Source: Corynebacterium kutscheri (GTDB lineage: Bacteria > Actinomycetota > Actinomycetes > Mycobacteriales > Mycobacteriaceae). Taken from it: a stretch of 64,000 nucleotides of DNA. The notes beneath the pieces are model-generated. The model did not search any database. It was not told the origin of the DNA and saw only the letters and a program-made list of their open reading frames with translations. This document shows positions 1-64,000 of the stretch, in pieces. Numbering within the stretch: the stretch's first letter is position 1; each line of letters begins with the position of its first letter. The stretch is from contig NZ_CP011312.1 in NCBI RefSeq assembly GCF_000980835.1, positions 1,736,001 through 1,800,000 on the forward strand, read 5' to 3'. The position numbers and the translations under genes are program-made.

Positions 1-218
1 CGGTCATTCCATTGTTTTCCTAGATGAATCCGACGTAAATGACCCCCCAATTGCATCTCTGGGAAGGAAATCGGGATGACCATTCCGAAACCGGTAATGA
101 ATGCACCTTTTGGTGCTAAAACAAGGTCACCAGCAAGAACAGGTATCACGCGCTCTGGGGCGTTAATTGTGGCTGTTCCGGAATGACACCACAAAAGAAC
201 CGCAGAAGAGTTTTTCAT
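1..218 (-). CDS. AraC-type transcriptional regulator, N-terminal part (RipA-like), truncated by window edge
   Basis: Only the first 72 codons are in the window; the gene runs off the left edge. The start is ATG at 218, preceded by an AAAGG ribosome-binding site about 8 nt upstream. The visible part begins MKNSSAVLLWCHSGTA and continues as a beta-rich, cupin-like sensor segment with VLAGDLVLAPKGAF, typical of the N-terminus of AraC/XylS regulators; the DNA-binding helix-turn-helix part is not visible. RipA of C. glutamicum is an AraC regulator of iron-containing proteins that is itself repressed by DtxR and lies near eno. Here the gene lies beside a siderophore uptake locus and 8 kb from eno, so a RipA identity is likely but inferred. 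A weak DtxR-like match (12 of 19) lies upstream at 293-311. Confidence 0.6.
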   Translation of the reverse strand, partial: MKNSSAVLLWCHSGTATINAPERVIPVLAGDLVLAPKGAFITGFGMVIPISFPEMQLGGHLRRIHLGKQWND

Positions 219-411
219 TCAGCTCGACCTTTCTTAAGTTTCGCGCATCCTCCGCGCAACATCACTATTTAATAACGTTAATGTTACTTAATATAACATA
301 GGGTTACCTTACACAAAAGAAGTTTGTGTCACTACATGCTGGTATTTTTTCGCTTTTCGACGACAATACTTTCACCCCCAGCTCAGCCCAAAGCACAGCA
401 CTTCCTGGACT

Positions 412-448
412 AGAATAAAAGGCCACAGAGAAAAACTCTGTGACCTTG
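412..448 (-). terminator. Rho-independent terminator of the siderophore-binding lipoprotein gene
   Basis: A 10-bp stem (421-430 with 436-445, one G-T wobble) around a 5-nt loop. On the minus strand it is followed by CCTTTTATT. It lies 30 nt past the stop of the lipoprotein gene. Confidence 0.8.
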
Positions 449-477
449 TTTATTAGGTAGTTATCTCCTAAGAAATG

Positions 478-1530
478 TTACTTCTTGGGCAACATCTCTT
501 CGAGATCATCCACAATCTGCATAGCACCAGTAGGACCAAGTCCTAAGAACCATACGTCATCATTGACTTCATACGCTTGACCATTTTTTACCGCACTAAG
601 GTTCTTCCAGGCAGCACCATTAACAATAGCGTCTTGACCAGTTGCATCCGGTTTACCATAGCTACTGTAGAAAATGACACTACCTTCTGCTTCATCAATA
701 GTCTCAGGAGAAATCTCGGCAGCCAACTCATCAATGTCCTGGTTCGCGGGACGGGCGATTCCTGCATCCTTAAGAATTACGCCAATAAGAGACTTATTTG
801 CATAAAGACGGATACGCTCAGGCATAAAACGAACCAACGAAACTGTGATATCTTCCGGCACAGTATCTTTAATGCTGTCAACTTTTGCAGCGTACTCGTT
901 AAGCTTTGCTTCTGCTTCTTTTTCTTTACCTAGTGCTTCACCAGTAAGCAGGAAGTTTTCTTTCCATGGAAAGCCAGGACGAATGGAAAAAACAGTTGGC
1001 GCTATCTCAGAAAGCTGAGCATAAATTTTATCTGCCCGCAGCTTGCTACCCAAAATCAGATCAGGCTGCAAAGCCGCAATTTCTTCTACGTTAATTTCAT
1101 TGATTGTGCCTACACTTTGCACATCTTTTACCTGATCTGCCAGATAGCTTGGAACAGGGTTGGCACCTTTAGTGGTCACCATTCCTACCGGGGTGATCCC
1201 TAGGGAAAGCACACTGTCTAGCTCACCGGTGTCTAGAACAACCACGCGCTTAGGTTGTTCTTTAAGCTCAGTTTCACCCAGCGCATGCTTGACGGTGCGA
1301 GGAAATTCGCCGGGAGCTGCATCGCTGCCAAGCTGCGCCGTTTCCTCATCTGCCGTAGAAAAATGTGCGCCACCGGTGGCTACATCCGTATTTCCTTGTC
1401 CGGCATCATTAGTGGAATTGTTCTCAGATACACATGCTGTTAGTACGAAAACGAGGGAAAAAGAAACAAAAAGAGCCAGCACCACAGCAATGCGATGGCT
1501 CCATGTGTTCAAAGATCGAATGTCATTCAC
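478..1530 (-). CDS. Iron-siderophore ABC transporter substrate-binding lipoprotein (FecB/FepB family)
   Basis: Captures ferric siderophore outside the membrane and hands it to the FecCD permeases encoded divergently at 1577-3630. The 350-aa protein has a hydrophobic signal segment (residues about 14-32) ending in the lipobox LTAC, so it should be lipid-anchored. It has the typical class III binding-protein fold signature: RVVVLDTGELDSVLSLGITPVG near residue 95, then NVEEIAALQPDLILGS. The start is GTG at 1530; no Shine-Dalgarno sequence is visible. A TAAACT hexamer ending at 1538 lies 7 nt before the start codon, so the mRNA may be leaderless. The DtxR-like box at 1536-1554 overlaps this promoter, which predicts iron repression. 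A hairpin terminator follows. Confidence 0.85.
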   Translation of the reverse strand: MNDIRSLNTWSHRIAVVLALFVSFSLVFVLTACVSENNSTNDAGQGNTDVATGGAHFSTADEETAQLGSDAAPGEFPRTVKHALGETELKEQPKRVVVLDTGELDSVLSLGITPVGMVTTKGANPVPSYLADQVKDVQSVGTINEINVEEIAALQPDLILGSKLRADKIYAQLSEIAPTVFSIRPGFPWKENFLLTGEALGKEKEAEAKLNEYAAKVDSIKDTVPEDITVSLVRFMPERIRLYANKSLIGVILKDAGIARPANQDIDELAAEISPETIDEAEGSVIFYSSYGKPDATGQDAIVNGAAWKNLSAVKNGQAYEVNDDVWFLGLGPTGAMQIVDDLEEMLPKK

Positions 1531-1535
1531 AATGC

Positions 1536-1554
1536 ACAGTTTAGCCTAAACTAA
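1536..1554. promoter_or_regulatory. DtxR-like iron box in the divergent siderophore-transport promoter
   Basis: The 19-bp sequence ACAGTTTAGCCTAAACTAA matches the DtxR consensus TTAGGTTAGCCTAACCTAA at 15 of 19 positions, with a perfect central TTAGCCTAA. It lies between the lipoprotein start (1530) and the permease start (1577) and could repress both transcription units when iron is plentiful. The match is counted by eye; binding is inferred. Confidence 0.75.
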
Positions 1555-1576
1555 TTGATTTAGTTAACATAAAACA

Positions 1577-2647
1577 ATGGTTTCAACGACCTCATCCGAC
1601 CCCATTGAACAGCGAAAATTCTTTTTAAAATACGCGCGCAATAAACCACAAACGCGCCGCTCGTTAGTCGCCATAATATTGCTTTTAACGACACTACTTC
1701 TCATATTAAGTGTTGCAAGTATTGCAATTGGAGCCAGAGCCATTCCCTTATCGCATATCGCTGATGTCCTAGTGCATCCCGATTCTACGAATATAACTTC
1801 CACAATCGTGTGGGATAGACGAGTTCCTCGTACTCTTCTTGCCCTTATCGCTGGCATGTCGCTCGGGCTTGCCGGAACTCTTTCCCAAGCCCTGACCCGT
1901 AACCCATTAGCAGACACCGGCGCGCTAGGAATTAATTCGGGTGCCGCTTTTGCAATCGTCATAGGCATAGCCTTCTTTAATGCATCGTCTTCCTGGGCCT
2001 TCTTAGCACTAGCACTTATCGGCGCATGCGCTGCGGCAGCGGTGGTGTATTCCATAGGAACTCATCGCGCAACCATGGCTGACCCAGTCCGCTTAGTTTT
2101 ATCCGGAGTGGCTCTTAGCGCAATTCTTTCTGGAATCGGTGAGGGACTTTCCTTAGTTAACCCCCAGGCCTTCGACCGATTAAAAAGCTGGATGGTAGGA
2201 AGCGTAGACGTCGGCACGCTTACTCCGTTAGGTATCGCAAGTAGTGGTCTTGCGTGCGGCATTGTGCTTGCAATCGCTTGTGCTCATGGCCTTAATGCGC
2301 TTGCGCTAGGCGATGCTATGGCTACTTCTATTGGTGCTTCCACTACTCGCATTCGTTTCTTTTCTTTTGTCGCTATAGTAATCCTTGCTGCTAGTGCTAC
2401 TGCTGCGGCTGGGGTCATTGTTTTCCTTGGCCTTATGGTGCCCCACATCGCACGGTGGATTGTAGGTCCAGATCTTCTGCGAGTGCTGAGCACTTCTTTT
2501 CTTCTTGGGCCACTGATTTTACTAATGGCAGATATTGTGGGTCGTTTAATTGTGCCTGGTGAATTTCCTGCCGGAGTAGTCGTGGCTTTTATCGGGGCAC
2601 CTTTTCTTATTGCCTATGCCCAAAGCCGGAAAGGCGAACTATCATGA
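1577..2647 (+). CDS. Siderophore ABC transporter permease 1 (FecCD family)
   Basis: A 356-aa inner-membrane permease that pairs with the next permease to move ferric siderophore into the cell. It shows the FecCD features: many hydrophobic segments from residue 33 on, the signature RVPRTLLALIAGMSLGLAG followed by LTRNPLADTGALGINSGA, and the coupling segment GLMVPHIARWIVGPDLL near residue 285, where the ATPase docks. The start is ATG at 1577; translation of the next gene begins at an ATGA overlap (2644-2647), so the two permeases are coupled. The DtxR-like box 22 nt upstream suggests iron repression. Substrate identity cannot be read from sequence. Confidence 0.9.
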   Translation: MVSTTSSDPIEQRKFFLKYARNKPQTRRSLVAIILLLTTLLLILSVASIAIGARAIPLSHIADVLVHPDSTNITSTIVWDRRVPRTLLALIAGMSLGLAGTLSQALTRNPLADTGALGINSGAAFAIVIGIAFFNASSSWAFLALALIGACAAAAVVYSIGTHRATMADPVRLVLSGVALSAILSGIGEGLSLVNPQAFDRLKSWMVGSVDVGTLTPLGIASSGLACGIVLAIACAHGLNALALGDAMATSIGASTTRIRFFSFVAIVILAASATAAAGVIVFLGLMVPHIARWIVGPDLLRVLSTSFLLGPLILLMADIVGRLIVPGEFPAGVVVAFIGAPFLIAYAQSRKGELS

Positions 2648-3630
2648 TCCACCGCCGTTCCTTATACATCTTCTTTATCCTGACTCTGTTGCTGATTATT
2701 TCCACAGTAGTGGCCGTATCCATACCAGGGGCAGGCATTACCACCGCCAAAGTGTGGTCTGCTTTCCAAGGCACTGAATCTGGCCTGGCTCGCACCATCG
2801 TCTTTTCTTGGCGAGCTCCCCGAATCGCTACCGCATTACTTGTTGGTGCTGCCTTAGGTATTGCCGGCTCACTGTTCCAAGCTTTAACCCGAAATCCACT
2901 GGGTTCTCCCGACATTATCGGTTTTAATACTGGTGCTTACACTGGAGTTATTCTCACTATGACATCCGGGATGACAAGTTTTACTTCCGTTGCTTTCGGT
3001 GCTCTCATTGGCGGACTAGCCACCGCTTTTATAGTGATGGCATTCTCTGTGCGCTTGCGTATTGATGGCCTGCGCATCATCTTGGTCGGCCTCGGTGTTT
3101 CTGCAATGCTTTCAGCTTTTAACCGGTGGCTTATCACCCGAAGCGATCTCAACACTGCTATGTCTGCTGCTAGTTGGGGTGCTGGATCGCTTAATGGTAT
3201 CCGTTGGTCAGCAGCTACTCCCGCAATAGTAGCCCTGGCTATTATCGTGACCCTTGCCTTATTTTTAGGCTCGCGCATTGACATCCTCAATCTCGGCGAT
3301 GATACCGCGACCGCACTTGGTCTTGCGGTAAACCGCAGCAAGTTTGTTTTATTGTTTGTCGGGGTTGTCTTAGTTGCGATCACTACTGCTGTTGCCGGCC
3401 CTATTTCTTTTATCGCGCTCGCTGCCCCACATATCGCCCAACGTATCACCGCGAGTCCTCGCACGCCGTTATTAATAGCTGCACTCACCGGTTCAATACT
3501 GCTCCTTATTGCAGACATCATTGCTCAACGAGCCTTCGCTCCGGTTCAACTTCCGGTAGGACTAGTCACCGTTGTTATCGGTGGTATTTATCTACTCACA
3601 CTCATCGCCTCAGCTTCTCGACGCACCTAG
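2644..3630 (+). CDS. Siderophore ABC transporter permease 2 (FecCD family)
   Basis: A 328-aa second FecCD permease subunit, partner of the preceding one. It has the same family blocks: WRAPRIATALLVGAALGIAG, LTRNPLGSPDIIGFNTGA, and the ATPase-coupling region ISFIALAAPHIAQRI near residue 255. About nine to ten hydrophobic stretches fill the sequence. It starts with ATG at 2644, overlapping the stop of permease 1 by 4 nt (ATGA), and the ATPase gene follows after 10 nt. Having two different permeases, one ATPase and one lipoprotein is the usual composition of FepBDGC-like systems. Confidence 0.9.
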   Translation: MIHRRSLYIFFILTLLLIISTVVAVSIPGAGITTAKVWSAFQGTESGLARTIVFSWRAPRIATALLVGAALGIAGSLFQALTRNPLGSPDIIGFNTGAYTGVILTMTSGMTSFTSVAFGALIGGLATAFIVMAFSVRLRIDGLRIILVGLGVSAMLSAFNRWLITRSDLNTAMSAASWGAGSLNGIRWSAATPAIVALAIIVTLALFLGSRIDILNLGDDTATALGLAVNRSKFVLLFVGVVLVAITTAVAGPISFIALAAPHIAQRITASPRTPLLIAALTGSILLLIADIIAQRAFAPVQLPVGLVTVVIGGIYLLTLIASASRRT

Positions 3631-3640
3631 AAGGACTGCC

Positions 3641-4492
3641 ATGAACACCGCTCATACTGCTATCACAGGTTTATCTTCTTCTTCCAAAACCTCTGCGCTA
3701 CACACAGAAAATATCACTCTTAGCTGGGATAAACACGTAGTAAGCACTGATCTCAGCGTTGATATACCTGCAGGAAAATTCACCGCAATTATCGGCCCTA
3801 ATGGATGTGGAAAATCCACATTACTGAAAAGCTGTGCCCGTATTCTCACCCCAGACACTGGCTCAATTTATCTCCATGGACAGAATCTGACCGAATTACA
3901 TACCAAAGAGATCGCTAAGCAGCTCGCACTGCTGCCCCAAAGTACTATTACCCCAGCCGATATCACGGTAGAAGAACTCGTCCGCCGTGGACGGTTCCCC
4001 CATCACAATTGGTTGCATCAATGGACCAAAGAAGACACCCGAGCCGTCGATGCCGCACTAAGTGCTGCCAACGTTAAAGAACTTACCAACAAGCGCGTTA
4101 CTGATTTATCTGGCGGTCAGCGTCAACGCGTATGGCTAGCAATGGTTCTTGCCCAGAACACCCCTACGGTACTTCTCGACGAACCAACAACCTTCCTTGA
4201 TATCGCCCACCAATACCAGCTTCTTGAATTGGCGCGATCACTGACAACACAACTTCATCGCACCGTCGTTGCAGTACTACATGATCTCCAACAAGCAGTT
4301 CGATACGCCGATCATCTTATTGTTATGAAGGCCGGAAAAGTTGTAGCTACTGGATCGCCTAAAGACGTAATCAGTGCAGAACTTATAGCAGAGGTTTTTA
4401 ACATCACAGTTCGTACTACGCTTGTCGACGACCAACTCATCGTTATTCCCACCGAATTGCCGGTACCTAATGTTGCGATGATGCAGGGTTAG
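3641..4492 (+). CDS. Siderophore ABC transporter ATP-binding protein (FepC/FecE family)
   Basis: A 283-aa ATPase that powers siderophore import through the two upstream permeases. Visible motifs: Walker A GPNGCGKST, Q-loop in LLPQSTITP, signature LSGGQRQRVW, Walker B VLLDEPTTFLDI and the switch His in VLHDLQQ. The start used is ATG at 3641 because AGAAGGA stands about 5 nt before it; a longer reading frame opens at 3572 inside the permease gene but lacks such a site. An imperfect hairpin at 4503-4536 follows the stop and may end the operon. Confidence 0.92.
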   Translation: MNTAHTAITGLSSSSKTSALHTENITLSWDKHVVSTDLSVDIPAGKFTAIIGPNGCGKSTLLKSCARILTPDTGSIYLHGQNLTELHTKEIAKQLALLPQSTITPADITVEELVRRGRFPHHNWLHQWTKEDTRAVDAALSAANVKELTNKRVTDLSGGQRQRVWLAMVLAQNTPTVLLDEPTTFLDIAHQYQLLELARSLTTQLHRTVVAVLHDLQQAVRYADHLIVMKAGKVVATGSPKDVISAELIAEVFNITVRTTLVDDQLIVIPTELPVPNVAMMQG

Positions 4493-4502
4493 AACTTCTT
4501 TT

Positions 4503-4536
4503 GCTGAGATATCAACTTACTGATTGCTATCTCAGC
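4503..4536 (+). terminator. Hairpin after the siderophore transport operon
   Basis: A 9-bp perfect inverted repeat (GCTGAGATA at 4503-4511, TATCTCAGC at 4528-4536) with a 16-nt loop, 11 nt past the ATPase stop. There is no T-run, so it may be a weak terminator or a 3'-end stabilising hairpin. Confidence 0.45.
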
Positions 4537-4600
4537 ATGACCCTCACACCTTAAGTACCTAGATAAAAATAAGTGCAGAGGTTGTTAGATAACCCAAAAG

Positions 4601-4656
4601 AGTAAATATTTACTTCTTCCGGTATACTTAATTTATCCTAAGAGAAAGTTAAGTAT
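4601..4656. repeat. Palindrome and inverted repeat upstream of the leader ORF and secreted protein gene
   Basis: AGTAAATATTTACT at 4601-4614 is a perfect 14-bp palindrome. Ten bases later ATACTTAA (4624-4631) and TTAAGTAT (4649-4656) form a perfect 8-bp inverted repeat with a 17-nt loop. Both sit just upstream of the leader ORF at 4687, where a promoter/operator would be expected. Confidence 0.5.
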
Positions 4657-4686
4657 TTCTAAGCATTTTTCTTGGAGGATGCATTA

Positions 4687-4737
4687 ATGCAACCATTTTT
4701 TCATTTTCCAGCAATAGCACTATGGAGGGAAGTATGA
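4687..4737 (+). CDS. Short leader ORF translationally coupled to the secreted protein gene
   Basis: A 16-codon ORF (MQPFFHFPAIALWREV) too short for routine ORF calling. It has its own good ribosome-binding site (TTGGAGG, about 8 nt before ATG 4687), and its stop overlaps the start of the next gene in the classic ATGA arrangement (ATG 4734, TGA 4735-4737). The second ribosome-binding site GGAGGG lies inside it. This layout fits a leader peptide that tunes translation of the downstream gene. No product similarity is recognised; a chance ORF cannot be excluded. Confidence 0.45.
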   Translation: MQPFFHFPAIALWREV

Positions 4738-5291
4738 GTCGTTTCTATACCCAATTTTTTATTACCAAGAACCTACTTATCGCCGCACTATCTGCGCTTT
4801 TTACCCTCTTGCTCACGGCAAGTTTTATTTTCTCAGCTCATTACGCCCCTACCGCAGCGGCAAAAACCATAGCGGATAACCCACTTGACCCAGCCCACAG
4901 CGCACGTTTTATGCTCACCAAACGAGCTTATACCGCCTCTGATTCAGTTACTGAGCTCAACCAAAAGCTCTCGCAAAATAATAAAGAATACTCACTTACC
5001 TGGGAATGCGCCCCACCACACAAAGGAAAACAATCCGGCACCTTCACGCTAAAAGTTGATGGCACTTTTGAAAGCCCACTTTTCCCCGTAGGAACTCGCT
5101 GCACGGTTACCGAAGACCTCAATAACTCTACGGTAGATGGCTTTACCCACAGCACTTTCTCTGCCTACTCTTTTGGTGGCAACGATGATCTGACTAAGGT
5201 CACTGATCGTCAGGTTGCTTTCTCATTAAAGCAAGTAGGAACCTACTCTTTTGTTGCCTATAACGAATACACCAAAAATGAAACTAACTAA
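4734..5291 (+). CDS. Small secreted protein with one adhesin-type (DUF5979-like) module, no sortase signal
   Basis: A 185-aa exported protein. Residues about 14-40 form a signal/anchor segment ending near APTAAAKT. The rest is one module of the kind found twice in the sortase-anchored protein at 16224-17714: shared landmarks are LTWECAPP (FTWECTPP), FPVGTRCTVTED (FPLGTTCTVAED), VDGFTH (FDGYTH) and a final VAYNEYT (VRNEYT). Two cysteines, one in WEC and one in the TRC block, are conserved between all three modules and could bridge. Unlike its paralogue it has no stalk, no LPXTG-like motif and no membrane anchor, so it should be released or held only by its N-terminus. The start is ATG 4734, after GGAGGG; an in-frame ATG at 4722 lacks a suitable site. 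Function is unknown; pilin-fold adhesins are the nearest known theme. Confidence 0.75.
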   Translation: MSRFYTQFFITKNLLIAALSALFTLLLTASFIFSAHYAPTAAAKTIADNPLDPAHSARFMLTKRAYTASDSVTELNQKLSQNNKEYSLTWECAPPHKGKQSGTFTLKVDGTFESPLFPVGTRCTVTEDLNNSTVDGFTHSTFSAYSFGGNDDLTKVTDRQVAFSLKQVGTYSFVAYNEYTKNETN

Positions 5292-5716
5292 AAAAGTTAC
5301 AGCTTTGCCAAGCTATCTTTTTAAATAGTTTCAAGGCTAATCACATCCTAACTGGAATGCATTGTCACAAATGCACTCCAGTTTTTCTTTTAAACCACGC
5401 TTTTACCGTGATCTCCTAGCTCAACGCCTCACCGGGATAATAAGATCACTGCACTCACAGCATTAACACGTCATAAATACTTATACCCCCACAACTAATC
5501 CACCCCTGAATAGCTTTTGAGCAGGAAAAGTAACTTAGCTAAGCAATTCCAACAACAATGGAAGCAGCACTACGCTAGCGAGGAATTTTTAGCTGCAAAC
5601 AGCAGAGAATGTAATGACTAGCAGCCAACAATGCGACACAGAGATTGTTCTCATGCTGCGATATTTTTATGAAATCAGGTCTCAAACGTCATACGTGCCT
5701 GATCAAGTAATTTTAG
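5292..5716. other. Intergenic region without recognisable gene
   Basis: About 425 nt between the small secreted protein and the tRNA-Leu gene. It holds the terminator at 5351-5390 and otherwise no ORF with a ribosome-binding site and no RNA gene that I recognise. Confidence 0.6.
5351..5390 (+). terminator. Rho-independent terminator after the small secreted protein gene
   Basis: Stem ACTGGA-A-TGCATT pairing with AATGCA-C-TCCAGT (one mismatch), small loop, followed by TTTTTCTTTT. Confidence 0.8.
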
Positions 5717-5793
5717 TGGTGCCCCCACTGGGACTCGAACCCAGACTGAATTGATTTTAAGTCAATTGCCTCTGCCGATTGGGCTATGGGGGC
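5717..5793 (-). tRNA. tRNA-Leu (anticodon UAA), CCA encoded, short variable loop
   Basis: On the minus strand the cloverleaf is complete: acceptor GCCCCCA / TGGGGGC, D arm with GCCC and GGC, anticodon stem ATTGA / TCAAT around the loop CTTAAAA (anticodon TAA, reads UUA), T arm CTGGG TTCGAGT CCCAG, discriminator A and encoded CCA. The variable loop is only TCAGT (5 nt), i.e. class I shape, whereas leucine tRNAs usually carry a long class II variable arm. Decoding identity is taken from the anticodon. Confidence 0.92.
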
Positions 5794-5846
5794 AACGCTT
5801 TCGCGCGGATACCAGTTTAAAGCAAGGTGGCTGTGATACCAAAACC

Positions 5847-6812
5847 CTAGCTTATGTGGGTACTCACTAAGTCAATAATGATCCCATCTAAAATATCTTT
5901 TTCCGATACACGGATCTGGTTGACCCCTGTCTCAGTCTCGATCAGATCCATGATTTGTTCCACCACAAGACATCCGCTGGCAAGAACGTCAGCACGTCCA
6001 GGATGGACAACTGGATGCCCAGCGCGCTGTTGCGCAGTTTCGGCAATCAGTTGCTGGGTCAGTACTCGAAGAGCATCGAAATGCAAAATGGAATTATGAA
6101 TCTGTTGTGGATCATATTCTTCCAAACCCAAAGCAAGTGCCGCCAAGGTAGTGAAAGTTCCTGCGCAGCCAACAAATGTCTGCGCTTGATTGATGGGAAC
6201 CGTTCCTAGTACTTCTGCCAGGCGCTCATCGATATAACTGCGCGCACTTGCTATCTCAGTAGGGGTTGCTGGATCGCTATGCATAATGCGTTCGCTAAGG
6301 CGTACACACCCCATCTGTGCCGAGTGACTGCCTACAATTGATGCTTGCTTACCGACGATAAATTCCGTCGAGCCACCACCCAAATCAATCACACACAACG
6401 GCGCTTTATCCACTGGCAAATCTGCAACCGCACCTTGGAAAGATAAGCGCGCTTCTTGTTCACCACTGATGACTTCTGCTTGAGCACCAGGTTTAATCTG
6501 GCCAAGCAGGCACTTAGTCATCTCAAAGAACTCATCTTTATTGCGGGCATCACGAGTTGCAGAGGTAGCCACCATGCGCACGTCAACCACATTTTCACGT
6601 TTCATCAAAGAAACGAACTTTTCTAAGGCCTGCCGGGCACGCTCAATAGCTGCTGGATTTAATTCACCAGTGGCATCAACGCCTTGCCCAAGGCGGATGA
6701 TCTCCATAATACGGATGACATCCGTAAAACTATCCAGATGAGTAATATCGACATCGCTAATTAGTAAGCGAATAGAATTAGTTCCACAATCAATCGCGGC
6801 AAAACGAGGCAT
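5847..6812 (-). CDS. ppx2: Exopolyphosphatase / pppGpp phosphatase (Ppx/GppA family)
   Basis: A 321-aa cytoplasmic enzyme of the actin-like ATPase superfamily that removes terminal phosphates from polyphosphate and possibly pppGpp. Visible landmarks: AAIDCGTNSIRLL (phosphate loop 1, residues 5-17), TSATRDARN, ISGEQEARLSFQGAV, and the second phosphate loop VIDLGGGSTEF near residue 142. Its length matches the short, one-domain corynebacterial Ppx2 rather than the 500-aa E. coli Ppx. The start ATG at 6812 directly follows the stop of the DUF501 gene, with GGAGGG as ribosome-binding site, so translation is coupled. It works opposite to PPK2 at 36028-36909. Same neighbourhood as Rv1026 of M. tuberculosis. 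Confidence 0.88.
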   Translation of the reverse strand: MPRFAAIDCGTNSIRLLISDVDITHLDSFTDVIRIMEIIRLGQGVDATGELNPAAIERARQALEKFVSLMKRENVVDVRMVATSATRDARNKDEFFEMTKCLLGQIKPGAQAEVISGEQEARLSFQGAVADLPVDKAPLCVIDLGGGSTEFIVGKQASIVGSHSAQMGCVRLSERIMHSDPATPTEIASARSYIDERLAEVLGTVPINQAQTFVGCAGTFTTLAALALGLEEYDPQQIHNSILHFDALRVLTQQLIAETAQQRAGHPVVHPGRADVLASGCLVVEQIMDLIETETGVNQIRVSEKDILDGIIIDLVSTHIS

Positions 6813-7376
6813 TTATTTCCCTCCTGGTGCTTCAGCCCGAGAAAAATCGAAATCACTAAGTTCAATGCCTAGCTCAGCACACGTTGGCCAATCAGCTGGA
6901 ATAGCGCTACCGCGTAAACCTGCATGCTCAGCTGCTAAAGCAACTGCCTCAGTACCCAGGCGGAAATGTTGCGGTCCTTCGGCTAATGCATAAGCAATAA
7001 GCACATGAAGACACTTCACCCGATCTGGCATACCGCCGCCGGAGAAATCAGTTCCTAAATCTTCTAATGCATTGCGCTTAGCTAAGAAATGCTCATGGGC
7101 GCGCTGGTAATCTGCACGCAATTGCGCATCTTCTTCCAAGCGCTGAGTCATCCATTTCATTACCTGAGCAACCTCTAGCCGAGAAGCCTCAGCGGTTAAT
7201 CGTGGCTCAGTGAGATAATACAAGGTAGGAAATGGTGTACCGTCGTCAAGACGAGGAGCTGTCATGACCACTGCTGGTGTGCCATCGGGGCAATAATAGG
7301 ACACTTCCACTACCCCACGCGGTTCCCGGCCCAATTGACTAGCAATAATATCAAGATCTGCTTGGTTCACACTCAT
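6813..7376 (-). CDS. DUF501 family protein
   Basis: A 187-aa cytoplasmic protein of the conserved actinobacterial DUF501 family, always found between divIC and ppx (as Rv1025). Family signature is visible: VSYYCPDGTPAVVMTAPRL, FPTLYYLTEPRL, and a C-terminal CLHVLIAYALAEG block containing a conserved Cys-His. Biochemical function is not established. The start chosen is ATG 7376 (SVNQADLD), with GGAAG about 10 nt upstream; an upstream in-frame ATG at 7400 is possible. It overlaps nothing and touches ppx end to start. Confidence 0.85.
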   Translation of the reverse strand: MSVNQADLDIIASQLGREPRGVVEVSYYCPDGTPAVVMTAPRLDDGTPFPTLYYLTEPRLTAEASRLEVAQVMKWMTQRLEEDAQLRADYQRAHEHFLAKRNALEDLGTDFSGGGMPDRVKCLHVLIAYALAEGPQHFRLGTEAVALAAEHAGLRGSAIPADWPTCAELGIELSDFDFSRAEAPGGK

Positions 7377-7411
7377 GGATGATATTCTTCCATGAATCAT
7401 CCCTAGGTACC

Positions 7412-7921
7412 TTACTGCGCAGGTGCGATAGGTATGTGGTTATCTGGAATAACCGTTTCACTTTCTTCTTCTTGTTCAATAACGGTAACTGAATCCCACA
7501 GCACTTCATACCACGAAAGGTTATGCGTTTCGACGTCTTGTTCGCCTTGTTTTGTTTGCTGTTTATTTTCGATTCCCGGATCAACCACCCGGTAAGCAAA
7601 CTCTCCTCGCTCGATCACCCCTAGGCGAGCACGTGCTTGCTCTTTGATATAGGATTCCGATTGATAACGATCAAGTTCTTCCAACAAAGTATCTTTGCGG
7701 TTTTGTAATTCAACGATTGAGGACTGTGTGTGCGCAATCTGGGCACGCTGGTCAATATAGTTACGCAGTGGTGCTTGAACCAGCAGCACAATAAATAAAA
7801 TAATAACGACTAAGCCAAAAAGCTCTTTAATGTTGAGCGAAATATGAGGAACACTTACTTTAACTGGTGTTTTATCCGGTCGATTTGCCACCGGAACCAC
7901 ACGCTTTTTCCTCATCACCAT
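7412..7921 (-). CDS. Septum formation initiator (FtsB/DivIC family)
   Basis: A 169-aa bitopic membrane protein of the divisome. A basic N-terminus is followed by one hydrophobic segment (IKELFGLVVIILFIVLLVQAPL, about residues 33-54) and a coiled-coil stretch (IDQRAQIAHTQSSIVELQNRK onwards), then the family block YIKEQARARLGVIERGEFAYRVVDPG. The C-terminal 60 residues are acidic and poorly conserved. It lies between eno and the DUF501 gene as in mycobacteria (Rv1024). The start is uncertain: ATG 7921 is used; TTG 7927 and ATG 7915 are alternatives and none has a clear ribosome-binding site. Confidence 0.85.
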   Translation of the reverse strand: MVMRKKRVVPVANRPDKTPVKVSVPHISLNIKELFGLVVIILFIVLLVQAPLRNYIDQRAQIAHTQSSIVELQNRKDTLLEELDRYQSESYIKEQARARLGVIERGEFAYRVVDPGIENKQQTKQGEQDVETHNLSWYEVLWDSVTVIEQEEESETVIPDNHIPIAPAQ

Positions 7922-8004
7922 AACCAAGCAGTTTAGCGCTTTAGGCTACAACTTTCACTTGCGACTCAACTACCTGAGGAAATATCTTTTACTGCTATCT
8001 TCCA

Positions 8005-8049
8005 AATAATAAAAGGCTTGTTTCCTATCACAGACAGAAAACAAGCCTT
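8005..8049 (-). terminator. Rho-independent terminator of eno
   Basis: An 11-bp perfect stem (AAGGCTTGTTT 8013-8023, AAACAAGCCTT 8039-8049). On the minus strand it is followed by TTATTATTTGG after CCTT. It lies about 50 nt past the eno stop. Confidence 0.85.
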
Positions 8050-8096
8050 AAAACATTCACGCGGAGGCTATTAAGCCACCTACTATCTATAAAAGA

Positions 8097-9671
<1,575 letters not shown>

Positions 9672-10457
9672 TCATACTGCGGGTTGCCGCAACGCATAAT
9701 TCGCTGCTGCATCGCGCACATTATAAAGGTACTCATTGGACATGTTATAGGAGTAAACAGCCGTTGCCCACCCCTCAGCAGTGGCAAGATCACGTCCATT
9801 GCACAATAAGTGCGCCGCAGACAATGCTGCATCATCAATCTGATTAGGGTCAGCTACCCCGTCGCCATTGCCATCTCGACCAAAACGACGCCACGATTCT
9901 GGAATAAATTGCATCGGCCCGACTGCGCGATCATAAACAGTATCACCGTCCAAATTCCCGCCATCAGTATCTGACACATGAGCAAAACCTGGTGATCCAT
10001 CTAGCGGAACCCCAATAATCGGAGGTAACACATACCCGTCCTCATTAATAGAGCGGGAATTAATGAGTTCACCGGAATAGCTACCATGACGAGTTTCCAC
10101 GTACCCAATACCAGCTAATGTTGTCCAAGAAAGGTGGCAATGAGGCCAGGCCTGCGCAGCAATTAACTCTGCATTGCCATAAGCACGTAGCGCTGCTTCT
10201 GGAATATTAGTATCTCCAGCGATAGGAGCTGCCCAAGCGCTCAGTGCATCAGAAGTGCGCCCAGCTGCGTTGATATCAATAAGCGAAACTTCCTCACCTC
10301 GTGCTGGTGGGACATCATCGGGAATTGGTTGCAACGTTCGAATAGGTGCAGCTCCATCCATAAAAGACAGTGCCCAGCCAACGAAAGAAATGACGAGAAT
10401 CATCGCCAAAACTATTCCTAGCCCACATCCTATGATACGTCTTCCCAAAAAACCCAT
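9672..10457 (-). CDS. Membrane-anchored lytic murein transglycosylase (SLT_2/MltB-like, LpqU-like)
   Basis: A 261-aa exported peptidoglycan lyase. An N-terminal hydrophobic segment (residues 8-31) serves as signal or anchor. The catalytic domain spans about residues 115-255: TTLAGIGYVETRHGSYSG contains the likely catalytic Glu, followed by the typical SLT_2 blocks IIGVPLDG, GPMQFIPESWRRFG, DGNGDGVADPNQIDDAALSAA and AVYSYN. It is the counterpart of mycobacterial LpqU (Rv1022), which likewise stands between eno and mazG, but lacks a lipobox cysteine. The start ATG 10457 has no ribosome-binding site; TACAAT 8 nt upstream suggests a leaderless message. Confidence 0.82.
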   Translation of the reverse strand: MGFLGRRIIGCGLGIVLAMILVISFVGWALSFMDGAAPIRTLQPIPDDVPPARGEEVSLIDINAAGRTSDALSAWAAPIAGDTNIPEAALRAYGNAELIAAQAWPHCHLSWTTLAGIGYVETRHGSYSGELINSRSINEDGYVLPPIIGVPLDGSPGFAHVSDTDGGNLDGDTVYDRAVGPMQFIPESWRRFGRDGNGDGVADPNQIDDAALSAAHLLCNGRDLATAEGWATAVYSYNMSNEYLYNVRDAAANYALRQPAV

Positions 10458-10574
10458 AACGTAGCATTGTAACTAAAATAGGTATCTTGCATCACAAAAG
10501 TAGTCATAATATGACCTGTGCCAACTTATAATAATCCCAGTTAAATCAACATAATTGAAGCTCAATATTAAAAA

Positions 10575-11198
10575 TTATTCTGAAGCTGTTTCACTTTGTT
10601 TGCCTAATTCCCACAGTCGTTCTTGTTCTTCAATAGCAACTAGCGCAGTAGTACCGTCGAAAAGATACGGGGAACGCGTTTGCATTTTTGAGACAAAACT
10701 TTGCGCTACTGCTTCAAAATCAAAACTGCCCCGACGATCAGCAATCTCTGAGTGGAAAAGCACCTGCAAGAAGATATCCGAAAGTTCTTTTTTCAGCGCT
10801 TCCTCACTATTTTCTAGCTGCACTGCCTCAACAAATTCTTGCACTTCCTCATGCAGATACGACAACAAAGACTCATGCGTTTGACTTTGCTCCCATTCAC
10901 CAATACTTAGTGCCTGACGCATCACCTGTACCGATTGATATACCGGGTCTTTACGGCTGGGCACCTCTATCACCTGTGCCCCGTCAGCAATAGCGGAAAG
11001 TACCCGCGGATCCTCTACATTAGTGCTCACTAATATAGTGCTGTTTTCATCCTTGGTAATCACATCACCGAAATGCCAGCGTACTTTAATAGGAACTTCA
11101 TCACTGAACTCAACATTGCCTTTCAATGTTGGTAAAACATCGAAGGGAATCAGTGTTGGCCAGCGAGAATCCAAAAGCAGCACAATCATGACTGCCAT
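10575..11198 (-). CDS. mazG: Nucleoside triphosphate pyrophosphohydrolase (MazG)
   Basis: A 207-aa house-cleaning enzyme that hydrolyses NTPs, probably including damaged nucleotides, to NMP and pyrophosphate. The MazG domain is in the C-terminal half: YLHEEVQEFVEAVQ with the metal-binding E-x-x-E pattern near residue 115, then LKKELSDIFLQVLFHSEIADRRG (E-x-x-D) and the conserved RSPYLFDG. The N-terminal 85 residues are the extra domain seen in mycobacterial MazG. It lies downstream of mfd on the same strand, as in M. tuberculosis (Rv1021), suggesting a shared role in genome maintenance. Confidence 0.88.
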   Translation of the reverse strand: MAVMIVLLLDSRWPTLIPFDVLPTLKGNVEFSDEVPIKVRWHFGDVITKDENSTILVSTNVEDPRVLSAIADGAQVIEVPSRKDPVYQSVQVMRQALSIGEWEQSQTHESLLSYLHEEVQEFVEAVQLENSEEALKKELSDIFLQVLFHSEIADRRGSFDFEAVAQSFVSKMQTRSPYLFDGTTALVAIEEQERLWELGKQSETASE

Positions 11199-11283
11199 AG
11201 TATCCGAAGAGCTACCTTAGCTTTGGCATTAGCAACGTAACTCATCGGTTTTTTCTAACATGCTTTTTCTACAGTTTTAATCA

Positions 11284-14200
11284 CTAACGCAAACGATATT
11301 TATGTCGCCGCGACTCACGCCTTTCCTCCCAATCACTATCGTGATCCGCATTATTGCTTTTCCTCGTTACGGTGCGCGCAGAAATTATTTTCGACGATCC
11401 ACCTTTAGCACCAGCCAAATGAATATCAGCGGTACTAACCGAAACCACTGCGTCGTCAAGCTTTTCTCCGGTAACTGAAACCCGAGGCTTAGACCACATG
11501 GCAGAAATAAAATCAGCAACCCATTGCAATAATTCCACATCGCGTAGTCGCGCATCAGTGACATTTCGCCCGGCCGTAGGCATGGGAAGTTGTACCGCTT
11601 TTGCTGCTGCCCGGTAGGTCGCTCCCGGAAATAGTCGTTTCAAGCGTACCTGCCCGGAATCGCTCAATTCCATTGGATGCACTTTAATCCGAGTACCTTG
11701 CATACCAATATCAGATAGCTTTACTTCGCGAGCACAATGGCGCAATCTAGCTACTGCAAGCAATCGATACACCGCTTCCGGAAGCGCACCATAACGGTCA
11801 ATCATTTCTTCGCGCACAGCTATCAAATCTTCTTCGCTTGTCGACGCTGACAGCTTCCGATAAACCTCTAACCGCAGTCGCTCTGAACCAATATATTCTT
11901 CCGGAATATGCGCATCTACCGGAAGATCAATACGAATTTCTTTTGGCCCATTATCGCTGGCATCAATGGGTTTGCCATCGGCAAGCGCACGATACGTTTC
12001 CACGGCTTCACCAACTAGGCGCATATACAGATCAAAGCCTACCCCAGCTATATAACCAGACTGTTGTACCCCAAGAACATTGCCGGCACCACGCATTTCC
12101 AGGTCTTTCATGGCCACAGCCATGCCCGCACCAAGATCATTATTCTGAGCAATAGTAGCCAAGCGATCATAAGAATGCTCGCTTAATATTACTGCCTTGG
12201 GATACAAGAAATAAGCATAACCGCGCTCTCTCGAGCGTCCTACCCTACCGCGCAGCTGGTGCAATTGAGACAAGCCCATGTGGTGTGCATTTTCAACAAT
12301 TAATGTGTTGGCATTGGCAATATCTAGGCCTGTTTCAACAATGGTTGTGCACACAAGCACATCATATTCTCGATTCCAAAAGCCTTGTACCGTACGCTCA
12401 AGTAATTCCTCATTCATCTGACCATGGGCAACCACAATGCGGGCTTCGGGAACTAAATCACGTAATTCTCGCGCTTTCTTCTCAATATCAGCAACCTTGT
12501 TATGGACAAAAAATACTTGACCATCGCGCAATAGTTCTCGCCTGATTGCTGCTGCTACCTGTTTTTCTTCCTGAGCGCCCACATAAGTCAGAATCGGATG
12601 GCGATCTTCTGGTGGCGTCAAGATAGTAGACATTTCCCGAATGCCAGCCATCGACATTTCCAAAGTGCGCGGAATAGGTGTTGCAGACATAGTGAGCACA
12701 TCAACGTGGGTTCGCATCGCTTTGATGTGTTCTTTATGTTCCACACCAAACCGCTGTTCCTCGTCAATGACGACCAGACCAAGGTTTTTCCACTGAACAC
12801 CGGTTTGTAATAAGCGATGAGTACCAATAACAATATCAACGCTTCCATCTGCAAGACCGCGAAGAATCTCTTTAGCTTCTTTGGTATCAGTAAACCGTGA
12901 CAAGCCACGAACTTCGACTGGGAATCCTGCCATGCGCTCTGTGAAGGTACTAAGGTGCTGCTGAGCAAGCAAGGTAGTAGGTACCAATACAGCTACTTGT
13001 TTACCATCTTGAACTGCTTTAAAAGCTGCGCGTACTGCGACTTCGGTTTTGCCATATCCCACGTCCCCCACAACCACTCGATCCATAGGGGAAGGCTTTT
13101 CCATATCGGATTTCACCGCATCAATGGCAAGCATCTGGTCTTCAGTTTCTACATATGGAAAATTATCTTCCATTTCTTTTTGCCACGGAGAATCCGGGGC
13201 AAAGGCATGACCTGGTGCAGATTGTCGCTTAGCATAAAGTTCTACTAATTCCCCAGCAATTTCACGCACCGCAGCGCGAGCTTTAGTTGTAGTTTTCTTC
13301 CAATCCGAGCCACCCATTTTAGAAAGACTCGGAGTTTCTCCACCAATGTATTTGCTCAGCATATCCAGCGAATCCATCGGCACATAAAGCTGATCAGCAG
13401 GCTGTCCACGTTTGCTTGGCGCATATTCCAACACAATGTATTCACGTCGTGAGGTTTCATCACCGCTGGTAAGGGTGCGCTCGGTCATCTCCAAGAAGCG
13501 ACCTATGCCGTGGGTTTCATGAACCACATAATCGCCTTTTTTCAAGGCTAAAGGATCAACCCTATGTCGACGTTTTGCAGGGCGTCGTTTAGCACCAACA
13601 ATATCGCCTACTCGGTTACCGGTTAGGTCAGTCTCAGTAATGACTACCAACGGCAACGCCTCAGCATCACGATGCTTACGCACTTTAGGAAAAATCAAAC
13701 CAGCATGACTTAACGCCTGATAAAGCGTTACCTCACCAGGGCTTGGCTCCCACTTTGCAGTAGCTACTTTGGTGGCAATACCTTTTTCTTTAAACCGCTC
13801 TACCATGCGCTTTATTGCACCTTCAGCGGGAGCAATGAAAGCTGCTCGCCCACCAGCAAGTGTATGTGCCAGCAGCATCGACATCATTTCATTGATCGCC
13901 TCATTATCGCCTCGAGGACGTGGTGCAGGATCAAAATCTAGCGGCAAAGTATCTTCTTCTGCTGTTTCCATCATTCCAGGAGGCGCGAAAGTCCACCAGG
14001 GTTGTCCGGCACTATGCGCTGCAGCTTCTAATGCTTCATAGCTACGATAATTCGAACGATCAAGATCAAGTCCCTCAGTAGCAATCGGCCCATCAGCACC
14101 CATAGCAGCAGCTTCCCAACCCGCACGAAGAAACTCTTCATCGGTAGCTTGTAAATCAGCGACACGAGTACGTACTTTTTCTGGGTCAAGAACCAACACA

Positions 14201-15057
14201 TGCGTGTTAGTCGGCATGAGCTGAGATAAGGTAACCATGGGGGTATCTACAAGCGCTGGAATAAGTGCTTCCATGCCGTCTGTGGGAATACCATCGGCAA
14301 TTTTGGTTAATAATTCTTGTAAAGTTGCATGTGAACTATGTTTTTTAGCTAATTCTTCAGCACGTGTAGCAACCTCTGGGGTAATAAGTAATTCACGGGC
14401 AGGAAATATTTCTAACCGAGGAATTTCAATATCTTTAAATGCTCGTTGATCTGCTACTGAAAACGCTCGAAGTTCCGTGACCTCATCGCCCCAGAATTCT
14501 ATCCGAACGGGTTGCTCAGCCGTAGTGGGAAAAATATCAAGAATACCGCCCCGGGTAGCAAATTCTCCTCGTTTAGCCACCAAATCGACATGAGTGTAGG
14601 CACGTAACACTAATTGCTGAGTGAGCTCATTAAAATTGTATTCTTGCTCTGGTTCAATAACCAAAGGAGCACGCCCTGGAGTGGTTTCTAAAATTGGCTG
14701 ACACGCACCTCGCGCGGCAGTAACTACCACCTGCAAACTATCTAGCCTACTTAAAATCTGCGCACGACGACCAACAATATCTGCTGCGGGGCTTAAACGT
14801 TCATGCGGCAAAGTTTCCCAGGCAGGAAACCAGGCAACTTTCTCACCCAACATTGCCTTTAGTTCTGCAGTGAGATCTTCGGCATCACGTCCGGTAGCAG
14901 TTACTACTAATACGGGGGCTTGATGAGCCAGCGCACCAATTGCCCAGGGATGCACCTGGTTAATACCCGTAAGGTGTAGTCGTGATTCGCCACTATGCGA
15001 AAGCATTCCCTTTATTTTAGGGTCGGTAGCAGCCACCTTGAGCAGGCCAGCAAGCAT
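11284..15057 (-). CDS. mfd: Transcription-repair coupling factor
   Basis: A 1257-aa DNA translocase that removes RNA polymerase stalled at lesions and recruits UvrA. Domain order fits the family: UvrB-homology region (residues about 10-350), RNA-polymerase-interacting Tudor-like domain ([19 protein letters not shown] near residue 500), RecG-like translocase with Walker [20 protein letters not shown]-type [11 protein letters not shown], motif [13 protein letters not shown], and helicase motifs through QLRGRVGRS, and finally the TRCF C-terminal domain. The start is ATG 15057 (LAGLLKV) because GAGGAG lies just upstream; the frame is open 4 codons further to a TTG that contains this site. It sits between the TetR gene and mazG on one strand. 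Confidence 0.97.
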
Positions 15058-15091
15058 TGTTCTCCTCAAAAATTTTTAAAGTTTAGGATGA

Positions 15092-15760
15092 CTAATTCTG
15101 ATTTCCCAATACTGATGGGAGATTATTAGTCGCCGATAAGTGCGGTTCAGCTTCCATGCCGGCTAAACCATTCCAGCATAGATTCACAATGTGGGCAGCA
15201 ACATTTTCTTTGCTTAATTCAACAACCTCAGAAGACGCCTCACGACGCTCATCCAACCACCATTGCGCAGTCATACTTACCATACCGACTAATGCCTGAC
15301 CATATAATGTCGCATAATCAGGATTTAATCCGGAACGTTCAAAGGCCTTGCCTAAGATATGAGACACCTGAACGGTTGCGTCGCCAAGCAAAGTTGAATA
15401 CGTGCGATCCTGAGTTGGCTGCATATCGCGAACCAAAATTTGAAAACCATCTGTTTCTTCCTCCACATAGCTCAACAATGCAATCACCGCTTGCTCAATA
15501 CGAGCCCGTGATCGTCCAGTACCCAAAGAATCTTTAATGGTTTTCTCTAATCGGAGCATCTCTCGATCAATGACAACCGCATATAACCCCTCTTTACCCC
15601 CGAAATGTTCATAAATCACTGGTTTCGATACCCCAGCGCGGGCCGCAATCTCTTCAATACTCGCACCATCAAACCCGCGTTCAGCGAATACACCACGGCT
15701 AATCTCAATCAATTGTTCCCGACGCTGTTTTCCCGTCATTCTCTTTGCAGCCATGCACAT
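15092..15760 (-). CDS. TetR family transcriptional regulator
   Basis: A 222-aa one-component regulator. Residues 11-58 form the DNA-binding domain with helix-turn-helix IEEIAARAGVSKPVIYEHFGGKEGLY; the rest is a helical ligand domain. Position and orientation (directly upstream of mfd and mazG, 34 nt before mfd) equal those of Rv1019 in M. tuberculosis, which has been reported to repress its own operon; the same role is inferred here. The start is ATG 15760 or the in-frame ATG 15754; neither has a clear ribosome-binding site. The ligand is not known. Confidence 0.85.
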   Translation of the reverse strand: MCMAAKRMTGKQRREQLIEISRGVFAERGFDGASIEEIAARAGVSKPVIYEHFGGKEGLYAVVIDREMLRLEKTIKDSLGTGRSRARIEQAVIALLSYVEEETDGFQILVRDMQPTQDRTYSTLLGDATVQVSHILGKAFERSGLNPDYATLYGQALVGMVSMTAQWWLDERREASSEVVELSKENVAAHIVNLCWNGLAGMEAEPHLSATNNLPSVLGNQN

Positions 15761-15838
15761 AAGACTATCGTGTCCACGTCTTTTCTTATTGATCGCTTTT
15801 TAGGCTATGATTCTTTTCGGCTACTTCATTACAGCCTT

Positions 15839-15910
15839 TTCCCCATGGTGTAATTGGCAACACTACGGTTTTTGGTACCGTCATTCTAGGTTCGAGTCCT
15901 GGTGGGGAAG
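15839..15910 (+). tRNA. tRNA-Gln (anticodon UUG)
   Basis: A complete cloverleaf: acceptor TTCCCCA / TGGGGAA, D arm GTGT / ACAC, anticodon stem ACGGT / ACCGT with loop TTTTGGT (anticodon TTG), T arm CTAGG TTCGAGT CCTGG, discriminator G. CCA is not encoded. Divergent from the TetR gene. Confidence 0.95.
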
Positions 15911-15917
15911 CTTTTTC

Positions 15918-15967
15918 AATCCTTACAAACCGGCGTTTCGTCGGTTAGTAGGGATTTTTTATTTTTT
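15918..15967 (+). terminator. Rho-independent terminator after tRNA-Gln
   Basis: A stem built from AATCC-TAC-AACCG pairing with CGGTT-GTA-GGATT (small mismatches), loop around GCGTTTCGT, followed by a T-run TTTTTTATTTTTT. Confidence 0.85.
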
Positions 15968-16100
15968 GTATATGACGACATACAGGTTATCCGTTGTCAT
16001 ATATCTGGGGTCACTATGAAATGCGCACCAAAAGACCACAACGAATAAAACCACGGCTCTCCCCGCCAAAATAACCTTCTATCAGAGAAATTAAACACAT

Positions 16101-16119
16101 ATAGGGGAGGCTTACCTAA
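16101..16119. promoter_or_regulatory. DtxR-like iron box upstream of the LANTG adhesin gene
   Basis: ATAGGGGAGGCTTACCTAA matches the 19-bp DtxR palindrome (TTAGGTTAGGCTAACCTAA in this orientation) at 15 of 19 positions, the same score as the box in the siderophore locus. It lies 105 nt before the adhesin start and about 20 nt upstream of the best -35 candidate. Regulation by iron is inferred. Confidence 0.5.
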
Positions 16120-16223
16120 TTAAGTATTACCCCCTTTCTTGACCTTGCCCCAAAAGACAGGAATGATTTCTTGCGCTCTATGTAGAGTTCCCCTTTCCCA
16201 GAAAGAAAGTATGGAAAACAATA

Positions 16224-17714
16224 ATGAATCATTCATATAAGAAAGGTGCAATAACCAAGGGTTTCCCTCATAGCCCATGGATTGCTGCGCTATTCACCCT
16301 CGTCCTTATCGCAAGCCTCATTCCACTTGCAGTGCAATTCTCAACTAGTGCACATGCACAGGAGAACGCGGTGTCCGAGACCAAAGAAGGTCGATTCAGG
16401 ATCGTTAAATACTCTGCCGGTGTTAAAGCCGACAAATCTCTTGACTTTGATCAAAAATTCACCAATCGTGAATCCAAGTTCACCTGGGAATGCACCCCAC
16501 CTGAAGGTAAAGGCAACAAAAAGGCCAGTGACCTTAAAGGCAATTTCACGGTTAACTCCGCAGGAGGTGCTTTCATAAGCGAATACTTCCCGCTAGGAAC
16601 CAAATGCTCCGTCACCGAGGACGCAACAGCTGCCAAAATTGATGGATACACCCACAAACTTGTTGTCGAGGATCAGGGAGTAACCCAAGACGGTAACACG
16701 CTCAGCTTTACTATTGAATCAGAGCGAATGGTAAGCATTACCGCAAACAATCGCTACACTCCCGGAGAAGAGGCTAAACCAGAGCCAAAGCCCAACCCAG
16801 ATCCTGCGCCTAAGCCTGATCCACAACCCCAGCCTAAGCCTGAAGATAAGCAAGGCAGCTTCCGAATCTCTAAGTCCGCAGTAATCGTCAAGTCTGATGG
16901 AAGCTTCCAATACGACGATGCAAAATTCGCTCAGCGTGACTTCAAGTTCACCTGGGAATGCACCCCACCAAAGGGCAAAAAAGAAACTGGCGAGCTTACA
17001 GTTAAAGCTACGGCTGCTATCCCAAGTAAAAAATTCCCGCTAGGAACCACCTGTACTGTTGCCGAAGACGCAGCATCTGCCAAGTTTGATGGATACACCC
17101 ACAAACTCGCTGTAGATAGCAAGCATGCTAAACAAGATGGAAATAAGTTCACCTTCACCATTGATTCCGAAACTGTCTCCACCATTGATGTTCGCAATGA
17201 GTACACCCTAGGAAACGCCCCAGTTCCACCAACTTCATCGTCTAAGACAACAACACCTACCGCTTCGTCGACAACAAAGCCAACCACTTCCGCGTCATCG
17301 ACAGCAACTTCAACCGCGTCTTCTACTTCTAAACCAACCACAGAACCAACCGAGTCAACAACGACCCGTAACTTCCCACCAATTATTCCAATCCCGATTC
17401 CTATCCCGGTTCCTCCGGCACCGTTCCCACCAGCACCACACCCAGCTCCGGCGCCACATCCGGCACCTGCCCCAGCACCGGCACCTGGTAACAACAGCAA
17501 CCCAGCTGCACCACACCATGGTGGCAACAACGCAGCTCAACCACAGCAGAACAACAACAAGAACACCGCTACTGCCCCTAGCCAAAGCAATAAGGGCCAA
17601 GGCAAGCTAGCAAATACTGGTGCTTCTGTAATCTGGATAGCACTTGTAGCGCTACTTCTTGCTCTAGTCGGTGGTTTCATCACTTATCGCGGCCGGTTGA
17701 ATAAAAACAACTAA
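16224..17714 (+). CDS. Sortase-anchored surface protein with two DUF5979-like modules and LANTG motif
   Basis: A 496-aa cell-wall protein. Signal peptide with cleavage expected after SAHA (residue 45); module 1 about 55-178; a Pro/Lys/Asp/Glu-rich linker 179-212; module 2 about 213-335; a Ser/Thr-rich stalk 336-385, a likely target for O-mannosylation; a Pro/Ala/His-rich stretch to about 460; then the sortase signal LANTG (462-466), a hydrophobic helix and the basic tail RGRLNKNN. Both modules share FTWECTPP, FPLGT-C-V-ED and DGYTHKL with two conserved cysteines. The modules are so alike in DNA that exact 22- and 27-nt repeats remain. It starts at ATG 16224; AAGAAAG lies upstream but not at ideal distance. 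It resembles corynebacterial Sap-type adhesins; the receptor is unknown. The small secreted protein at 4734-5291 is a one-module paralogue. Confidence 0.88.
   Translation: MNHSYKKGAITKGFPHSPWIAALFTLVLIASLIPLAVQFSTSAHAQENAVSETKEGRFRIVKYSAGVKADKSLDFDQKFTNRESKFTWECTPPEGKGNKKASDLKGNFTVNSAGGAFISEYFPLGTKCSVTEDATAAKIDGYTHKLVVEDQGVTQDGNTLSFTIESERMVSITANNRYTPGEEAKPEPKPNPDPAPKPDPQPQPKPEDKQGSFRISKSAVIVKSDGSFQYDDAKFAQRDFKFTWECTPPKGKKETGELTVKATAAIPSKKFPLGTTCTVAEDAASAKFDGYTHKLAVDSKHAKQDGNKFTFTIDSETVSTIDVRNEYTLGNAPVPPTSSSKTTTPTASSTTKPTTSASSTATSTASSTSKPTTEPTESTTTRNFPPIIPIPIPIPVPPAPFPPAPHPAPAPHPAPAPAPAPGNNSNPAAPHHGGNNAAQPQQNNNKNTATAPSQSNKGQGKLANTGASVIWIALVALLLALVGGFITYRGRLNKNN
16475..16969 (+). repeat. Exact 27-nt direct repeats inside the adhesin gene
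   Basis: The same 27 nt, encoding KFTWECTP in context, occur at 16475-16501 and 16943-16969 (468 bp apart, a multiple of 3). A second identical 22-nt pair lies in the DGYTHKL segments (about 16638 and 17088). They mark a module duplication. Confidence 0.85.
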
Positions 17715-17760
17715 CACATAAAACATGTGTATAAGGCGTAAAAAATAGCCTGCCTACGCT

Positions 17761-17813
17761 AATCCCCTCTTTTCTATCGGTTATTGAAAACCGCTAAAAG
17801 AGGGGATTATTTT
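17761..17813 (+). terminator. Rho-independent terminator after the adhesin gene
   Basis: A 13-bp perfect stem (AATCCCCTCTTTT 17761-17773, AAAAGAGGGGATT 17796-17808) followed by ATTTTA. Confidence 0.88.
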
Positions 17814-17869
17814 ATGCCAACCAAGAACGCGAATAATAGAGATTCCTAGTACTCATATCTCATATCAAC

Positions 17870-17903
17870 AAGGTGCACTCCTATGAGAAAAGAAGTGCAC
17901 CTT
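17870..17903 (-). terminator. Hairpin terminator of the multicopper oxidase gene
   Basis: A 10-bp perfect stem (AAGGTGCACT 17870-17879, AGTGCACCTT 17894-17903), 36 nt past the stop on the minus strand. Confidence 0.7.
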
Positions 17904-17938
17904 AATATCAATAAGCGTTGATCGTCGTTAAGTAAAAA

Positions 17939-19483
17939 CTAGTGTCCGTGTGGATCTGGACCGCGAGTGTATTCCGTATCTAGCTCTGGGGTCTCGCCTT
18001 TATTAAGCATCACATACTGCCCCATCATGCCTTGATCTTCGTGGAATAACATATGGCAGTGATACATATACGGGTAGCTCTTATCTCTAAACTGACCAAA
18101 AGTAACCCCAAGGCGAACTGTGGCATGAGGTGGCAAAGAAACAGTATCTTTCCAACCTTTAATCGGAACTTCCACCTCTGTGCCGCTGATTTCTAGCACT
18201 CTGAAGGCTGCATTGTGAATATGGAAATTATGCATCCAATCGGAGTTGCCATTAGTAACTATCCATTCCTCAGCATCAGAATGATCAATCGCTATATCTA
18301 CCCGATCCATATCCATATATTCGCCGTTGATTTGGAAGGTATTAAGCTCAAATTCACGCGTTGTAGCGATATCTCCGACATCATTATTCGCGCTAGGATC
18401 CAAAACCGCCGGCACAGCTGATGTTTCTGGCACATTCTCATTAGCAGCAGGACCGCGTAAAAGCAGCAGATCGAAAATATCTTTTAGTCCAAAGTTTGGT
18501 GTGTATTCGTCGTCTGGAACGCTGAGATTATCTGCAAAACCAAGCGATCGCAGCCGTACTTCTTCACCGGGTTCTAGATCGACTAGGATTTCAGCGCGTT
18601 CGCCAGGACCAATCATAAGTGACTGTGTTTCATATGGTTCTGCCAGCAAACCAGAATCGGTGGCAATCACATGGAACGTACGCCCATCAGAGAAACCAAT
18701 ATTGTGGAAACGCATATTGGAACCGTCGAGTAGCCGTAATCGGACTCTGCGAGTTGTTGCCTGGAAATATGGATTAGTAATTCCATTGACATAGGGCACT
18801 TCGCCAAGCAAACCAACTTCATCATCAAATGTTTCGTCCAAACTGCCATCGGCATGGAAGTTGGCATCCATAAGCACTACCGGAATGTCATCGACACCAT
18901 ATTCACGCGGTAAATCTAGGGCTTCTTCTACGTCATCATCAATAATGAACATGCCAGCAAGTCCACGATATGCTTGCAGCCCGGTAACCCCATGTGGATG
19001 CGGGTGATACCACAAGGTTGCAGCCGGCTGTTCAACAGTAAAAAAAGCCGTCCAATTGCTTGCTGGCTGGATCGGAGAATGCGGCCCACCATCACTTATT
19101 GCTGGTACTAAAAGACCATGCCAATGCACTGCTGTCGTTTCCATCAAATTAGAAATGACATGTATATCAACTTTTTCTCCGCGTGATGCACGCAAAGTAG
19201 GACCAAGATGTGGACCATTAAAACCCCAGGTGGGAGTAGATAGCCCAGGTTGAATCTCTGATTTACCAGTTTGAGCAATCAAAGTAAATGTAGTGCGATC
19301 ACCTACTCGCTTAGCTTCGGCAAGAGGTGGTATAGGTAAGGCGCGCGTCTCAGAATCCCAGCCTGGTGGTGTGGTTTCTGGTGCCGAGATCTCACCATCG
19401 CTTTTTGAACATGCAGCTGTTAACCCTACTGCACACGAAGCTCCCATAGCACCTAAGAACTGGCGTCGAGAAAGAATTGACAT
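17939..19483 (-). CDS. Tat-exported multicopper oxidase, predicted lipoprotein
   Basis: A 514-aa extracytoplasmic oxidase that couples one-electron oxidation of a substrate (Cu(I), Fe(II) or phenolics in relatives) to reduction of O2 to water. The N-terminus SRRQFLGAMGAS is a twin-arginine signal and LTAAC at residues 21-25 is a lipobox, so it is probably exported folded and lipid-anchored. All four copper-binding blocks are present: HWHG, WYHPHPHG, HNFHIH and the T1 site YHCHMLFHEDQGMM with axial Met. Cupredoxin domains 1, 2 and 3 span about 55-175, 190-340 and 390-510. The start is ATG 19483. A role in copper or iron handling is a family expectation; the nearby iron-linked genes are suggestive only. 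Confidence 0.9.
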   Translation of the reverse strand: MSILSRRQFLGAMGASCAVGLTAACSKSDGEISAPETTPPGWDSETRALPIPPLAEAKRVGDRTTFTLIAQTGKSEIQPGLSTPTWGFNGPHLGPTLRASRGEKVDIHVISNLMETTAVHWHGLLVPAISDGGPHSPIQPASNWTAFFTVEQPAATLWYHPHPHGVTGLQAYRGLAGMFIIDDDVEEALDLPREYGVDDIPVVLMDANFHADGSLDETFDDEVGLLGEVPYVNGITNPYFQATTRRVRLRLLDGSNMRFHNIGFSDGRTFHVIATDSGLLAEPYETQSLMIGPGERAEILVDLEPGEEVRLRSLGFADNLSVPDDEYTPNFGLKDIFDLLLLRGPAANENVPETSAVPAVLDPSANNDVGDIATTREFELNTFQINGEYMDMDRVDIAIDHSDAEEWIVTNGNSDWMHNFHIHNAAFRVLEISGTEVEVPIKGWKDTVSLPPHATVRLGVTFGQFRDKSYPYMYHCHMLFHEDQGMMGQYVMLNKGETPELDTEYTRGPDPHGH

Positions 19484-19944
19484 AATGATCCTTCAGTCAA
19501 AAAAGTTGAAGCACCCACAAGTCTACGAAAATTCCAAGACAATTATTTTTAGCCCGACCAGCCACAGTTAACCATTATGGATGCAATGATTGTCCAGCAC
19601 CGCACTATCAAGCGTTTTTACCTGGGCAAATAGTGTGCACTCCATGAAGGACACTATGTTCGCCCTAACCAGCACTCAACCAGTCCTACTATGATGAGCA
19701 ACACTGTTTACCCACTTACCTTCCCCACAGCACCACTTATTTTTATTCAAAATCCAACTCAGCAGCACCACACTACGATTGCTTTTCGCCTTGCGTTGTT
19801 CGCCTTGCGTTGTTATCTGCACTGCCGCTGAAAGTTATTGTTGTGGCCTTAAGCTACGAAAAATATTTCTAGGGTTTAGACTATGTGGTGGAATTGATCC
19901 GCTAGCTGTATCCCTAGACATTCATTTAAAGGAGTATCTCCGTC
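19484..19944. other. Intergenic region between the multicopper oxidase and glmU
   Basis: About 460 nt of divergent promoter space. It includes a tandem duplication of a 14-mer (TTCGCCTTGCGTTG at 19785-19798 and again at 19799-19812). No ORF or RNA gene recognised. Confidence 0.5.
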
Positions 19945-21399
19945 GTGAGCACCCCTGACCCCTGCGCCGTCGTGGTGCTAGCCGCCGGCGCTGGCACCCG
20001 CATGAAATCGCAGAAACAAAAAACTTTGCATTCCATTGGCGGGCGTAGTTTGCTTGCCCATTCGCTTCATGCCGCCGCAGGTGTGCATCCTGCTTTTGTT
20101 GTCACTGTCATTGGCCATTGCCGAGAGCAAGTTGCTCCAGCTGTTGAGCACATTGCGTCTGAATTGGAAGTACCGGTTAAAGTAGCTGTTCAAGAAGAAC
20201 AAAAAGGCACTGGGCATGCTGTGCAATGTGCCCTTGAACAACTTGATGGGTTTGTTGGAACCGTCGTTGTTACTAATGGTGATGTACCGCTACTTCGTCC
20301 AGAAACTTTAACCAAGCTTATCGACGCTCACCAAGCGCAACCTACCGCAGTGACCGTACTGAGCATGTATCTTGATGATCCCACTGGTTATGGGCGTATT
20401 GTTCGCGACCAAGATGGCGAAGTACAAGCAATTGTCGAACAAAAAGATGGCGATAGCGACACTTTGCGTATTACCGAGGTAAATTCCGGTGTATTCGCCT
20501 TTGATGCTGGTATTTTACGCACCGCGCTCAGCCAACTTACTGATGATAATGCCCAGGGTGAACTGTATTTAACTGATGTACTAAGCATTGCGCGCAATGC
20601 TGGACACCCAGTGCGGGCACACCGCGCTGATGATGCTCGCGAACTTGCTGGTGTTAATGATCGAGTCCAGCTTGCCGAAGCCGGTGCAGAGCTTAACCGT
20701 CGTACTGTTGAACAGGTCATGTGCAATGGTGCCACGGTTATTGATCCGGCAAGTACCTGGATTGATGTCACAGTAGAAATAGGACAAGACGTTATTATCC
20801 GCCCTGGGGTACAGCTTCTAGGCACCACCACCATTGCCGATAATGTCGAGCTTGGTCCCGATAGCACCCTAGAAAATATGATCATTGGCAAGGGCGCATC
20901 CGTCGTACGCACCCATGGCAGTGACTCCATTATTGAAGCGCAAGCAACCGTTGGTCCATTTACTTTTATCCGCCCAGGTACGGTTCTTGGCGAGCAAGCA
21001 AAACTTGGTGGCTTTGTCGAAGCAAAAAATGCACACATCGGTCGGGGTTCCAAGGTGCCACATTTAACCTATATCGGTGATGCAACTGTTGGCGAAGAAT
21101 CCAATATTGGTGCCTCTAGTGTGTTTGTTAATTATGACGGAGTCAATAAACATCACACTGTTATTGGCAGTCATGTCCGCACGGGTTCTGACACAATGTT
21201 TATCGCCCCCGTTAATGTTGGCGACGGTGCTTACTCAGGTGCTGGAACTGTTATCCGTGATGATGTTCCACCAGGAGCACTCGCAGTTTCTGGCGGGCAA
21301 CAACGTAATATAGAAGATTGGGTGATTAAAAAACGTCCAGGTACCCCAGCAGCCCAGGCAGCACTTGCGGCGAAAAAGGCCACCCCGAAACAGCCTTAA
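19945..21399 (+). CDS. glmU: Bifunctional N-acetylglucosamine-1-phosphate uridyltransferase / glucosamine-1-phosphate acetyltransferase
   Basis: Makes UDP-GlcNAc for peptidoglycan in two steps. The 484-aa protein begins with the nucleotidyltransferase domain: VVLAAGAGTRMKSQKQKTLH (residues 9-28), EQKGTGHAVQCAL, TNGDVPLL, and VNSGVFAF. From about residue 260 it becomes a left-handed beta-helix of hexapeptide repeats (GATVIDPASTWI onwards) with acetyltransferase residues in FVEAKN and YIGDA, and SVFVNYDG. The start is GTG 19945 with AAAGGAG upstream. prs follows 48 nt downstream on the same strand, the usual glmU-prs pair. Confidence 0.97.
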   Translation: MSTPDPCAVVVLAAGAGTRMKSQKQKTLHSIGGRSLLAHSLHAAAGVHPAFVVTVIGHCREQVAPAVEHIASELEVPVKVAVQEEQKGTGHAVQCALEQLDGFVGTVVVTNGDVPLLRPETLTKLIDAHQAQPTAVTVLSMYLDDPTGYGRIVRDQDGEVQAIVEQKDGDSDTLRITEVNSGVFAFDAGILRTALSQLTDDNAQGELYLTDVLSIARNAGHPVRAHRADDARELAGVNDRVQLAEAGAELNRRTVEQVMCNGATVIDPASTWIDVTVEIGQDVIIRPGVQLLGTTTIADNVELGPDSTLENMIIGKGASVVRTHGSDSIIEAQATVGPFTFIRPGTVLGEQAKLGGFVEAKNAHIGRGSKVPHLTYIGDATVGEESNIGASSVFVNYDGVNKHHTVIGSHVRTGSDTMFIAPVNVGDGAYSGAGTVIRDDVPPGALAVSGGQQRNIEDWVIKKRPGTPAAQAALAAKKATPKQP

Positions 21400-21447
21400 T
21401 CATGCGTTTCTCCCATTTATGTTTCCAGGAAGGTATCCTTTAACCTC

Positions 21448-22431
21448 ATGACCTCCGAACCACATAGTACGGACTCTCCAAAAAATCTCATGCTCTTTTC
21501 CGGTCGAGCTCATCCTGAACTCGGCGAAGCCGTCGCAAAGGAGCTTGGCGTTGACTTAACTCCTATGACTGCCCGTGATTTTGCCAATGGTGAAATCTTT
21601 GTTCGCTTCGAAAAATCTGTGCGCGGTTGCGATGCCTTCGTTATTCAAAGCCACACTCAACCACTAAATAAATGGTTGATGGAACAGCTCATCATGATTG
21701 ATGCTCTCAAGCGTGGTTCCGCCAAACATATCACTGCTATCTTGCCGTTTTATCCTTACGCTCGTCAGGATAAAAAACACCGTGGTCGCGAGCCTATTTC
21801 TGCTCGCCTAGTTGCAGATTTGTTGGCTACTGCTGGTGCTGATCGTATTGTTAGCGTTGACCTACATACAGATCAGATTCAAGGCTTCTTTGATGGCCCA
21901 GTTGATCACATGCATGCCATGCCAATTCTTACCGACTACATTAAGAGCAAATACGAGCTCGAAAATATTGTGGTCGTTTCTCCAGATGCTGGCCGGGTTA
22001 AAGTCGCAGAAAAATGGGCTAATACGCTAGGCGATGCACCATTGGCGTTTGTGCACAAAACACGCAGCGTCGATGTGGCTAACCAGGTGGTTGCTAACCG
22101 AGTTGTGGGTAATGTTGCAGGTAAAACCGCTATTCTTCTCGACGATATGATTGATACCGGTGGCACTATCTCCGGTGCGGTGGGAGTACTACGCGATGCT
22201 GGTGCTACCGATGTGATTATTGCCTGTACTCACGGTGTTTTCTCTGGCCCGGCACGCGAGCGGCTTTCTCAATGTGGTGCCAAAGAAGTAATCACCACGG
22301 ATACTTTGCCACAATCTACTGAAGGTTGGGATAATCTCACCGTCTTGTCGATGGCACCACTACTGGCAAAAACAATCCATGAAATTTTCGAAAACGGTTC
22401 AGTGACTGACCTCTTTGAGGGGCTAGCATAA
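21448..22431 (+). CDS. prs: Ribose-phosphate pyrophosphokinase (PRPP synthetase)
   Basis: Makes PRPP from ribose 5-phosphate and ATP for nucleotide, His and Trp synthesis and for decaprenyl-phosphoribose in corynebacteria. The 327-aa class I enzyme shows FSGRAHPELGEAVAKELG, the flexible-loop region YPYARQDKKHRGREPISARLVADLL, the metal site DLHTDQIQGFFD, PDAGRVKVAEKW and the PRPP loop ILLDDMIDTGGTI. The start ATG 21448 has GGAAGG about 14 nt upstream. A strong terminator follows. Confidence 0.97.
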   Translation: MTSEPHSTDSPKNLMLFSGRAHPELGEAVAKELGVDLTPMTARDFANGEIFVRFEKSVRGCDAFVIQSHTQPLNKWLMEQLIMIDALKRGSAKHITAILPFYPYARQDKKHRGREPISARLVADLLATAGADRIVSVDLHTDQIQGFFDGPVDHMHAMPILTDYIKSKYELENIVVVSPDAGRVKVAEKWANTLGDAPLAFVHKTRSVDVANQVVANRVVGNVAGKTAILLDDMIDTGGTISGAVGVLRDAGATDVIIACTHGVFSGPARERLSQCGAKEVITTDTLPQSTEGWDNLTVLSMAPLLAKTIHEIFENGSVTDLFEGLA

Positions 22432-22452
22432 CGGAATGTTACGTTAGGATAT

Positions 22453-22497
22453 ACCAGCGGGTTCTGTATACAATGCACTACTCGCTGGTTCTTTTTT
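22453..22497 (+). terminator. Rho-independent terminator of glmU-prs
   Basis: Stem ACCAGCG (22453-22459) with CGCTGGT (22483-22489), then TCTTTTTT. Confidence 0.82.
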
Positions 22498-22541
22498 AAC
22501 CCCGATACTGCACAAGTGCTTTTTGCACGTACAATAAGGGT

Positions 22542-22973
22542 ATGCCGCCGCCTACTCGAGTTCAGCCTTATATCCATTTCGCTGGAGAAACTCGCGTTGC
22601 CATGGAATATTATCATTCAATTTTTGGCGGCACACTTACCCTCAATCCAGCTCATATCTACCTTGACGACGGTACTTTTGCCGAAGATCCCGAATTTATC
22701 CTCTATGCCGAACTTATCAGCGCAGATGGTTGGTCGTTTTTGGCTAGCGACATTGCTGAAGGGGATCCTTTGGTGCAATCCATTCCGGAAGTAAATATCT
22801 GTATTTCCGGCAATGTCTCTGACACAACACTGCGTTGGTTTAAACAATTAGCCAATAATGGAACCATCGATCAGCCTTTAGAAATGCAAGAATCTGGTGC
22901 CTATGTCGGAATTGTTCGCGATCAATTTACTATTACGTGGATTTTTCAACTAGAAACCGAAAACGAAAATTAG
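22542..22973 (+). CDS. PhnB-like VOC-fold protein 1
   Basis: A 143-aa cytoplasmic protein of the glyoxalase/bleomycin-resistance (VOC) fold, PhnB-like subgroup. Typical landmarks: QPYIHFAGETRVAMEYYHSIFGG at the start, AELISADGWSFLASD in the middle and YVGIVRDQFTITWIFQ at the end. No enzymatic activity can be assigned, and the metal-binding pattern of true glyoxalases is incomplete. A paralogue follows 19 nt downstream. TACAAT 6 nt before ATG 22542 suggests leaderless transcription. Confidence 0.75.
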   Translation: MPPPTRVQPYIHFAGETRVAMEYYHSIFGGTLTLNPAHIYLDDGTFAEDPEFILYAELISADGWSFLASDIAEGDPLVQSIPEVNICISGNVSDTTLRWFKQLANNGTIDQPLEMQESGAYVGIVRDQFTITWIFQLETENEN

Positions 22974-22992
22974 TATTTTACTTTTTTCTCCC

Positions 22993-23439
22993 ATGTCTAA
23001 GCATAAAACTATTGCCGTTCCACATGTGCGCTTTACTAGCTATGCACAAGAAGCACTTCATTACTACCGCTGCATCTTTGGCGGCGAGATTACAATCGAA
23101 AATGCTCACCGAACCGATCTAGATTTTATCGCAACCTTAACCACAACTGATGGTTGGCGAATAACTGCTAGCAATTCCACTGTGGTTGAGCACAGTCCAG
23201 CTAGTATTTGTATCAGCGGACAATTAACTCCGACTGCTACCGCATGGTTTGAACTATTAGCAACTGGCGGGAACATTCTGTTCCCACTACACACCCACGC
23301 TAATAATATTTTTCTTGGCACGGTGCGCGATAAATTTGGTGTGACATGGATTTTTTCGGCTAGAAAATTTGGTATAATCCGGTTGAAGCCATTACGATGT
23401 AGTACGTCTCGGCGAGGGTTAAGTATTCATATTTTATGA
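22993..23439 (+). CDS. PhnB-like VOC-fold protein 2, with an unusual C-terminal extension
   Basis: A 148-aa paralogue of the preceding protein: VPHVRFTSYAQEALHYYRCIFGG, ATLTTTDGWRITASN and FLGTVRDKFGVTWIF correspond block for block. The VOC domain ends at about residue 123; the remaining 25 residues are basic, unlike the family, and their DNA carries a promoter-like TATAAT (23373-23378). The natural stop may have been lost, so that translation reads into the rplY leader. The ATG at 22993 lacks a clear ribosome-binding site; coupling to gene 1 is possible. Function unknown. Confidence 0.65.
   Translation: MSKHKTIAVPHVRFTSYAQEALHYYRCIFGGEITIENAHRTDLDFIATLTTTDGWRITASNSTVVEHSPASICISGQLTPTATAWFELLATGGNILFPLHTHANNIFLGTVRDKFGVTWIFSARKFGIIRLKPLRCSTSRRGLSIHIL
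23373..23378 (+). promoter_or_regulatory. Consensus -10 hexamer upstream of the rplY leader
   Basis: A perfect TATAAT, preceded by TTTGG, lies in the extended tail of the second VOC gene. A start near 23385 would give a 213-nt leader to rplY or a 150-nt RNA ending at the terminator at 23534. The -35 region is not obvious. Confidence 0.5.
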
Positions 23440-23534
23440 AGCTCACCGTTATCGACGCGATAGTATTTTTCACATGCATTATGCGCCTGCGAAGACTCGA
23501 CCAAGACATATTCGGGTTTGATCGCAGTTTTTTT
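23385..23534 (+). ncRNA. Candidate leader RNA or small RNA upstream of rplY
   Basis: Between the TATAAT at 23373 and the terminator at 23487-23534 lies a structured segment: an outer imperfect stem CGGCGAG / CTCACCG (about 23410-23449) enclosing the hairpin TTCATA-TTT-TATGAA. A second promoter-like TATATAAATA lies after the terminator (about 23563). This fits either a free small RNA of about 150 nt or an attenuated leader for ribosomal protein L25. Confidence 0.35.
23487..23534 (+). terminator. Rho-independent terminator upstream of rplY
   Basis: CTGCGA (23487-23492) pairs with TCGCAG (23522-23527), directly followed by seven T. It lies 64 nt before the rplY start. Confidence 0.75.
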
Positions 23535-23597
23535 ATTTCTGCAGTCATGATTCACCCGTATGTTTATATAAATAACCACTATCAAGGAGTAACCATC

Positions 23598-24212
23598 ATG
23601 GCTTCTTATGAGACTCTTTCTGCTGCCCCACGTAGCGATTTTGGCAAGGGCTTCGCACGTCGTCTTCGTGTTGCTGGCCAGGTTCCAGGCGTTATCTACG
23701 GCATCGAGTTGGAAAACCCAGTCCATTTCTCCATCGACCGTCTTGAGCTACACGCTTTGCTGCGTAACCATGGCTCCAACGCTGTTGTTGAGCTCGATAT
23801 CGAGGGTGAGAAGTACCTCACCATGGTCAAGCACGTTGACCAGAATGTTTTGACCCTTAATGCTGATCACGTCGATCTGCTTGCTATCAAGCGCGGCGAA
23901 AAGGTTGAGGTTGAAGTTCCGGTTGTTCTTGAAGGCGATGTTGCCCCAGGTGCACAGCTTGTCCAGGATCTCGACGTTATCCTTGTTGAGGCTGACGTTC
24001 TTTCCATCCCTGAACAAATCACCCACTCCATCGAGGGAGCTGAGGTTGATACCAAGGTTCTAGCTAGCGATCTCACCATGCCTGCTAACACCACCCTGGT
24101 TGCAGACCCAGAAACCGTTTTGGCTTCTATCACCCATGAAGAGGTTGCCGAGACCCCTGATGATGATGCAGAAGCTACCGAAGGCGAAGCTGAGGCTACC
24201 GAAGCTGAGTAA
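23598..24212 (+). CDS. rplY: 50S ribosomal protein L25/Ctc
   Basis: A 204-aa 5S rRNA-binding protein of the long (Ctc/TL5) type. The L25 domain covers residues 1-95 (RSDFGKGFARRLRVAGQVPGV, LHALLRNHG, MVKHVDQNVLTLNADHVDLLA), the TL5 C-terminal domain about 96-180 (VEVPVVLEGD, ISIPEQITH-like block), and a very acidic tail rich in Glu, Ala and Asp ends the protein. The start is ATG 23598 because AAGGAG stands about 10 nt before it; the frame is open much further upstream, but that region is the leader with a terminator. pth follows in the same direction, as in M. tuberculosis. Confidence 0.95.
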   Translation: MASYETLSAAPRSDFGKGFARRLRVAGQVPGVIYGIELENPVHFSIDRLELHALLRNHGSNAVVELDIEGEKYLTMVKHVDQNVLTLNADHVDLLAIKRGEKVEVEVPVVLEGDVAPGAQLVQDLDVILVEADVLSIPEQITHSIEGAEVDTKVLASDLTMPANTTLVADPETVLASITHEEVAETPDDDAEATEGEAEATEAE

Positions 24213-24273
24213 TCAGATTTTTATTGGGATGCTCTTTAGCTAAAATTTTTGCTAAAAGTAACCAAACAATAAC

Positions 24274-24312
24274 AGCGCTGGCGAGTGAAAACCTTCACTA
24301 CCAGCGCTTTTA
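24274..24312 (+). terminator. Rho-independent terminator after rplY
   Basis: AGCGCTGG (24274-24281) pairs with CCAGCGCT (24301-24308), with an inner AGTGAA / TTCACT helix, followed by TTTT. Confidence 0.85.
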
Positions 24313-24407
24313 TAATTCTTATTCCCTAAAAAACCTGTTATTCACAACACGAATACTTTTAACATCAATATCCCCATTTCTTAACAATCATGAAAGAATT
24401 TCTATTC

Positions 24408-24956
24408 ATGAGCACTTTTCTCATTGTCGGTCTTGGTAATCCTGGTTCTGCGTATGCAACTACCCGCCATAATCTCGGCGCTATGGTTTTAGAAGAACTA
24501 GCTACCCGCACCACACCTATGCCGGCAACTTTTAGTGTGCATAAACGATCCAATGCCGCTATTGCTGAATCCAGGCTGGGTGGGCATAAGGTCATTCTGG
24601 CGCAACCACGATCGTTTATGAATCTTTCCGGTGGCCCAGTAAAAGCACTAGCAGATTTTTTCAAGGTCTCTCCTACCCAGACCATTGTGCTTTTCGACGA
24701 CCTGGAACTCGCCTTGGGGCAAATAAAAATTACTCCTGGTGGCGGCGATCATGGGCATAATGGGTTGCGTTCTATTACTAAAGCATTGGGGAAAAACTAT
24801 GTTCGCGCCGGGGTTGGTATTGGCCGTCCGCCAGGTCGCCAGGATGTAGCTAGTTTTGTACTTAAGCCTTTTGCAAAAGCAGAGCTAGCAGAACTACCCA
24901 TTATGTGTACTGATGCGGCAGATGAGATCGAGAATTATTTGTCTACCATTTCCTAG
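24408..24956 (+). CDS. pth: Peptidyl-tRNA hydrolase, copy 1
   Basis: Releases peptides from peptidyl-tRNA that has dropped off the ribosome. The 182-aa protein has all the catalytic landmarks: FLIVGLGNPGSAYATTRHNLGAM (with Asn and catalytic His), QPRSFMNLSGGPV, LFDDLELALGQIKI (Asp) and GGDHGHNGLRSI. The start ATG 24408 is preferred over the upstream in-frame ATG 24390. A second Pth gene lies 4 kb downstream. The stop overlaps the 3' end of the convergent 86-aa gene by 14 nt. Confidence 0.93.
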   Translation: MSTFLIVGLGNPGSAYATTRHNLGAMVLEELATRTTPMPATFSVHKRSNAAIAESRLGGHKVILAQPRSFMNLSGGPVKALADFFKVSPTQTIVLFDDLELALGQIKITPGGGDHGHNGLRSITKALGKNYVRAGVGIGRPPGRQDVASFVLKPFAKAELAELPIMCTDAADEIENYLSTIS

Positions 24957-25203
24957 CTTTAGCTAGTGCGCGTTTTAGCCCAGCATCGTCTAGTTGAAAC
25001 GCACCTTGTTTTTCTAGACGCTTAATAACTACCTGACAGGTTTTGCAACGCGGATTATCCCGACAACATTTCTTTTTATATTTACCCTTCTTTGCGGCTT
25101 TGCGTACTTTTTCCACGCCCATATATCGAACTCTATAAGATTTTTTACGATAAGGTTTGCAATACTTAACCGAAGCAATAAAAGCTGCATGATCAACAGG
25201 CAT
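24943..25203 (-). CDS. Small cysteine-containing basic protein of unknown function
   Basis: An 86-aa, strongly basic protein (YRKKSYRVRY, KKGKYKKKCC). A cysteine cluster C-C-x5-C-x2-C (KKCCRDNPRCKTCQVV, residues 46-57) could bind a metal; a leading Cys is at residue 15. The C-terminal half is helical. I do not recognise a named family. It is convergent with pth (14-nt overlap) and divergent from the NYN-domain gene; its start codon lies about 230 nt before the pseudoknot leader of that gene. Confidence 0.7.
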   Translation of the reverse strand: MPVDHAAFIASVKYCKPYRKKSYRVRYMGVEKVRKAAKKGKYKKKCCRDNPRCKTCQVVIKRLEKQGAFQLDDAGLKRALAKARKW

Positions 25204-25430
25204 TGGTGGAAGCGGAACTACGCCACCAAAGTATGCCTACCTGAGGAAAATTACTATGCTATGAGGACATCAGAAACAAATATATTGTCCCGAAACTCAA
25301 ATCATCATGCACTAGAATGCAAAGTAGTAGGTACCAAAATCTCTTCTTTCCTGGAAGATGCCCCACAATTTATATTTGACGACAAACATAAATTGACATC
25401 CTTAAAAAGAAAGATAACATCCGTTTTATC
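25204..25430. other. Upstream part of the NYN-gene 5' region
   Basis: Divergent promoter space between the 86-aa protein and the pseudoknot leader. A reading frame is open through it from 25189, but its sequence shows no domain and no ribosome-binding site, so I do not treat it as coding. Confidence 0.45.
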
Positions 25431-25499
25431 AACCCCAGCCGTTGACCCTCCACTGATACGGAGAGCGCCGATGACTGGGGTTAATGCCGTATCAGGAGA
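25431..25499 (+). ncRNA. Predicted pseudoknot leader RNA controlling the NYN-domain gene
   Basis: Four segments pair in interlocking order. A = AACCCCAG (25431-25438) with A' = CTGGGGTT (25475-25482), 8 bp perfect; B = CTGATACGG (25453-25461) with B' = CCGTATCAG (25487-25495), 9 bp perfect. The order A-B-A'-B' is that of an H-type pseudoknot. B' runs into the ribosome-binding site AGGAGA (25494-25499), 4 nt before ATG 25504, so pairing of B with B' would hide it. This is the layout of translation-controlling riboswitches, but I match it to no known class. Confidence 0.5.
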
Positions 25500-25503
25500 A
25501 CTA

Positions 25504-26263
25504 ATGAGTAAGAATAAACTCAATGTAACACCATTTCGGCAAATAACTACTGCCATCCTTGTAGATGGTGGATTCTATCAAAAACGAGCCGCCAAGCTCT
25601 TTGGTCACAAAACACCTGAAGATAGAGCTGATGAACTGGTAGGTTACTGTCGGCGCCATATCAAAAAATCCCGAGCCGGCTTGTATCGCATCTACTACTA
25701 TGATTGTCCTCCATCACAACGCGTTGTATACCATCCATTGCTTCAAAAATCAGTAGACCTAGGAAAAAAACGAACTTTTCACCTGGACAAATGATTTCTT
25801 CAACTCTTTAACAAAAAAGCGAAAAGTAGCGATAAGAAGAGGAGAACCTTTAGAAACTCAAGGTGGTTACATCTTAAAAACAGACCCACTCAAAAAACTG
25901 TGTAGAGGTGCAATAACTATCGACGACCTTACAGAACAAGACTTCACACTTAATATCACGCAAAAAGGTGTTGATATGAGAATCGATCTTGATATTGCAG
26001 CTCTCGCCGATAAACAACAGGTCAACCAAATCATTATGATTTCAGGTGATAGTGACTTTGTTCCAGCAGCAAAACATGCCCGTAGGTCTGGGATTGATTT
26101 CATTCTTGATCCTATGTGGGCACCGATTACCGACAGCCTTAGCGAGCATATCGACGGAATACGACAATGCGTCAAAAAGATACCCGACAATGAAAAAGAT
26201 CCTCTTCATGTGCCTTACCTTGGGGTTCATAACCCCGAAGACGAAAACGAAGAAGAACTCTAA
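25504..26263 (+). pseudogene. NYN-domain (LabA/DUF88-like) ribonuclease-family gene interrupted by a frameshift at an A7 tract
   Basis: The first part runs 25504-25794 and the second continues in another frame to 26263. Start ATG 25504 has AGGAGA 4 nt upstream. The first frame gives AILVDGGFYQKRA (first acidic residue of the PIN-like NYN fold) and YRIYYYDCPPSQRVVYHPL; the second gives TWTNDFFNSLTKKRKVAIRRGE, KGVDMRIDLDIAALA and MISGDSDFVPAAKHARRSG, the core NYN motifs with acidic residues, then FILDPMW and SEHIDGI. Removing one A from the A7 tract at 25764-25770 joins them as LGKNELFTWTNDFF, a 252-aa protein. This can be a true inactivation, a slippage-controlled switch or a sequencing error. 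NYN proteins are nucleases or RNA-binding regulators; the target is unknown. Confidence 0.8.
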
Positions 26264-26694
26264 TAAATAAGCTATTTAGATGGAGTCAGATGTTGTCACT
26301 CCAAAACCCACAACAGTCATCGCTGTCTATTTCTAGCTAAAAATCTGAAACACAAGCTTCCATCATAATGATAAATCAATACGTAATTGATAGACGGATT
26401 GCGTGTCTCTTTCCAACTCATATATCTGCTTTATCTGATCTATGAATATCTTTGCCCAAACGTAGCTTACGATTTATTTTTCTAAGGCGCTTTCATGAAC
26501 AATGGGCAAAGTATCTACTACACAATCAATGTGTTAGATCAAACCTCGAATACCGCTATTTTATTCTTTCCTAGCTATGCTAAACCCTCGCTAACTTCTT
26601 TCTATAACAAAAGGTGGTTTAAAGTAATCGGAGCTGCACTTTTGCATGCTTATTTTATCCCTCTGGCATTTATTTGTCTTTTTAGGAGAGCTTC
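26264..26694. other. Region upstream of the purine permease gene
   Basis: About 430 nt. It holds a 9-bp perfect inverted repeat (CTTTGCCCA 26450-26458, TGGGCAAAG 26503-26511) whose right arm covers the beginning of a 67-codon ORF at 26495. Nothing else is recognised. Confidence 0.45.
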
Positions 26695-26698
26695 TTGA
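26495..26698 (+). CDS. Possible 67-aa upstream ORF coupled to the permease gene
   Basis: An ORF starting at ATG 26495 with AAGGCG about 9 nt upstream. Its TGA stop (26696-26698) overlaps the TTG start of the permease (26695). The C-terminal half has a hydrophobic stretch (IGAALLHAYFIPLAFICLF). It could be a leader peptide or small membrane protein coupled to the permease, or a chance ORF; no family is recognised. Confidence 0.3.
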   Translation: MNNGQSIYYTINVLDQTSNTAILFFPSYAKPSLTSFYNKRWFKVIGAALLHAYFIPLAFICLFRRAS

Positions 26699-28620
26699 CC
26701 ACCGTAGCGACTACCTCGCTTTCTCATCCCGTCGATCATGTTCCACCCCCACCAAAACTAGCTGCTCTTGGACTACAGCATGTGCTTGCTTTTTATGCTG
26801 GCGCGGTAATCGTGCCATTACTTATTGCGGGCTCCCTTAATCTCGATACCGAAACCACTATCCACCTCATCAATGCTGACTTGCTCACCTGTGGCATTGC
26901 TACCTTGATTCAAACAGTTGGCATTGGCAAGCACATTGGTGTGCGTCTACCCATTATCCAAGGTGTCACTACTACTGCCGTTGCGCCAATTATTGCCATT
27001 GGCTTAAGTGTTACTAATGGTTCTGGTGGAGTGGAATCCTTGCCCACCATTTATGGTGCAGTTATTGTCGCGGGGTTATTTACTTTCTTTGTAACCCCAA
27101 TTTTTGCTAAATTCCTACGTTTTTTCCCACCAGTAGTTACTGGCACTGTTTTGCTGGTCATGGGCACGTCGTTGCTCGCAGTTTCTGCAAATGACTTTGT
27201 CAACTATGCCGAAGGAATTCCTTCTGGGCATGATCTTGGCTATGCTTTTGGCACCTTAACCGTCATTATTTTGGTGCAGCGTTTCTTCCGGGGCTTCTTA
27301 GGCACTTTAGCTATTCTTATTGGTTTGGTTTTAGGCACGCTCATAGCTATTTTGCTTGGCGACGCTTCTATGTCTGCGGTTTCTGAAGCTTCCGTTTTAG
27401 GTATTACCACGCCCTTTTATTTTGGTACCCCAGTTTTTAACCTCTCTGCTATTTTCTCCATGATTATCGTCATGATCATTACCATGGTGGAAACTACTGG
27501 TGATGTGTTTGCCACCGGTGAGATCGTAAAAAAGCGTATCCGCACAGACGATATTAAACGTGCTATTCGGGCAGATGGATTGTCTACTTTCTTAGGCGGA
27601 ATTATGAACTCGTTCCCCTACACTTGCTTTGCCCAAAATGTTGGTTTGGTGCGCATCACTGGTGTGAAATCACGGTGGGTAGCGGTTTCTGCTGCTGGGT
27701 TTATGATTGTACTCGGCCTGCTGCCTAAAGCTGGTGCGATTGTTGCTTCCATCCCAGCTCCAGTACTTGGTGCTGCCTCACTAGCGATGTTCGCCAATGT
27801 CGCCTGGGTAGGTTTACAAACTATCGCTAAAACAGATATGAACGATAACCGTAATGCAGTTATCGTCACCACTGCTTTGGGGCTGGCTATGCTGGTAACT
27901 TTTAAGCCAGAGATCGCCCAAGCTATGCCACAATGGGCACAAATTTTTGTTTCTTCTGGTATGTCTATTGGCGCAGTAACCGCAATTATTCTTAATATTT
28001 TGTTCTTCCATATTGGTCAACAATCTGGCGCTTCTGTAGCACGTAACGCTGCAGGCGAAGGAGTGAGCTTGGCTGAGATTAATGCCATGAACACTGAAGA
28101 ATTTGTTTCTACCTTGCGGCCGCTTTTCAACGACCAAGTATGGCCATTAGAACAGGCTTGGCAAGCGCGTCCTTTTACAGATATTTCTGATTTACGCGAG
28201 GCTATTCAAGTAGCGGTTCTTACTGCCGATGAACACCGTCGAGAAGCATTAATTCATGACTACCCAGATATGGCTGAACTTCTCTTAGCAACTGATTCTG
28301 AAGCAGCCCAGCTAAGTCTAGCTCGGGGATCACTAGGTATTGATGAACTTGATAACGTAGAACAAGAACAAATCAAAGAGATTGCCGATGCGTACCGCGA
28401 GCGATTCAATATGCCTTTTGTTGCCTGTCTTGATACCAATGACACGGTGCACAGCATTATTGATTCCGGGGTACGTCGTTTAGCTAATTCTCCAGAACAA
28501 GAACATCGAGTTGCATTAAGCGAAATCGTGGAGATTGCTAATGATCGCTTCGATATTGTCCTTGCTGATGCCAACCCAGTACGTAGTGCATGGGATCGTA
28601 AATTCACTGAAGTTGAGTAA
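26695..28620 (+). CDS. Purine (xanthine/urate-type) permease fused to an OHCU-decarboxylase-like domain
   Basis: A 641-aa two-part protein. Residues about 15-450 form an NCS2 (UraA/PbuX) nucleobase:cation symporter with FYAGAVIVPLLIAGS, QGVTTTAVAPIIAIG, the substrate/coupling region VETTGDVFATGEIV and the second helix NSFPYTCFAQNVGLVRITGVKSR (the NxGxxxxT-like motif). From residue 465 follows a cytosolic domain with the fold signature of OHCU decarboxylase, the third enzyme of urate breakdown: YRERFNMPFVACL and RLANSPEQEHRVALSEIVEIA. The usual catalytic HPDL reads YPDM (Tyr523) and the usual S-x-x-E-Q reads SEAAQ (Ala538), so the domain is probably not active. Start TTG 26695 with AGGAG 6 nt upstream. 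Confidence 0.82.
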   Translation: MTTVATTSLSHPVDHVPPPPKLAALGLQHVLAFYAGAVIVPLLIAGSLNLDTETTIHLINADLLTCGIATLIQTVGIGKHIGVRLPIIQGVTTTAVAPIIAIGLSVTNGSGGVESLPTIYGAVIVAGLFTFFVTPIFAKFLRFFPPVVTGTVLLVMGTSLLAVSANDFVNYAEGIPSGHDLGYAFGTLTVIILVQRFFRGFLGTLAILIGLVLGTLIAILLGDASMSAVSEASVLGITTPFYFGTPVFNLSAIFSMIIVMIITMVETTGDVFATGEIVKKRIRTDDIKRAIRADGLSTFLGGIMNSFPYTCFAQNVGLVRITGVKSRWVAVSAAGFMIVLGLLPKAGAIVASIPAPVLGAASLAMFANVAWVGLQTIAKTDMNDNRNAVIVTTALGLAMLVTFKPEIAQAMPQWAQIFVSSGMSIGAVTAIILNILFFHIGQQSGASVARNAAGEGVSLAEINAMNTEEFVSTLRPLFNDQVWPLEQAWQARPFTDISDLREAIQVAVLTADEHRREALIHDYPDMAELLLATDSEAAQLSLARGSLGIDELDNVEQEQIKEIADAYRERFNMPFVACLDTNDTVHSIIDSGVRRLANSPEQEHRVALSEIVEIANDRFDIVLADANPVRSAWDRKFTEVE

Positions 28621-28673
28621 GCTCTCATTTACTGTCTTAGTCACATCCGCTTGCTATCCCTGGTGAAAATCCT

Positions 28674-29297
28674 ATGAGTTTCTTTGATTTCTTACGCTCT
28701 CTTTTTTCTGCTAGTTCTTCCACAACAGAACAACCTGCTGCTGATTGGATTGTGATTGGCTTGGGCAATCCTGGTCCGCGCTACCAATCGACTCGGCACA
28801 ATGTGGGTTATCTTGGTGTCGATGCCCTACTTAATGGGACTGCCCTTGTGCAACGAAAAGGTTTGCCGGTACAAGAAGCACGGATTCGCATTGGGGATCA
28901 GGAAGTATCCGTACTACGTTCCACAACGTATATGAATAACTCCGGGGAAGCTATCGTCCCAATTATGGCTGAAAATGGGTTGAGCCCAGAAAACGTGATT
29001 ATTCTTCACGATGAGCTGGACCTGCCCCAAGGAAAAATTCGTTTAAAAAAGGGCGGCAATGAAAATGGCCATAATGGTTTAAAATCTGCCACCGCGCTTT
29101 TAGGCACCCGGGATTATTTGCGCGTGCGCATGGGAATTTCTCGCCCACCGCAAGGGGTAAAGGTAGCAGATTATGTACTTAGCCCCGTCGAGGATGCTGC
29201 TGTCATGAGTATGTCTCATACTGCTGCCGAGGCCGTAAAAATTATCATTAGCGAAGGTTTGGTCGCAGCCCAAAATAAGATTCATTCTCGTAGTTAA
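28674..29297 (+). CDS. Peptidyl-tRNA hydrolase, copy 2
   Basis: A 207-aa second Pth. It has a 22-residue N-terminal extension (FFDFLRSLFSASSS) before the enzyme core VIGLGNPGPRYQSTRHNVGYLG, then STTYMNNSGEAI, LHDELDLPQGKIRL and GGNENGHNGLKSA, with catalytic Asn, His and Asp present. The two copies differ widely outside the motifs, so they are old paralogues, as in C. glutamicum, which also has two. The ATG at 28674 follows GGTGAAAATCCT without an ideal ribosome-binding site. Confidence 0.9.
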   Translation: MSFFDFLRSLFSASSSTTEQPAADWIVIGLGNPGPRYQSTRHNVGYLGVDALLNGTALVQRKGLPVQEARIRIGDQEVSVLRSTTYMNNSGEAIVPIMAENGLSPENVIILHDELDLPQGKIRLKKGGNENGHNGLKSATALLGTRDYLRVRMGISRPPQGVKVADYVLSPVEDAAVMSMSHTAAEAVKIIISEGLVAAQNKIHSRS

Positions 29298-29414
29298 CTA
29301 GCTTGCTCTAGCCGGTACTGGTTAGGGTGCATGTGGCTACGGTAAAAACAATCGTAGCCACATATAGCTCACTGAGTTGGGCACAACTTGTCGGGGGCAT
29401 TATTCTGTTAGTTT

Positions 29415-31049
29415 ATGAGCTCAACCACTGCCGAGGCTTCACGCCGTCGTACATTCGCTGTTATTGCCCACCCTGATGCTGGTAAATCCACACTCACCGA
29501 GGCACTGGCATTGCACGCGCATATGATCTCGGAGGCTGGTGCTGTCCACGGCAAGGCTGGGCGTAAAGCCACTGTGTCGGACTGGATGGAGATGGAAAAA
29601 GATCGCGGTATTTCCATCGCTTCCTCAGCATTGCAATTTGAGTATGCTCCAGAAGGCCATACTGGCAAACCTTATATGATTAACTTGGTCGATACCCCAG
29701 GTCACGCAGATTTCTCCGAAGATACCTACCGCGTGCTGACCGCTGTTGATGCCGCCGTTATGCTTATCGACGCAGCAAAAGGTTTAGAGCCACAGACCTT
29801 AAAACTTTTTAAAGTGTGTAAAGCACGTGGCTTGCCTATTATCACGGTCATTAACAAATGGGACCGTCCAGGTCGTACTCCCCTAGAATTAGTCGATGAG
29901 ATCGTTACCGAGATTGATCTGCAACCTACTCCCCTTTTTTGGCCGGTAGGCGAAGCGGGCGATTTCCGCGGCCTGGCGCGTATTAACGATGATGGTGAAG
30001 CTGAGCAATACATTCACTTCCTGCGTACTGCGGGTGGTTCGACTATTGCTCCTGAAGAACTTTTCGCCCCAGAGGCTGCCTTAGAAAAAGAAGAAGAGGC
30101 TTGGGAAACTGCTGCTGAGGAAGTAGAGCTTCTTGCTGCCGATGGTGCTTTGCATAATCAGGAACTATTTTTAGAAGGCGAAACCTCACCACTGATTTTT
30201 GCCTCGGCAATGCTTAATTTTGGGGTGCATCAAATCCTTGATACCTTGTGTGCTCTGGCTCCAGCACCTGCTGGCCGTAACTCTGATGAGTCAGTCGTTG
30301 CTACAGCTACTTCAGCTATCGATGCTCAACGAGAAGTCACCGATGATTTCTCTGGTGTTATTTTCAAGGTTCAGGCGGGTATGGATAAAAACCACCGCGA
30401 TTCTTTAGCTTTTATGCGTATTGTTTCTGGTGAGTTTGATCGTGGTATGCAGGTAACACATGCGCAATCTGGGCGTAGTTTTTCTACTAAATACGCACTC
30501 ACTGTCTTTGGTCGGACTCGCTCGACAGTAGAAACAGCTTTCCCTGGCGATATTGTTGGTTTGGTCAATGCGGGTTCGCTTGCTCCTGGCGATACCATTT
30601 ATGCTGGCCGTAAGGTTCAATATCCACCAATGCCGCAATTCGCGCCAGAGCACTTCCGTACCCTACGAGCTAAAAGCTTGGGCAAGTATAAGCAGTTCCG
30701 TAAGGCACTGGATCAATTAGCAGCCGAAGGTGTGGTACAGATTTTGCGTAACGACGCCCGAGGTGATGCTGCACCAGTTATGGCTGCGGTGGGTCCAATG
30801 CAGTTCGAAGTGATGATGGCACGTATGGATAATGAATACAACGTCGAAACTGTTGCCGATCCTATCCCTTATTCGGTTGCCCGACGCACCACTAATAAAA
30901 CTGCTCCTGAACTTGCTAAACAACGCGGTGTGGAAATTTTTACTCGTACCGATGGTGAATTAGTGGCACTTTTTGGTGATAAGTGGAAGCTTGCTTTTAT
31001 CGAAAAAGAGCATCCCGAATTCGAGCTATTCCCGATGGTTGCTGATTAA
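29415..31049 (+). CDS. prfC: Peptide chain release factor 3
   Basis: A 544-aa translational GTPase that removes RF1/RF2 from the ribosome after termination. G motifs are clear: AHPDAGKSTLTEAL (G1, residues 18-31), DRGISIASSAL (G2), VDTPGHADFSEDTYR (G3), NKWDRPGR (G4) and SAML (G5). The RF3-specific insert (LEKEEEAWETAAEEVELL) and C-terminal domain III (AVGPMQFEVMMARMDNEYNVE) are present, separating it from EF-G. The start ATG 29415 has no clear ribosome-binding site. The gene is not in an obvious operon. Confidence 0.93.
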   Translation: MSSTTAEASRRRTFAVIAHPDAGKSTLTEALALHAHMISEAGAVHGKAGRKATVSDWMEMEKDRGISIASSALQFEYAPEGHTGKPYMINLVDTPGHADFSEDTYRVLTAVDAAVMLIDAAKGLEPQTLKLFKVCKARGLPIITVINKWDRPGRTPLELVDEIVTEIDLQPTPLFWPVGEAGDFRGLARINDDGEAEQYIHFLRTAGGSTIAPEELFAPEAALEKEEEAWETAAEEVELLAADGALHNQELFLEGETSPLIFASAMLNFGVHQILDTLCALAPAPAGRNSDESVVATATSAIDAQREVTDDFSGVIFKVQAGMDKNHRDSLAFMRIVSGEFDRGMQVTHAQSGRSFSTKYALTVFGRTRSTVETAFPGDIVGLVNAGSLAPGDTIYAGRKVQYPPMPQFAPEHFRTLRAKSLGKYKQFRKALDQLAAEGVVQILRNDARGDAAPVMAAVGPMQFEVMMARMDNEYNVETVADPIPYSVARRTTNKTAPELAKQRGVEIFTRTDGELVALFGDKWKLAFIEKEHPEFELFPMVAD

Positions 31050-31074
31050 TTCTCACACCAATAAAGAACTGTTT

Positions 31075-31728
31075 TTATAGATGCAGGACACCCATCGCGA
31101 TTAAGACGATGGCGATAAAATAGCCCGAATATTGGCTAGCTTGATCTTTGTGTCCTCGCATCCACATAAAAAAGCGTCCGGCAGGGCTTTCTGGGTAGTG
31201 ACGAACCATGGCCACTAACAGTGCGGTAAGAAAAGGCAAGCTTAATGCCAAGCTGGCATAAAAAAACATGCCTACATAGCGCACCATAACTGAAAAATCT
31301 CCTGCGCTTAGTACCGCAATGCCGGCAAAAAAGGGCGCTGAGGTTACTGATTGGATCATTCCTAGTGCCATTCCACCAAAAAAAGTTTTTATTGATGGCC
31401 GCTGTAGTGGTGGTAGCAGTTTGGCCATCAGCTCAGTGGAATCCCCACCTTTTAGTGCTAGGAAGAAACTAATAACTCCCACCACAATCAAGATAATGCC
31501 AAAGGTAGGAGATTCTACTAGGGTTTTTACAATCTCTCCTAGGCCATCAAAAATAAACATCGTCACTAGTGCCAGCAGGAATACTCCCAGCCAATCACCA
31601 GCAATAAGTAAACTAACGATTTTGCCGTATTTACCATTTTTAGGTTGCATCACACCGACTACTACGATCAGCCCGATGAGTAAGACATTTAATGAGTCCA
31701 ATAGGGCGTAGATAACGGCGTGAAACAT
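31075..31728 (-). CDS. Six-helix membrane protein of unknown function (GAP/LysE-like architecture)
   Basis: A 217-aa integral membrane protein with about six hydrophobic segments (residues 3-24, 36-57, 75-93, 110-132, 140-165, 197-216) and short polar loops. Conserved-looking small-residue and proline positions (LIGDWLG-like loop, SAPFFAG, YASLALSLPFL) recall LysE/CcdA-type transporters, but I cannot assign a family with confidence. It is convergent with prfC (25 nt apart) and divergent from gapB, with two striking inverted repeats just upstream of its start (31760-31820). Confidence 0.7.
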   Translation of the reverse strand: MFHAVIYALLDSLNVLLIGLIVVVGVMQPKNGKYGKIVSLLIAGDWLGVFLLALVTMFIFDGLGEIVKTLVESPTFGIILIVVGVISFFLALKGGDSTELMAKLLPPLQRPSIKTFFGGMALGMIQSVTSAPFFAGIAVLSAGDFSVMVRYVGMFFYASLALSLPFLTALLVAMVRHYPESPAGRFFMWMRGHKDQASQYSGYFIAIVLIAMGVLHL

Positions 31729-32119
31729 AAAAACAAGAATCCTTCACCATAGGTAGGCCGGTACGTACACCGCGTACGTACCAATAAAAGCGATTGTGCT
31801 AGGTACCAAAGTCTACCTAGTTCTTAGTCTTTGCTCCCAGTTGTCTTAGCTGGTTTCGACATTCGTCGATAAGCCTCATCTACCGCGCAACACATAATGG
31901 CTCATTTGGTTTCTTCTTCCTTCATGTGAGTTTTTAGCTAAGTACCCACAATGATGTAATAAAAACAAATAAAACAAAAATAGCACTCCCCCTTTTTGTG
32001 GCATTATCTACCCCTTATCCACCTTATTAACTGGATTTATGCGTTAGCATGGCTTGCGTTGCCAGGACTATGGCACATATTTGACTCCCCTTAAGACCAC
32101 AAGGACGTATGAACGCACT
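31729..32119. other. Divergent intergenic region between the membrane protein and gapB
   Basis: About 390 nt. It contains two inverted repeats near the membrane protein gene (separate entry). The part next to gapB shows no further structure. Confidence 0.45.
31760..31820. repeat. Two neighbouring perfect inverted repeats upstream of the membrane protein gene
   Basis: GGTACGTAC (31760-31768) / GTACGTACC (31774-31782) is a 9-bp repeat with a 5-nt spacer; CTAGGTA (31799-31805) / TACCTAG (31814-31820) is a 7-bp repeat with an 8-nt spacer. Both share the half-site core GGTA. They lie 32 and 71 nt before the start at 31728, as expected for operators or leader hairpins. Confidence 0.55.
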
Positions 32120-33544
32120 ATGGCTCAAGACTGGAATGAAAAAATCACTACTGCTTATGCGATGCTGCCACTTATCAAACAGTTGCACCACAATAATGTG
32201 ACCGTTTCTATATGCGGTCGATTACTTATCAATAGCACCGATATTGAGATTATTAAGGCACACCGTTACTCGCGACTTAGCTCTACTTCTGAGCTCAGCC
32301 CAGCAGATACTTTGCCTATTGTGCAAGCATTAACCACTCTTGATCTCACAGCTAGTTCCATTGATCTTGGCCGGTTAGCAATAAAATACCGCGAAGTTGG
32401 CGGAAACCTCATCGAGTTTCTACGCACTGAACTAGCCGAAGTTATTGGCTGCAACAATACTCTTCCCAATCAGGACATTGTTCTTTATGGTTTCGGCCGG
32501 ATTGGTCGACTGCTCGCACGTATCCTTATTCATCGCGAAGCCACCAATGGAGCACATCTACGAGCTATCGTCGTTCGCAAAAATGGCGAGCAAGATCTTA
32601 TCAAGCGTGCTTCGTTACTTCGTCGAGATTCCGTACATGGTCCTTTTACCGGCACCATCACTGTTGATGAAGACAATGACATCATTTGGGCAAATGGCAC
32701 CAAGATCCAAGTCATCTACTCTCAGGATCCAGCCACCATTGATTACACTGCCTATGGCATTAATGACGCTATCGTTATCGACAATACTGGCCGCTGGCGT
32801 GACCGGGAGGGTTTAAGCCGACATTTACAATCTACCGGAGTAAAGAAAGTAGTGCTGACCGCACCGGGTAAGGGGGATCTGCCCAATATCGTCTACGGTA
32901 TCAACCACCTCGATATTGATAATGGCGATCAAATTATTACCGCTGCATCATGTACTACTAATGGCATTACCCCAGTCCTAAAAGTGATCAACGATCACTA
33001 TGGGGTGCAATACGGGCATGTAGAAACAGTGCACTCTTTTACCAATGACCAAAACCTCATTGATAACTTCCATAAGGGCGAGCGACGCGGACGCGCAGCT
33101 GGTTTGAATATGGTGCTCACCGAAACCGGCGCAGCCAAAGCTGTTGCTAAGGCATTACCAGAGCTAACCGGAAAACTTACCGGAAACGCTATCCGGGTTC
33201 CCACCCCAGATGTATCCATGGCAGTGCTTCACCTCACCTTAGATAAAGAGGTAACCCGTGACGAGGTAAATACCCTTATGGATAAGGTCTCCTTGTACTC
33301 CGATTTACGCCAACAGATTGCCTACACTCATTCCCCAGAGGTTGTTTCCAGCGATTTTGTTGGCTCTACACATGCCGGAATCGTCGATGGTCTTGCTACT
33401 ATCGCCACCGGCAATCACCTGATTCTGTATGTGTGGTACGACAACGAATATGGTTATTCCAACCAAGTTATTCGCGTTGTTGAGCACATTGCTAAAACAA
33501 GCCGAAAAGTACTGCCTCAGCGCATTCCTTCACAAGAGATTTAA
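32120..33544 (+). CDS. gapB: Glyceraldehyde-3-phosphate dehydrogenase, GapB type
   Basis: Interconverts glyceraldehyde 3-phosphate and 1,3-bisphosphoglycerate. In C. glutamicum the GapB form serves gluconeogenesis and uses NADP well. The 474-aa protein has a 125-residue N-terminal extension characteristic of this type, then the Rossmann domain VLYGFGRIGRLLARIL, the Ser-Cys-Thr-Thr catalytic block AASCTTNGITPVLKVI, HSFTNDQNLID, RGRAAGLNMV, TGNAIRVPTPDVSMAVLHL and the C-terminal WYDNEYGYSNQ. The start ATG 32120 (AQDWNEK) is used; AAGGA lies about 14 nt upstream. A strong terminator follows. Confidence 0.93.
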   Translation: MAQDWNEKITTAYAMLPLIKQLHHNNVTVSICGRLLINSTDIEIIKAHRYSRLSSTSELSPADTLPIVQALTTLDLTASSIDLGRLAIKYREVGGNLIEFLRTELAEVIGCNNTLPNQDIVLYGFGRIGRLLARILIHREATNGAHLRAIVVRKNGEQDLIKRASLLRRDSVHGPFTGTITVDEDNDIIWANGTKIQVIYSQDPATIDYTAYGINDAIVIDNTGRWRDREGLSRHLQSTGVKKVVLTAPGKGDLPNIVYGINHLDIDNGDQIITAASCTTNGITPVLKVINDHYGVQYGHVETVHSFTNDQNLIDNFHKGERRGRAAGLNMVLTETGAAKAVAKALPELTGKLTGNAIRVPTPDVSMAVLHLTLDKEVTRDEVNTLMDKVSLYSDLRQQIAYTHSPEVVSSDFVGSTHAGIVDGLATIATGNHLILYVWYDNEYGYSNQVIRVVEHIAKTSRKVLPQRIPSQEI

Positions 33545-33568
33545 TAAACCTACTGGTTACCACTATTG

Positions 33569-33608
33569 TGCCTTGCTATCGCTAGCTGCGATGCAAGGCA
33601 TTTTTTAT
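33569..33608 (+). terminator. Rho-independent terminator of gapB
   Basis: TGCCTTGC (33569-33576) pairs with GCAAGGCA (33593-33600), with an inner ATCGC / GCGAT helix, followed by TTTTTTATT. Confidence 0.88.
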
Positions 33609-33710
33609 TCTTAGCTGGTATACCACCAGGTTGACTTTCACACCACAAAGACAAGAAAGAATAAGATAAGAAGAAACTTTTGTGCCAGGATTTAATTTTG
33701 AGGAACCTTT

Positions 33711-34883
33711 ATGCACCTTACTGATCCCACAACCCTTACCGAGGTTGTACTTGATGGACACTTTGCTCGCATTGAAGCAGATGAAAGCTATCGACAACTT
33801 ATTCCAATCCCCACCGAACACCACTTTCGCCGCACCGATGATGGTTACCAAGTAGACGCAGGTGATCATAGCTTTGCCGCACAGCGAGTAGCTTGTGTTC
33901 AAGATGATCAATGGCAGTGGCAGCGTGAAGCTCCTTTTGCCGTAGCAGAGCTTCATGGTCAGCTACCCGCCACCAATGAGCTTATCGATGCTGCCCGTAC
34001 TATTTTTGGGCCCGGACCGGCTTTTCTTGTGCCCACCGATACTGGTTATGATGTCATTATTATCGACTGCACTATTCTTATCCCGATTCGACAAACCCTT
34101 GCGCTCGGGTTGGCTCATTTTAATGCCCAAAACTCAACTACTGAGGTAATACGTGCTCTTACTGCCTATGCCGGTAGGCGTGACCTTGATATTCGTATTC
34201 TTCACAATCAGGTTGATATTGCTGAAAATGGCCATATTCATAGCATTGATCTAACTACTCGTAGCCTCATTGGTGCGATGAATATTGATGAACTCTATGC
34301 TCGCACAGCATTAATGTCTCAAGAATCGCAATTTCTTTTCCATGCCCGCCACCCACAACCACTGTGCGCACTAAACGCAAAAGAATCTACCTGTACGATA
34401 AATAATCAGATTTACCATGCAGTATTAGTGGCAACACTACGCGATAATGTGTGGTGGTGGTCTTATGATGATCCGCGTACAAGCAAACTGCCAATTTCTC
34501 AAGGTGCCCTAGAAATCAAACGTTTTGCCACCGATTACGCAATCCCTGAACTACTACGCACAGAAACCTCTTCCGCACAAGCACAGCTGTTACACTTTGA
34601 TGAGGTAGCCAAACCAATTATCAAGCATTGGGCACATGCTTTTGTGCATTTCGATGACGATACTAGTGCGCTTGTTCTCCTCGATGGGCCAGCGCTGCGC
34701 CTGCCACAGCCAACGGTCTATGCCACCCAAGCAACTCTGAATACTCTCAATGACACTACCGATCGTGCTACTGCTATTAATAGTTATGCGCTTTTCCGGG
34801 GTATTCCACTAGAAACAGATGAATTTCATACCACTGCAACGCTCTCGCTTAGCGACGGCACGATTGAAGTTTCTTTAGGGTAA
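33711..34883 (+). CDS. Protein of unknown function with an internal duplication (DUF6882-like tryptophan motifs)
   Basis: A 390-aa predicted cytoplasmic protein without signal peptide or membrane segment. Two halves look related: each contains a Trp-rich strand (QWQWQREAP near residue 69, VWWWSYDDP near 246) followed by a helix and a strand pair (FLVPTDTGYDVIIID near 105, FVHFDDDTSALVLLD near 312). The W-x-W strand and following helix resemble DUF6882 proteins; this is a tentative resemblance. It starts at ATG 33711 with GAGGAA upstream. It stands alone between terminator-flanked gapB and the HAD gene. Function unknown. Confidence 0.7.
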   Translation: MHLTDPTTLTEVVLDGHFARIEADESYRQLIPIPTEHHFRRTDDGYQVDAGDHSFAAQRVACVQDDQWQWQREAPFAVAELHGQLPATNELIDAARTIFGPGPAFLVPTDTGYDVIIIDCTILIPIRQTLALGLAHFNAQNSTTEVIRALTAYAGRRDLDIRILHNQVDIAENGHIHSIDLTTRSLIGAMNIDELYARTALMSQESQFLFHARHPQPLCALNAKESTCTINNQIYHAVLVATLRDNVWWWSYDDPRTSKLPISQGALEIKRFATDYAIPELLRTETSSAQAQLLHFDEVAKPIIKHWAHAFVHFDDDTSALVLLDGPALRLPQPTVYATQATLNTLNDTTDRATAINSYALFRGIPLETDEFHTTATLSLSDGTIEVSLG

Positions 34884-35180
34884 TTTCTCCCCGGCGATAA
34901 CACTCATACTGTAGTAGTTTCGATCAAGACAAAGTAATAAAATACGTGCGGTGTAATCTCTCTGTGCTGTGGCTTGGATCTTTTTAAAATCACAATACTG
35001 ATTGCACACCCACGTGTTTTAACTTGTTTTTGTAACACCACCGATTCACACTACACAGTAACCTCCGAGTAATGAGACTCAGTTGTATTGATCGGTGTTG
35101 CATACCACCGAATTTTTTCTCCTCGCTTCTGCTTACTACCATGAATAAGAATCCCACCTATACCAATGTGAGGAAAACAC
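34884..35180. other. Intergenic region upstream of the HAD phosphatase
   Basis: About 297 nt with no ORF of note. A loose long-range inverted repeat (AACACC-ACCGAT near 35034 and ATCGGTGTT near 35090) is the only structure seen. Confidence 0.4.
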
Positions 35181-35978
35181 ATGGATTACCGCCTGGTTGT
35201 CTCAGATATGGACGGCACATTACTCAATAACGACCACGCTATCCCCGATAGCTTTTGGCCGCTTCTCGACGAACTTCATCTACGCGGTATCACCTTTGCC
35301 CCGGCTTCTGGACGTCAACTTTTCACACTTCAAGAGCAATTTTCCCGTGCTAAAAATATAAGTTTTATTGCCGAAAATGGAACGGTGGTGTACCACCAAG
35401 GCGAAATTATTTCGCTGACTGCCCTTGATAAAGAATGTGTTATCAAACTCTTAGATACGTTCTATGCGTATCCAGATATGGAGTGGGGATTAATTTTGTG
35501 CCGTGCCGATGGCGCATATATCCAACACAATGATTCTGATTTCTTAACGGAATACACGCGTTACTATGCCAAGCTCACTGCTGTGGAAGATCTCTACGCC
35601 ATGGTTAATGACGAGGTAATAAAGATTGCTATTTATTCTGTTCCCGATGCCGAAACAGCAGCGTACCCTCTGTTTACACAGGCGGCACAGCAGGTTAATA
35701 TCTCAGTTTCTGGTGCGCATTGGATTGATGTAATGAATCCAAAAGCAAATAAAGGAATTGCTCTCCAACAGCTTGCCCAAGCTATGGATATCCCGATAAC
35801 TCAAACCTTAGCCTTTGGTGATTTCCTTAATGATCTGGAACTAATCCAGACTGCGGGAACCAGCTACGCTATGGATAACGCTCACCCGCATATTAAAGAG
35901 ATAGCGGATTTTATTGCCCCCAGTAATGCCGAAGAAGGCGTTATCACCACCTTGCATTCGCTTATCCAGGAAAAATAA
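35181..35978 (+). CDS. HAD-superfamily hydrolase, Cof type
   Basis: A 265-aa cytoplasmic phosphatase of the Cof/YidA branch, acting on sugar phosphates or cofactors in relatives. Motif I SDMDGTLLNND (residues 8-18) carries the nucleophile, motif II PASGRQL, the C2 cap follows, Lys is in NPKANKGIAL and motif IV is AFGDFLNDLELI. The start ATG 35181 has GAGGAAA upstream. The substrate is unknown. A shared terminator separates it from ppk2. Confidence 0.88.
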   Translation: MDYRLVVSDMDGTLLNNDHAIPDSFWPLLDELHLRGITFAPASGRQLFTLQEQFSRAKNISFIAENGTVVYHQGEIISLTALDKECVIKLLDTFYAYPDMEWGLILCRADGAYIQHNDSDFLTEYTRYYAKLTAVEDLYAMVNDEVIKIAIYSVPDAETAAYPLFTQAAQQVNISVSGAHWIDVMNPKANKGIALQQLAQAMDIPITQTLAFGDFLNDLELIQTAGTSYAMDNAHPHIKEIADFIAPSNAEEGVITTLHSLIQEK

Positions 35979-35986
35979 TTAAAGCT

Positions 35987-36025
35987 AAGCTCTGTGGCTG
36001 GAATTTTTCAGCCACAGAGCTTATT
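35987..36025. terminator. Bidirectional terminator between the HAD gene and ppk2
   Basis: A 14-bp perfect stem (35987-36000 with 36009-36022) and an 8-nt loop GAATTTTT. It lies between two convergent genes and has T-rich flanks on both sides. Confidence 0.85.
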
Positions 36026-36027
36026 GG

Positions 36028-36909
36028 CTAGTGGTTTTCAGAAGATTTTTTCTTCTTATTTCTCGATTCCAATTCAGCCGCCACATCGGGAACATAGCGA
36101 AAATGTGAACGCGGTGGGCGCTGATAGGAAGAATAAGATACCGGACGCTGAGGGATCTCTGGAATATCTACCTCAATTTTCTCATAAGGAATAGTAGATA
36201 GAAGATGGCTAATCACATTAATTCGGCTGCGTTTTTTATCTTCCGATTCCACGGTGTACCAAGGAGCTGCTGGAATATCGGTATGGATAAACATCTCATC
36301 TTTTGCACGCGAATATTCTTCCCAGCGAGTAATTGATTGTAGATCCATAGGCGATAGTTTCCAGCGTCGTAAAGGATCATTACGACGAGATTGAAAACGC
36401 GCAATTTGTTCTTCATCCGATACTGAAAACCAGTATTTGCGCAGCATAATTCCATCTTCAACTAATAATTGTTCGAAGATAGGGGCTTGCTGCAAAAAGC
36501 GACGATATTCCCATGGGCTAGCAAAACCCATGACCCGCTCCACCCCAGCACGGTTGTACCATGAACGATCAAAGATAACTATCTCACCGGCAGTAGGTAG
36601 TTTTTCTACATAACGCTGAAAATACCACTGCCCCCGCTCCCTGGAATTGGGCGCTGGTAGGGCTTCGATACGGCAGGTACGCGGATTAAGATACTGGGTT
36701 ATGCGCTTAATGGCGGAGCCTTTACCAGCAGCATCTCTGCCTTCCATGATAACTACGAGACGAGCACCAGTTTCTACTACCCACTGTTGCATATCAACCA
36801 ATTCGGCTTGCAAGCGTTTGAGCTCTTTTTCGTAGGCCTTCTTGGAAAGCTTTGGGGAGTAAATCTTTTCTTGATTACTCCCAGCTGCGCTAAGGTCCTT
36901 TTTCACCAT
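36028..36909 (-). CDS. ppk2: Polyphosphate kinase 2
   Basis: Transfers phosphate between polyphosphate and nucleoside diphosphates. The 293-aa protein is a one-domain PPK2: Walker A VIMEGRDAAGKGSAIKRI (about residues 52-69), the lid region FDRSWYNRAGVERVMGF, the Walker B-like Asp within it, and the family block WKLSPMDLQSITRWEEY. The N-terminus has a coiled lead (YEKELKRLQAELVDMQQW). C. glutamicum has two PPK2 proteins that mainly make polyphosphate; this is the likely equivalent of one. The start ATG 36909 has AAGGAT upstream. It works against ppx2 at 5847-6812. Confidence 0.92.
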   Translation of the reverse strand: MVKKDLSAAGSNQEKIYSPKLSKKAYEKELKRLQAELVDMQQWVVETGARLVVIMEGRDAAGKGSAIKRITQYLNPRTCRIEALPAPNSRERGQWYFQRYVEKLPTAGEIVIFDRSWYNRAGVERVMGFASPWEYRRFLQQAPIFEQLLVEDGIMLRKYWFSVSDEEQIARFQSRRNDPLRRWKLSPMDLQSITRWEEYSRAKDEMFIHTDIPAAPWYTVESEDKKRSRINVISHLLSTIPYEKIEVDIPEIPQRPVSYSSYQRPPRSHFRYVPDVAAELESRNKKKKSSENH

Positions 36910-36955
36910 GGTCGGTATCCTTATCAGTTTTTCTGACTCACAGTATGAAAACTGG

Positions 36956-37279
36956 TTATTTCACCTCAAATTCAGTGAGCTTATCCCACGTCAGCTTTCC
37001 TGGAATCTTGGTGTTAATAATGTCGGGAGTTTCTAGGAAATACTGTGGAAGCTCTTCTTGGGCACGCTGAAAATGTTGACTTGTTACGTGTGCAACATCG
37101 GCATCGTCGTGGAAGGCCTCGATAAGCAAGAATTCATTAGTTTTCTGCGGATCGCGATACCACTCGAAGAAAATATTTCCTTCCTCATTACGAGTAGCTT
37201 CGGTAAACCATTCCACCTCAGAAAGGAAAGACTCTGCATATTCTGGTCGCACTTTATAGCGCACATTAATCAAAATCAT
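36956..37279 (-). CDS. Antibiotic biosynthesis monooxygenase (ABM/YgiN-like) domain protein
   Basis: A 107-aa dimeric alpha/beta-barrel type protein. Family features: NVRYKVRPEYAESFLSEVEWFTEATRNEEGNIFFEWYRD and FLLIEAFHDDADVAHVTSQHFQRA, with the conserved His near residue 73. Relatives act as quinol monooxygenases or heme-degrading enzymes; the sequence does not decide between them. It lies between ppk2 and the ABC-F gene on the same strand. Confidence 0.78.
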   Translation of the reverse strand: MILINVRYKVRPEYAESFLSEVEWFTEATRNEEGNIFFEWYRDPQKTNEFLLIEAFHDDADVAHVTSQHFQRAQEELPQYFLETPDIINTKIPGKLTWDKLTEFEVK

Positions 37280-37347
37280 GGCGCCCAGTTTAGCAACGAC
37301 GCTCTTGTCTACGCCGAGTTCTTTTTAAGAACCTACTTTCTTTTAGG

Positions 37348-39150
37348 CTAATGCTCTAATTTTTCTCCCAATTCCAGCCACTGCATTTCTAACTCTTCAT
37401 GTTCACCGGTTACAGCTATTAATTGATCATTAAGTTCTTGGAGGCGTTCTGTTTCTAGCTTTTCGGCGGCACTAGTCATATCTGCGGTTAATTGCTCAAT
37501 GCGTTCGGCAAGTTTTGCCATTTTTCGCTCTAACGCATTCATTTGCTTATTCAACTCACGTTCTTCACGCGCGCTAATCTTAGGCGTTGTTTCTGCGACC
37601 GGGGTTTCTTTTGTATGTATTCCTAAATCAATGACTGCTGTTTGAGCGGTTAATGCTTTTCGACGCTGCATATACTCATCAATTCCACCAGGTAGATTGC
37701 TTAACCTACCGTCGCCAAATAATGCCCAGGTACTATCGGCAATACGTTCAATAAGATAACGATCGTGCGAGATCACAACAAGTGTTCCCGCCCAGCTATC
37801 TAATAAAGCTTCTAACTCTTGGAGAGTATCAATATCAAGATCGTTGGTTGGCTCGTCGAGAAGCAAAAGGTTTGGCTCGCTCATAAGCACTCTAGTTAGT
37901 TGCAAACGGCGACGTTCACCACCAGAAAGATCACCTACCGGAGTGCGCTGTCGTTTCGGTGAAAAACCCAAGCGTTCAGCAAGTTGGGAAGCCGAAAGCT
38001 CTTTTTTACCTAGCCGGACATACGATGCTACATCTTCTACTGCATCCAACAATCGCATTGTGGGATCAAGATCATCGAGTTCCTGGCGTAACCACCCCAT
38101 GCGTACAGTACGTCCCTCGATACGTTTGCCAGCGGCAAGTGGGTATTCACCAGCTAAGGTACGCAATAAAGTAGTTTTTCCGGAACCATTAACCCCTACT
38201 AGGCCGATACGTTCTCCAGGAGCAAGCCGCCAGGTCAGTCGATCAACAAGTACCTTTTTATCCGGGGCTTCTATGCGTGCATCTTCTAGTTCAACAACAA
38301 CTTTTCCTTGGCGTTGTTGGGAAAAAGCCATCAGTTCAATCTTGTTTCGATGCTCTGGCACATCAGCAATTAATGCTTCAGCGGCCTCAATACGATACCG
38401 AGGTTTTGAGGTTCGTGCGGGGGCTCCTCGTCGTAGCCAGGCTAACTCTTTACGGGCAAGGTTTTGGCGCCGTTGTTCCATAGCATCTGCTTGACGGGCA
38501 CGTTCTGCTCGGGCGAAAATCCAATCGTTATAACCACCTTCATAGGCATCTACCTGGCCATCGTGGACTTCCCAGGTTTTGGTGGCCACGGTATCTAAAA
38601 ACCACCTATCGTGGGTAACAACCACAACTGCTATCTTGCGCGCTAATAGGTGATCAGCTAACCACTGCACACCTTCCACATCTAAATGGTTGGTAGGCTC
38701 GTCGAGCACAATTAAATCTAGATCGTGTACTAAGGCTGCAGCAAGATTAACTCGACGACGTTCGCCACCAGAAAGATCACCAACTAATGTGTCTAAGCCA
38801 AAATTTATAATGCCCAGGCCAGCTAAAACTTCACGGACTTTGGCATTTGATGCCCACTCAAATATTTCTAGATCCAGCGAACCAATAACTACCTCAGCAA
38901 CGGTTGCTGTTGGGTCAAGTTCTGCGCGCTGGGTAACTACGGCCATACGCAACTGCGAATTATGACTTACTCGACCACTATCAGGTGCTTCAATTCCAGC
39001 GAGGACTTCTAACAAAGTGGTTTTACCACCACCATTAAGGCCAACTACCCCAATGCGATCGCCAGTTTGAACCCCTAAACTAACCGAATCGAGCGGGGTA
39101 ATCAGGCCAAAAGACTTGGTTACGTTTTCTAAATTGATTAAATTAGCCAC
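37348..39150 (-). CDS. ABC-F family ATPase
   Basis: A 600-aa soluble twin-ATPase acting on the ribosome. Two nucleotide-binding domains without membrane parts: first Walker A GLNGGGKTTLLE, signature LSGGERRRVNLAAAL, Walker B LIVLDEPTNHLD; then the interdomain linker (RRQNLARKELAWLRRGAPARTSKPRYR), second Walker A GVNGSGKTTLLRTL, LSGGERRRLQLTRVL and LLLLDEPTNDLD. The C-terminus is a charged coiled coil (REERELNKQMNALERKMAKL). It resembles the Uup/translation-factor group. The start is GTG 39150, 4 nt after the ispE stop. Same order as in C. glutamicum. Confidence 0.9.
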   Translation of the reverse strand: MANLINLENVTKSFGLITPLDSVSLGVQTGDRIGVVGLNGGGKTTLLEVLAGIEAPDSGRVSHNSQLRMAVVTQRAELDPTATVAEVVIGSLDLEIFEWASNAKVREVLAGLGIINFGLDTLVGDLSGGERRRVNLAAALVHDLDLIVLDEPTNHLDVEGVQWLADHLLARKIAVVVVTHDRWFLDTVATKTWEVHDGQVDAYEGGYNDWIFARAERARQADAMEQRRQNLARKELAWLRRGAPARTSKPRYRIEAAEALIADVPEHRNKIELMAFSQQRQGKVVVELEDARIEAPDKKVLVDRLTWRLAPGERIGLVGVNGSGKTTLLRTLAGEYPLAAGKRIEGRTVRMGWLRQELDDLDPTMRLLDAVEDVASYVRLGKKELSASQLAERLGFSPKRQRTPVGDLSGGERRRLQLTRVLMSEPNLLLLDEPTNDLDIDTLQELEALLDSWAGTLVVISHDRYLIERIADSTWALFGDGRLSNLPGGIDEYMQRRKALTAQTAVIDLGIHTKETPVAETTPKISAREERELNKQMNALERKMAKLAERIEQLTADMTSAAEKLETERLQELNDQLIAVTGEHEELEMQWLELGEKLEH

Positions 39151-39154
39151 GTTT

Positions 39155-40048
39155 TTACTCTATTACCTCTTCTACCCGTGCTCCTGGGGCAGGTGAACAC
39201 GCTGTTATTGCTTTACCGAGCAGCCGCAATTCTGCAGCTACCTCCTCAGCTATGTGGGCATCTTCGCATAAAAAGGCACACGTTGGCCCGGAACCGGAAA
39301 CGATTGCGGCTAACGCACCTGCGTTTTTACCTGCTGCTAACACTCGACGCAGCCGTGGTTGTAAAGAAATTGCTGCTGCTTGCATATCATTATGTAAATA
39401 AGCGGCTAGTTCATGTGGATCACCGCTGCGCAACGCAGCCTTCAATTCTTCTACCGCTAATACTGGGGTTCGCTCTAAAGTATCTAATTTTTTAAATACC
39501 GTCGGGGTTGATAATCCCTCGTGGGAAAAAGCTAGTGCCCAGTAATAGCTACCTCGGCTAAGTACTGGCGTTAAAATTTCTCCTCGTCCAGTAGCTTGTT
39601 GAGTGCCGCCAACCAAAGTAAAAGGCACATCGCTGCCTAGCTCAGCAGCCAGAGCCAATAAAGTTTCCTCACTTACTGCCGGGCTAATAAGCTTATTCAT
39701 TGCGCGCAGACCAGCAGCTGCATCAGCACTGCCTCCGGCCATACCTCCCGCAGTTGGAATCCCTTTTTTTAAGGTGATCTGTACTCCAAAGGGTTCTCCT
39801 TGATGCAGAGCATAAAGTTTTTCTACTGCTTGCCACAACAAATTTGTCGCATCAGTGGGTACTCCCGGCGCGCCAGAGCAATCTAGGCTAAGTACCCCAT
39901 CGCCAACGCAAGTAGTCAATGTAATCTCATCGTAGAGATCAAGCGCTTGGAAAATAGTAGACAGCTCGTGATAGCCATCTTCGCGTAGTGCGCCAACTCC
40001 TAGGTGCAAATTTACCTTGGCATAGCCACGTGCTTGTACCGTAGTCAT
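39155..40048 (-). CDS. ispE: 4-diphosphocytidyl-2-C-methyl-D-erythritol kinase
   Basis: Phosphorylates CDP-methylerythritol in the MEP isoprenoid pathway, which feeds menaquinone and polyprenyl-phosphate carriers. The 297-aa GHMP kinase shows AKVNLHLGVGALREDGYHEL at the N-terminus, the ATP-binding loop IPTAGGMAGGSADAAAGLRAM (about residues 94-113), the catalytic region ELGSDVPFTLVGGT, and C-terminal VSGSGPTCAFL. The start ATG 40048 touches the ksgA stop (TAA ATG), so translation is coupled; the ABC-F gene follows 4 nt downstream. Confidence 0.95.
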   Translation of the reverse strand: MTTVQARGYAKVNLHLGVGALREDGYHELSTIFQALDLYDEITLTTCVGDGVLSLDCSGAPGVPTDATNLLWQAVEKLYALHQGEPFGVQITLKKGIPTAGGMAGGSADAAAGLRAMNKLISPAVSEETLLALAAELGSDVPFTLVGGTQQATGRGEILTPVLSRGSYYWALAFSHEGLSTPTVFKKLDTLERTPVLAVEELKAALRSGDPHELAAYLHNDMQAAAISLQPRLRRVLAAGKNAGALAAIVSGSGPTCAFLCEDAHIAEEVAAELRLLGKAITACSPAPGARVEEVIE

Positions 40049-40894
40049 TTACGCTACCTCGGCTAAGCGCACATAATCGTTGATACTTAATTTTTCGCCC
40101 CGCAAACTAGGATCAATACCTGCTTTTTCTAAAGCTTGACCAGCGAGTTGAGCACTACCAAAATAGCCGCTTAGTGCAGCACGTAAAGTTTTGCGACGCT
40201 GTGCGAAAGCGGCGTCGATAAGCGGGAAGAGCTGCTTAGTGCTTAGTGTCCACGGGCTTGGTTGGTAGCGGTCAATGCGTACCAAACCGGATTCAATTTT
40301 TGGTGCTGGCCAAAAGACATTTTTTCCAATTGCACCTGCTCTAGATACTTTGCCATAGTAGCTAGCTTTAACACTAGGTACCCCATAAATTTTCGAGCCA
40401 GGTTGTGCCGATAGCCGATCTGCAACCTCTGCTTGCACCATAACTAGCACTCGGTTGATGCTCGGAAAAATCTCTAATAGATGCAGTAACACCGGCACAC
40501 TAACGTTATAGGGCAAATTGGCTACTAACGCGGTGGGATGGTGAATATCGGTGGCGGTAATTTTTAGTGCATCTTGGTGGATAAGCTCCAGCCGATTGCT
40601 TAGTTCTGCTGCACGCTGAGAAACCGTAATCGGTAATTGGGCGGCCAGACGCGGATCAATCTCAACGGCAGTAACTTTTTCTACGGTTTCCAATAGGGCA
40701 AGGGTCAATGAGCCCAAGCCAGGGCCGACCTCAATAACGTGATCCTGCGGTAATAGCTCTGCGGCAGATACAATCATGCGCACAGTGTTGGGGTCGTGAA
40801 CGAAATTTTGGCCAAGTTTTTTGGTCGGCTGAATATCTAAGGTCTCTGCCAACTGACGAATCTCTACTGGGCCTAACAACTGTGCCTTGCTCAT
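40049..40894 (-). CDS. ksgA: 16S rRNA dimethyladenosine transferase
   Basis: Dimethylates two adjacent adenines in the 3' end hairpin of 16S rRNA during 30S maturation. The 281-aa protein carries [18 protein letters not shown], the SAM motif [24 protein letters not shown], the catalytic [12 protein letters not shown] and the C-terminal helical domain ([14 protein letters not shown]). The start ATG 40894 (SKAQLLG) is preferred to the open frame up to 40960, which lies in the terminator of rpfB. It leads the ksgA-ispE-ABC-F operon. Confidence 0.95.
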
Positions 40895-40944
40895 GAGATA
40901 AAAATTTACCTGAAAGCCACCGTTTGCTACGACTTCACTACAAA

Positions 40945-41012
40945 GAAAAAGAAAACACACTGTTTTCTAGCTGATTATTTACTCCACTTAGCTAAAAATA
41001 CAGTGTGTTTCT
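40945..41012 (-). terminator. Rho-independent terminator of rpfB
   Basis: AACACACTGT (40954-40963) pairs with ACAGTGTGTT (41000-41009), with partial inner pairing; on the minus strand it is followed by TTCTTTTTC. Confidence 0.8.
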
Positions 41013-41043
41013 TTAATTTTTCCTTGTCGACGATATTTTTTAC

Positions 41044-42228
<1,185 letters not shown>

Positions 42229-42391
42229 TTAAGGATAAACAGCGCAGCTATCCCATCCCTATAACGATACGGTAACAATACCACCTCGTCGATATATTTT
42301 AAGACAATAATTTCCCAATCTAAAAAGACATCCCACTAGAACAATTCCCTTTTTCCTCTTGCTTATCATTGGTCACAAAAATAACTAAAAA

Positions 42392-42427
42392 GAACAAAAA
42401 AATAGGGCACATGTCACATGTGCCCTA
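42392..42427 (-). terminator. Rho-independent terminator of the orphan siderophore-binding lipoprotein gene
   Basis: An 11-bp perfect stem (TAGGGCACATG 42403-42413, CATGTGCCCTA 42417-42427) with a 3-nt loop; on the minus strand it is followed by TTTTTTTG. Confidence 0.9.
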
Positions 42428-42478
42428 CTGTGTAGTTCTTATTAAAGGCGTCGCAACGCCCCACAACTACCGATTAAT

Positions 42479-43486
42479 TTAACCTGCCAACTCAGCTAAC
42501 TGTGGTTCTAGAATATCCAAAGCGTAATTGGTAGCCTCAACCGTACCAATAGAGAATGCCTGTGCAAGCTCACCATCTACAACAACATATTTACCATCAG
42601 TAACTGCAGGCAATGCGCGCCATGCAGCATCAGCTTCAAGTTCTTGCGCACTCACACCAATTGGCAAGGCAAAAACAATATCGGAATTTGTTTGCGAAAG
42701 ATTTTCCGCAGAAACCGTGACATAGAAGCTATCGTTTTTCTCGCCTTCAGCCGCAACCCATGGGTTCTCTTGGAAACCAAGATCAAGCAGCAGATCCATA
42801 CGAGCATCGCCAGATTTATACGCACCCCATGCTTCAGAGGTCTTTGCCAATACCGATACGCTACGCTGCGACCATTGTGGGTGTGCACTAGCAATACTTT
42901 CAATCCGTGCATCCAGATCGGCTAATTGCTGGGTTCCTTCTGCTTGTTTACCCAAGGCGGCAGCAATCATGGTTACTTGCTGTTCACGAGTGGTCAACCA
43001 ATTATCACCATCAGCTGGTACACCTACAACTGGCGCAATAGCAGACAAAGTGTTGTAGCGATCCTGATCGCCTGAACTACGCACATCCAAAATCAAATCT
43101 GGCTGCAATGCGGCAATAGCCTCGTACTTAAGCTCAGTGGTTCCCAAAATCTCTGGAGACTGCTCAAATTCTTCACTCACCCATGGCCCAACACCATTAC
43201 CGCCGAAACCTAACCAATCAGATACACCAACTGGTTGGATACCCAAAGATAATGCGGTTTCCGCATCGCCCCAGCCTAACGCAACAACGCGTTGTGGTTG
43301 TTCGGTGATGGTAACTTCACCAAACTTGGTCTCAATAGATACTGGGAATGCGCCCTCTGCTGCCTTAACGGTGGTGGTTGCAGCAGTAGCATCAGATGTG
43401 GTGGTAGATTCGCCGCCGGAGCAGCTTGCCAACCCCAAGGCGGCAGTAACTGCTATCGCGCAGGCGACAATCTTTGACGTTTTCAC
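42479..43486 (-). CDS. Orphan iron-siderophore substrate-binding lipoprotein (FecB/FepB family)
   Basis: A 335-aa lipoprotein with signal peptide and lipobox LASC (residues 19-22). Family blocks: QRVVALGWGDAETALSLGIQPVGVSDWLG, YEAIAALQPDLILDVRSSGDQDRY, ISAIAPVVGVPA and a C-terminal NYALDIL. No permease or ATPase is encoded next to it, so it probably feeds a transporter encoded elsewhere, perhaps the one at 1577-4492. The start is GTG 43486 with GGAAAGAAG about 8 nt upstream. A DtxR-like box at 43545-43563 lies upstream, and a terminator follows, so it is a single-gene unit. Confidence 0.85.
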   Translation of the reverse strand: MKTSKIVACAIAVTAALGLASCSGGESTTTSDATAATTTVKAAEGAFPVSIETKFGEVTITEQPQRVVALGWGDAETALSLGIQPVGVSDWLGFGGNGVGPWVSEEFEQSPEILGTTELKYEAIAALQPDLILDVRSSGDQDRYNTLSAIAPVVGVPADGDNWLTTREQQVTMIAAALGKQAEGTQQLADLDARIESIASAHPQWSQRSVSVLAKTSEAWGAYKSGDARMDLLLDLGFQENPWVAAEGEKNDSFYVTVSAENLSQTNSDIVFALPIGVSAQELEADAAWRALPAVTDGKYVVVDGELAQAFSIGTVEATNYALDILEPQLAELAG

Positions 43487-43544
43487 GTATAGTCTTCTTT
43501 CCTATTTGGAGTTACAAACAGGTTTTGACCTTACCTTAAGCGAC

Positions 43545-43563
43545 TTAGAAGTGTCTATCCTAA
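43545..43563. promoter_or_regulatory. DtxR-like iron box upstream of the orphan siderophore-binding lipoprotein
   Basis: TTAGAAGTGTCTATCCTAA matches the DtxR 19-bp consensus at 13 of 19 positions, with both outer half-sites TTAG and CCTAA intact. It lies 59 nt upstream of the start at 43486 and overlaps the last codons of tatD. Confidence 0.5.
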
Positions 43564-44382
43564 GCCATATACGCGATCAAAATTATCTGATACCGCATGA
43601 GCAAAATCTGCTACTGGCATACCTCGCATCTCAGCTACACATAATGCAGTGTGACCAATAAGGCTAGGTTCATTACGCGCTCCGCGGAAAGGCTCGGGGG
43701 TCATATATGGTGCATCGGTTTCGATAAGAATTTGCGCTAATGGCGCCATACGTGCAATTTCTCGTAGCTCCTCATTGCGCTTAAACGTAATATTTCCAGC
43801 AAAACTAAGCACATAACCACGATCAAGTGCTTTTTTAGCGATATCTAATGGCGAAGAAAAACAATGCAAAATAGTTGCCACAGGGTTTTCAAGACCGGCA
43901 AGCACATCCAGCAGTTCTGTGTCAGCTTCCCGATTATGAATCATCAGCGCCTTATTTACTGACAGTGCTAACTGCACATGCCAGTGCAAGGCCTCGATCT
44001 GAGTATCTAGATCAGCAGTTTGCTCAGGGGCATGGCGCAACCAATAAGTATCTAACCCGGTTTCACCAATAGCCACACACTTGGGATCAGCAGCCATATG
44101 CGTAAGGCGTTGACGGGCCGCATCATCAAGCTCTTGTGCACGGGTAGGGTGAATCGCACAGGCAGCATAGACATTGGCGAAATCCCGAGCGGTAGCCAAT
44201 GCCTGTTCTGCCTCTGCTAAACCATCGCCAACTGTGCATAACTTAGCCACACCTGCTGCTTGAGCACGCGCGATAAGCTCAGCTGCTGGATCCACACAGG
44301 AAGCCAAATGTGTATGAGCGTCGACAAGCTCTGGAATGAACTCGGCCGGAACTGGTAGTGGGCGAGGTTTTTTCTTAGCCAT
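43555..44382 (-). CDS. TatD family metal-dependent DNase
   Basis: A 275-aa TIM-barrel hydrolase. Metal-binding landmarks: ELVDAHTHLAS (HxH), AIGETGLDTYW (Glu), LMIHNREADTELLD (His), ILHCFSSP (His) and LIETDAPYMTPEPFRGARNEP (Asp). Relatives are 3'-5' exonucleases or deacylases. The start is ATG 44382 (AKKKPRPLPVP), 7 nt after the metG stop; upstream frame extension overlaps metG. It lies between metG and rpfB as in M. tuberculosis (Rv1008). Confidence 0.9.
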   Translation of the reverse strand: MAKKKPRPLPVPAEFIPELVDAHTHLASCVDPAAELIARAQAAGVAKLCTVGDGLAEAEQALATARDFANVYAACAIHPTRAQELDDAARQRLTHMAADPKCVAIGETGLDTYWLRHAPEQTADLDTQIEALHWHVQLALSVNKALMIHNREADTELLDVLAGLENPVATILHCFSSPLDIAKKALDRGYVLSFAGNITFKRNEELREIARMAPLAQILIETDAPYMTPEPFRGARNEPSLIGHTALCVAEMRGMPVADFAHAVSDNFDRVYGLG

Positions 44383-44389
44383 AGTTACC

Positions 44390-46216
44390 CTACTTGATTG
44401 CTGCCCACTCTGGACCAGTCTGGCCAAGCTCAGGATCAAGCTTGGCAATCAGTGGCTTAGGCTTAGCCAATGGCGTTGCTGGCACCATATCAATTCGCTC
44501 CCAGCGAGCTTGCTGAGTGGTGTAGTCGCCGGTAATTATCGGATAGGTCTGTCCTTTTTCAGGCAGATTCACCCCTACTAGCTCTACGTCTTGATCATCA
44601 CTGACTTCTCGAATCTCTGGACGCGCTGCCCATACCCCACTTCGACCTAAAGTCTCATGTACTTGTTGGGCGATGTGAGGCAGATATGGGGTAAGCATGA
44701 CATTACAATCGCTTACCACTTGTAATGCTGTCCACAAAACAGTGGCTAAACGTTCGCGCTGAGCATCATCTTTAGCTAATTTCCATGGCTCGTGTTCAGC
44801 AATATACGCATTCGCCTCACCGACTACATGCATAATCGCAGTAATTCCCTGCTTAAACTTAGACTGTTCTAATGCAGCACCTACCTCAGCCATGGTAGAT
44901 TCAGCGAGTTCTAAAATGCGCTTATCACTATCTGTTAGCTCGCCTGGGGTAGGCACTTCACCGAAATTCTTATGCGCCATAGACACAGTACGGTTAACTA
45001 GATTGCCCCAGCCATTAGCTAGCTCATTATTAATCCGACGGACAAATTCATCCCAGGTGAAATCGGTGTCATTATTTTCTGGGCCAGCAACCGCAATGAA
45101 ATAGCGCAATGGATCAGGGCCGAACTCCTTTAAGAAATCCTTCACATAGATAACTACGCCTTTCGACGAAGAAAACTTCGAGCCACTCATCGTAAGAAAC
45201 TCTGAAGACACAACCTCGGTGGGAAGATTAAGCTCGCCTAGTTCTCCTGCCTGGCCGCCTTTAGCACCTTTACCCTGATAGCCCAATAGTTCTGCTGGCC
45301 AAATCTGAGAGTGAAAAGTAATATTATCTTTGCCCATAAAATAATATGAGCGCGCTTCAGGATTCAGCCACCACTGCTGCCAAGCATCTGGTTGGCCACT
45401 GCGATATGCCCATTCAATAGAAGCAGAGAGATAACCAACAACCGCATCAAACCACACATAAAGCTTCTTCGATGGATTATTCTCCCAACCTTCCACAGGA
45501 ATTGGAATACCCCAATCAATATCGCGGCTCATGGCACGCGGACGTAGATCTTCTAGCAGATTCAAGGAGAACTTCAGTACATTAGGTCGCCAGTCTTGTC
45601 GACCTGCTAACCACTGGCCTAAGGCTTCAGCTAGTGCGGGAAGATCAAGCAAAAAATGCTCAGTTTCAATAAACTCTGGCGTTTCACCATTGATCTTAGA
45701 AACTGGGTTAATAAGGTCAGCCGGATCTAGCTGATTACCGCAGGTATCACACTGATCTCCCCGGGCACCTTCAGTGCCACAAATCGGACAGGTACCTTCA
45801 ATATAACGATCAGGAAGAGTGCGTCCCGTCGAGGGTGAGATCGCTCCCATAGTGGTTTCTTTGATCATGTACCCGTTTTGGTACAAACCTTTAAACAACT
45901 GCTGCACAATCGCATAGTGGTTACGAGTAGTTGTGCGTGTGAAAAGGTCGTAGCTTAAGCCCAAACCAGTGAGATCTTCGACAATTTGACGATTATAGCG
46001 ATCGGCAAGTTCTTTAACTGTGACGCCTTCTTTATCGGCTTGCACCAACAACGGCGTACCGTGCTCATCGGTGCCCGAAACCATAAGAACATTTGCACCG
46101 CGCATTCGCTGATAACGAGCAAAAACATCTGAGGGAACACCAAAACCTGCCACGTGTCCAATGTGGCGAGGGCCGTTGGCATATGGCCAAGCGACGGAGA
46201 CGAGCACATTATTCAT
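44390..46216 (-). CDS. metG: Methionyl-tRNA synthetase
   Basis: Charges tRNA-Met with methionine. The 608-aa class I synthetase has the HIGH-type motif in [18 protein letters not shown] (residues 8-25), four cysteines of the zinc knuckle in [18 protein letters not shown], the WYF region, and the KMSKS-type motif read as [21 protein letters not shown]. The anticodon-binding helical domain follows; there is no EMAP-like C-terminal dimerisation domain. The start ATG 46216 has AGGTAGG upstream. rsmI lies 14 nt upstream and tatD 7 nt downstream, one operon. Confidence 0.96.
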
Positions 46217-46230
46217 AGCTACCTACCTTA

Positions 46231-47091
46231 TCAGCGAGCCTTTAAAACTGCGTCATACAGCTCTTTCTTACGTACGCCATATTCTTTTGCCACTTGACTA
46301 CAGGCATCTTTAAGCCGCTGTCCTGTTGTTACTAATTGTTCTACCTCGTCAACAAGCTCGCTAACATCACGTAGTACTGCGGTACGAACCCCTTCAATAA
46401 CAACAGTGATTTCTCCGCGCAAGCCCCCGCTTGCCCACTGGGCTAGTTCTGCCAAACTAGCACGTTTGACCTCTTCAAAGGTTTTGGTCAATTCACGCAC
46501 AACTGCTGCCCTGCGATCTGGACCTAAAACTTCAACAGCTTGTGCCAAAGTATCGGCAATGCGGTGCGGAGACTCGAAAAAACATACCGTGCGAGTTTCA
46601 GTGCGTAAAGATTCCAACCAGCTACGTCTTTGCCCGCTTTTACGTGGCGCAAAACCATCGAAAGCAAATTTACCCACCTGCAAACCCGATAATGCCAACG
46701 CGGTAGTTACCGCTGAAGGACCTGGAAAACAAGTAATAGGGATACCAGCATCGTGTGCTTTTTCCACTAATGCAAATCCAGGATCAGAAACCAAGGGCAT
46801 TCCAGCATCGGTAACAACCACAACTGTTGCATGTCGAGCATAGTCAATTAACTGTTGCGCCCGACCGTCTTCATTATGGTCAAAATTGCTAAGCACCTGT
46901 CCACGAATGTCAACCCCCAGTGCTAGGGCTAACTGACGGGTGCGCCGAGTATCTTCTGCTGCAATGTAGTCGGCTTCGGCTAATGCTTGTTTTAATCTAG
47001 GCGAGGCATCACCAATATTGCCTAGTGGGGTGGCCGCTAGGATAATACCGCGCGGCAAAGGTGCTACTGCTTGGGCAGCCGAATTAGTCAT
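46231..47091 (-). CDS. rsmI: 16S rRNA 2'-O-ribose C1402 methyltransferase
   Basis: Methylates the ribose of C1402 in 16S rRNA (P-site decoding region). The 286-aa SAM-dependent tetrapyrrole-methylase-fold enzyme shows GIILAATPLGNIGDASPR, YIAAEDTRRTRQLAL, VVTDAGMPLVSDPGFALV, CFPGPSAVTTALALSGL and FDGFAPRKSGQRRSWL. It leads the rsmI-metG-tatD operon. Confidence 0.94.
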   Translation of the reverse strand: MTNSAAQAVAPLPRGIILAATPLGNIGDASPRLKQALAEADYIAAEDTRRTRQLALALGVDIRGQVLSNFDHNEDGRAQQLIDYARHATVVVVTDAGMPLVSDPGFALVEKAHDAGIPITCFPGPSAVTTALALSGLQVGKFAFDGFAPRKSGQRRSWLESLRTETRTVCFFESPHRIADTLAQAVEVLGPDRRAAVVRELTKTFEEVKRASLAELAQWASGGLRGEITVVIEGVRTAVLRDVSELVDEVEQLVTTGQRLKDACSQVAKEYGVRKKELYDAVLKAR

Positions 47092-47153
47092 AGCCTCTAG
47101 TCTGACATGAAGGCTGCTAGCAAAACCAACTTGCCACCTAGCTATACAGATAA

Positions 47154-47183
47154 ATAGCCCCCAGTATTCCTACTGAGGGCTAT
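47154..47183 (-). terminator. Hairpin terminator after the BCCT transporter gene
   Basis: ATAGCCC-C-CAGTA (47154-47166) pairs with TACTG-A-GGGCTAT (47171-47183) around TTCC, one mismatch. The T-run on the minus strand is weak. Confidence 0.6.
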
Positions 47184-47206
47184 CCGCATACTTCACAGCC
47201 AAGCTG

Positions 47207-49009
47207 TTATGCCTTAAGTTTATTTTTCTGGTGTTTCTGAGTGCGTTGTTGTTGGCGACGCTTTTTAGCCCGCTCTCGTTTTTCGTGCTCAATATGAATC
47301 CGACGTTCCCTAGCAAGACGAGAAGCAAAGCGTTGTTGCTCGCGATAGTCGAGGTAGATTTCGTCGTTACGCAAATCCTGCAAAATAGCAAACATCAGCA
47401 AGAAAATTACTAAGAGGAAAGGCGTAGCGGCCACAATAGTAATATTTTGCAAATTACTTAATACATTATCGCCACCAGAAACCAACATAACCACACCAAT
47501 AACTGCTACCAATGCGCCCCACATAGCGGAAACATATTTATTAGCATCGGTTTGCCCGCCTTGACTCATCGAACCCATCACAGTGGATGCAGAGTCTGCA
47601 GAAGTAACAAAGAAAGTACCTAATAAGATCACCGCAACAACTCCCATGACCTGGCCACCCGGGAATTCATGCAATAAGGCAAAAAGTTGGTTTGCCGCAG
47701 AGCCGTCACCATAGATGGAACGTCCCTTTTGTTCAAGGTGGATTGCTGTACCACCGAAAATAGCGAACCACACCACTGATACCACTGAGGGCACTAAAAT
47801 AACACCAAATAAGAATTCTCTAATGGTGCGCCCGCGCGAAATACGAGCGAGAAACATGCCAACAAATGGGCTCCAGGAAATCCACCATGCCCAGTAGAAA
47901 ATAGTCCAGGAACTTAAGAAGTCGCCTGCGCTACCGTTAGCAGACTCAGCAGTACGTCCAATCATCTCAAAGAAATTTGATAGATATGCACCAATAGATC
48001 CAGGGATGAAATTGAGAATAGATACAGTTGGTCCGACAATGAAAACGAAAATGGCAAGGATCGCTGCCAGGATCATATTTGCATTGGATACGTATTGAAT
48101 ACCTTTGCCCACACCCGACATGGCAGAAAGTAAAAAGGCTAAGGTAAGCACGGCAACGATGGCAATAATGGTGCCCATAGCTGGATTTTCAACAATGCCA
48201 GCAGCGGTAAGACCAGCACTAATCTGGGTTGCACCAACACCTAAAGAACATGCGGTACCAAAGATAGTGGCCACAATTGCCAAAATATCAATAATTCTGC
48301 CCGGCCAGCCTTTTGCCCCACGTTCACCAAGAAGCGGAGTAAAGGCAGAACTCAGTAACTGACGACGCCCCAAACGGAAAGTGGAATAAGCAATTGCGAG
48401 GCCAAAAATGCCATAAATTGCCCACGGGTGCAATGTCCAGTGCAGCAAGGTTGCGCTCATAGCCTGGCCAACATTATTGGCGTCATGTCCTGGCACACCG
48501 TTGAGATAATGATTCAGTGGCTCGGCAACACCATAGAACATCAAACCAATGCCCATACCGGCGGCAAACATCATGGCGATCCAGCTCACCGTAGAAAATT
48601 CTGGGGCTTCATCGGTGCGACCAAGTTTAATGGTGCCAAAATTACTCACGGCAAGGGCTATAGCAAAGAAAAGGAAAACGCTACTAAATAGGATAAACGC
48701 CCAGCCAAGGTTAGTCACTACCCAACTTAATCCGGTTGAGGCGAACGTCGAAAAGCTATCCCCGGCTAACAATCCCCAAATAACAACTCCTAATACAATT
48801 GCTACCGCAGGAATCGCTACCTTAAAATCAATTTTGGCGTCTTCGTCTTCTCCCTCGTAGATAATTTCTTCTTCTGGTTGTGCCGCGTGTTCTTCAATCA
48901 CCTCACGGCCTGCCAACATAGTGGCCAATTGTTCGGTTGCTGTAGTCTCCGAGAAACTCGTATCAGAGTTAGCTTCTTGTGGTTTCTCTTGATCAGTCAT
49001 GCCTTCCAT
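47207..49009 (-). CDS. BCCT family compatible-solute transporter
   Basis: A 600-aa secondary transporter for betaine-type osmolytes. Twelve hydrophobic segments follow an acidic N-terminal domain ([16 protein letters not shown], about residues 50-65). Family signatures: [21 protein letters not shown] in helix 3 and [32 protein letters not shown] in helices 8-9, with Trp residues for the aromatic cage. The C-terminus is long and very basic ([22 protein letters not shown]), as in osmosensing carriers BetP, EctP and LcoP of C. glutamicum, where this tail senses K+ and membrane state. The exact solute is not decided. Start: ATG 49009 or ATG 49000; neither has an ideal ribosome-binding site. Confidence 0.88.
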
Positions 49010-49361
49010 TGTTCCTATAAGCTTGAACATTGGAAATTGCTAGCAGCTAATACATAACTTATTAATGCTTTTCGCAGGCATTTTCTTGCCTTAAATTTCA
49101 CTAAAGCCGCTGGCTATACCTGTAACCCAAGACACAATATAACAAAATTACAACATTTCCTTATTGTCGATCGTTTTATAGCAATTTCTGTATATATTCG
49201 ATTCTTTTGGCATAACAGCATGTCCTAGCCAGCATACTCATTAGTAAGGCTTCTACTAGAGCATAATGATGATGTACATGTCACCAGTTTTCTTCGGACT
49301 GGAAAGTACAAACTCTCGGGCAAAACTGACTATTGCTACGCCAACACATAGAATATCTTCC
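49010..49361. other. Divergent intergenic region between the BCCT transporter and pmt
   Basis: About 350 nt, AT-rich. Apart from the likely promoters of both genes I see no RNA gene or repeat. A reading frame joins pmt from 49266 on. Confidence 0.4.
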
Positions 49362-50915
49362 GTGAGTACTCAAGCCCCCTCTCTACCCCGCGGACGTTTT
49401 GAACATCTCCGGGCGCCAAACGCGCCCGTGCCGTTTATCTGGACCCGGCAGGACACCCAATCCACATTGCTTATCGCGATTCTCGCGCTAATTACCCGGT
49501 TTATTGGTCTTAGTTCAGCTACGGCCTCCAATACCCCGGTTTTTGATGAGAAACACTATGTTCCTCAAGCCTGGGACATAGTGGAATCTTGGCTTAATCC
49601 GCTTACTGGTGGCATTGAGTCTAATCCCGGTTATGGGTTAGTGGTACACCCTCCCCTGGCTAAACAAATCGAAGCTTTTGGCGAAATGATCTTCGGCTAT
49701 ACCCCGTTAGGTTGGCGAGTCATGTCCGCGTGCTTCGGGGTGGTTACGGTACTTCTTATTATGGCTATTGCCCGCAGGCTGAGCCATTCCACCGTGGTTG
49801 CTAGTTTTGCTGGCATCCTAGCGCTTTTCGACGGCGTACTCTTGGTTACCTCACGATTCGGCATGCTCGATATCTTCCAGGTCACTTTTATTGTTGCTGC
49901 CGCGTGGGCGCTTATTCGTGACCATCAGCAAATGGATAAACGTCTTTATACCGCATGGGTGGAGCAAAAAATAAGCACTCACTTTGGCCCTCGGCTTGGG
50001 TTCCGTTGGTGGCGATTTACTTGCGGCGTTTTTCTTGGTCTCTCTCTTTCCGTGAAGTGGTCGGGGCTATACTACATGACATTTTTTGGTCTCCTAGCGG
50101 TAGGCATGGATTATCTACTGCGTCGTAAATATGGTGTACCACAGGCTTTTATCGGTACGCTTGTCCGCGATGCATTCGCTGCTTTCGCTTCCCTAGTACT
50201 GCTTCCTGTTGCTCTTTATATTTGGAGCTGGCGGGCATGGTTTGCTGAAGAAACCTCAGTGTATCGGCATGCCTTAAGCAATGGCACAATTAGTTCGGAT
50301 GGTTTTTTAGCTAAGTTGCCGGAACCAATCGCTGGCTGGTTGTATTATCACTCATCAGTATTAGAATTCCATGCCTCGCTGACTAGTTCTTCCGGGCATT
50401 CACACCCGTGGGATTCCAAGCCATGGGCCTGGTTGGCTGCAGTACGACCAATTTTGTACTACTCGGTTACCGATGTAGATTGCGAAGGCGAATGTCGACG
50501 CATGATTTATCTTTTTGGTACCCCAGCAATTTGGTGGCTGACGGTTCCAATTATGTGCTGGGCACTGTGGTCTTTGATTATCCGTAAAGATCTACGCTAC
50601 CTCGTACCAGTTGTCACATTCTTAGCTGGGTTTTTGCCTTGGTTAGCTGCTTATGATCGCCAAATGTATTTCTTCTACGCCACTGCATTAGTACCTTTTA
50701 CCATCGTGATGATCTCGCTAGCCTTAGGGAATTTAGTGGCCTATGGAAAGAAAATACGCTTCAAAAAATTAGAGCTGACCACTGGCTCAATGATAGTCAT
50801 TGGGTATTTGGCCTTAGTAGCAGCAATGTTTGTGTATTTTTCTGCGCTTTTTTATGGCTATCCCATCCCGAACTCTTTCTATGAGGACATGATGTGGTTG
50901 CCTAGCTGGCGCTAA
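49362..50915 (+). CDS. pmt: Polyprenyl-phosphate-mannose protein O-mannosyltransferase (GT39)
   Basis: Adds mannose to Ser/Thr of exported proteins. The 517-aa membrane enzyme has about ten to eleven helices and the family start PVFDEKHYVPQAWDI with the catalytic Asp-Glu pair, then VVHPPLAKQIEAFGE and the large loop with WHSH-like block SSSGHSHPWDSKPWAW. Its substrates may include the Ser/Thr-rich stalk of the adhesin at 16224. The start is uncertain: GTG 49362 (STQAPSLPRG) gives a length near that of C. glutamicum Pmt; ATG 49266 opens the same frame. It is divergent from rsmI/BCCT as in M. tuberculosis (Rv1002c). Confidence 0.9.
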   Translation: MSTQAPSLPRGRFEHLRAPNAPVPFIWTRQDTQSTLLIAILALITRFIGLSSATASNTPVFDEKHYVPQAWDIVESWLNPLTGGIESNPGYGLVVHPPLAKQIEAFGEMIFGYTPLGWRVMSACFGVVTVLLIMAIARRLSHSTVVASFAGILALFDGVLLVTSRFGMLDIFQVTFIVAAAWALIRDHQQMDKRLYTAWVEQKISTHFGPRLGFRWWRFTCGVFLGLSLSVKWSGLYYMTFFGLLAVGMDYLLRRKYGVPQAFIGTLVRDAFAAFASLVLLPVALYIWSWRAWFAEETSVYRHALSNGTISSDGFLAKLPEPIAGWLYYHSSVLEFHASLTSSSGHSHPWDSKPWAWLAAVRPILYYSVTDVDCEGECRRMIYLFGTPAIWWLTVPIMCWALWSLIIRKDLRYLVPVVTFLAGFLPWLAAYDRQMYFFYATALVPFTIVMISLALGNLVAYGKKIRFKKLELTTGSMIVIGYLALVAAMFVYFSALFYGYPIPNSFYEDMMWLPSWR

Positions 50916-50929
50916 TCACTACACAAAAG

Positions 50930-50968
50930 AAGCCTATCGACACTAGCTCAACGTCGATAGGCTTTTTT
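50930..50968. terminator. Bidirectional terminator between pmt and the anti-sigma-like gene
   Basis: A 12-bp perfect stem (AAGCCTATCGAC 50930-50941, GTCGATAGGCTT 50953-50964) followed by TTTT; it serves pmt and possibly the convergent gene at 50980. Confidence 0.88.
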
Positions 50969-50979
50969 AATATCAGTAG

Positions 50980-51654
50980 TTAAGAATGTGGTGCCGCCCC
51001 AAGGGAACGAATCAATGAACTGACATACACCCACCCATGTGATACCGACCAGTTCCACAATAAAACCAGCAACGAAAATAACACGAGAAGAAGATAAGTA
51101 AGCGTTTCTTGATTAAGCTGACCAAGAGCAAAATCACGCACCGCAAAACCAAAACTAAACATCCATAATGCCCCCATCATTGGCAATAATCCCCCAGCTA
51201 CGCGTGGTTGCCAGCTAGTAAACAAAAGACCAAAACCAATAGCACAACGCAAACTTACCGTCTCCATTGCCACCCGCATATAGTAAGGATCAACTACTAC
51301 CGCACTACTGGTATCAGTGGCGTTTGTCATAAGCAAAGCTATTGCCCATAAAACCCAACCCACACCAACAATAACCATGGCAATTCGGGATAAAAAAGCA
51401 TTAAGGGTTCGAGTTGTCACTTGGCGACGCCACGTTGATTCCACCCCGGCGAGAATCTCATCAGAAAGATCCGGAACGTTTATTTCTACATCGTTAAATG
51501 CAAAAAGGCGATTCACATCGGCGGCACGATCATAAAAGGCGCGACACTGAGCGCATCCAGCTACATGGACATCAATAAGATCGCTATCAAGTGGGCTCGG
51601 TTCGCCGTCGAGTTGTGCTGATAGTGCGGCTTGAACCTGCTCACAGGTCAACAC
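50980..51654 (-). CDS. Membrane protein with N-terminal zinc-finger (ZAS/anti-sigma-like) domain
   Basis: A 224-aa protein. Residues 1-40 contain TCEQVQAALSAQLDGE and the HxxxCxxC motif in HVAGCAQCRAF, the mark of zinc-binding anti-sigma (ZAS) domains. Five or so hydrophobic segments follow (starting near 80, 118, 140, 160 and 190), more than the single helix of classic anti-sigma factors. No sigma factor gene is adjacent. The start is GTG 51654 (LTCEQV), overlapping the end of the doxX gene by 14 nt with GAGG upstream, so translation is coupled. Real partner unknown. Confidence 0.75.
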   Translation of the reverse strand: MLTCEQVQAALSAQLDGEPSPLDSDLIDVHVAGCAQCRAFYDRAADVNRLFAFNDVEINVPDLSDEILAGVESTWRRQVTTRTLNAFLSRIAMVIVGVGWVLWAIALLMTNATDTSSAVVVDPYYMRVAMETVSLRCAIGFGLLFTSWQPRVAGGLLPMMGALWMFSFGFAVRDFALGQLNQETLTYLLLVLFSLLVLLWNWSVSHGWVYVSSLIRSLGAAPHS

Positions 51655-52054
51655 GAAGCAACACCTCATCGAGACTAGCTCGACCCGAGCCAAAAACAAC
51701 AATCATTAATAGTGCGGTAATAAGCACCAAGGGGTATTCAAAACCATCATTTGTAATAAAAAATCCGGTATCTAAATGCACAAAATAAATAGCCGCGATC
51801 ATATATATAGCGAGTGCACCAGCAACAAAAGTGGTAAGAAGACCAAAGATAAGCAGACTACCGCCTACTAGTTCAGAAGTAGCCGCTACATAGGCGCTCA
51901 GTTTTGGCTGTGGCACGCCGATTTCAATAAATTGCTCGGTAGTATGGGTTAGCCCGGTGCGAAAAAATTTATCATAACCGTGGGCAACAAAAACGATGCC
52001 CAATACAGCGCGCAAAAATAGTAGTGCGCCGTCTCGAGTAATCGGTTTGTTCAT
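51641..52054 (-). CDS. DoxX family membrane protein
   Basis: A 137-aa four-helix membrane protein. Family blocks: FLRAVLGIVFVAHGYDKFF at the first helix, VAATSELVGGSLLIFGLLT, and FEYPLVLITALLMIVVFGSGRASLDE. Actinobacterial DoxX proteins have been linked to thiol/oxidative stress complexes, but the role here is open. The start is ATG 52054 (NKPITRD) with AGGA about 5 nt upstream. Coupled by overlap to the ZAS protein. Confidence 0.85.
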   Translation of the reverse strand: MNKPITRDGALLFLRAVLGIVFVAHGYDKFFRTGLTHTTEQFIEIGVPQPKLSAYVAATSELVGGSLLIFGLLTTFVAGALAIYMIAAIYFVHLDTGFFITNDGFEYPLVLITALLMIVVFGSGRASLDEVLLRVDL

Positions 52055-52085
52055 TTGTCCTGCCTCACCTTGCATTAATGCATCT

Positions 52086-53177
52086 TTAGCCTACGCGGCG
52101 AGTACCAATCTCATCATAGTCATCATCTATGCCATCATCGGTGTAGCTCACCATATCAAGCTCTTCAAAATCAGGGCTTTCATCATCGACTTCTAGCACT
52201 ACTGCGCCCGGATGGCGCAAACGCTGAGGAATCCCCAAATCGTCATCATAAGCAGTACGCACACCAAGAGCTGCACGACGAAGCATCTGCACTCGACGGC
52301 GATGCAACTTCTCTTCGGCAACTACCTGTTTACGTAGCGCATACATATACATACCAGTCAATAGCAGTGCTAATGCAGCTGCGAACCAGCTCCAACCGCC
52401 AACAAATACAGCAGTAATAATAGTGGCTACTACGGTAACGCCTAACCCGATGAGGGTACGCATTCTACGACGATTTCGCTCTAATCGTGCTGCACGTTCA
52501 ATTTCAGGTTTCCAGGCACCCCGGCGCGACTGAGCAAAATCAAACTCTTCATCGGTGAGTTCATCGTTAAGTTCTACCGCTTCTTCTGCTACTGCGGGAT
52601 CCACCGCAACTGCGGTGGTCTGTTCTTCGTCTACAGTATCTTCAGTATCGGAATACATAAGATCTTCTGGTGAAGCATATGCATCATCATAGTGGTAGTA
52701 GCCAGCAACTTCGTCGTAGTCGTCATAGTCGAGCGCATAGTCGTTTTCTACCTCAGTGGTTTCTTCATCATAGTGAGCCACCGGTAATTCTTCGACAATA
52801 TCGCCGTCGATAATCTCTTCGACTAATTGTTGGTTACGATCAGATTCGTCACGGCGAAGAGAAATTTTTTCTTTTGCGGCATTAATTACTGATTCAAAGT
52901 CATGCTCTGGGGCATCATCAACCAGGATTTCTTCCTCAGCTTGGTCAGCTTGATCTTCGAAAGCTAATTCTTCGTCGCTATTTTGTCTCTCCAACCGGGG
53001 GCGCAAGCGCGGACGAGGAGCATGAACTGGTGTTTTTGAACCACCGGCAAAAACAACGTGGGTTTCATCAAAACCATCACCAGCTTTACGGATTGGACGT
53101 TGGCTACGTAGCAGCCATGGTGCAAGCACAAAAAGCCACACCACAATGATCAGTCCGATAATCAGAGCGCTGGTCAC
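52086..53177 (-). CDS. glpR: Membrane receptor of the gephyrin-like protein (GlpR-type divisome factor)
   Basis: A 363-aa membrane protein. One helix at residues 4-22 is followed by a long, very acidic, probably disordered region (about 60-225; DYALDYDDYDEVAGYYHYDD and similar), then a hydrophobic pair at about 243-281 and a C-terminal basic-then-acidic tail. In C. glutamicum, GlpR binds the MoeA-like Glp and connects FtsZ and Wag31. The identification rests on topology and on its place two genes downstream of the glp-type gene, with rimJ between. Start GTG 53177 with GGAAGG upstream. This name is likely but not proven by motif. Confidence 0.72.
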   Translation of the reverse strand: MTSALIIGLIIVVWLFVLAPWLLRSQRPIRKAGDGFDETHVVFAGGSKTPVHAPRPRLRPRLERQNSDEELAFEDQADQAEEEILVDDAPEHDFESVINAAKEKISLRRDESDRNQQLVEEIIDGDIVEELPVAHYDEETTEVENDYALDYDDYDEVAGYYHYDDAYASPEDLMYSDTEDTVDEEQTTAVAVDPAVAEEAVELNDELTDEEFDFAQSRRGAWKPEIERAARLERNRRRMRTLIGLGVTVVATIITAVFVGGWSWFAAALALLLTGMYMYALRKQVVAEEKLHRRRVQMLRRAALGVRTAYDDDLGIPQRLRHPGAVVLEVDDESPDFEELDMVSYTDDGIDDDYDEIGTRRVG

Positions 53178-53268
53178 GAATTTTTACCTTCCGCCGACAA
53201 TTTTGCCATGTCAGGGAAATACTAATCTTGCCAATAAGCGTTTTCTTCGTGCCACGCCGTAAACCAGC

Positions 53269-53961
53269 CTAACGCAGCCTCGACTGTCTACGCAGGCGCT
53301 CCACACAGCTTATTTGATAATCTTCCACAGTTTGAGCGACTAAAAAATGATCCTGCCATTGGCCATTAATGTGCAAATTACGCTGTAAATATCCTTCCTC
53401 ACGAAAACCATTAGCCTCAAGAACGCGTTTCGACGCGAGATTATCCGGCAAATAGGTTGCAGTAACCCGGTGCACCCCGATGCGAGAAAAAGCATGATCG
53501 ACTCCTAGCGCGCAAGCAGCAGTAGCAACGCCTTTACCAGTGTGTTCGCTAGTAACCCAGTAACCGATCCAGCAATCAGAAACAATTCCATGCTGAATAT
53601 TTCCTAAGGTAATTTGCCCGACAAACTGTCCTTCTAGTTCGATGACAAATGGAATTGCTAATCCTGCGGTAGCTGCTTGTTGAATGCCAGAAAAATAATT
53701 ACGCCAAGCCCCACCAGAATGAGCGTTAGGCCAATTAACCGGTACTGTTGGTTCAACTGGTTCCAATATTTCTTGATCAGCGATTCTTAGCGCAGACCAG
53801 CGCTTACCATCGGTGTATCGAATAGGATAAAGGCGCAGTTTTTCGTCGTTAGGCAAAACCACCGTCGGGGTATACTCTGGCCATCCTGGATGCACACGAT
53901 CTACCACACCAGAAGCGGAATGAGCCTGCGGTTTCAGCAGCTGCTCTAAAAAACGAAACAC
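53269..53961 (-). CDS. GNAT acetyltransferase, RimJ-like
   Basis: A 230-aa acetyltransferase, possibly of ribosomal protein N-termini. GNAT motifs: LRLYPIRYTDGKRWSALR near residue 40, VIELEGQFVGQITLGNI, the acetyl-CoA loop SDCWIGYWVTSEHTGKGVATAACAL (Q/RxxGxG/A-like), and RVTATYLPDNLASKRVLEANGFREEGYL. The first 35 residues are extra. Start GTG 53961, 17 nt after the glp stop. Equivalent to Rv0995 beside moeA1. Confidence 0.88.
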   Translation of the reverse strand: MFRFLEQLLKPQAHSASGVVDRVHPGWPEYTPTVVLPNDEKLRLYPIRYTDGKRWSALRIADQEILEPVEPTVPVNWPNAHSGGAWRNYFSGIQQAATAGLAIPFVIELEGQFVGQITLGNIQHGIVSDCWIGYWVTSEHTGKGVATAACALGVDHAFSRIGVHRVTATYLPDNLASKRVLEANGFREEGYLQRNLHINGQWQDHFLVAQTVEDYQISCVERLRRQSRLR

Positions 53962-53978
53962 ACTATTAAAACTAATAC

Positions 53979-55244
53979 TTAACGGCTCTGGGATAAAAAG
54001 ACAACTTCGACAATATCGCCTGGACGAACCTCAGTTATTTGTTCTGGGATGCGAATCATAGCATTTGCTTCACTTAAACCAGCCAGCAAATGTGCCGGGG
54101 CACCATTTGCGCCACCGAGTCCTTCTACCAGATAATCTTGGGTTTCAGCATCACGCATAAGCCGGGCACGAATAAAACCCTGCCGTCCTTTCTTGGAACG
54201 AACGTGATTTAATGCTCGGGCTCGTACCAAACGACGCTTCGCATTGCGCTTTCCAGCACTGACCCGAACCATCGGGCGGATAAAAGTTTCAAAAATAACC
54301 AATGCGGAAACCGGATTACTAGGCAATAGAAACACCGGAATTTGTTTGTCGCCAATCAAACCAAAACCCTGTACCGAACCAGGATGCATAGCAACGCGAG
54401 TGGTATCGATCTCACCGAGTTCTTCGAGAACTTTTCGCATTGACTCACTGCCTGATCCGCCCACCGCACCAGAAATAACAATGATCTCACTGCGGATCAT
54501 TTGCGACTCAACAATTTCGCGCAATCGACGAGGCTCACCAGCTGCAATACCTACTCGGTGTACATCTGCACCAGCTTCCCTACCAGCTGCGGCTAGCGCA
54601 TAAGAATTCACATCAAGGACTTGACCTAAACCCGGCTCTCGATCAACATCGACTAATTCGTGGCCAACAGAAATAACCGACATCCGAGGTTGTGGATACA
54701 CCAAAACCTTCTCACGGCCAACAGCTGCTAACAATCCAATATGTGCCGGGCCTAAAATAGCGCCTTCACTAACCGCCACATCACCGGGACGAATATCATC
54801 ACCAGTGCGACGAACAAATTCACCCGAGCGCACCGGGCGTAAAGCTTGCATTCGCTTACGCCCACGGTCGGTCCATTCTAAAGGAATAACTGCATCCGCT
54901 AAGGAAGGAAGCGGCGCACCAGTATGCACGCGTACAGCTTGTTTGGGTTGTAAACGCAACGGGCGCTGTGATCCAGCGGCTACTTCACCGACTACCGGCA
55001 AAGAAACCTCCACTGGGGTAGGTGGCAATTGACCACCTCGTGCCAAACCACGCTCACCACCTACATCGACAGCGCGAATGGCATAACCGTCGATAGCTGC
55101 TTGGTCGAACCCCGGTAATGCTCGGGTGGCTTGTACTTCTTCCGCACACATTAACCCCAGCGCCTCAGCTATTGCGATCCGCACTGGCTCTGGGGCAATC
55201 GCTGTTTGCATTACGAGTGCGAGTTGTTCCTCAACCGGTCGCAT
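53979..55244 (-). CDS. glp: Gephyrin-like / MoeA-like protein (Glp type)
   Basis: A 421-aa MoeA-family protein. It keeps the scaffold: PGFDQAAIDGYAIRAVDV, TGAPLPSLADAVIPLE, RRTGDDIRPGD and the MoeA domain IV at the C-terminus (QITEVRPGDIVEV). But the catalytic loop, SGGvSvGdyD in active MoeA, reads SGAVGGSGSESM, lacking the usual acidic residue, so molybdenum insertion is doubtful. In C. glutamicum a MoeA homologue named Glp binds FtsZ's C-terminus and works with GlpR in division; the neighbours galU, rimJ and glpR match that locus. Start ATG 55244 with AAGGAGT upstream. Confidence 0.82.
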   Translation of the reverse strand: MRPVEEQLALVMQTAIAPEPVRIAIAEALGLMCAEEVQATRALPGFDQAAIDGYAIRAVDVGGERGLARGGQLPPTPVEVSLPVVGEVAAGSQRPLRLQPKQAVRVHTGAPLPSLADAVIPLEWTDRGRKRMQALRPVRSGEFVRRTGDDIRPGDVAVSEGAILGPAHIGLLAAVGREKVLVYPQPRMSVISVGHELVDVDREPGLGQVLDVNSYALAAAGREAGADVHRVGIAAGEPRRLREIVESQMIRSEIIVISGAVGGSGSESMRKVLEELGEIDTTRVAMHPGSVQGFGLIGDKQIPVFLLPSNPVSALVIFETFIRPMVRVSAGKRNAKRRLVRARALNHVRSKKGRQGFIRARLMRDAETQDYLVEGLGGANGAPAHLLAGLSEANAMIRIPEQITEVRPGDIVEVVFLSQSR

Positions 55245-55372
55245 ATCGGCACTCCTTAACCTCTGGTGAGCACTTCTAGGATAAAAATGCTTATTTGTTG
55301 GCTTACTTTAGCTAAAAGGCTTATTGAAGCCAGATACCCGTGTTCACGATAATCTGGTGTACGTCGAGTTTT

Positions 55373-56287
55373 TTATTGCTCGTGCTCAGCAAGAATTTCG
55401 CGAAGAGCCTTCTTCAGATATGGCCCATAGTCACTAGCCAAACCAAAATCTACTACCGCTGCTATATATCCACCGGGATTACCTAGATCATGACGTTTAC
55501 CATCGTGCACCACAATATGGACTGGATGGCCTTCATCAATAAGCAAAGCAATGGCATCGGTAAGCTGTAGCTCACCACCTTTACCTGGGGTAATGCGACC
55601 AAGTGCATCAAAAATAGCCCGATCAAGCAAATAGCGACCAGTAGCTACAAACGTTGAGGGTGCTTCTTCAATAGAAGGTTTTTCCACCATTGCACGCACT
55701 TTTTTAACTATATGCTCGCCCTGATAGGTTGATTCCTCAATATCAAAAACGCCGTAATTATAAACTTCCTCACGCGGAACATCGAAAGCGCATAACACGC
55801 TTCCACCTAGTTGTTCACGCACTTCAACCATCTTTTCAAGCACGCCTACTGGCAGCACCAAATCATCCGGCAGCATAACTGCCACCACATCTTCATCGTC
55901 GTCAAGTACCCACTCAGCCAAACTCACGGCATGCCCTAACCCCAGCGGGTGTTCTTGAACCACGCTGACTGACTGGATAAGTGTGGCTGCACGACGAACT
56001 TTTTCTAGCTCACGTTCCTTGCCCCTAGTTTCCAAGGTTTCTTCCAACTCGGAGAAAGTTTTGAAGTGGTCGAGAACTTCTTGCTTTTGCGGTGCAGTAA
56101 TGATTGCAAGACGCTGTGCACCTAACTGGGCTGCTTCCTCAGCAATAAGCTCTATACCTGGCGTATCAACAACTGGTAATAACTCTTTAGGAACCGTTTT
56201 AGTTGCCGGTAGAAAACGGGTTCCTAAACCAGCAGCTGGCACAATTACCGTTTTTACAGCTGTGGACTCTTTCTTGGACAAGGTCAT
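55373..56287 (-). CDS. galU: UTP-glucose-1-phosphate uridylyltransferase
   Basis: Makes UDP-glucose for cell-wall arabinogalactan and glycans. The 304-aa enzyme shows VIVPAAGLGTRFLPATKTVPKELLPVVDTPGI (residues 14-45), VVQEHPLGLGHAV, LPDDLVLPVGVLEKMV, VEKPSIEEAPS, ATGRYLLDRAIFDAL and GGELQLTDAI. Start ATG 56287; no ribosome-binding site is visible. Divergent from 5-FCL as Rv0993/Rv0992c. Confidence 0.95.
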   Translation of the reverse strand: MTLSKKESTAVKTVIVPAAGLGTRFLPATKTVPKELLPVVDTPGIELIAEEAAQLGAQRLAIITAPQKQEVLDHFKTFSELEETLETRGKERELEKVRRAATLIQSVSVVQEHPLGLGHAVSLAEWVLDDDEDVVAVMLPDDLVLPVGVLEKMVEVREQLGGSVLCAFDVPREEVYNYGVFDIEESTYQGEHIVKKVRAMVEKPSIEEAPSTFVATGRYLLDRAIFDALGRITPGKGGELQLTDAIALLIDEGHPVHIVVHDGKRHDLGNPGGYIAAVVDFGLASDYGPYLKKALREILAEHEQ

Positions 56288-56368
56288 ATGTATAAGAGTA
56301 ACGGTTTATTTCAGTATTAGAGGAAACCATCAGGGCAAAAACATCGGAAAAATCGCTAGAGTAAAAAT

Positions 56369-56941
56369 GTGGCTACCCCTACCCCAGATAAAAAATCTTT
56401 CCGCACTCAGCTATTAGCCCATCGTCGAAACCGAAATACGCACACAAAAAAGCGTCTCGACGAACAGATCATCACTCATCTACGTGACCATCTCAGACTG
56501 CATAACGCTCAACGTATTGCAGCATATGTTGCCGATGAAACCGAACCGGGTGGAATAAACCTAGTACCTGAATTAGCAGCTATCGTCGATACGCTGTGGC
56601 TACCGGTGAGCAAAAATGACGGAGTATTACATTGGGGGCACTACAAGAATACCGAATCATTAACCATCGGCCGATATGGAATCCCAGAGCCTGTTCCACC
56701 ACATAGCGATAGCAGCATTTTACATACTCTGGACATGATTATTGTGCCGGGATTAGCAGCTCATCCTAATGGGCAGCACATGGGCAAAGGTGCCGGTTAT
56801 TATGATCGCGCGCTGGCTGGAGTAAGCACTGCTACAACCCTATTGATTTATCACGACGAAATTCGCGCCGACGTACCCACCGAAGCCCATGATGTGACAA
56901 TGACTTTTTTCTTGGATGAGTACGGCACTATTCGGGTCTAA
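56369..56941 (+). CDS. 5-formyltetrahydrofolate cyclo-ligase family protein
   Basis: A 190-aa folate enzyme that converts 5-formyl-THF to 5,10-methenyl-THF. Landmarks: FRTQLLAHRRN at the N-terminus, IAAYVADETEPGGINLVPEL, FGIPEP-like block YGIPEPVPP, MIIVPGLAAHPNGQHMGKGAGYYDRAL with the nucleotide-binding glycines. Start GTG 56369, likely leaderless (TAGAGT 7 nt upstream). Two further genes (SAF protein, mscL) follow in the same direction. Confidence 0.9.
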   Translation: MATPTPDKKSFRTQLLAHRRNRNTHTKKRLDEQIITHLRDHLRLHNAQRIAAYVADETEPGGINLVPELAAIVDTLWLPVSKNDGVLHWGHYKNTESLTIGRYGIPEPVPPHSDSSILHTLDMIIVPGLAAHPNGQHMGKGAGYYDRALAGVSTATTLLIYHDEIRADVPTEAHDVTMTFFLDEYGTIRV

Positions 56942-56959
56942 AATCCGTCTAATATCAAC

Positions 56960-57625
56960 ATGAACATTTTTCATGTACTCAAACAACCTGGCTGGCAACG
57001 CACCGTTTTAATAAAACGAATCATTGCTATCTGCCTTCTTATTACCGCCTTTATTCTTGGACTGAGCTCACGTATCGACAACCGACAAGAAGTAATTACC
57101 TACCGACAAAAAATTGCAGCAGGAAAACGCATTACTGCAGAAGATATTGAATTACGTAGAATTCCTGCCGACCTTGTTCCAATTGATGCTCTCAGCGATA
57201 GTTCTGCGGTTATTGGTCGAATCGTTGTCGCCGCACGCACACCAGGACATATTGCAACCGAAATGGATCTCATTGGAAGTGAACTCACCAACTCGTTAGT
57301 GAAAAATTTCACACAAAACGCAAATGGTGAGACAATCAACATGGTTCCATTACGCCTTGCCGATCCAACCTTAGCCGGCCTACTTTCCCATGGAGACACA
57401 GTCACAGTTGTTACTTCCCTACAAGAAAATGCAACTCCACAGATCATTGCCGCAGGTGGACGAATCATTTTTGCAGCCACACAGGATTCCCAACTCGCTA
57501 GCGCAGAACCAGGAACAGTGCTTATTGCCCTACCGGAACTAGAGGCACAAAAAGTTGCTGCTGCCTCTCTTTCTACACCACTAGCCGTTGTTCTCAGCGG
57601 CGATCGCACTCATCCGGATCAATAA
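56960..57625 (+). CDS. SAF-domain membrane protein (CpaB/RcpC-like)
   Basis: A 221-aa protein with one N-terminal helix (IIAICLLITAFILGL, about residues 21-36) and an SAF domain at about 45-105 (YRQKIAAGKRITAEDIELRRIPADLVP). The C-terminal part, VPLRLADPTLAGLLSHGDTVTVV and the EPGTVLIALPE block, resembles the RcpC domain of Flp-pilus assembly proteins. No tad pilus genes are in the window. M. tuberculosis has similar SAF proteins next to 5-FCL and mscL. Function unknown. Confidence 0.75.
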   Translation: MNIFHVLKQPGWQRTVLIKRIIAICLLITAFILGLSSRIDNRQEVITYRQKIAAGKRITAEDIELRRIPADLVPIDALSDSSAVIGRIVVAARTPGHIATEMDLIGSELTNSLVKNFTQNANGETINMVPLRLADPTLAGLLSHGDTVTVVTSLQENATPQIIAAGGRIIFAATQDSQLASAEPGTVLIALPELEAQKVAAASLSTPLAVVLSGDRTHPDQ

Positions 57626-57707
57626 AACTAAGTTTTCTAGCTAGAAGCTAGTCATTAGGCAAAAAATTCGCTAATCTTTCCAAAGATTTTCACCGAAAGG
57701 AAACTTC

Positions 57708-58112
57708 ATGCTTAAAGGATTTAGAGATTTCATTCTCCGCGGCAATGTCATTGAATTGGCCGTCGCCGTTGTTATTGGATCTGCATTCACCGCAATTGTT
57801 ACCGCATTCTCCGATAACCTCATCAACCCACTAATCGCTTCCATTGGCGGCACCGATGTCAGTGGTCTTGGCTTCCACATCATCAGCGGCAACAACGCTA
57901 CCTTCATGGACTTTGGCGCTGTGATCACTGCTGCTATCAACTTCCTTATTGTTGCAGCTGTTGTGTACTTCATTCTGGTTGCACCAATGAACAAACTTTC
58001 CGAAATGCAAGCTGCTCGCAAGGGTGTTGAAGAAGACGAAGCTCCTGCTTCCATTGAGGCAGAACTGCTTACCGAGATCCGCGACTTGCTCAAGCAGAAC
58101 AAGCAGATCTAA
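57708..58112 (+). CDS. mscL: Large-conductance mechanosensitive channel
   Basis: Opens under hypo-osmotic stress to release solutes. The 134-aa protein has FRDFILRGNVIELAVAVVIGSAFTAIV (helix 1 with pore residues), NFLIVAAVVYFILV (helix 2) and the cytoplasmic helix TEIRDLLKQNK. Start ATG 57708 with GAAAGGA upstream. Followed by a strong terminator. Confidence 0.96.
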   Translation: MLKGFRDFILRGNVIELAVAVVIGSAFTAIVTAFSDNLINPLIASIGGTDVSGLGFHIISGNNATFMDFGAVITAAINFLIVAAVVYFILVAPMNKLSEMQAARKGVEEDEAPASIEAELLTEIRDLLKQNKQI

Positions 58113-58135
58113 TTACCTGCTTAGCGTATAAATTA

Positions 58136-58168
58136 CCTGCCCTGATATTTATCCAGGGCAGGTTTTTT
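58136..58168 (+). terminator. Rho-independent terminator of mscL
   Basis: CCTGCCCTG (58136-58144) pairs with CAGGGCAGG (58154-58162), followed by TTTTTT. The decamer AATTACCTGC is repeated just before it (58111-58120 and 58131-58140). Confidence 0.9.
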
Positions 58169-58178
58169 CATGCACACA

Positions 58179-58373
58179 TTAGCCATGATGCGGTGGTCGC
58201 TCATGAAGATAAAACTCTTTGCCTACCAGCTGCTCAGTATCTTCATCGAGTAAAACAACGCGCTGTTCATCTGCAGATACTTCCGTGATCGGAGTATCCG
58301 CTTTGCGATCATAATCTACTTCCGCACGGCGAATAACTCGCCGGCGATTACTGCGCTTATGCTCTGTACTCAT
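58179..58373 (-). CDS. Small conserved hypothetical protein downstream of mogA
   Basis: A 64-aa soluble, highly charged protein with a basic N-terminus (KRSNRRRVIRRAEVDYDRK) and a C-terminus FYLHERPPHHG. Its ATG overlaps the stop of the mogA-like gene (ATGA, 58370-58373), so it is translationally coupled, which supports it being real. No domain recognised. Confidence 0.65.
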   Translation of the reverse strand: MSTEHKRSNRRRVIRRAEVDYDRKADTPITEVSADEQRVVLLDEDTEQLVGKEFYLHERPPHHG

Positions 58374-58957
58374 GATGTTGCATCCGCAATAACAGAGCGA
58401 CGCAACTGATCAATTAAGTGATGCACCAGCGGGGTTAACGTAGCCATACCATCACGTATTGCTGCCCGCGAAGAAGCAAGATTAACAATCACCGTAGAGC
58501 CAGAAACACCCGAAATACCTCGTGAGGTACACGCATCTACTGCCCCACAAGCAAGACCAGAAGAACGCAATGCTTGCGCAATACCTGGAACATTTTGATC
58601 CAGAATTTCGCGGGTAGCTTCCGCAACTTTATCGCGTGGTCCCACCCCGGTAGCACCGACAGTAAGTACCAGATCTACCCCGCCAATTACACCAGTTTCA
58701 ATCGCTTTACGAATCTGCGAATGACTCTTTTTTACCTCCACCACCGCGTCAACAGCAAAACCACCTTCTACTAGCAATTCGGTGCATAGCTGCCCCGTAT
58801 CTTTACCGGAGCTAATCACATGATCAGTAATCAGCACACTAAGCGCTCTGCGAGGAGCTGGATCTTTACTTTGTTCTGCCTCGGTAGCCCGGAAGAAATC
58901 GGCATCGGGTTCTGCCACATCGTCAAAGCCCGTCGTCGAAATGGTGGAAGTAGTCAT
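58370..58957 (-). CDS. Molybdenum cofactor biosynthesis protein, MogA/MoaB family
   Basis: A 195-aa protein of the molybdopterin-binding fold, equivalent in place to MoaB2 (Rv0984). Landmarks: VLITDHVISSGKDTGQLCTELLVEGGF, then VDLVLTVGATGVGPRDKVAEAT. The usual substrate loop GGTG-x-x-x-RD reads GATG-VGPRD, and the PEA that normally follows reads AEA, so the active loop is altered. The C-terminus keeps GVSGSTVIVNLASSRAA (usual LPG region). With the degenerate Glp nearby and no other cofactor genes, a pathway role is uncertain. Start ATG 58957. Confidence 0.8.
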   Translation of the reverse strand: MTTSTISTTGFDDVAEPDADFFRATEAEQSKDPAPRRALSVLITDHVISSGKDTGQLCTELLVEGGFAVDAVVEVKKSHSQIRKAIETGVIGGVDLVLTVGATGVGPRDKVAEATREILDQNVPGIAQALRSSGLACGAVDACTSRGISGVSGSTVIVNLASSRAAIRDGMATLTPLVHHLIDQLRRSVIADATS

Positions 58958-59086
58958 AGCCAGTCCTTATAGCTTTGTCGAATATCAATACCTTTAAAGA
59001 TCAATCTACTCGCACTACTGCCTCCAACTCCACCCTTTATTTACCAAAGCTTATCGACGCTTACCGCACGCAACCGGTACCACCGC

Positions 59087-61903
59087 TTATTCTTGGGTAA
59101 GTTGTGCATAATTTTTAAAAAGCAGTTCTTGCCGTTGCTTCTCACTGGTCAATTTCCTTGGCGCACCGAATGCTTTATCCACAGCCTTGTCTAACTTGTC
59201 ATGCGCCTTGAGTAAGTCTGGATCCATAGCCAAAGGTTGATAGTGGTCTGCGAGTGAGCGATGAGGAAACTTTGCACGTGCCTCAAGGACAGCTTTACCG
59301 CCGTTAATGATGGCTGTTCGATCTTTCTCTGACAGCTCAGGAACTGGGAAGGTGTTCCAAACTAATGAAGATGACAAACTTGGGTCAGACTTGATTCTTC
59401 CACCAACTGTTTTTTGCCACGTAATAAACATTGAAGAAGAAATTAGCCCAAAATAAAACCCATCTGGATCTGGCACCGTGAATAACTTCACAGATGCAAT
59501 GACATTAGGGGGAAGCAATTGCACCGTTGCGAACTTTCTACGTTCAGTAAACGATTGGGGTATACCTAGATACTCAGTCTCAGGCTGCCTAATTTCTCCA
59601 AAAAGGTGCGGAGAATTTGCGAGAACTTTTGTTGCCTTTCGTGAACTCTTCTCTCTCGCTATTTGGACACGAGAAACTCTTTCATTTAGTAGCTTTGATC
59701 GATTGAGATCGCTAGGGATGAATTGGTCGTCAGCAAGCCAAAGACACCATCTGCCTGTTTGGTTGATCAATTCATGACCACCCCAGTAGGGTCTCAGATA
59801 CTTACTTGCTATTGGATCAGCCTTCACCTCTTGTAGTTCATGTTCTTCTACTACGAATCCATCCCAATCGATTGGAGTTGAACCTGCTTTTAGTGCTGTC
59901 AATGAGGGGCTAAGTATCTTTCTTGTTGGCTTAATCGTAATTGGAGGAAGATTTGAATATAGATAAGGGCTTATGTGATTTCCAATCTCCAAAACTTCCC
60001 CTTGACCAGAATAGAGAGTTGTCTGCTGTCCCATTGACTTGCAGAGCCCCACAATTACACAATGAACAGCTGCTTTTCCTGGTGCTTCAGAATCCCAAGT
60101 AAAAGTTTGGTGAGCAAACTTAATTTTCCATCCGAGTTTGAATAACCCACCAAAAACAAAATCAACACTTTCACCCTGCACGATTGAGTTTGTAGAGACG
60201 AAGGCAAAATCACCTTTACGCTTCTTGAAGAATTCAGCAGATTTTGCAAACCAAGCTGTAACATAATCTGCATGACCAATGTTTTTGGTTCCCCACGCTT
60301 CTCTAAGATCAACGCCTTGTTCTTTTGTTCGCTCTTTGTGTCCTACAAACGGTGGGTTACCAAAAATAAACGTCTGTCCTTTAACCCGTGGAATCTCCAC
60401 ATCCCACGCAATCCTTAAAGCGTTACCATGGCGAATATGAGCGGTAATAGAAATAGGCAAACGCTCTGGAGCATTACCGATACGTAGTGCTAGTTCACGG
60501 TTAGCCTGGTGGTCAACTAAAAACATTGCAGTCTCGGCAATCTTGGCCGGCCACCAATTCAACTCAAAACCATAAAACTGACCAATAGAAAGCTTCTGCT
60601 CCCACGACACATCAAAAGCAGCAGTCAACTGCCCCTCTCGTTCACGGATGGCGACAATGATGTCAGTTTCAATCTTGCGGAGTTCCCGGTAAGCAACAAC
60701 CAAAAAATTGCCGCACCCACACGCAGGATCACAAAACGCCATCTCAGCTAAAGAATCACGAAACTCACGCAACGCCTTTACCGTAGTAGACCTATTATCA
60801 ATAAGACGACTAGCTTGTTTTCTTAACCCATCTAAAAACAACGGTTCAATCACTTTTAAGATATTGGTTTCACTCGTATAGTGCTCCCCATCAGCGCGCC
60901 TAGCTTCTTTAGATTTGACCAGTTGAAACATGGAGCCAAAAATCGCAGGACTAATACGTGTCCAATTAAAACGGCATGCGTTAAGCAATGCCTGGCGCAT
61001 ATCATGATCGAAGAATTCCTGTGGCCAGTGTTCAGCAAACAAACTGCCATTCACATAGGGAAACTTCATCATCGAATCAGGAACCCGGTGACGACGATTC
61101 TCTGGAGTATTCAATACTTGAAAGAGCGCAGATAACTGGCTGCCTAGATTCTCATCATTGGTATCATGCAGGATAAATCGATAAAACAAATCGTTTTCCC
61201 ACAAGCCGGAGTCATCCCCGTAAAGAAGAAATAATATCCGGGTTAGAAACACCGAACTTTTTTGCACATGCCAGTCTTCATCTTCCGGGTTGGTGGGTGC
61301 TTGATCACCAACAGCTTCATCTATTTCCGTACTTGTCATTGCAGTAAACAGATCAGCCATAAGCCGAGATGCAATAATAGAGGCTTCTGTTTGTTCTTCT
61401 TTGGTGATTTCTTCTCGACCAGCAAGAAACATCAATTGATCAACATGATCAGCGAGTTCTTCTAGTGGGAATTGTTTTGTCCAGCCACCATTGCCTAGTT
61501 TGGTTAGTTGGATTGTTTCAAAGTTGGTGACAATAATAAATTTAGGCCACTCATGGCTTGCAATAGAACCACCAGCAAGATAGTCCAGTGCTTGCTTCTC
61601 TGCTTTTTCTAGGTCTTTACCAAGGGATTTAGCTTCACCAATAACAACCGATGACCAGAACAAATCGATATATCCCGTGTTGTTGGTACTAGCACGTACC
61701 GCATCACGCTCAAAAAGATCAATACGTTCTGGGATAACACCAAAACACCGCAGTAAATGCCCCCAGAACTGTTGTGCAGCTGATTTTTCCGTGTGTCCTT
61801 GATTAGTGTCTTTCCATGTTTGAATTCGGTCAGACCAGTTAATAATAAATTCGTTCAGGTTTCGGATAATATCGCTACGCGAAATATGGCTAACGGCAGA
61901 CAT
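59087..61903 (-). CDS. Type IIL (MmeI-like) restriction-modification enzyme
   Basis: A 938-aa single-chain enzyme that both methylates and cuts. N-terminal nuclease: D80-x9-E90-A-K92 (in GYIDLFW...VVIGEAKS), the same spacing as D70/E80/K82 of MmeI. A helical connector leads to a gamma-class adenine methyltransferase: GEHYTSETNI (about 339-348), motif I DPACGCGNF (392-400) and motif IV GNPPF (515-519). The C-terminal third (about 630-850) is the target-recognition domain, followed by a helical end. Type IIL enzymes modify one strand only and need no partner. Start ATG 61903 with GAAAGGA upstream; a TTG 6 codons earlier contains that site. Codon use looks less refined than the neighbours, and the position between backbone genes suggests acquisition. 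Confidence 0.85.
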   Translation of the reverse strand: MSAVSHISRSDIIRNLNEFIINWSDRIQTWKDTNQGHTEKSAAQQFWGHLLRCFGVIPERIDLFERDAVRASTNNTGYIDLFWSSVVIGEAKSLGKDLEKAEKQALDYLAGGSIASHEWPKFIIVTNFETIQLTKLGNGGWTKQFPLEELADHVDQLMFLAGREEITKEEQTEASIIASRLMADLFTAMTSTEIDEAVGDQAPTNPEDEDWHVQKSSVFLTRILFLLYGDDSGLWENDLFYRFILHDTNDENLGSQLSALFQVLNTPENRRHRVPDSMMKFPYVNGSLFAEHWPQEFFDHDMRQALLNACRFNWTRISPAIFGSMFQLVKSKEARRADGEHYTSETNILKVIEPLFLDGLRKQASRLIDNRSTTVKALREFRDSLAEMAFCDPACGCGNFLVVAYRELRKIETDIIVAIREREGQLTAAFDVSWEQKLSIGQFYGFELNWWPAKIAETAMFLVDHQANRELALRIGNAPERLPISITAHIRHGNALRIAWDVEIPRVKGQTFIFGNPPFVGHKERTKEQGVDLREAWGTKNIGHADYVTAWFAKSAEFFKKRKGDFAFVSTNSIVQGESVDFVFGGLFKLGWKIKFAHQTFTWDSEAPGKAAVHCVIVGLCKSMGQQTTLYSGQGEVLEIGNHISPYLYSNLPPITIKPTRKILSPSLTALKAGSTPIDWDGFVVEEHELQEVKADPIASKYLRPYWGGHELINQTGRWCLWLADDQFIPSDLNRSKLLNERVSRVQIAREKSSRKATKVLANSPHLFGEIRQPETEYLGIPQSFTERRKFATVQLLPPNVIASVKLFTVPDPDGFYFGLISSSMFITWQKTVGGRIKSDPSLSSSLVWNTFPVPELSEKDRTAIINGGKAVLEARAKFPHRSLADHYQPLAMDPDLLKAHDKLDKAVDKAFGAPRKLTSEKQRQELLFKNYAQLTQE

Positions 61904-61929
61904 AGACAATCCTTTCAGCAAAATATCAT

Positions 61930-61942
61930 GCCTAGTCTAGGC
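61930..61942. promoter_or_regulatory. Palindrome upstream of the restriction-modification gene
   Basis: GCCTAGTCTAGGC is a perfect 6-bp inverted repeat around one base, 27 nt upstream of the start at 61903, where the promoter should lie. It may be an operator. Confidence 0.4.
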
Positions 61943-62014
61943 CACTACGCTACATAACCAGGGCTAAACCAAGATATTCTTGCCCTAGGTTTTTGTTTAC
62001 GAAATCACTGCTAC

Positions 62015-62047
62015 GAATAAAAAATGCACCCAAAACCCTTGGGTGCA
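62015..62047 (-). terminator. Rho-independent terminator of the sugar porter gene
   Basis: TGCACCCAA (62025-62033) pairs with TTGGGTGCA (62039-62047); on the minus strand it is followed by TTTTTTATT. Confidence 0.88.
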
Positions 62048-62062
62048 CCTCACGTTACTGCT

Positions 62063-63469
62063 TTAAGCATCCCTGTTAAGTGTGTAAGACATATCTTCTA
62101 GTTCTACACCTTTTGTCTCTGGGATATAACGCACAACCAGCCAAATAAGTAGGGCGGCAACTACCGCATAGGAAAAATAGGTGCCGGATAATCCTAGGTG
62201 TTCCTTGAGCACTGGGAAAAGTTGAGTAACCAAAGTACCGCCAATCCAGTTTCCGGCAATTGCCAATCCAAGGCCAGCTGTACGGATTTGGTTGGGAAAA
62301 ATTTCGCCAAGAAATACCCACAGCACCACGCCCCAGGTTCCGCAGAAAATGATGTACACCATGTGCACACTAGTAAGAGCAAGTGGTACCCAAATACCAC
62401 TGAGGTTAAGTGTGCCATCAGGGGTTACTTCACCTTGCATAAAAGTAAGTGCCGCAATCAGCATAGAAATAAACATGCCGATAGCACCCCAGAGCAATAG
62501 CGGTCTGCGTCCTACTCGGTCAATAACTAGCATGCCGATAATGGTCATCACAATGCCGATTACTGAGGTGAGAACAGGAATAAAGACTGCTGTGTTTCCA
62601 GTAAATCCGACGCTTTCCCATAAAACGGTGGCATAAAGAAGAACATTGTTAATCCCGGCCATTTGAATAAGAAAAGCAAAAGCTAAGGCCACCCACACCA
62701 CGGGATGCAAGATAAAGGAGCCGCCTAAAAGATCAGAAAAACGCGGCTTATGTCCAGAAAGTGAGGAATGAATCTCTGTGATACGTCCCTGTGGATCCGC
62801 ATCAGCTCCCACAGCAGCAAGGATTTTTTCAGCTTCTTCTTCTTTGCCAATTTGTACGAGATAACGAGGTGATTCCGGTAAGAAGAGAACAAAGAAACCG
62901 TATAAAACAGCTGGGAAGAGTTCGGTGATAAACATCCAACGCCAGGTGTATAAATCAAACCAGGCTTCAGCATCAGCTGATCCAGTAATCTTTACTAAAA
63001 GGAAGTTGCTAATAAATGCTCCAAAAATACCAAAAGCAATAGCTAACTGTTGTAATGTCCCCAGTCTTCCTCGCTTATCTGCAGGAGCGATTTCTGCGAT
63101 ATAAGCAGGAGCGATCACCGCAGAAATTCCTACGCCCAATCCACCTATAAAACGCCAGAAAAGCAAGGCACCAACCGAAAACGATAACCCGCTCATCAGT
63201 GCGGAGATAGCAAAAAGAACTGCGGCAGTTACCATCACTTTGACCCGACCAAAGCGATTGGCAGCACTTCCGGCCAAGGCTGCGCCAATAGCGGCACCTA
63301 AGCTCACAATAGCTACTACCCAGCCGGTCATTGCCGAGCTAAGGTCGAAACCGGTTGCTGCTTGAGAAAAAGACCCTACCGTTCCGTTGATAACTGCAAC
63401 ATCGAAGCCAAAGAGAAATCCTCCTAGTGCAGCGGCTCCAGCTACTTGTAAGAGTTTGTTATGAGTCAT
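62063..63469 (-). CDS. Sugar porter of the major facilitator superfamily
   Basis: A 468-aa twelve-helix transporter, probably proton-coupled, for a sugar or inositol. Signatures: GGFLFGFDVAVINGTVG in helix 1, NRFGRVKVMV in loop 2-3, RFIGGLGVGISAVIAPAYIAEIAPADKRG, LPESPRYLVQIGKEEEAE after helix 6, GINNVLLYAT in helix 7, DRVGRRPLLLWG in loop 8-9 and YIPETKGVELEDM at the C-terminus. Start ATG 63469 with AAGGAAA upstream, overlapping the end of the hydrolase gene by 11 nt, so the two are coupled. It resembles IolT-type carriers; the substrate is not decided. Confidence 0.9.
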   Translation of the reverse strand: MTHNKLLQVAGAAALGGFLFGFDVAVINGTVGSFSQAATGFDLSSAMTGWVVAIVSLGAAIGAALAGSAANRFGRVKVMVTAAVLFAISALMSGLSFSVGALLFWRFIGGLGVGISAVIAPAYIAEIAPADKRGRLGTLQQLAIAFGIFGAFISNFLLVKITGSADAEAWFDLYTWRWMFITELFPAVLYGFFVLFLPESPRYLVQIGKEEEAEKILAAVGADADPQGRITEIHSSLSGHKPRFSDLLGGSFILHPVVWVALAFAFLIQMAGINNVLLYATVLWESVGFTGNTAVFIPVLTSVIGIVMTIIGMLVIDRVGRRPLLLWGAIGMFISMLIAALTFMQGEVTPDGTLNLSGIWVPLALTSVHMVYIIFCGTWGVVLWVFLGEIFPNQIRTAGLGLAIAGNWIGGTLVTQLFPVLKEHLGLSGTYFSYAVVAALLIWLVVRYIPETKGVELEDMSYTLNRDA

Positions 63470-64000
63470 GAGTTTTCCTTGCACTATGCGTGAATGTGGC
63501 GGGGAAAGAAGTATTAATAAATTCTTTTATTGCTCTGCGTACTCGCTCCCAGGTAGCTGTTCCTTTCACGGAGAGAGCGCCGTGGAAAGTGCCAGGAAAC
63601 ATGTGTAGGGCAATGGGAACTCCTGCATCGGCAATATCTTGGGCGAGACGAATTCCTTCATCACGTAGTGGATCAATTGGATTGACCACAATCATTGTGG
63701 GCGGCATACAACTCATTACCTCGCGTGAGGGAATATAGGGAAGACGCTGTGGAGTAGATCCAATGTAATGGTGCCAAGCAGACTGCGAAGCCTCCCGAGT
63801 CCAGATAGGTCCTTGGGAATAAGTTGTAAAAGATGAAGTGGTCATCTGAGGTTCCAAGCACGGTTCCAACAGGATGAGACGTTCAATGCGAAGTTCGATG
63901 CCTTCTCGGTGAAGAATTTCTATTGCTTGGCGAGCTAATCCTGCTCCTGCTGAATCACCGTAGATGTATAAAGGTTTGTCCGGATAGTGTAAATGCAGGT
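63459..64000 (-). CDS. Alpha/beta hydrolase (hormone-sensitive-lipase-like), 5' part outside the window
   Basis: The C-terminal 180 residues of an esterase/lipase-type hydrolase. The nucleophile elbow YIYGDSAGAGLARQ lies near the right edge (about 63934-63957), the acid in VNPIDPLRDEG and the catalytic His in FPGTFHGAL. The oxyanion HGGG motif expected upstream is outside the window. The frame is open to the edge, so the gene is incomplete here. Its 3' end overlaps the sugar porter start; the pair may handle uptake and cleavage of one compound, which is inference. Confidence 0.8.
   Translation of the reverse strand, partial: LHLHYPDKPLYIYGDSAGAGLARQAIEILHREGIELRIERLILLEPCLEPQMTTSSFTTYSQGPIWTREASQSAWHHYIGSTPQRLPYIPSREVMSCMPPTMIVVNPIDPLRDEGIRLAQDIADAGVPIALHMFPGTFHGALSVKGTATWERVRRAIKEFINTSFPATFTHSARKTHDS

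Follow-up and report, generated by a model that had tools for sequence, protein, structure and literature searches.

Introduction

Among described systems, the nearest tested precedents of the locus reported here are AbiF-RCd22 and the pseudo-ToxI of phage TE. AbiF-RCd22 combines an Abi_2 toxin with an abiF-motif RNA in a C. difficile prophage; in the available part of its report (PMC12373285), a promoter is followed by a short structured RNA, a Rho-independent terminator and the toxin gene, which is reached by read-through, the RNA motif precedes the gene in several species, and the RNA silences the toxin both in cis and in trans. The same portion of text presents the type III toxin-antitoxin systems ToxIN, CptIN and TenpIN as co-transcribed pairs of an RNA gene and a toxin gene with a terminator between them and a role in phage defence (PMC12373285); type III antitoxins consist of tandem repeats. 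Phage TE, as far as the accessible sections of PMC3475682 describe it, carries an antitoxin-like RNA (pseudo-ToxI or hijacked ToxI) without a toxin to evade ToxIN. Further likenesses exist with BstA, a defence gene of prophages whose own locus contains a short element for self-immunity, aba (PMC8585504, available part), and with a CRISPR-associated NYN ribonuclease, which cleaves single-stranded RNA in a Mn2+-dependent manner and works in type III CRISPR, no partner hairpin being described in the portion of PMC11346440 at hand.

Here we analyse a stretch of 64,000 nucleotides from Corynebacterium kutscheri (NZ_CP011312.1, positions 1,736,001 to 1,800,000; henceforth the window), in which a conserved hairpin RNA lies directly before an NYN-domain gene. 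Like AbiF-RCd22, this hairpin/NYN module is prophage-borne, has a comparable order of parts and recurs before its gene in several species; it differs in its protein (NYN here, Abi_2 there, by Pfam), in its RNA, which does not match RF03085 and is a single hairpin instead of the two motifs described in the part of PMC12373285 at hand, and in that silencing was demonstrated there and is proposed here. With the type III systems it shares an RNA gene directly upstream of a nuclease gene under one predicted promoter, a likeness of layout, and a presumed role in phage defence. By contrast, its RNA is not a tandem repeat and its protein is not ToxN, CptN or TenpN, Pfam giving NYN (PF01936) only. Because protein family and RNA both differ and tandem repeats are lacking, the features tested would place the module in neither AbiF nor type III toxin-antitoxin. 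The parallel with phage TE concerns two phages that carry the RNA without the NYN gene; evasion was demonstrated for TE, whereas Escherichia phage BSBP01 and Shigella phage vB_Shi_2KOFFS are known as sequences. The aba element is reported to be DNA-based (PMC8585504, in the same part), unlike the element here, for which covariation argues for RNA, and the protein is a different one; the CRISPR-associated enzyme shares with our module an NYN nuclease in a defence setting.

In the open-access literature (subscription papers and bioRxiv being outside the scope of the search), we found no paper linking NYN proteins to type III toxin-antitoxin or an RNA antitoxin, and none combining NYN, noncoding RNA, anti-phage and toxin; NYN proteins may have been mentioned as toxins in earlier work. 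We consider it probable, if well short of assured, that the locus represents a new, type III-like anti-phage module made of an RNA antitoxin and an NYN nuclease, the RNA of which has been captured by some phages.

Results

A putative hairpin RNA gene upstream of an NYN gene

Our best reading of the conserved element listed in Table 1 is that it is a gene for a hairpin RNA, has a promoter of its own and would form the RNA half of an RNA-hairpin/NYN-nuclease module. RNA folding of positions 25428-25486 predicts a single long imperfect hairpin (-24.8 kcal/mol, z -4.46). An alignment (A1) of 24 of the 30 loci L002-L031, omitting the near-duplicates L006, L009, L010, L023 and L024 as well as L012, which was missed by the pattern, has an 8-bp base helix (P1), near-invariant inner strands and a 4-bp upper helix (P2). 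The both-sided changes in P1 (Table 1), with 98.6% of all cells paired, were reached by none of 500 shuffles, and shifting the P1 partner by one column lowered pairing to 47-61%. P2 varied little (1 of 4 pairs), and in a locus from a Microbacteriaceae bacterium (L267) it reads GCCC/GGGC in place of CUCC/GGAG.

Table 1. Coordinates of the hairpin/NYN locus, counted from the first position of the window.
Feature	Position	Strand	Details
Predicted promoter	25393-25420	+	-35 TTGACA 25393-25398, 16-nt spacer, -10 TAACAT 25415-25420; 10 of 12 consensus matches
Conserved hairpin RNA, whole motif (52 nt)	25431-25482	+	covariance-model matches
P1, 5' strand (strand A of the preliminary description)	25431-25438	+	AACCCCAG; both-sided changes in 7 of 8 pairs
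Near-invariant inner strand, 5' side	25439-25447	+	CCGUUGACC; alignment A1
P2, 5' strand	25448-25451	+	CUCC; alignment A1
P2, 3' strand	25460-25463	+	GGAG; alignment A1
Near-invariant inner strand, 3' side	25464-25474	+	AGCGCCGAUGA; AGYGCCGAUGA across alignment A1
P1, 3' strand (strand A')	25475-25482	+	CTGGGGTT; pairs with 25431-25438, 8 bp
Helix B of the preliminary description	25453-25461 / 25487-25495	+	CTGATACGG / CCGTATCAG; present, 9 bp, overlaps P2
Shine-Dalgarno of the NYN gene	25494-25499	+	AGGAGA; outside the conserved hairpin
NYN gene, N-terminal part	25504-25794	+	broken; frame changes where the two parts overlap
NYN gene, C-terminal part	25766-26263	+	other frame; Pfam NYN PF01936

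Searching the 242 genomes of the genus with a covariance model gave 46 strong matches (E <= 1.3e-10) spread over 45 of them, with a single strong motif per locus and a wide gap before the next match (25.6 bits); in a draw of 401 genomes from the family, nothing in other genera exceeded 27.2 bits. With blastn, 42 of the 242 genomes gave a match, most spanning ~25428 to ~25482, i.e., the hairpin without strand B', and two of the 42 were not the motif by the covariance model (in G227 the match falls outside the hairpin, in G191 it is a fragment of 25 nt). No Rfam family exceeded its gathering cut-off in the window or in 16 viral loci, and of the permissive scans one gave three sub-threshold matches, all outside the hairpin, and another none; a structured RNA without an Rfam match before an NYN-domain gene, in line with the preliminary description, is borne out. 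A tRNA or tmRNA gene at the hairpin was looked for and rejected. We also rejected the possibility that the NYN protein extends further at its N-terminus: in the window the frame upstream is indeed open, but in relatives this stretch covaries as RNA.

The preliminary description went further and proposed an H-type pseudoknot, in which P1 (its helix A) interlocks with a second helix, B, that runs into the ribosome-binding site and might act as a riboswitch-like ON/OFF switch of translation. Both pairings are present and perfect in the window (8 and 9 bp), and AGGAGA does lie 4 nt before the start codon (ATG at 25504). None of 300 shuffles reached the 9 bp of helix B, which is unlikely to have arisen by chance in the window's sequence. 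For positions 25428-25504, the minimum-energy structure is the hairpin without helix B, whereas the centroid structure instead shows most of helix B; given this centroid and the shuffles, helix B may form in the window's transcript. Across loci, the two helices fare differently. Helix A is kept in 46 loci with both-sided changes, far above chance, and the covariation expected of it among related corynebacteria was found; helix B, for which we required a perfect complement of at least 8 bp linking the 18-nt apical segment to the 35 nt that follow the stem, is present in 1 of the 46 and is probably fortuitous. It also competes with P2, i.e., the CTCC/GGAG pairing that had been regarded as an alternative and which is the conserved upper helix. 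Moreover, the Shine-Dalgarno sequence lies outside the conserved element, contrary to a switch at that site, and the downstream gene is broken. Judged by the loss of either helix from homologous leaders, the pseudoknot falls with helix B and the RNA itself stands; we regard the pseudoknot model as very improbable.

The promoter-like sequence would place the start of transcription near 25428, hence not downstream of 25440, the limit named in the preliminary description. The -10 box begins 11 nt before the start of the model in the window, the most frequent distance among the 46 loci, and 9-18 nt before it at the others. Promoter scores of at least 9 of 12 were found in 23 of the 46 loci versus 1 of 322 control positions. 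The sequence after P1 tends to be T-rich in the Corynebacterium loci (at least 4 T within 8 nt in 26 of 46, against a background of 72 of 920); in the window itself, the U-tract is poor.

Association of the RNA with NYN proteins

The NYN family (E <= 1e-8) was detected in 28 of the 242 genus genomes, each of which has the hairpin immediately before the gene. A simple test scored NYN as intact in 16 of these loci and as broken in 12, including that of the window, where the NYN domain of the preliminary description is present and an intact gene is not. In another actinobacterial family, 3 of 60 genomes carry NYN, each with the hairpin in front (3 of 3), and the hairpin and NYN pair is also present in the Microbacteriaceae bacterium (L267); a class-wide draw of 325 genomes contained the NYN family in only one genome besides that of the window.

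The protein matches Pfam NYN (35.4 bits; cut-off 24.2) and no other Pfam family, and it has no PDB sequence match and no NCBIfam match. Ten Asp or other acidic-type positions are invariant in 39 NYN homologues, among them D24, D160, D166, D185 and D187, which we take to be catalytic. The family comprises 6044 proteins at E<=1e-10, and those from phages belong to PHROG 5783, which is listed with unknown function. PADLOC 2023 returned only weak matches, for two proteins (NYN, E 0.001 and 8e-5; HEC-09, E 0.0017), and no clear match to an anti-phage protein listed there. The NYN protein is a likely partner of the structured RNA.

The 46 loci are spread over 27 gene neighbourhoods, which argues that the pair is mobile or often re-acquired. 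One genome (G131) has two copies of the hairpin far apart, one with NYN and one without. In the window, two similar genes (24390-24956 and 28674-29297), presumably pth-like, bracket a variable stretch that holds a small basic protein, the RNA and NYN, and a permease; the last (26695-28620) is a xanthine/uracil-type permease fused to an OHCU decarboxylase domain. In a relative (G230), ~280 nt separate two pth-like matches, and none of the other window genes tested has a match in this interval; this is not a clean empty site, as the window has further extra genes between the pth-like pair.

Related modules in phages, plasmids and other phyla

Using the NYN protein as a tblastn query, we obtained 15 phage records and 165 plasmid records (136 of the latter from Campylobacter), and a scan of viral contigs gave 34 loci. 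In the leaders of these 34 loci and of nine named phage or plasmid records, a related hairpin precedes NYN in most cases, and many such hairpins in the prophages and plasmids of other phyla carry a U-tract. By a simple score, 27 of 31 distinct leaders from outside the actinobacteria have a terminator-like hairpin ahead of NYN, versus 47 of 173 control ORFs (27%). For at least five leaders that pass (L385, L392, L393, L405 and L418), the top-scored hairpin differs from the presumed motif; the four leaders that fail are L388, L412, L417 and L422.

For alignment A2, we combined L424 and L427 with 17 of the 31 leaders above. All 12 of its pairs have both-sided changes and 91.1% of cells are paired, counts that lean towards the motif because the 19 rows were selected for an AGUA-like core; an additional inner pair also covaries, and the letters of the inner loop are fixed in these phage and plasmid leaders. 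The alignment omits L384, L386, L388, L390, L391, L393, L420, L422, L425 and L426, as well as the E. coli/Proteus/Pseudomonas-like type (L396, L398, L400, L405, L418 and L419). The E. coli/Proteus type and a Thermus plasmid have the same layout with a different inner sequence.

The fixed letters bear on the simplest alternative, namely that the element is a plain terminator or insulator hairpin before a horizontally moved gene. A stem with a U-tract, as seen in many leaders, would fit it; such a hairpin accounts poorly for inner-loop letters fixed both in corynebacteria and in the aligned phage and plasmid leaders, for a promoter-like sequence right before the hairpin, and for the orphan copies and RNA-only phages described below, and we deem this alternative extremely improbable.

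Pattern and similarity searches delimited these types. A AGUAAGCC-type pattern was present in six viral stretches, with NYN behind it in four (L383, L423, L424 and L426, L423 and L385 being one contig); in L425 and L427, the available sequence contains no NYN. Among the 80 matches listed from a genome-wide pattern scan, mostly chance matches, at least five were real loci by the model, including L267; of 100 viral stretches found with the first pattern one was real (L200), and a narrower actinobacterial pattern returned L200 and one chance stretch (L213). In INPHARED, blastn with the motifs of the window, L200 and L267 gave no match, an L396-type leader gave nothing and a Javan85-type leader matched only two Javan phages; the window motif had no blastn match in PLSDB.

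As for gene neighbourhoods, both coliphage ev099 and Proteus phage Brookers have NYN beside a LexA-type repressor; in ev099, NYN sits between this repressor and an N-like gene, which we take to be the place of rex in lambda. In Javan85, NYN lies next to an integrase. On a Thermus thermophilus plasmid (L420), NYN (1501-2214) lies between helicase-related and N-6 DNA methylase genes, as in a defence cluster. Just downstream of NYN in the viral contig L384 is a skipping-rope RNA (RF02924; 4719-4796, + strand, 75.2 bits), i.e., a second structured RNA neighbours the module there. The NYN leader of a Campylobacter jejuni plasmid (L422) has no clear motif, and this relative may use another control.

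Copies of the RNA without an intact NYN gene

The hairpin stands before a broken NYN in 12 of the 46 loci and occurs without NYN (within ~6 kb, or less at contig ends) in 18. A whole-genome search of the genomes with such orphan loci found no NYN except in G131, and the contig of one orphan (L110; G058:C51) has no NYN in its whole 10,255 bases. In an alignment of 13 of the 18 orphans plus the viral contig L200 (A4, 14 rows; omitting the near-copies L091, L099, L112 and L122, and L127, a decayed relative of L125), 7 of the 8 P1 pairs still covary and 97% of cells are paired, although part of this covariation may date from before the loss of NYN. In 8 of 11 compared locus pairs, neither the promoter nor either flank was more conserved than the motif; the promoter surpassed it in L099/L112 and L115/L122, and L125/L127 is decaying. 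Promoter scores of at least 9 were found in 7 of the 18 orphans, poor ones (4-6 of 12) in L098, L103 and L127. Since L125 and L127 look decayed and some orphan promoters are poor, the orphans may in part be remnants. At two orphans (L095 and L104), a gene resembling by eye a tyrosine recombinase lies at 1.2-1.6 kb, a neighbour that suggests a prophage or other mobile DNA.

A comparable pattern is seen in E. coli, where the leader of coliphage ev099 was found in 274 of 5426 genomes, and leader plus NYN at a cover of at least 80% in 73. Among the 30 E. coli matches listed, 20 end after 437-444 nt of the 941-nt leader-plus-NYN query, and seven of these 20 are named O157:H7, including Sakai (NC_002695.2, prophage Sp1). 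In the genomes with short matches, the leader is kept intact while the NYN match stops early.

Phages that carry only the RNA

A search of INPHARED with the ev099 leader returned nine records. Six of these records, which represent four distinct phages because two were deposited twice, have NYN, as does Proteus phage Brookers. Phages BSBP01 and vB_Shi_2KOFFS match only the ~62-nt hairpin, with 98.4% identity to the ev099 leader, and are absent from the 15 NYN-carrying phage records obtained by tblastn. Both belong to the Chaseviridae (Cleopatravirinae), which are lytic phages. The region around the BSBP01 hairpin has 47 similar records; the hairpin (L439:3001-3062) replaces a tRNA gene of two aligned relatives, GJ1 and TH24 (L441 and L442), which in GJ1 is annotated as tRNA-Arg and called tRNA-Leu by ARAGORN. 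Small RNA genes may be exchanged at this site. The motif also occurs in the viral contigs L200, L425 and L427, whose available sequence contains no NYN; this absence was judged on 3.6 of 93 kb in L200 and 12.4 of 27 kb in L427, and the upstream side of L425, which begins at the motif, lies outside the sequence. The hairpin of L425 (1-32) is ~160 nt from a tRNA-Lys gene (191-272).

These observations can be weighed against an RNA that acts in cis only, as the preliminary description supposed. As an attenuator, the hairpin, alone or bound by NYN (i.e., in autoregulation), would limit read-through or translation and have no role in trans. Its position directly before NYN in 28 of 28 NYN genomes of the genus set, the U-tract typical of attenuators and an inner-loop sequence so fixed that it suits a protein-binding site all accord with this. 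Against it, the RNA persists without NYN in 18 of 46 loci, seven of which have a promoter score of at least 9, and before a broken NYN in another 12, and two phages have the hairpin on its own, one of them in place of a tRNA gene. We therefore think a role confined to cis unlikely.

Alternatively, the hairpin may be an independent small RNA, i.e., a regulator, or a substrate or cofactor of NYN, whose main role is not to silence the protein; NYN would then process the RNA or use it as a guide or activator. The RNA is indeed commoner than NYN (45 versus 28 of 242 genomes), and the CRISPR-associated NYN enzyme is proposed, in the available part of PMC11346440, to trim RNAs. Yet a motif as patchy as this one (45 of 242 genomes, 27 neighbourhoods) is unlike a housekeeping RNA, and phages with the RNA alone fit inhibition or a decoy better than activation, which makes an independent role quite unlikely in our estimate. 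Such phages suggest instead that the RNA may serve as an antidote to the nuclease.

Discussion

Given the layout, the prophage and plasmid homes, the frequent breakage of NYN, the orphan RNAs and the phages with the RNA alone, we favour an RNA antitoxin that acts on an NYN nuclease directed against phages. In the proposed mechanism, RNA polymerase would start ~3 nt before the stem and most transcripts would stop after it, where a U-tract follows in many non-actinobacterial relatives, leaving an excess of free RNA, while rare read-through would yield the NYN mRNA. The RNA would fold as P1, the fixed-sequence inner loop and P2, and in this form may bind and silence the NYN ribonuclease, similarly to the RNA antitoxins of type III toxin-antitoxin systems and AbiF. 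Infection would then disturb the balance of RNA and nuclease, such that NYN is freed and phage growth halted; phages with the RNA alone would be protected. In the window, the RNA half of this putative module is intact and the NYN half broken.

A broader version holds that RNA-silenced NYN nucleases are a widespread anti-phage defence of prophages and plasmids in Actinobacteria, Firmicutes, Proteobacteria and Thermus, that other phages have captured the RNA as an antidote (once at a tRNA site) and that bacterial lineages have kept it after losing the nuclease. We regard this wider proposal as about as likely as not.

If the antitoxin reading is true, a new RNA family, absent from the Rfam searched, and a new class of nuclease would join the few defence systems with RNA antitoxins, and a function would be offered for a large family of NYN proteins. 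The RNA-only phages would represent a natural, RNA-based counter-defence that can be tested in coliphages and E. coli K-12, and NYN genes would gain a partner that is invisible to protein annotation.
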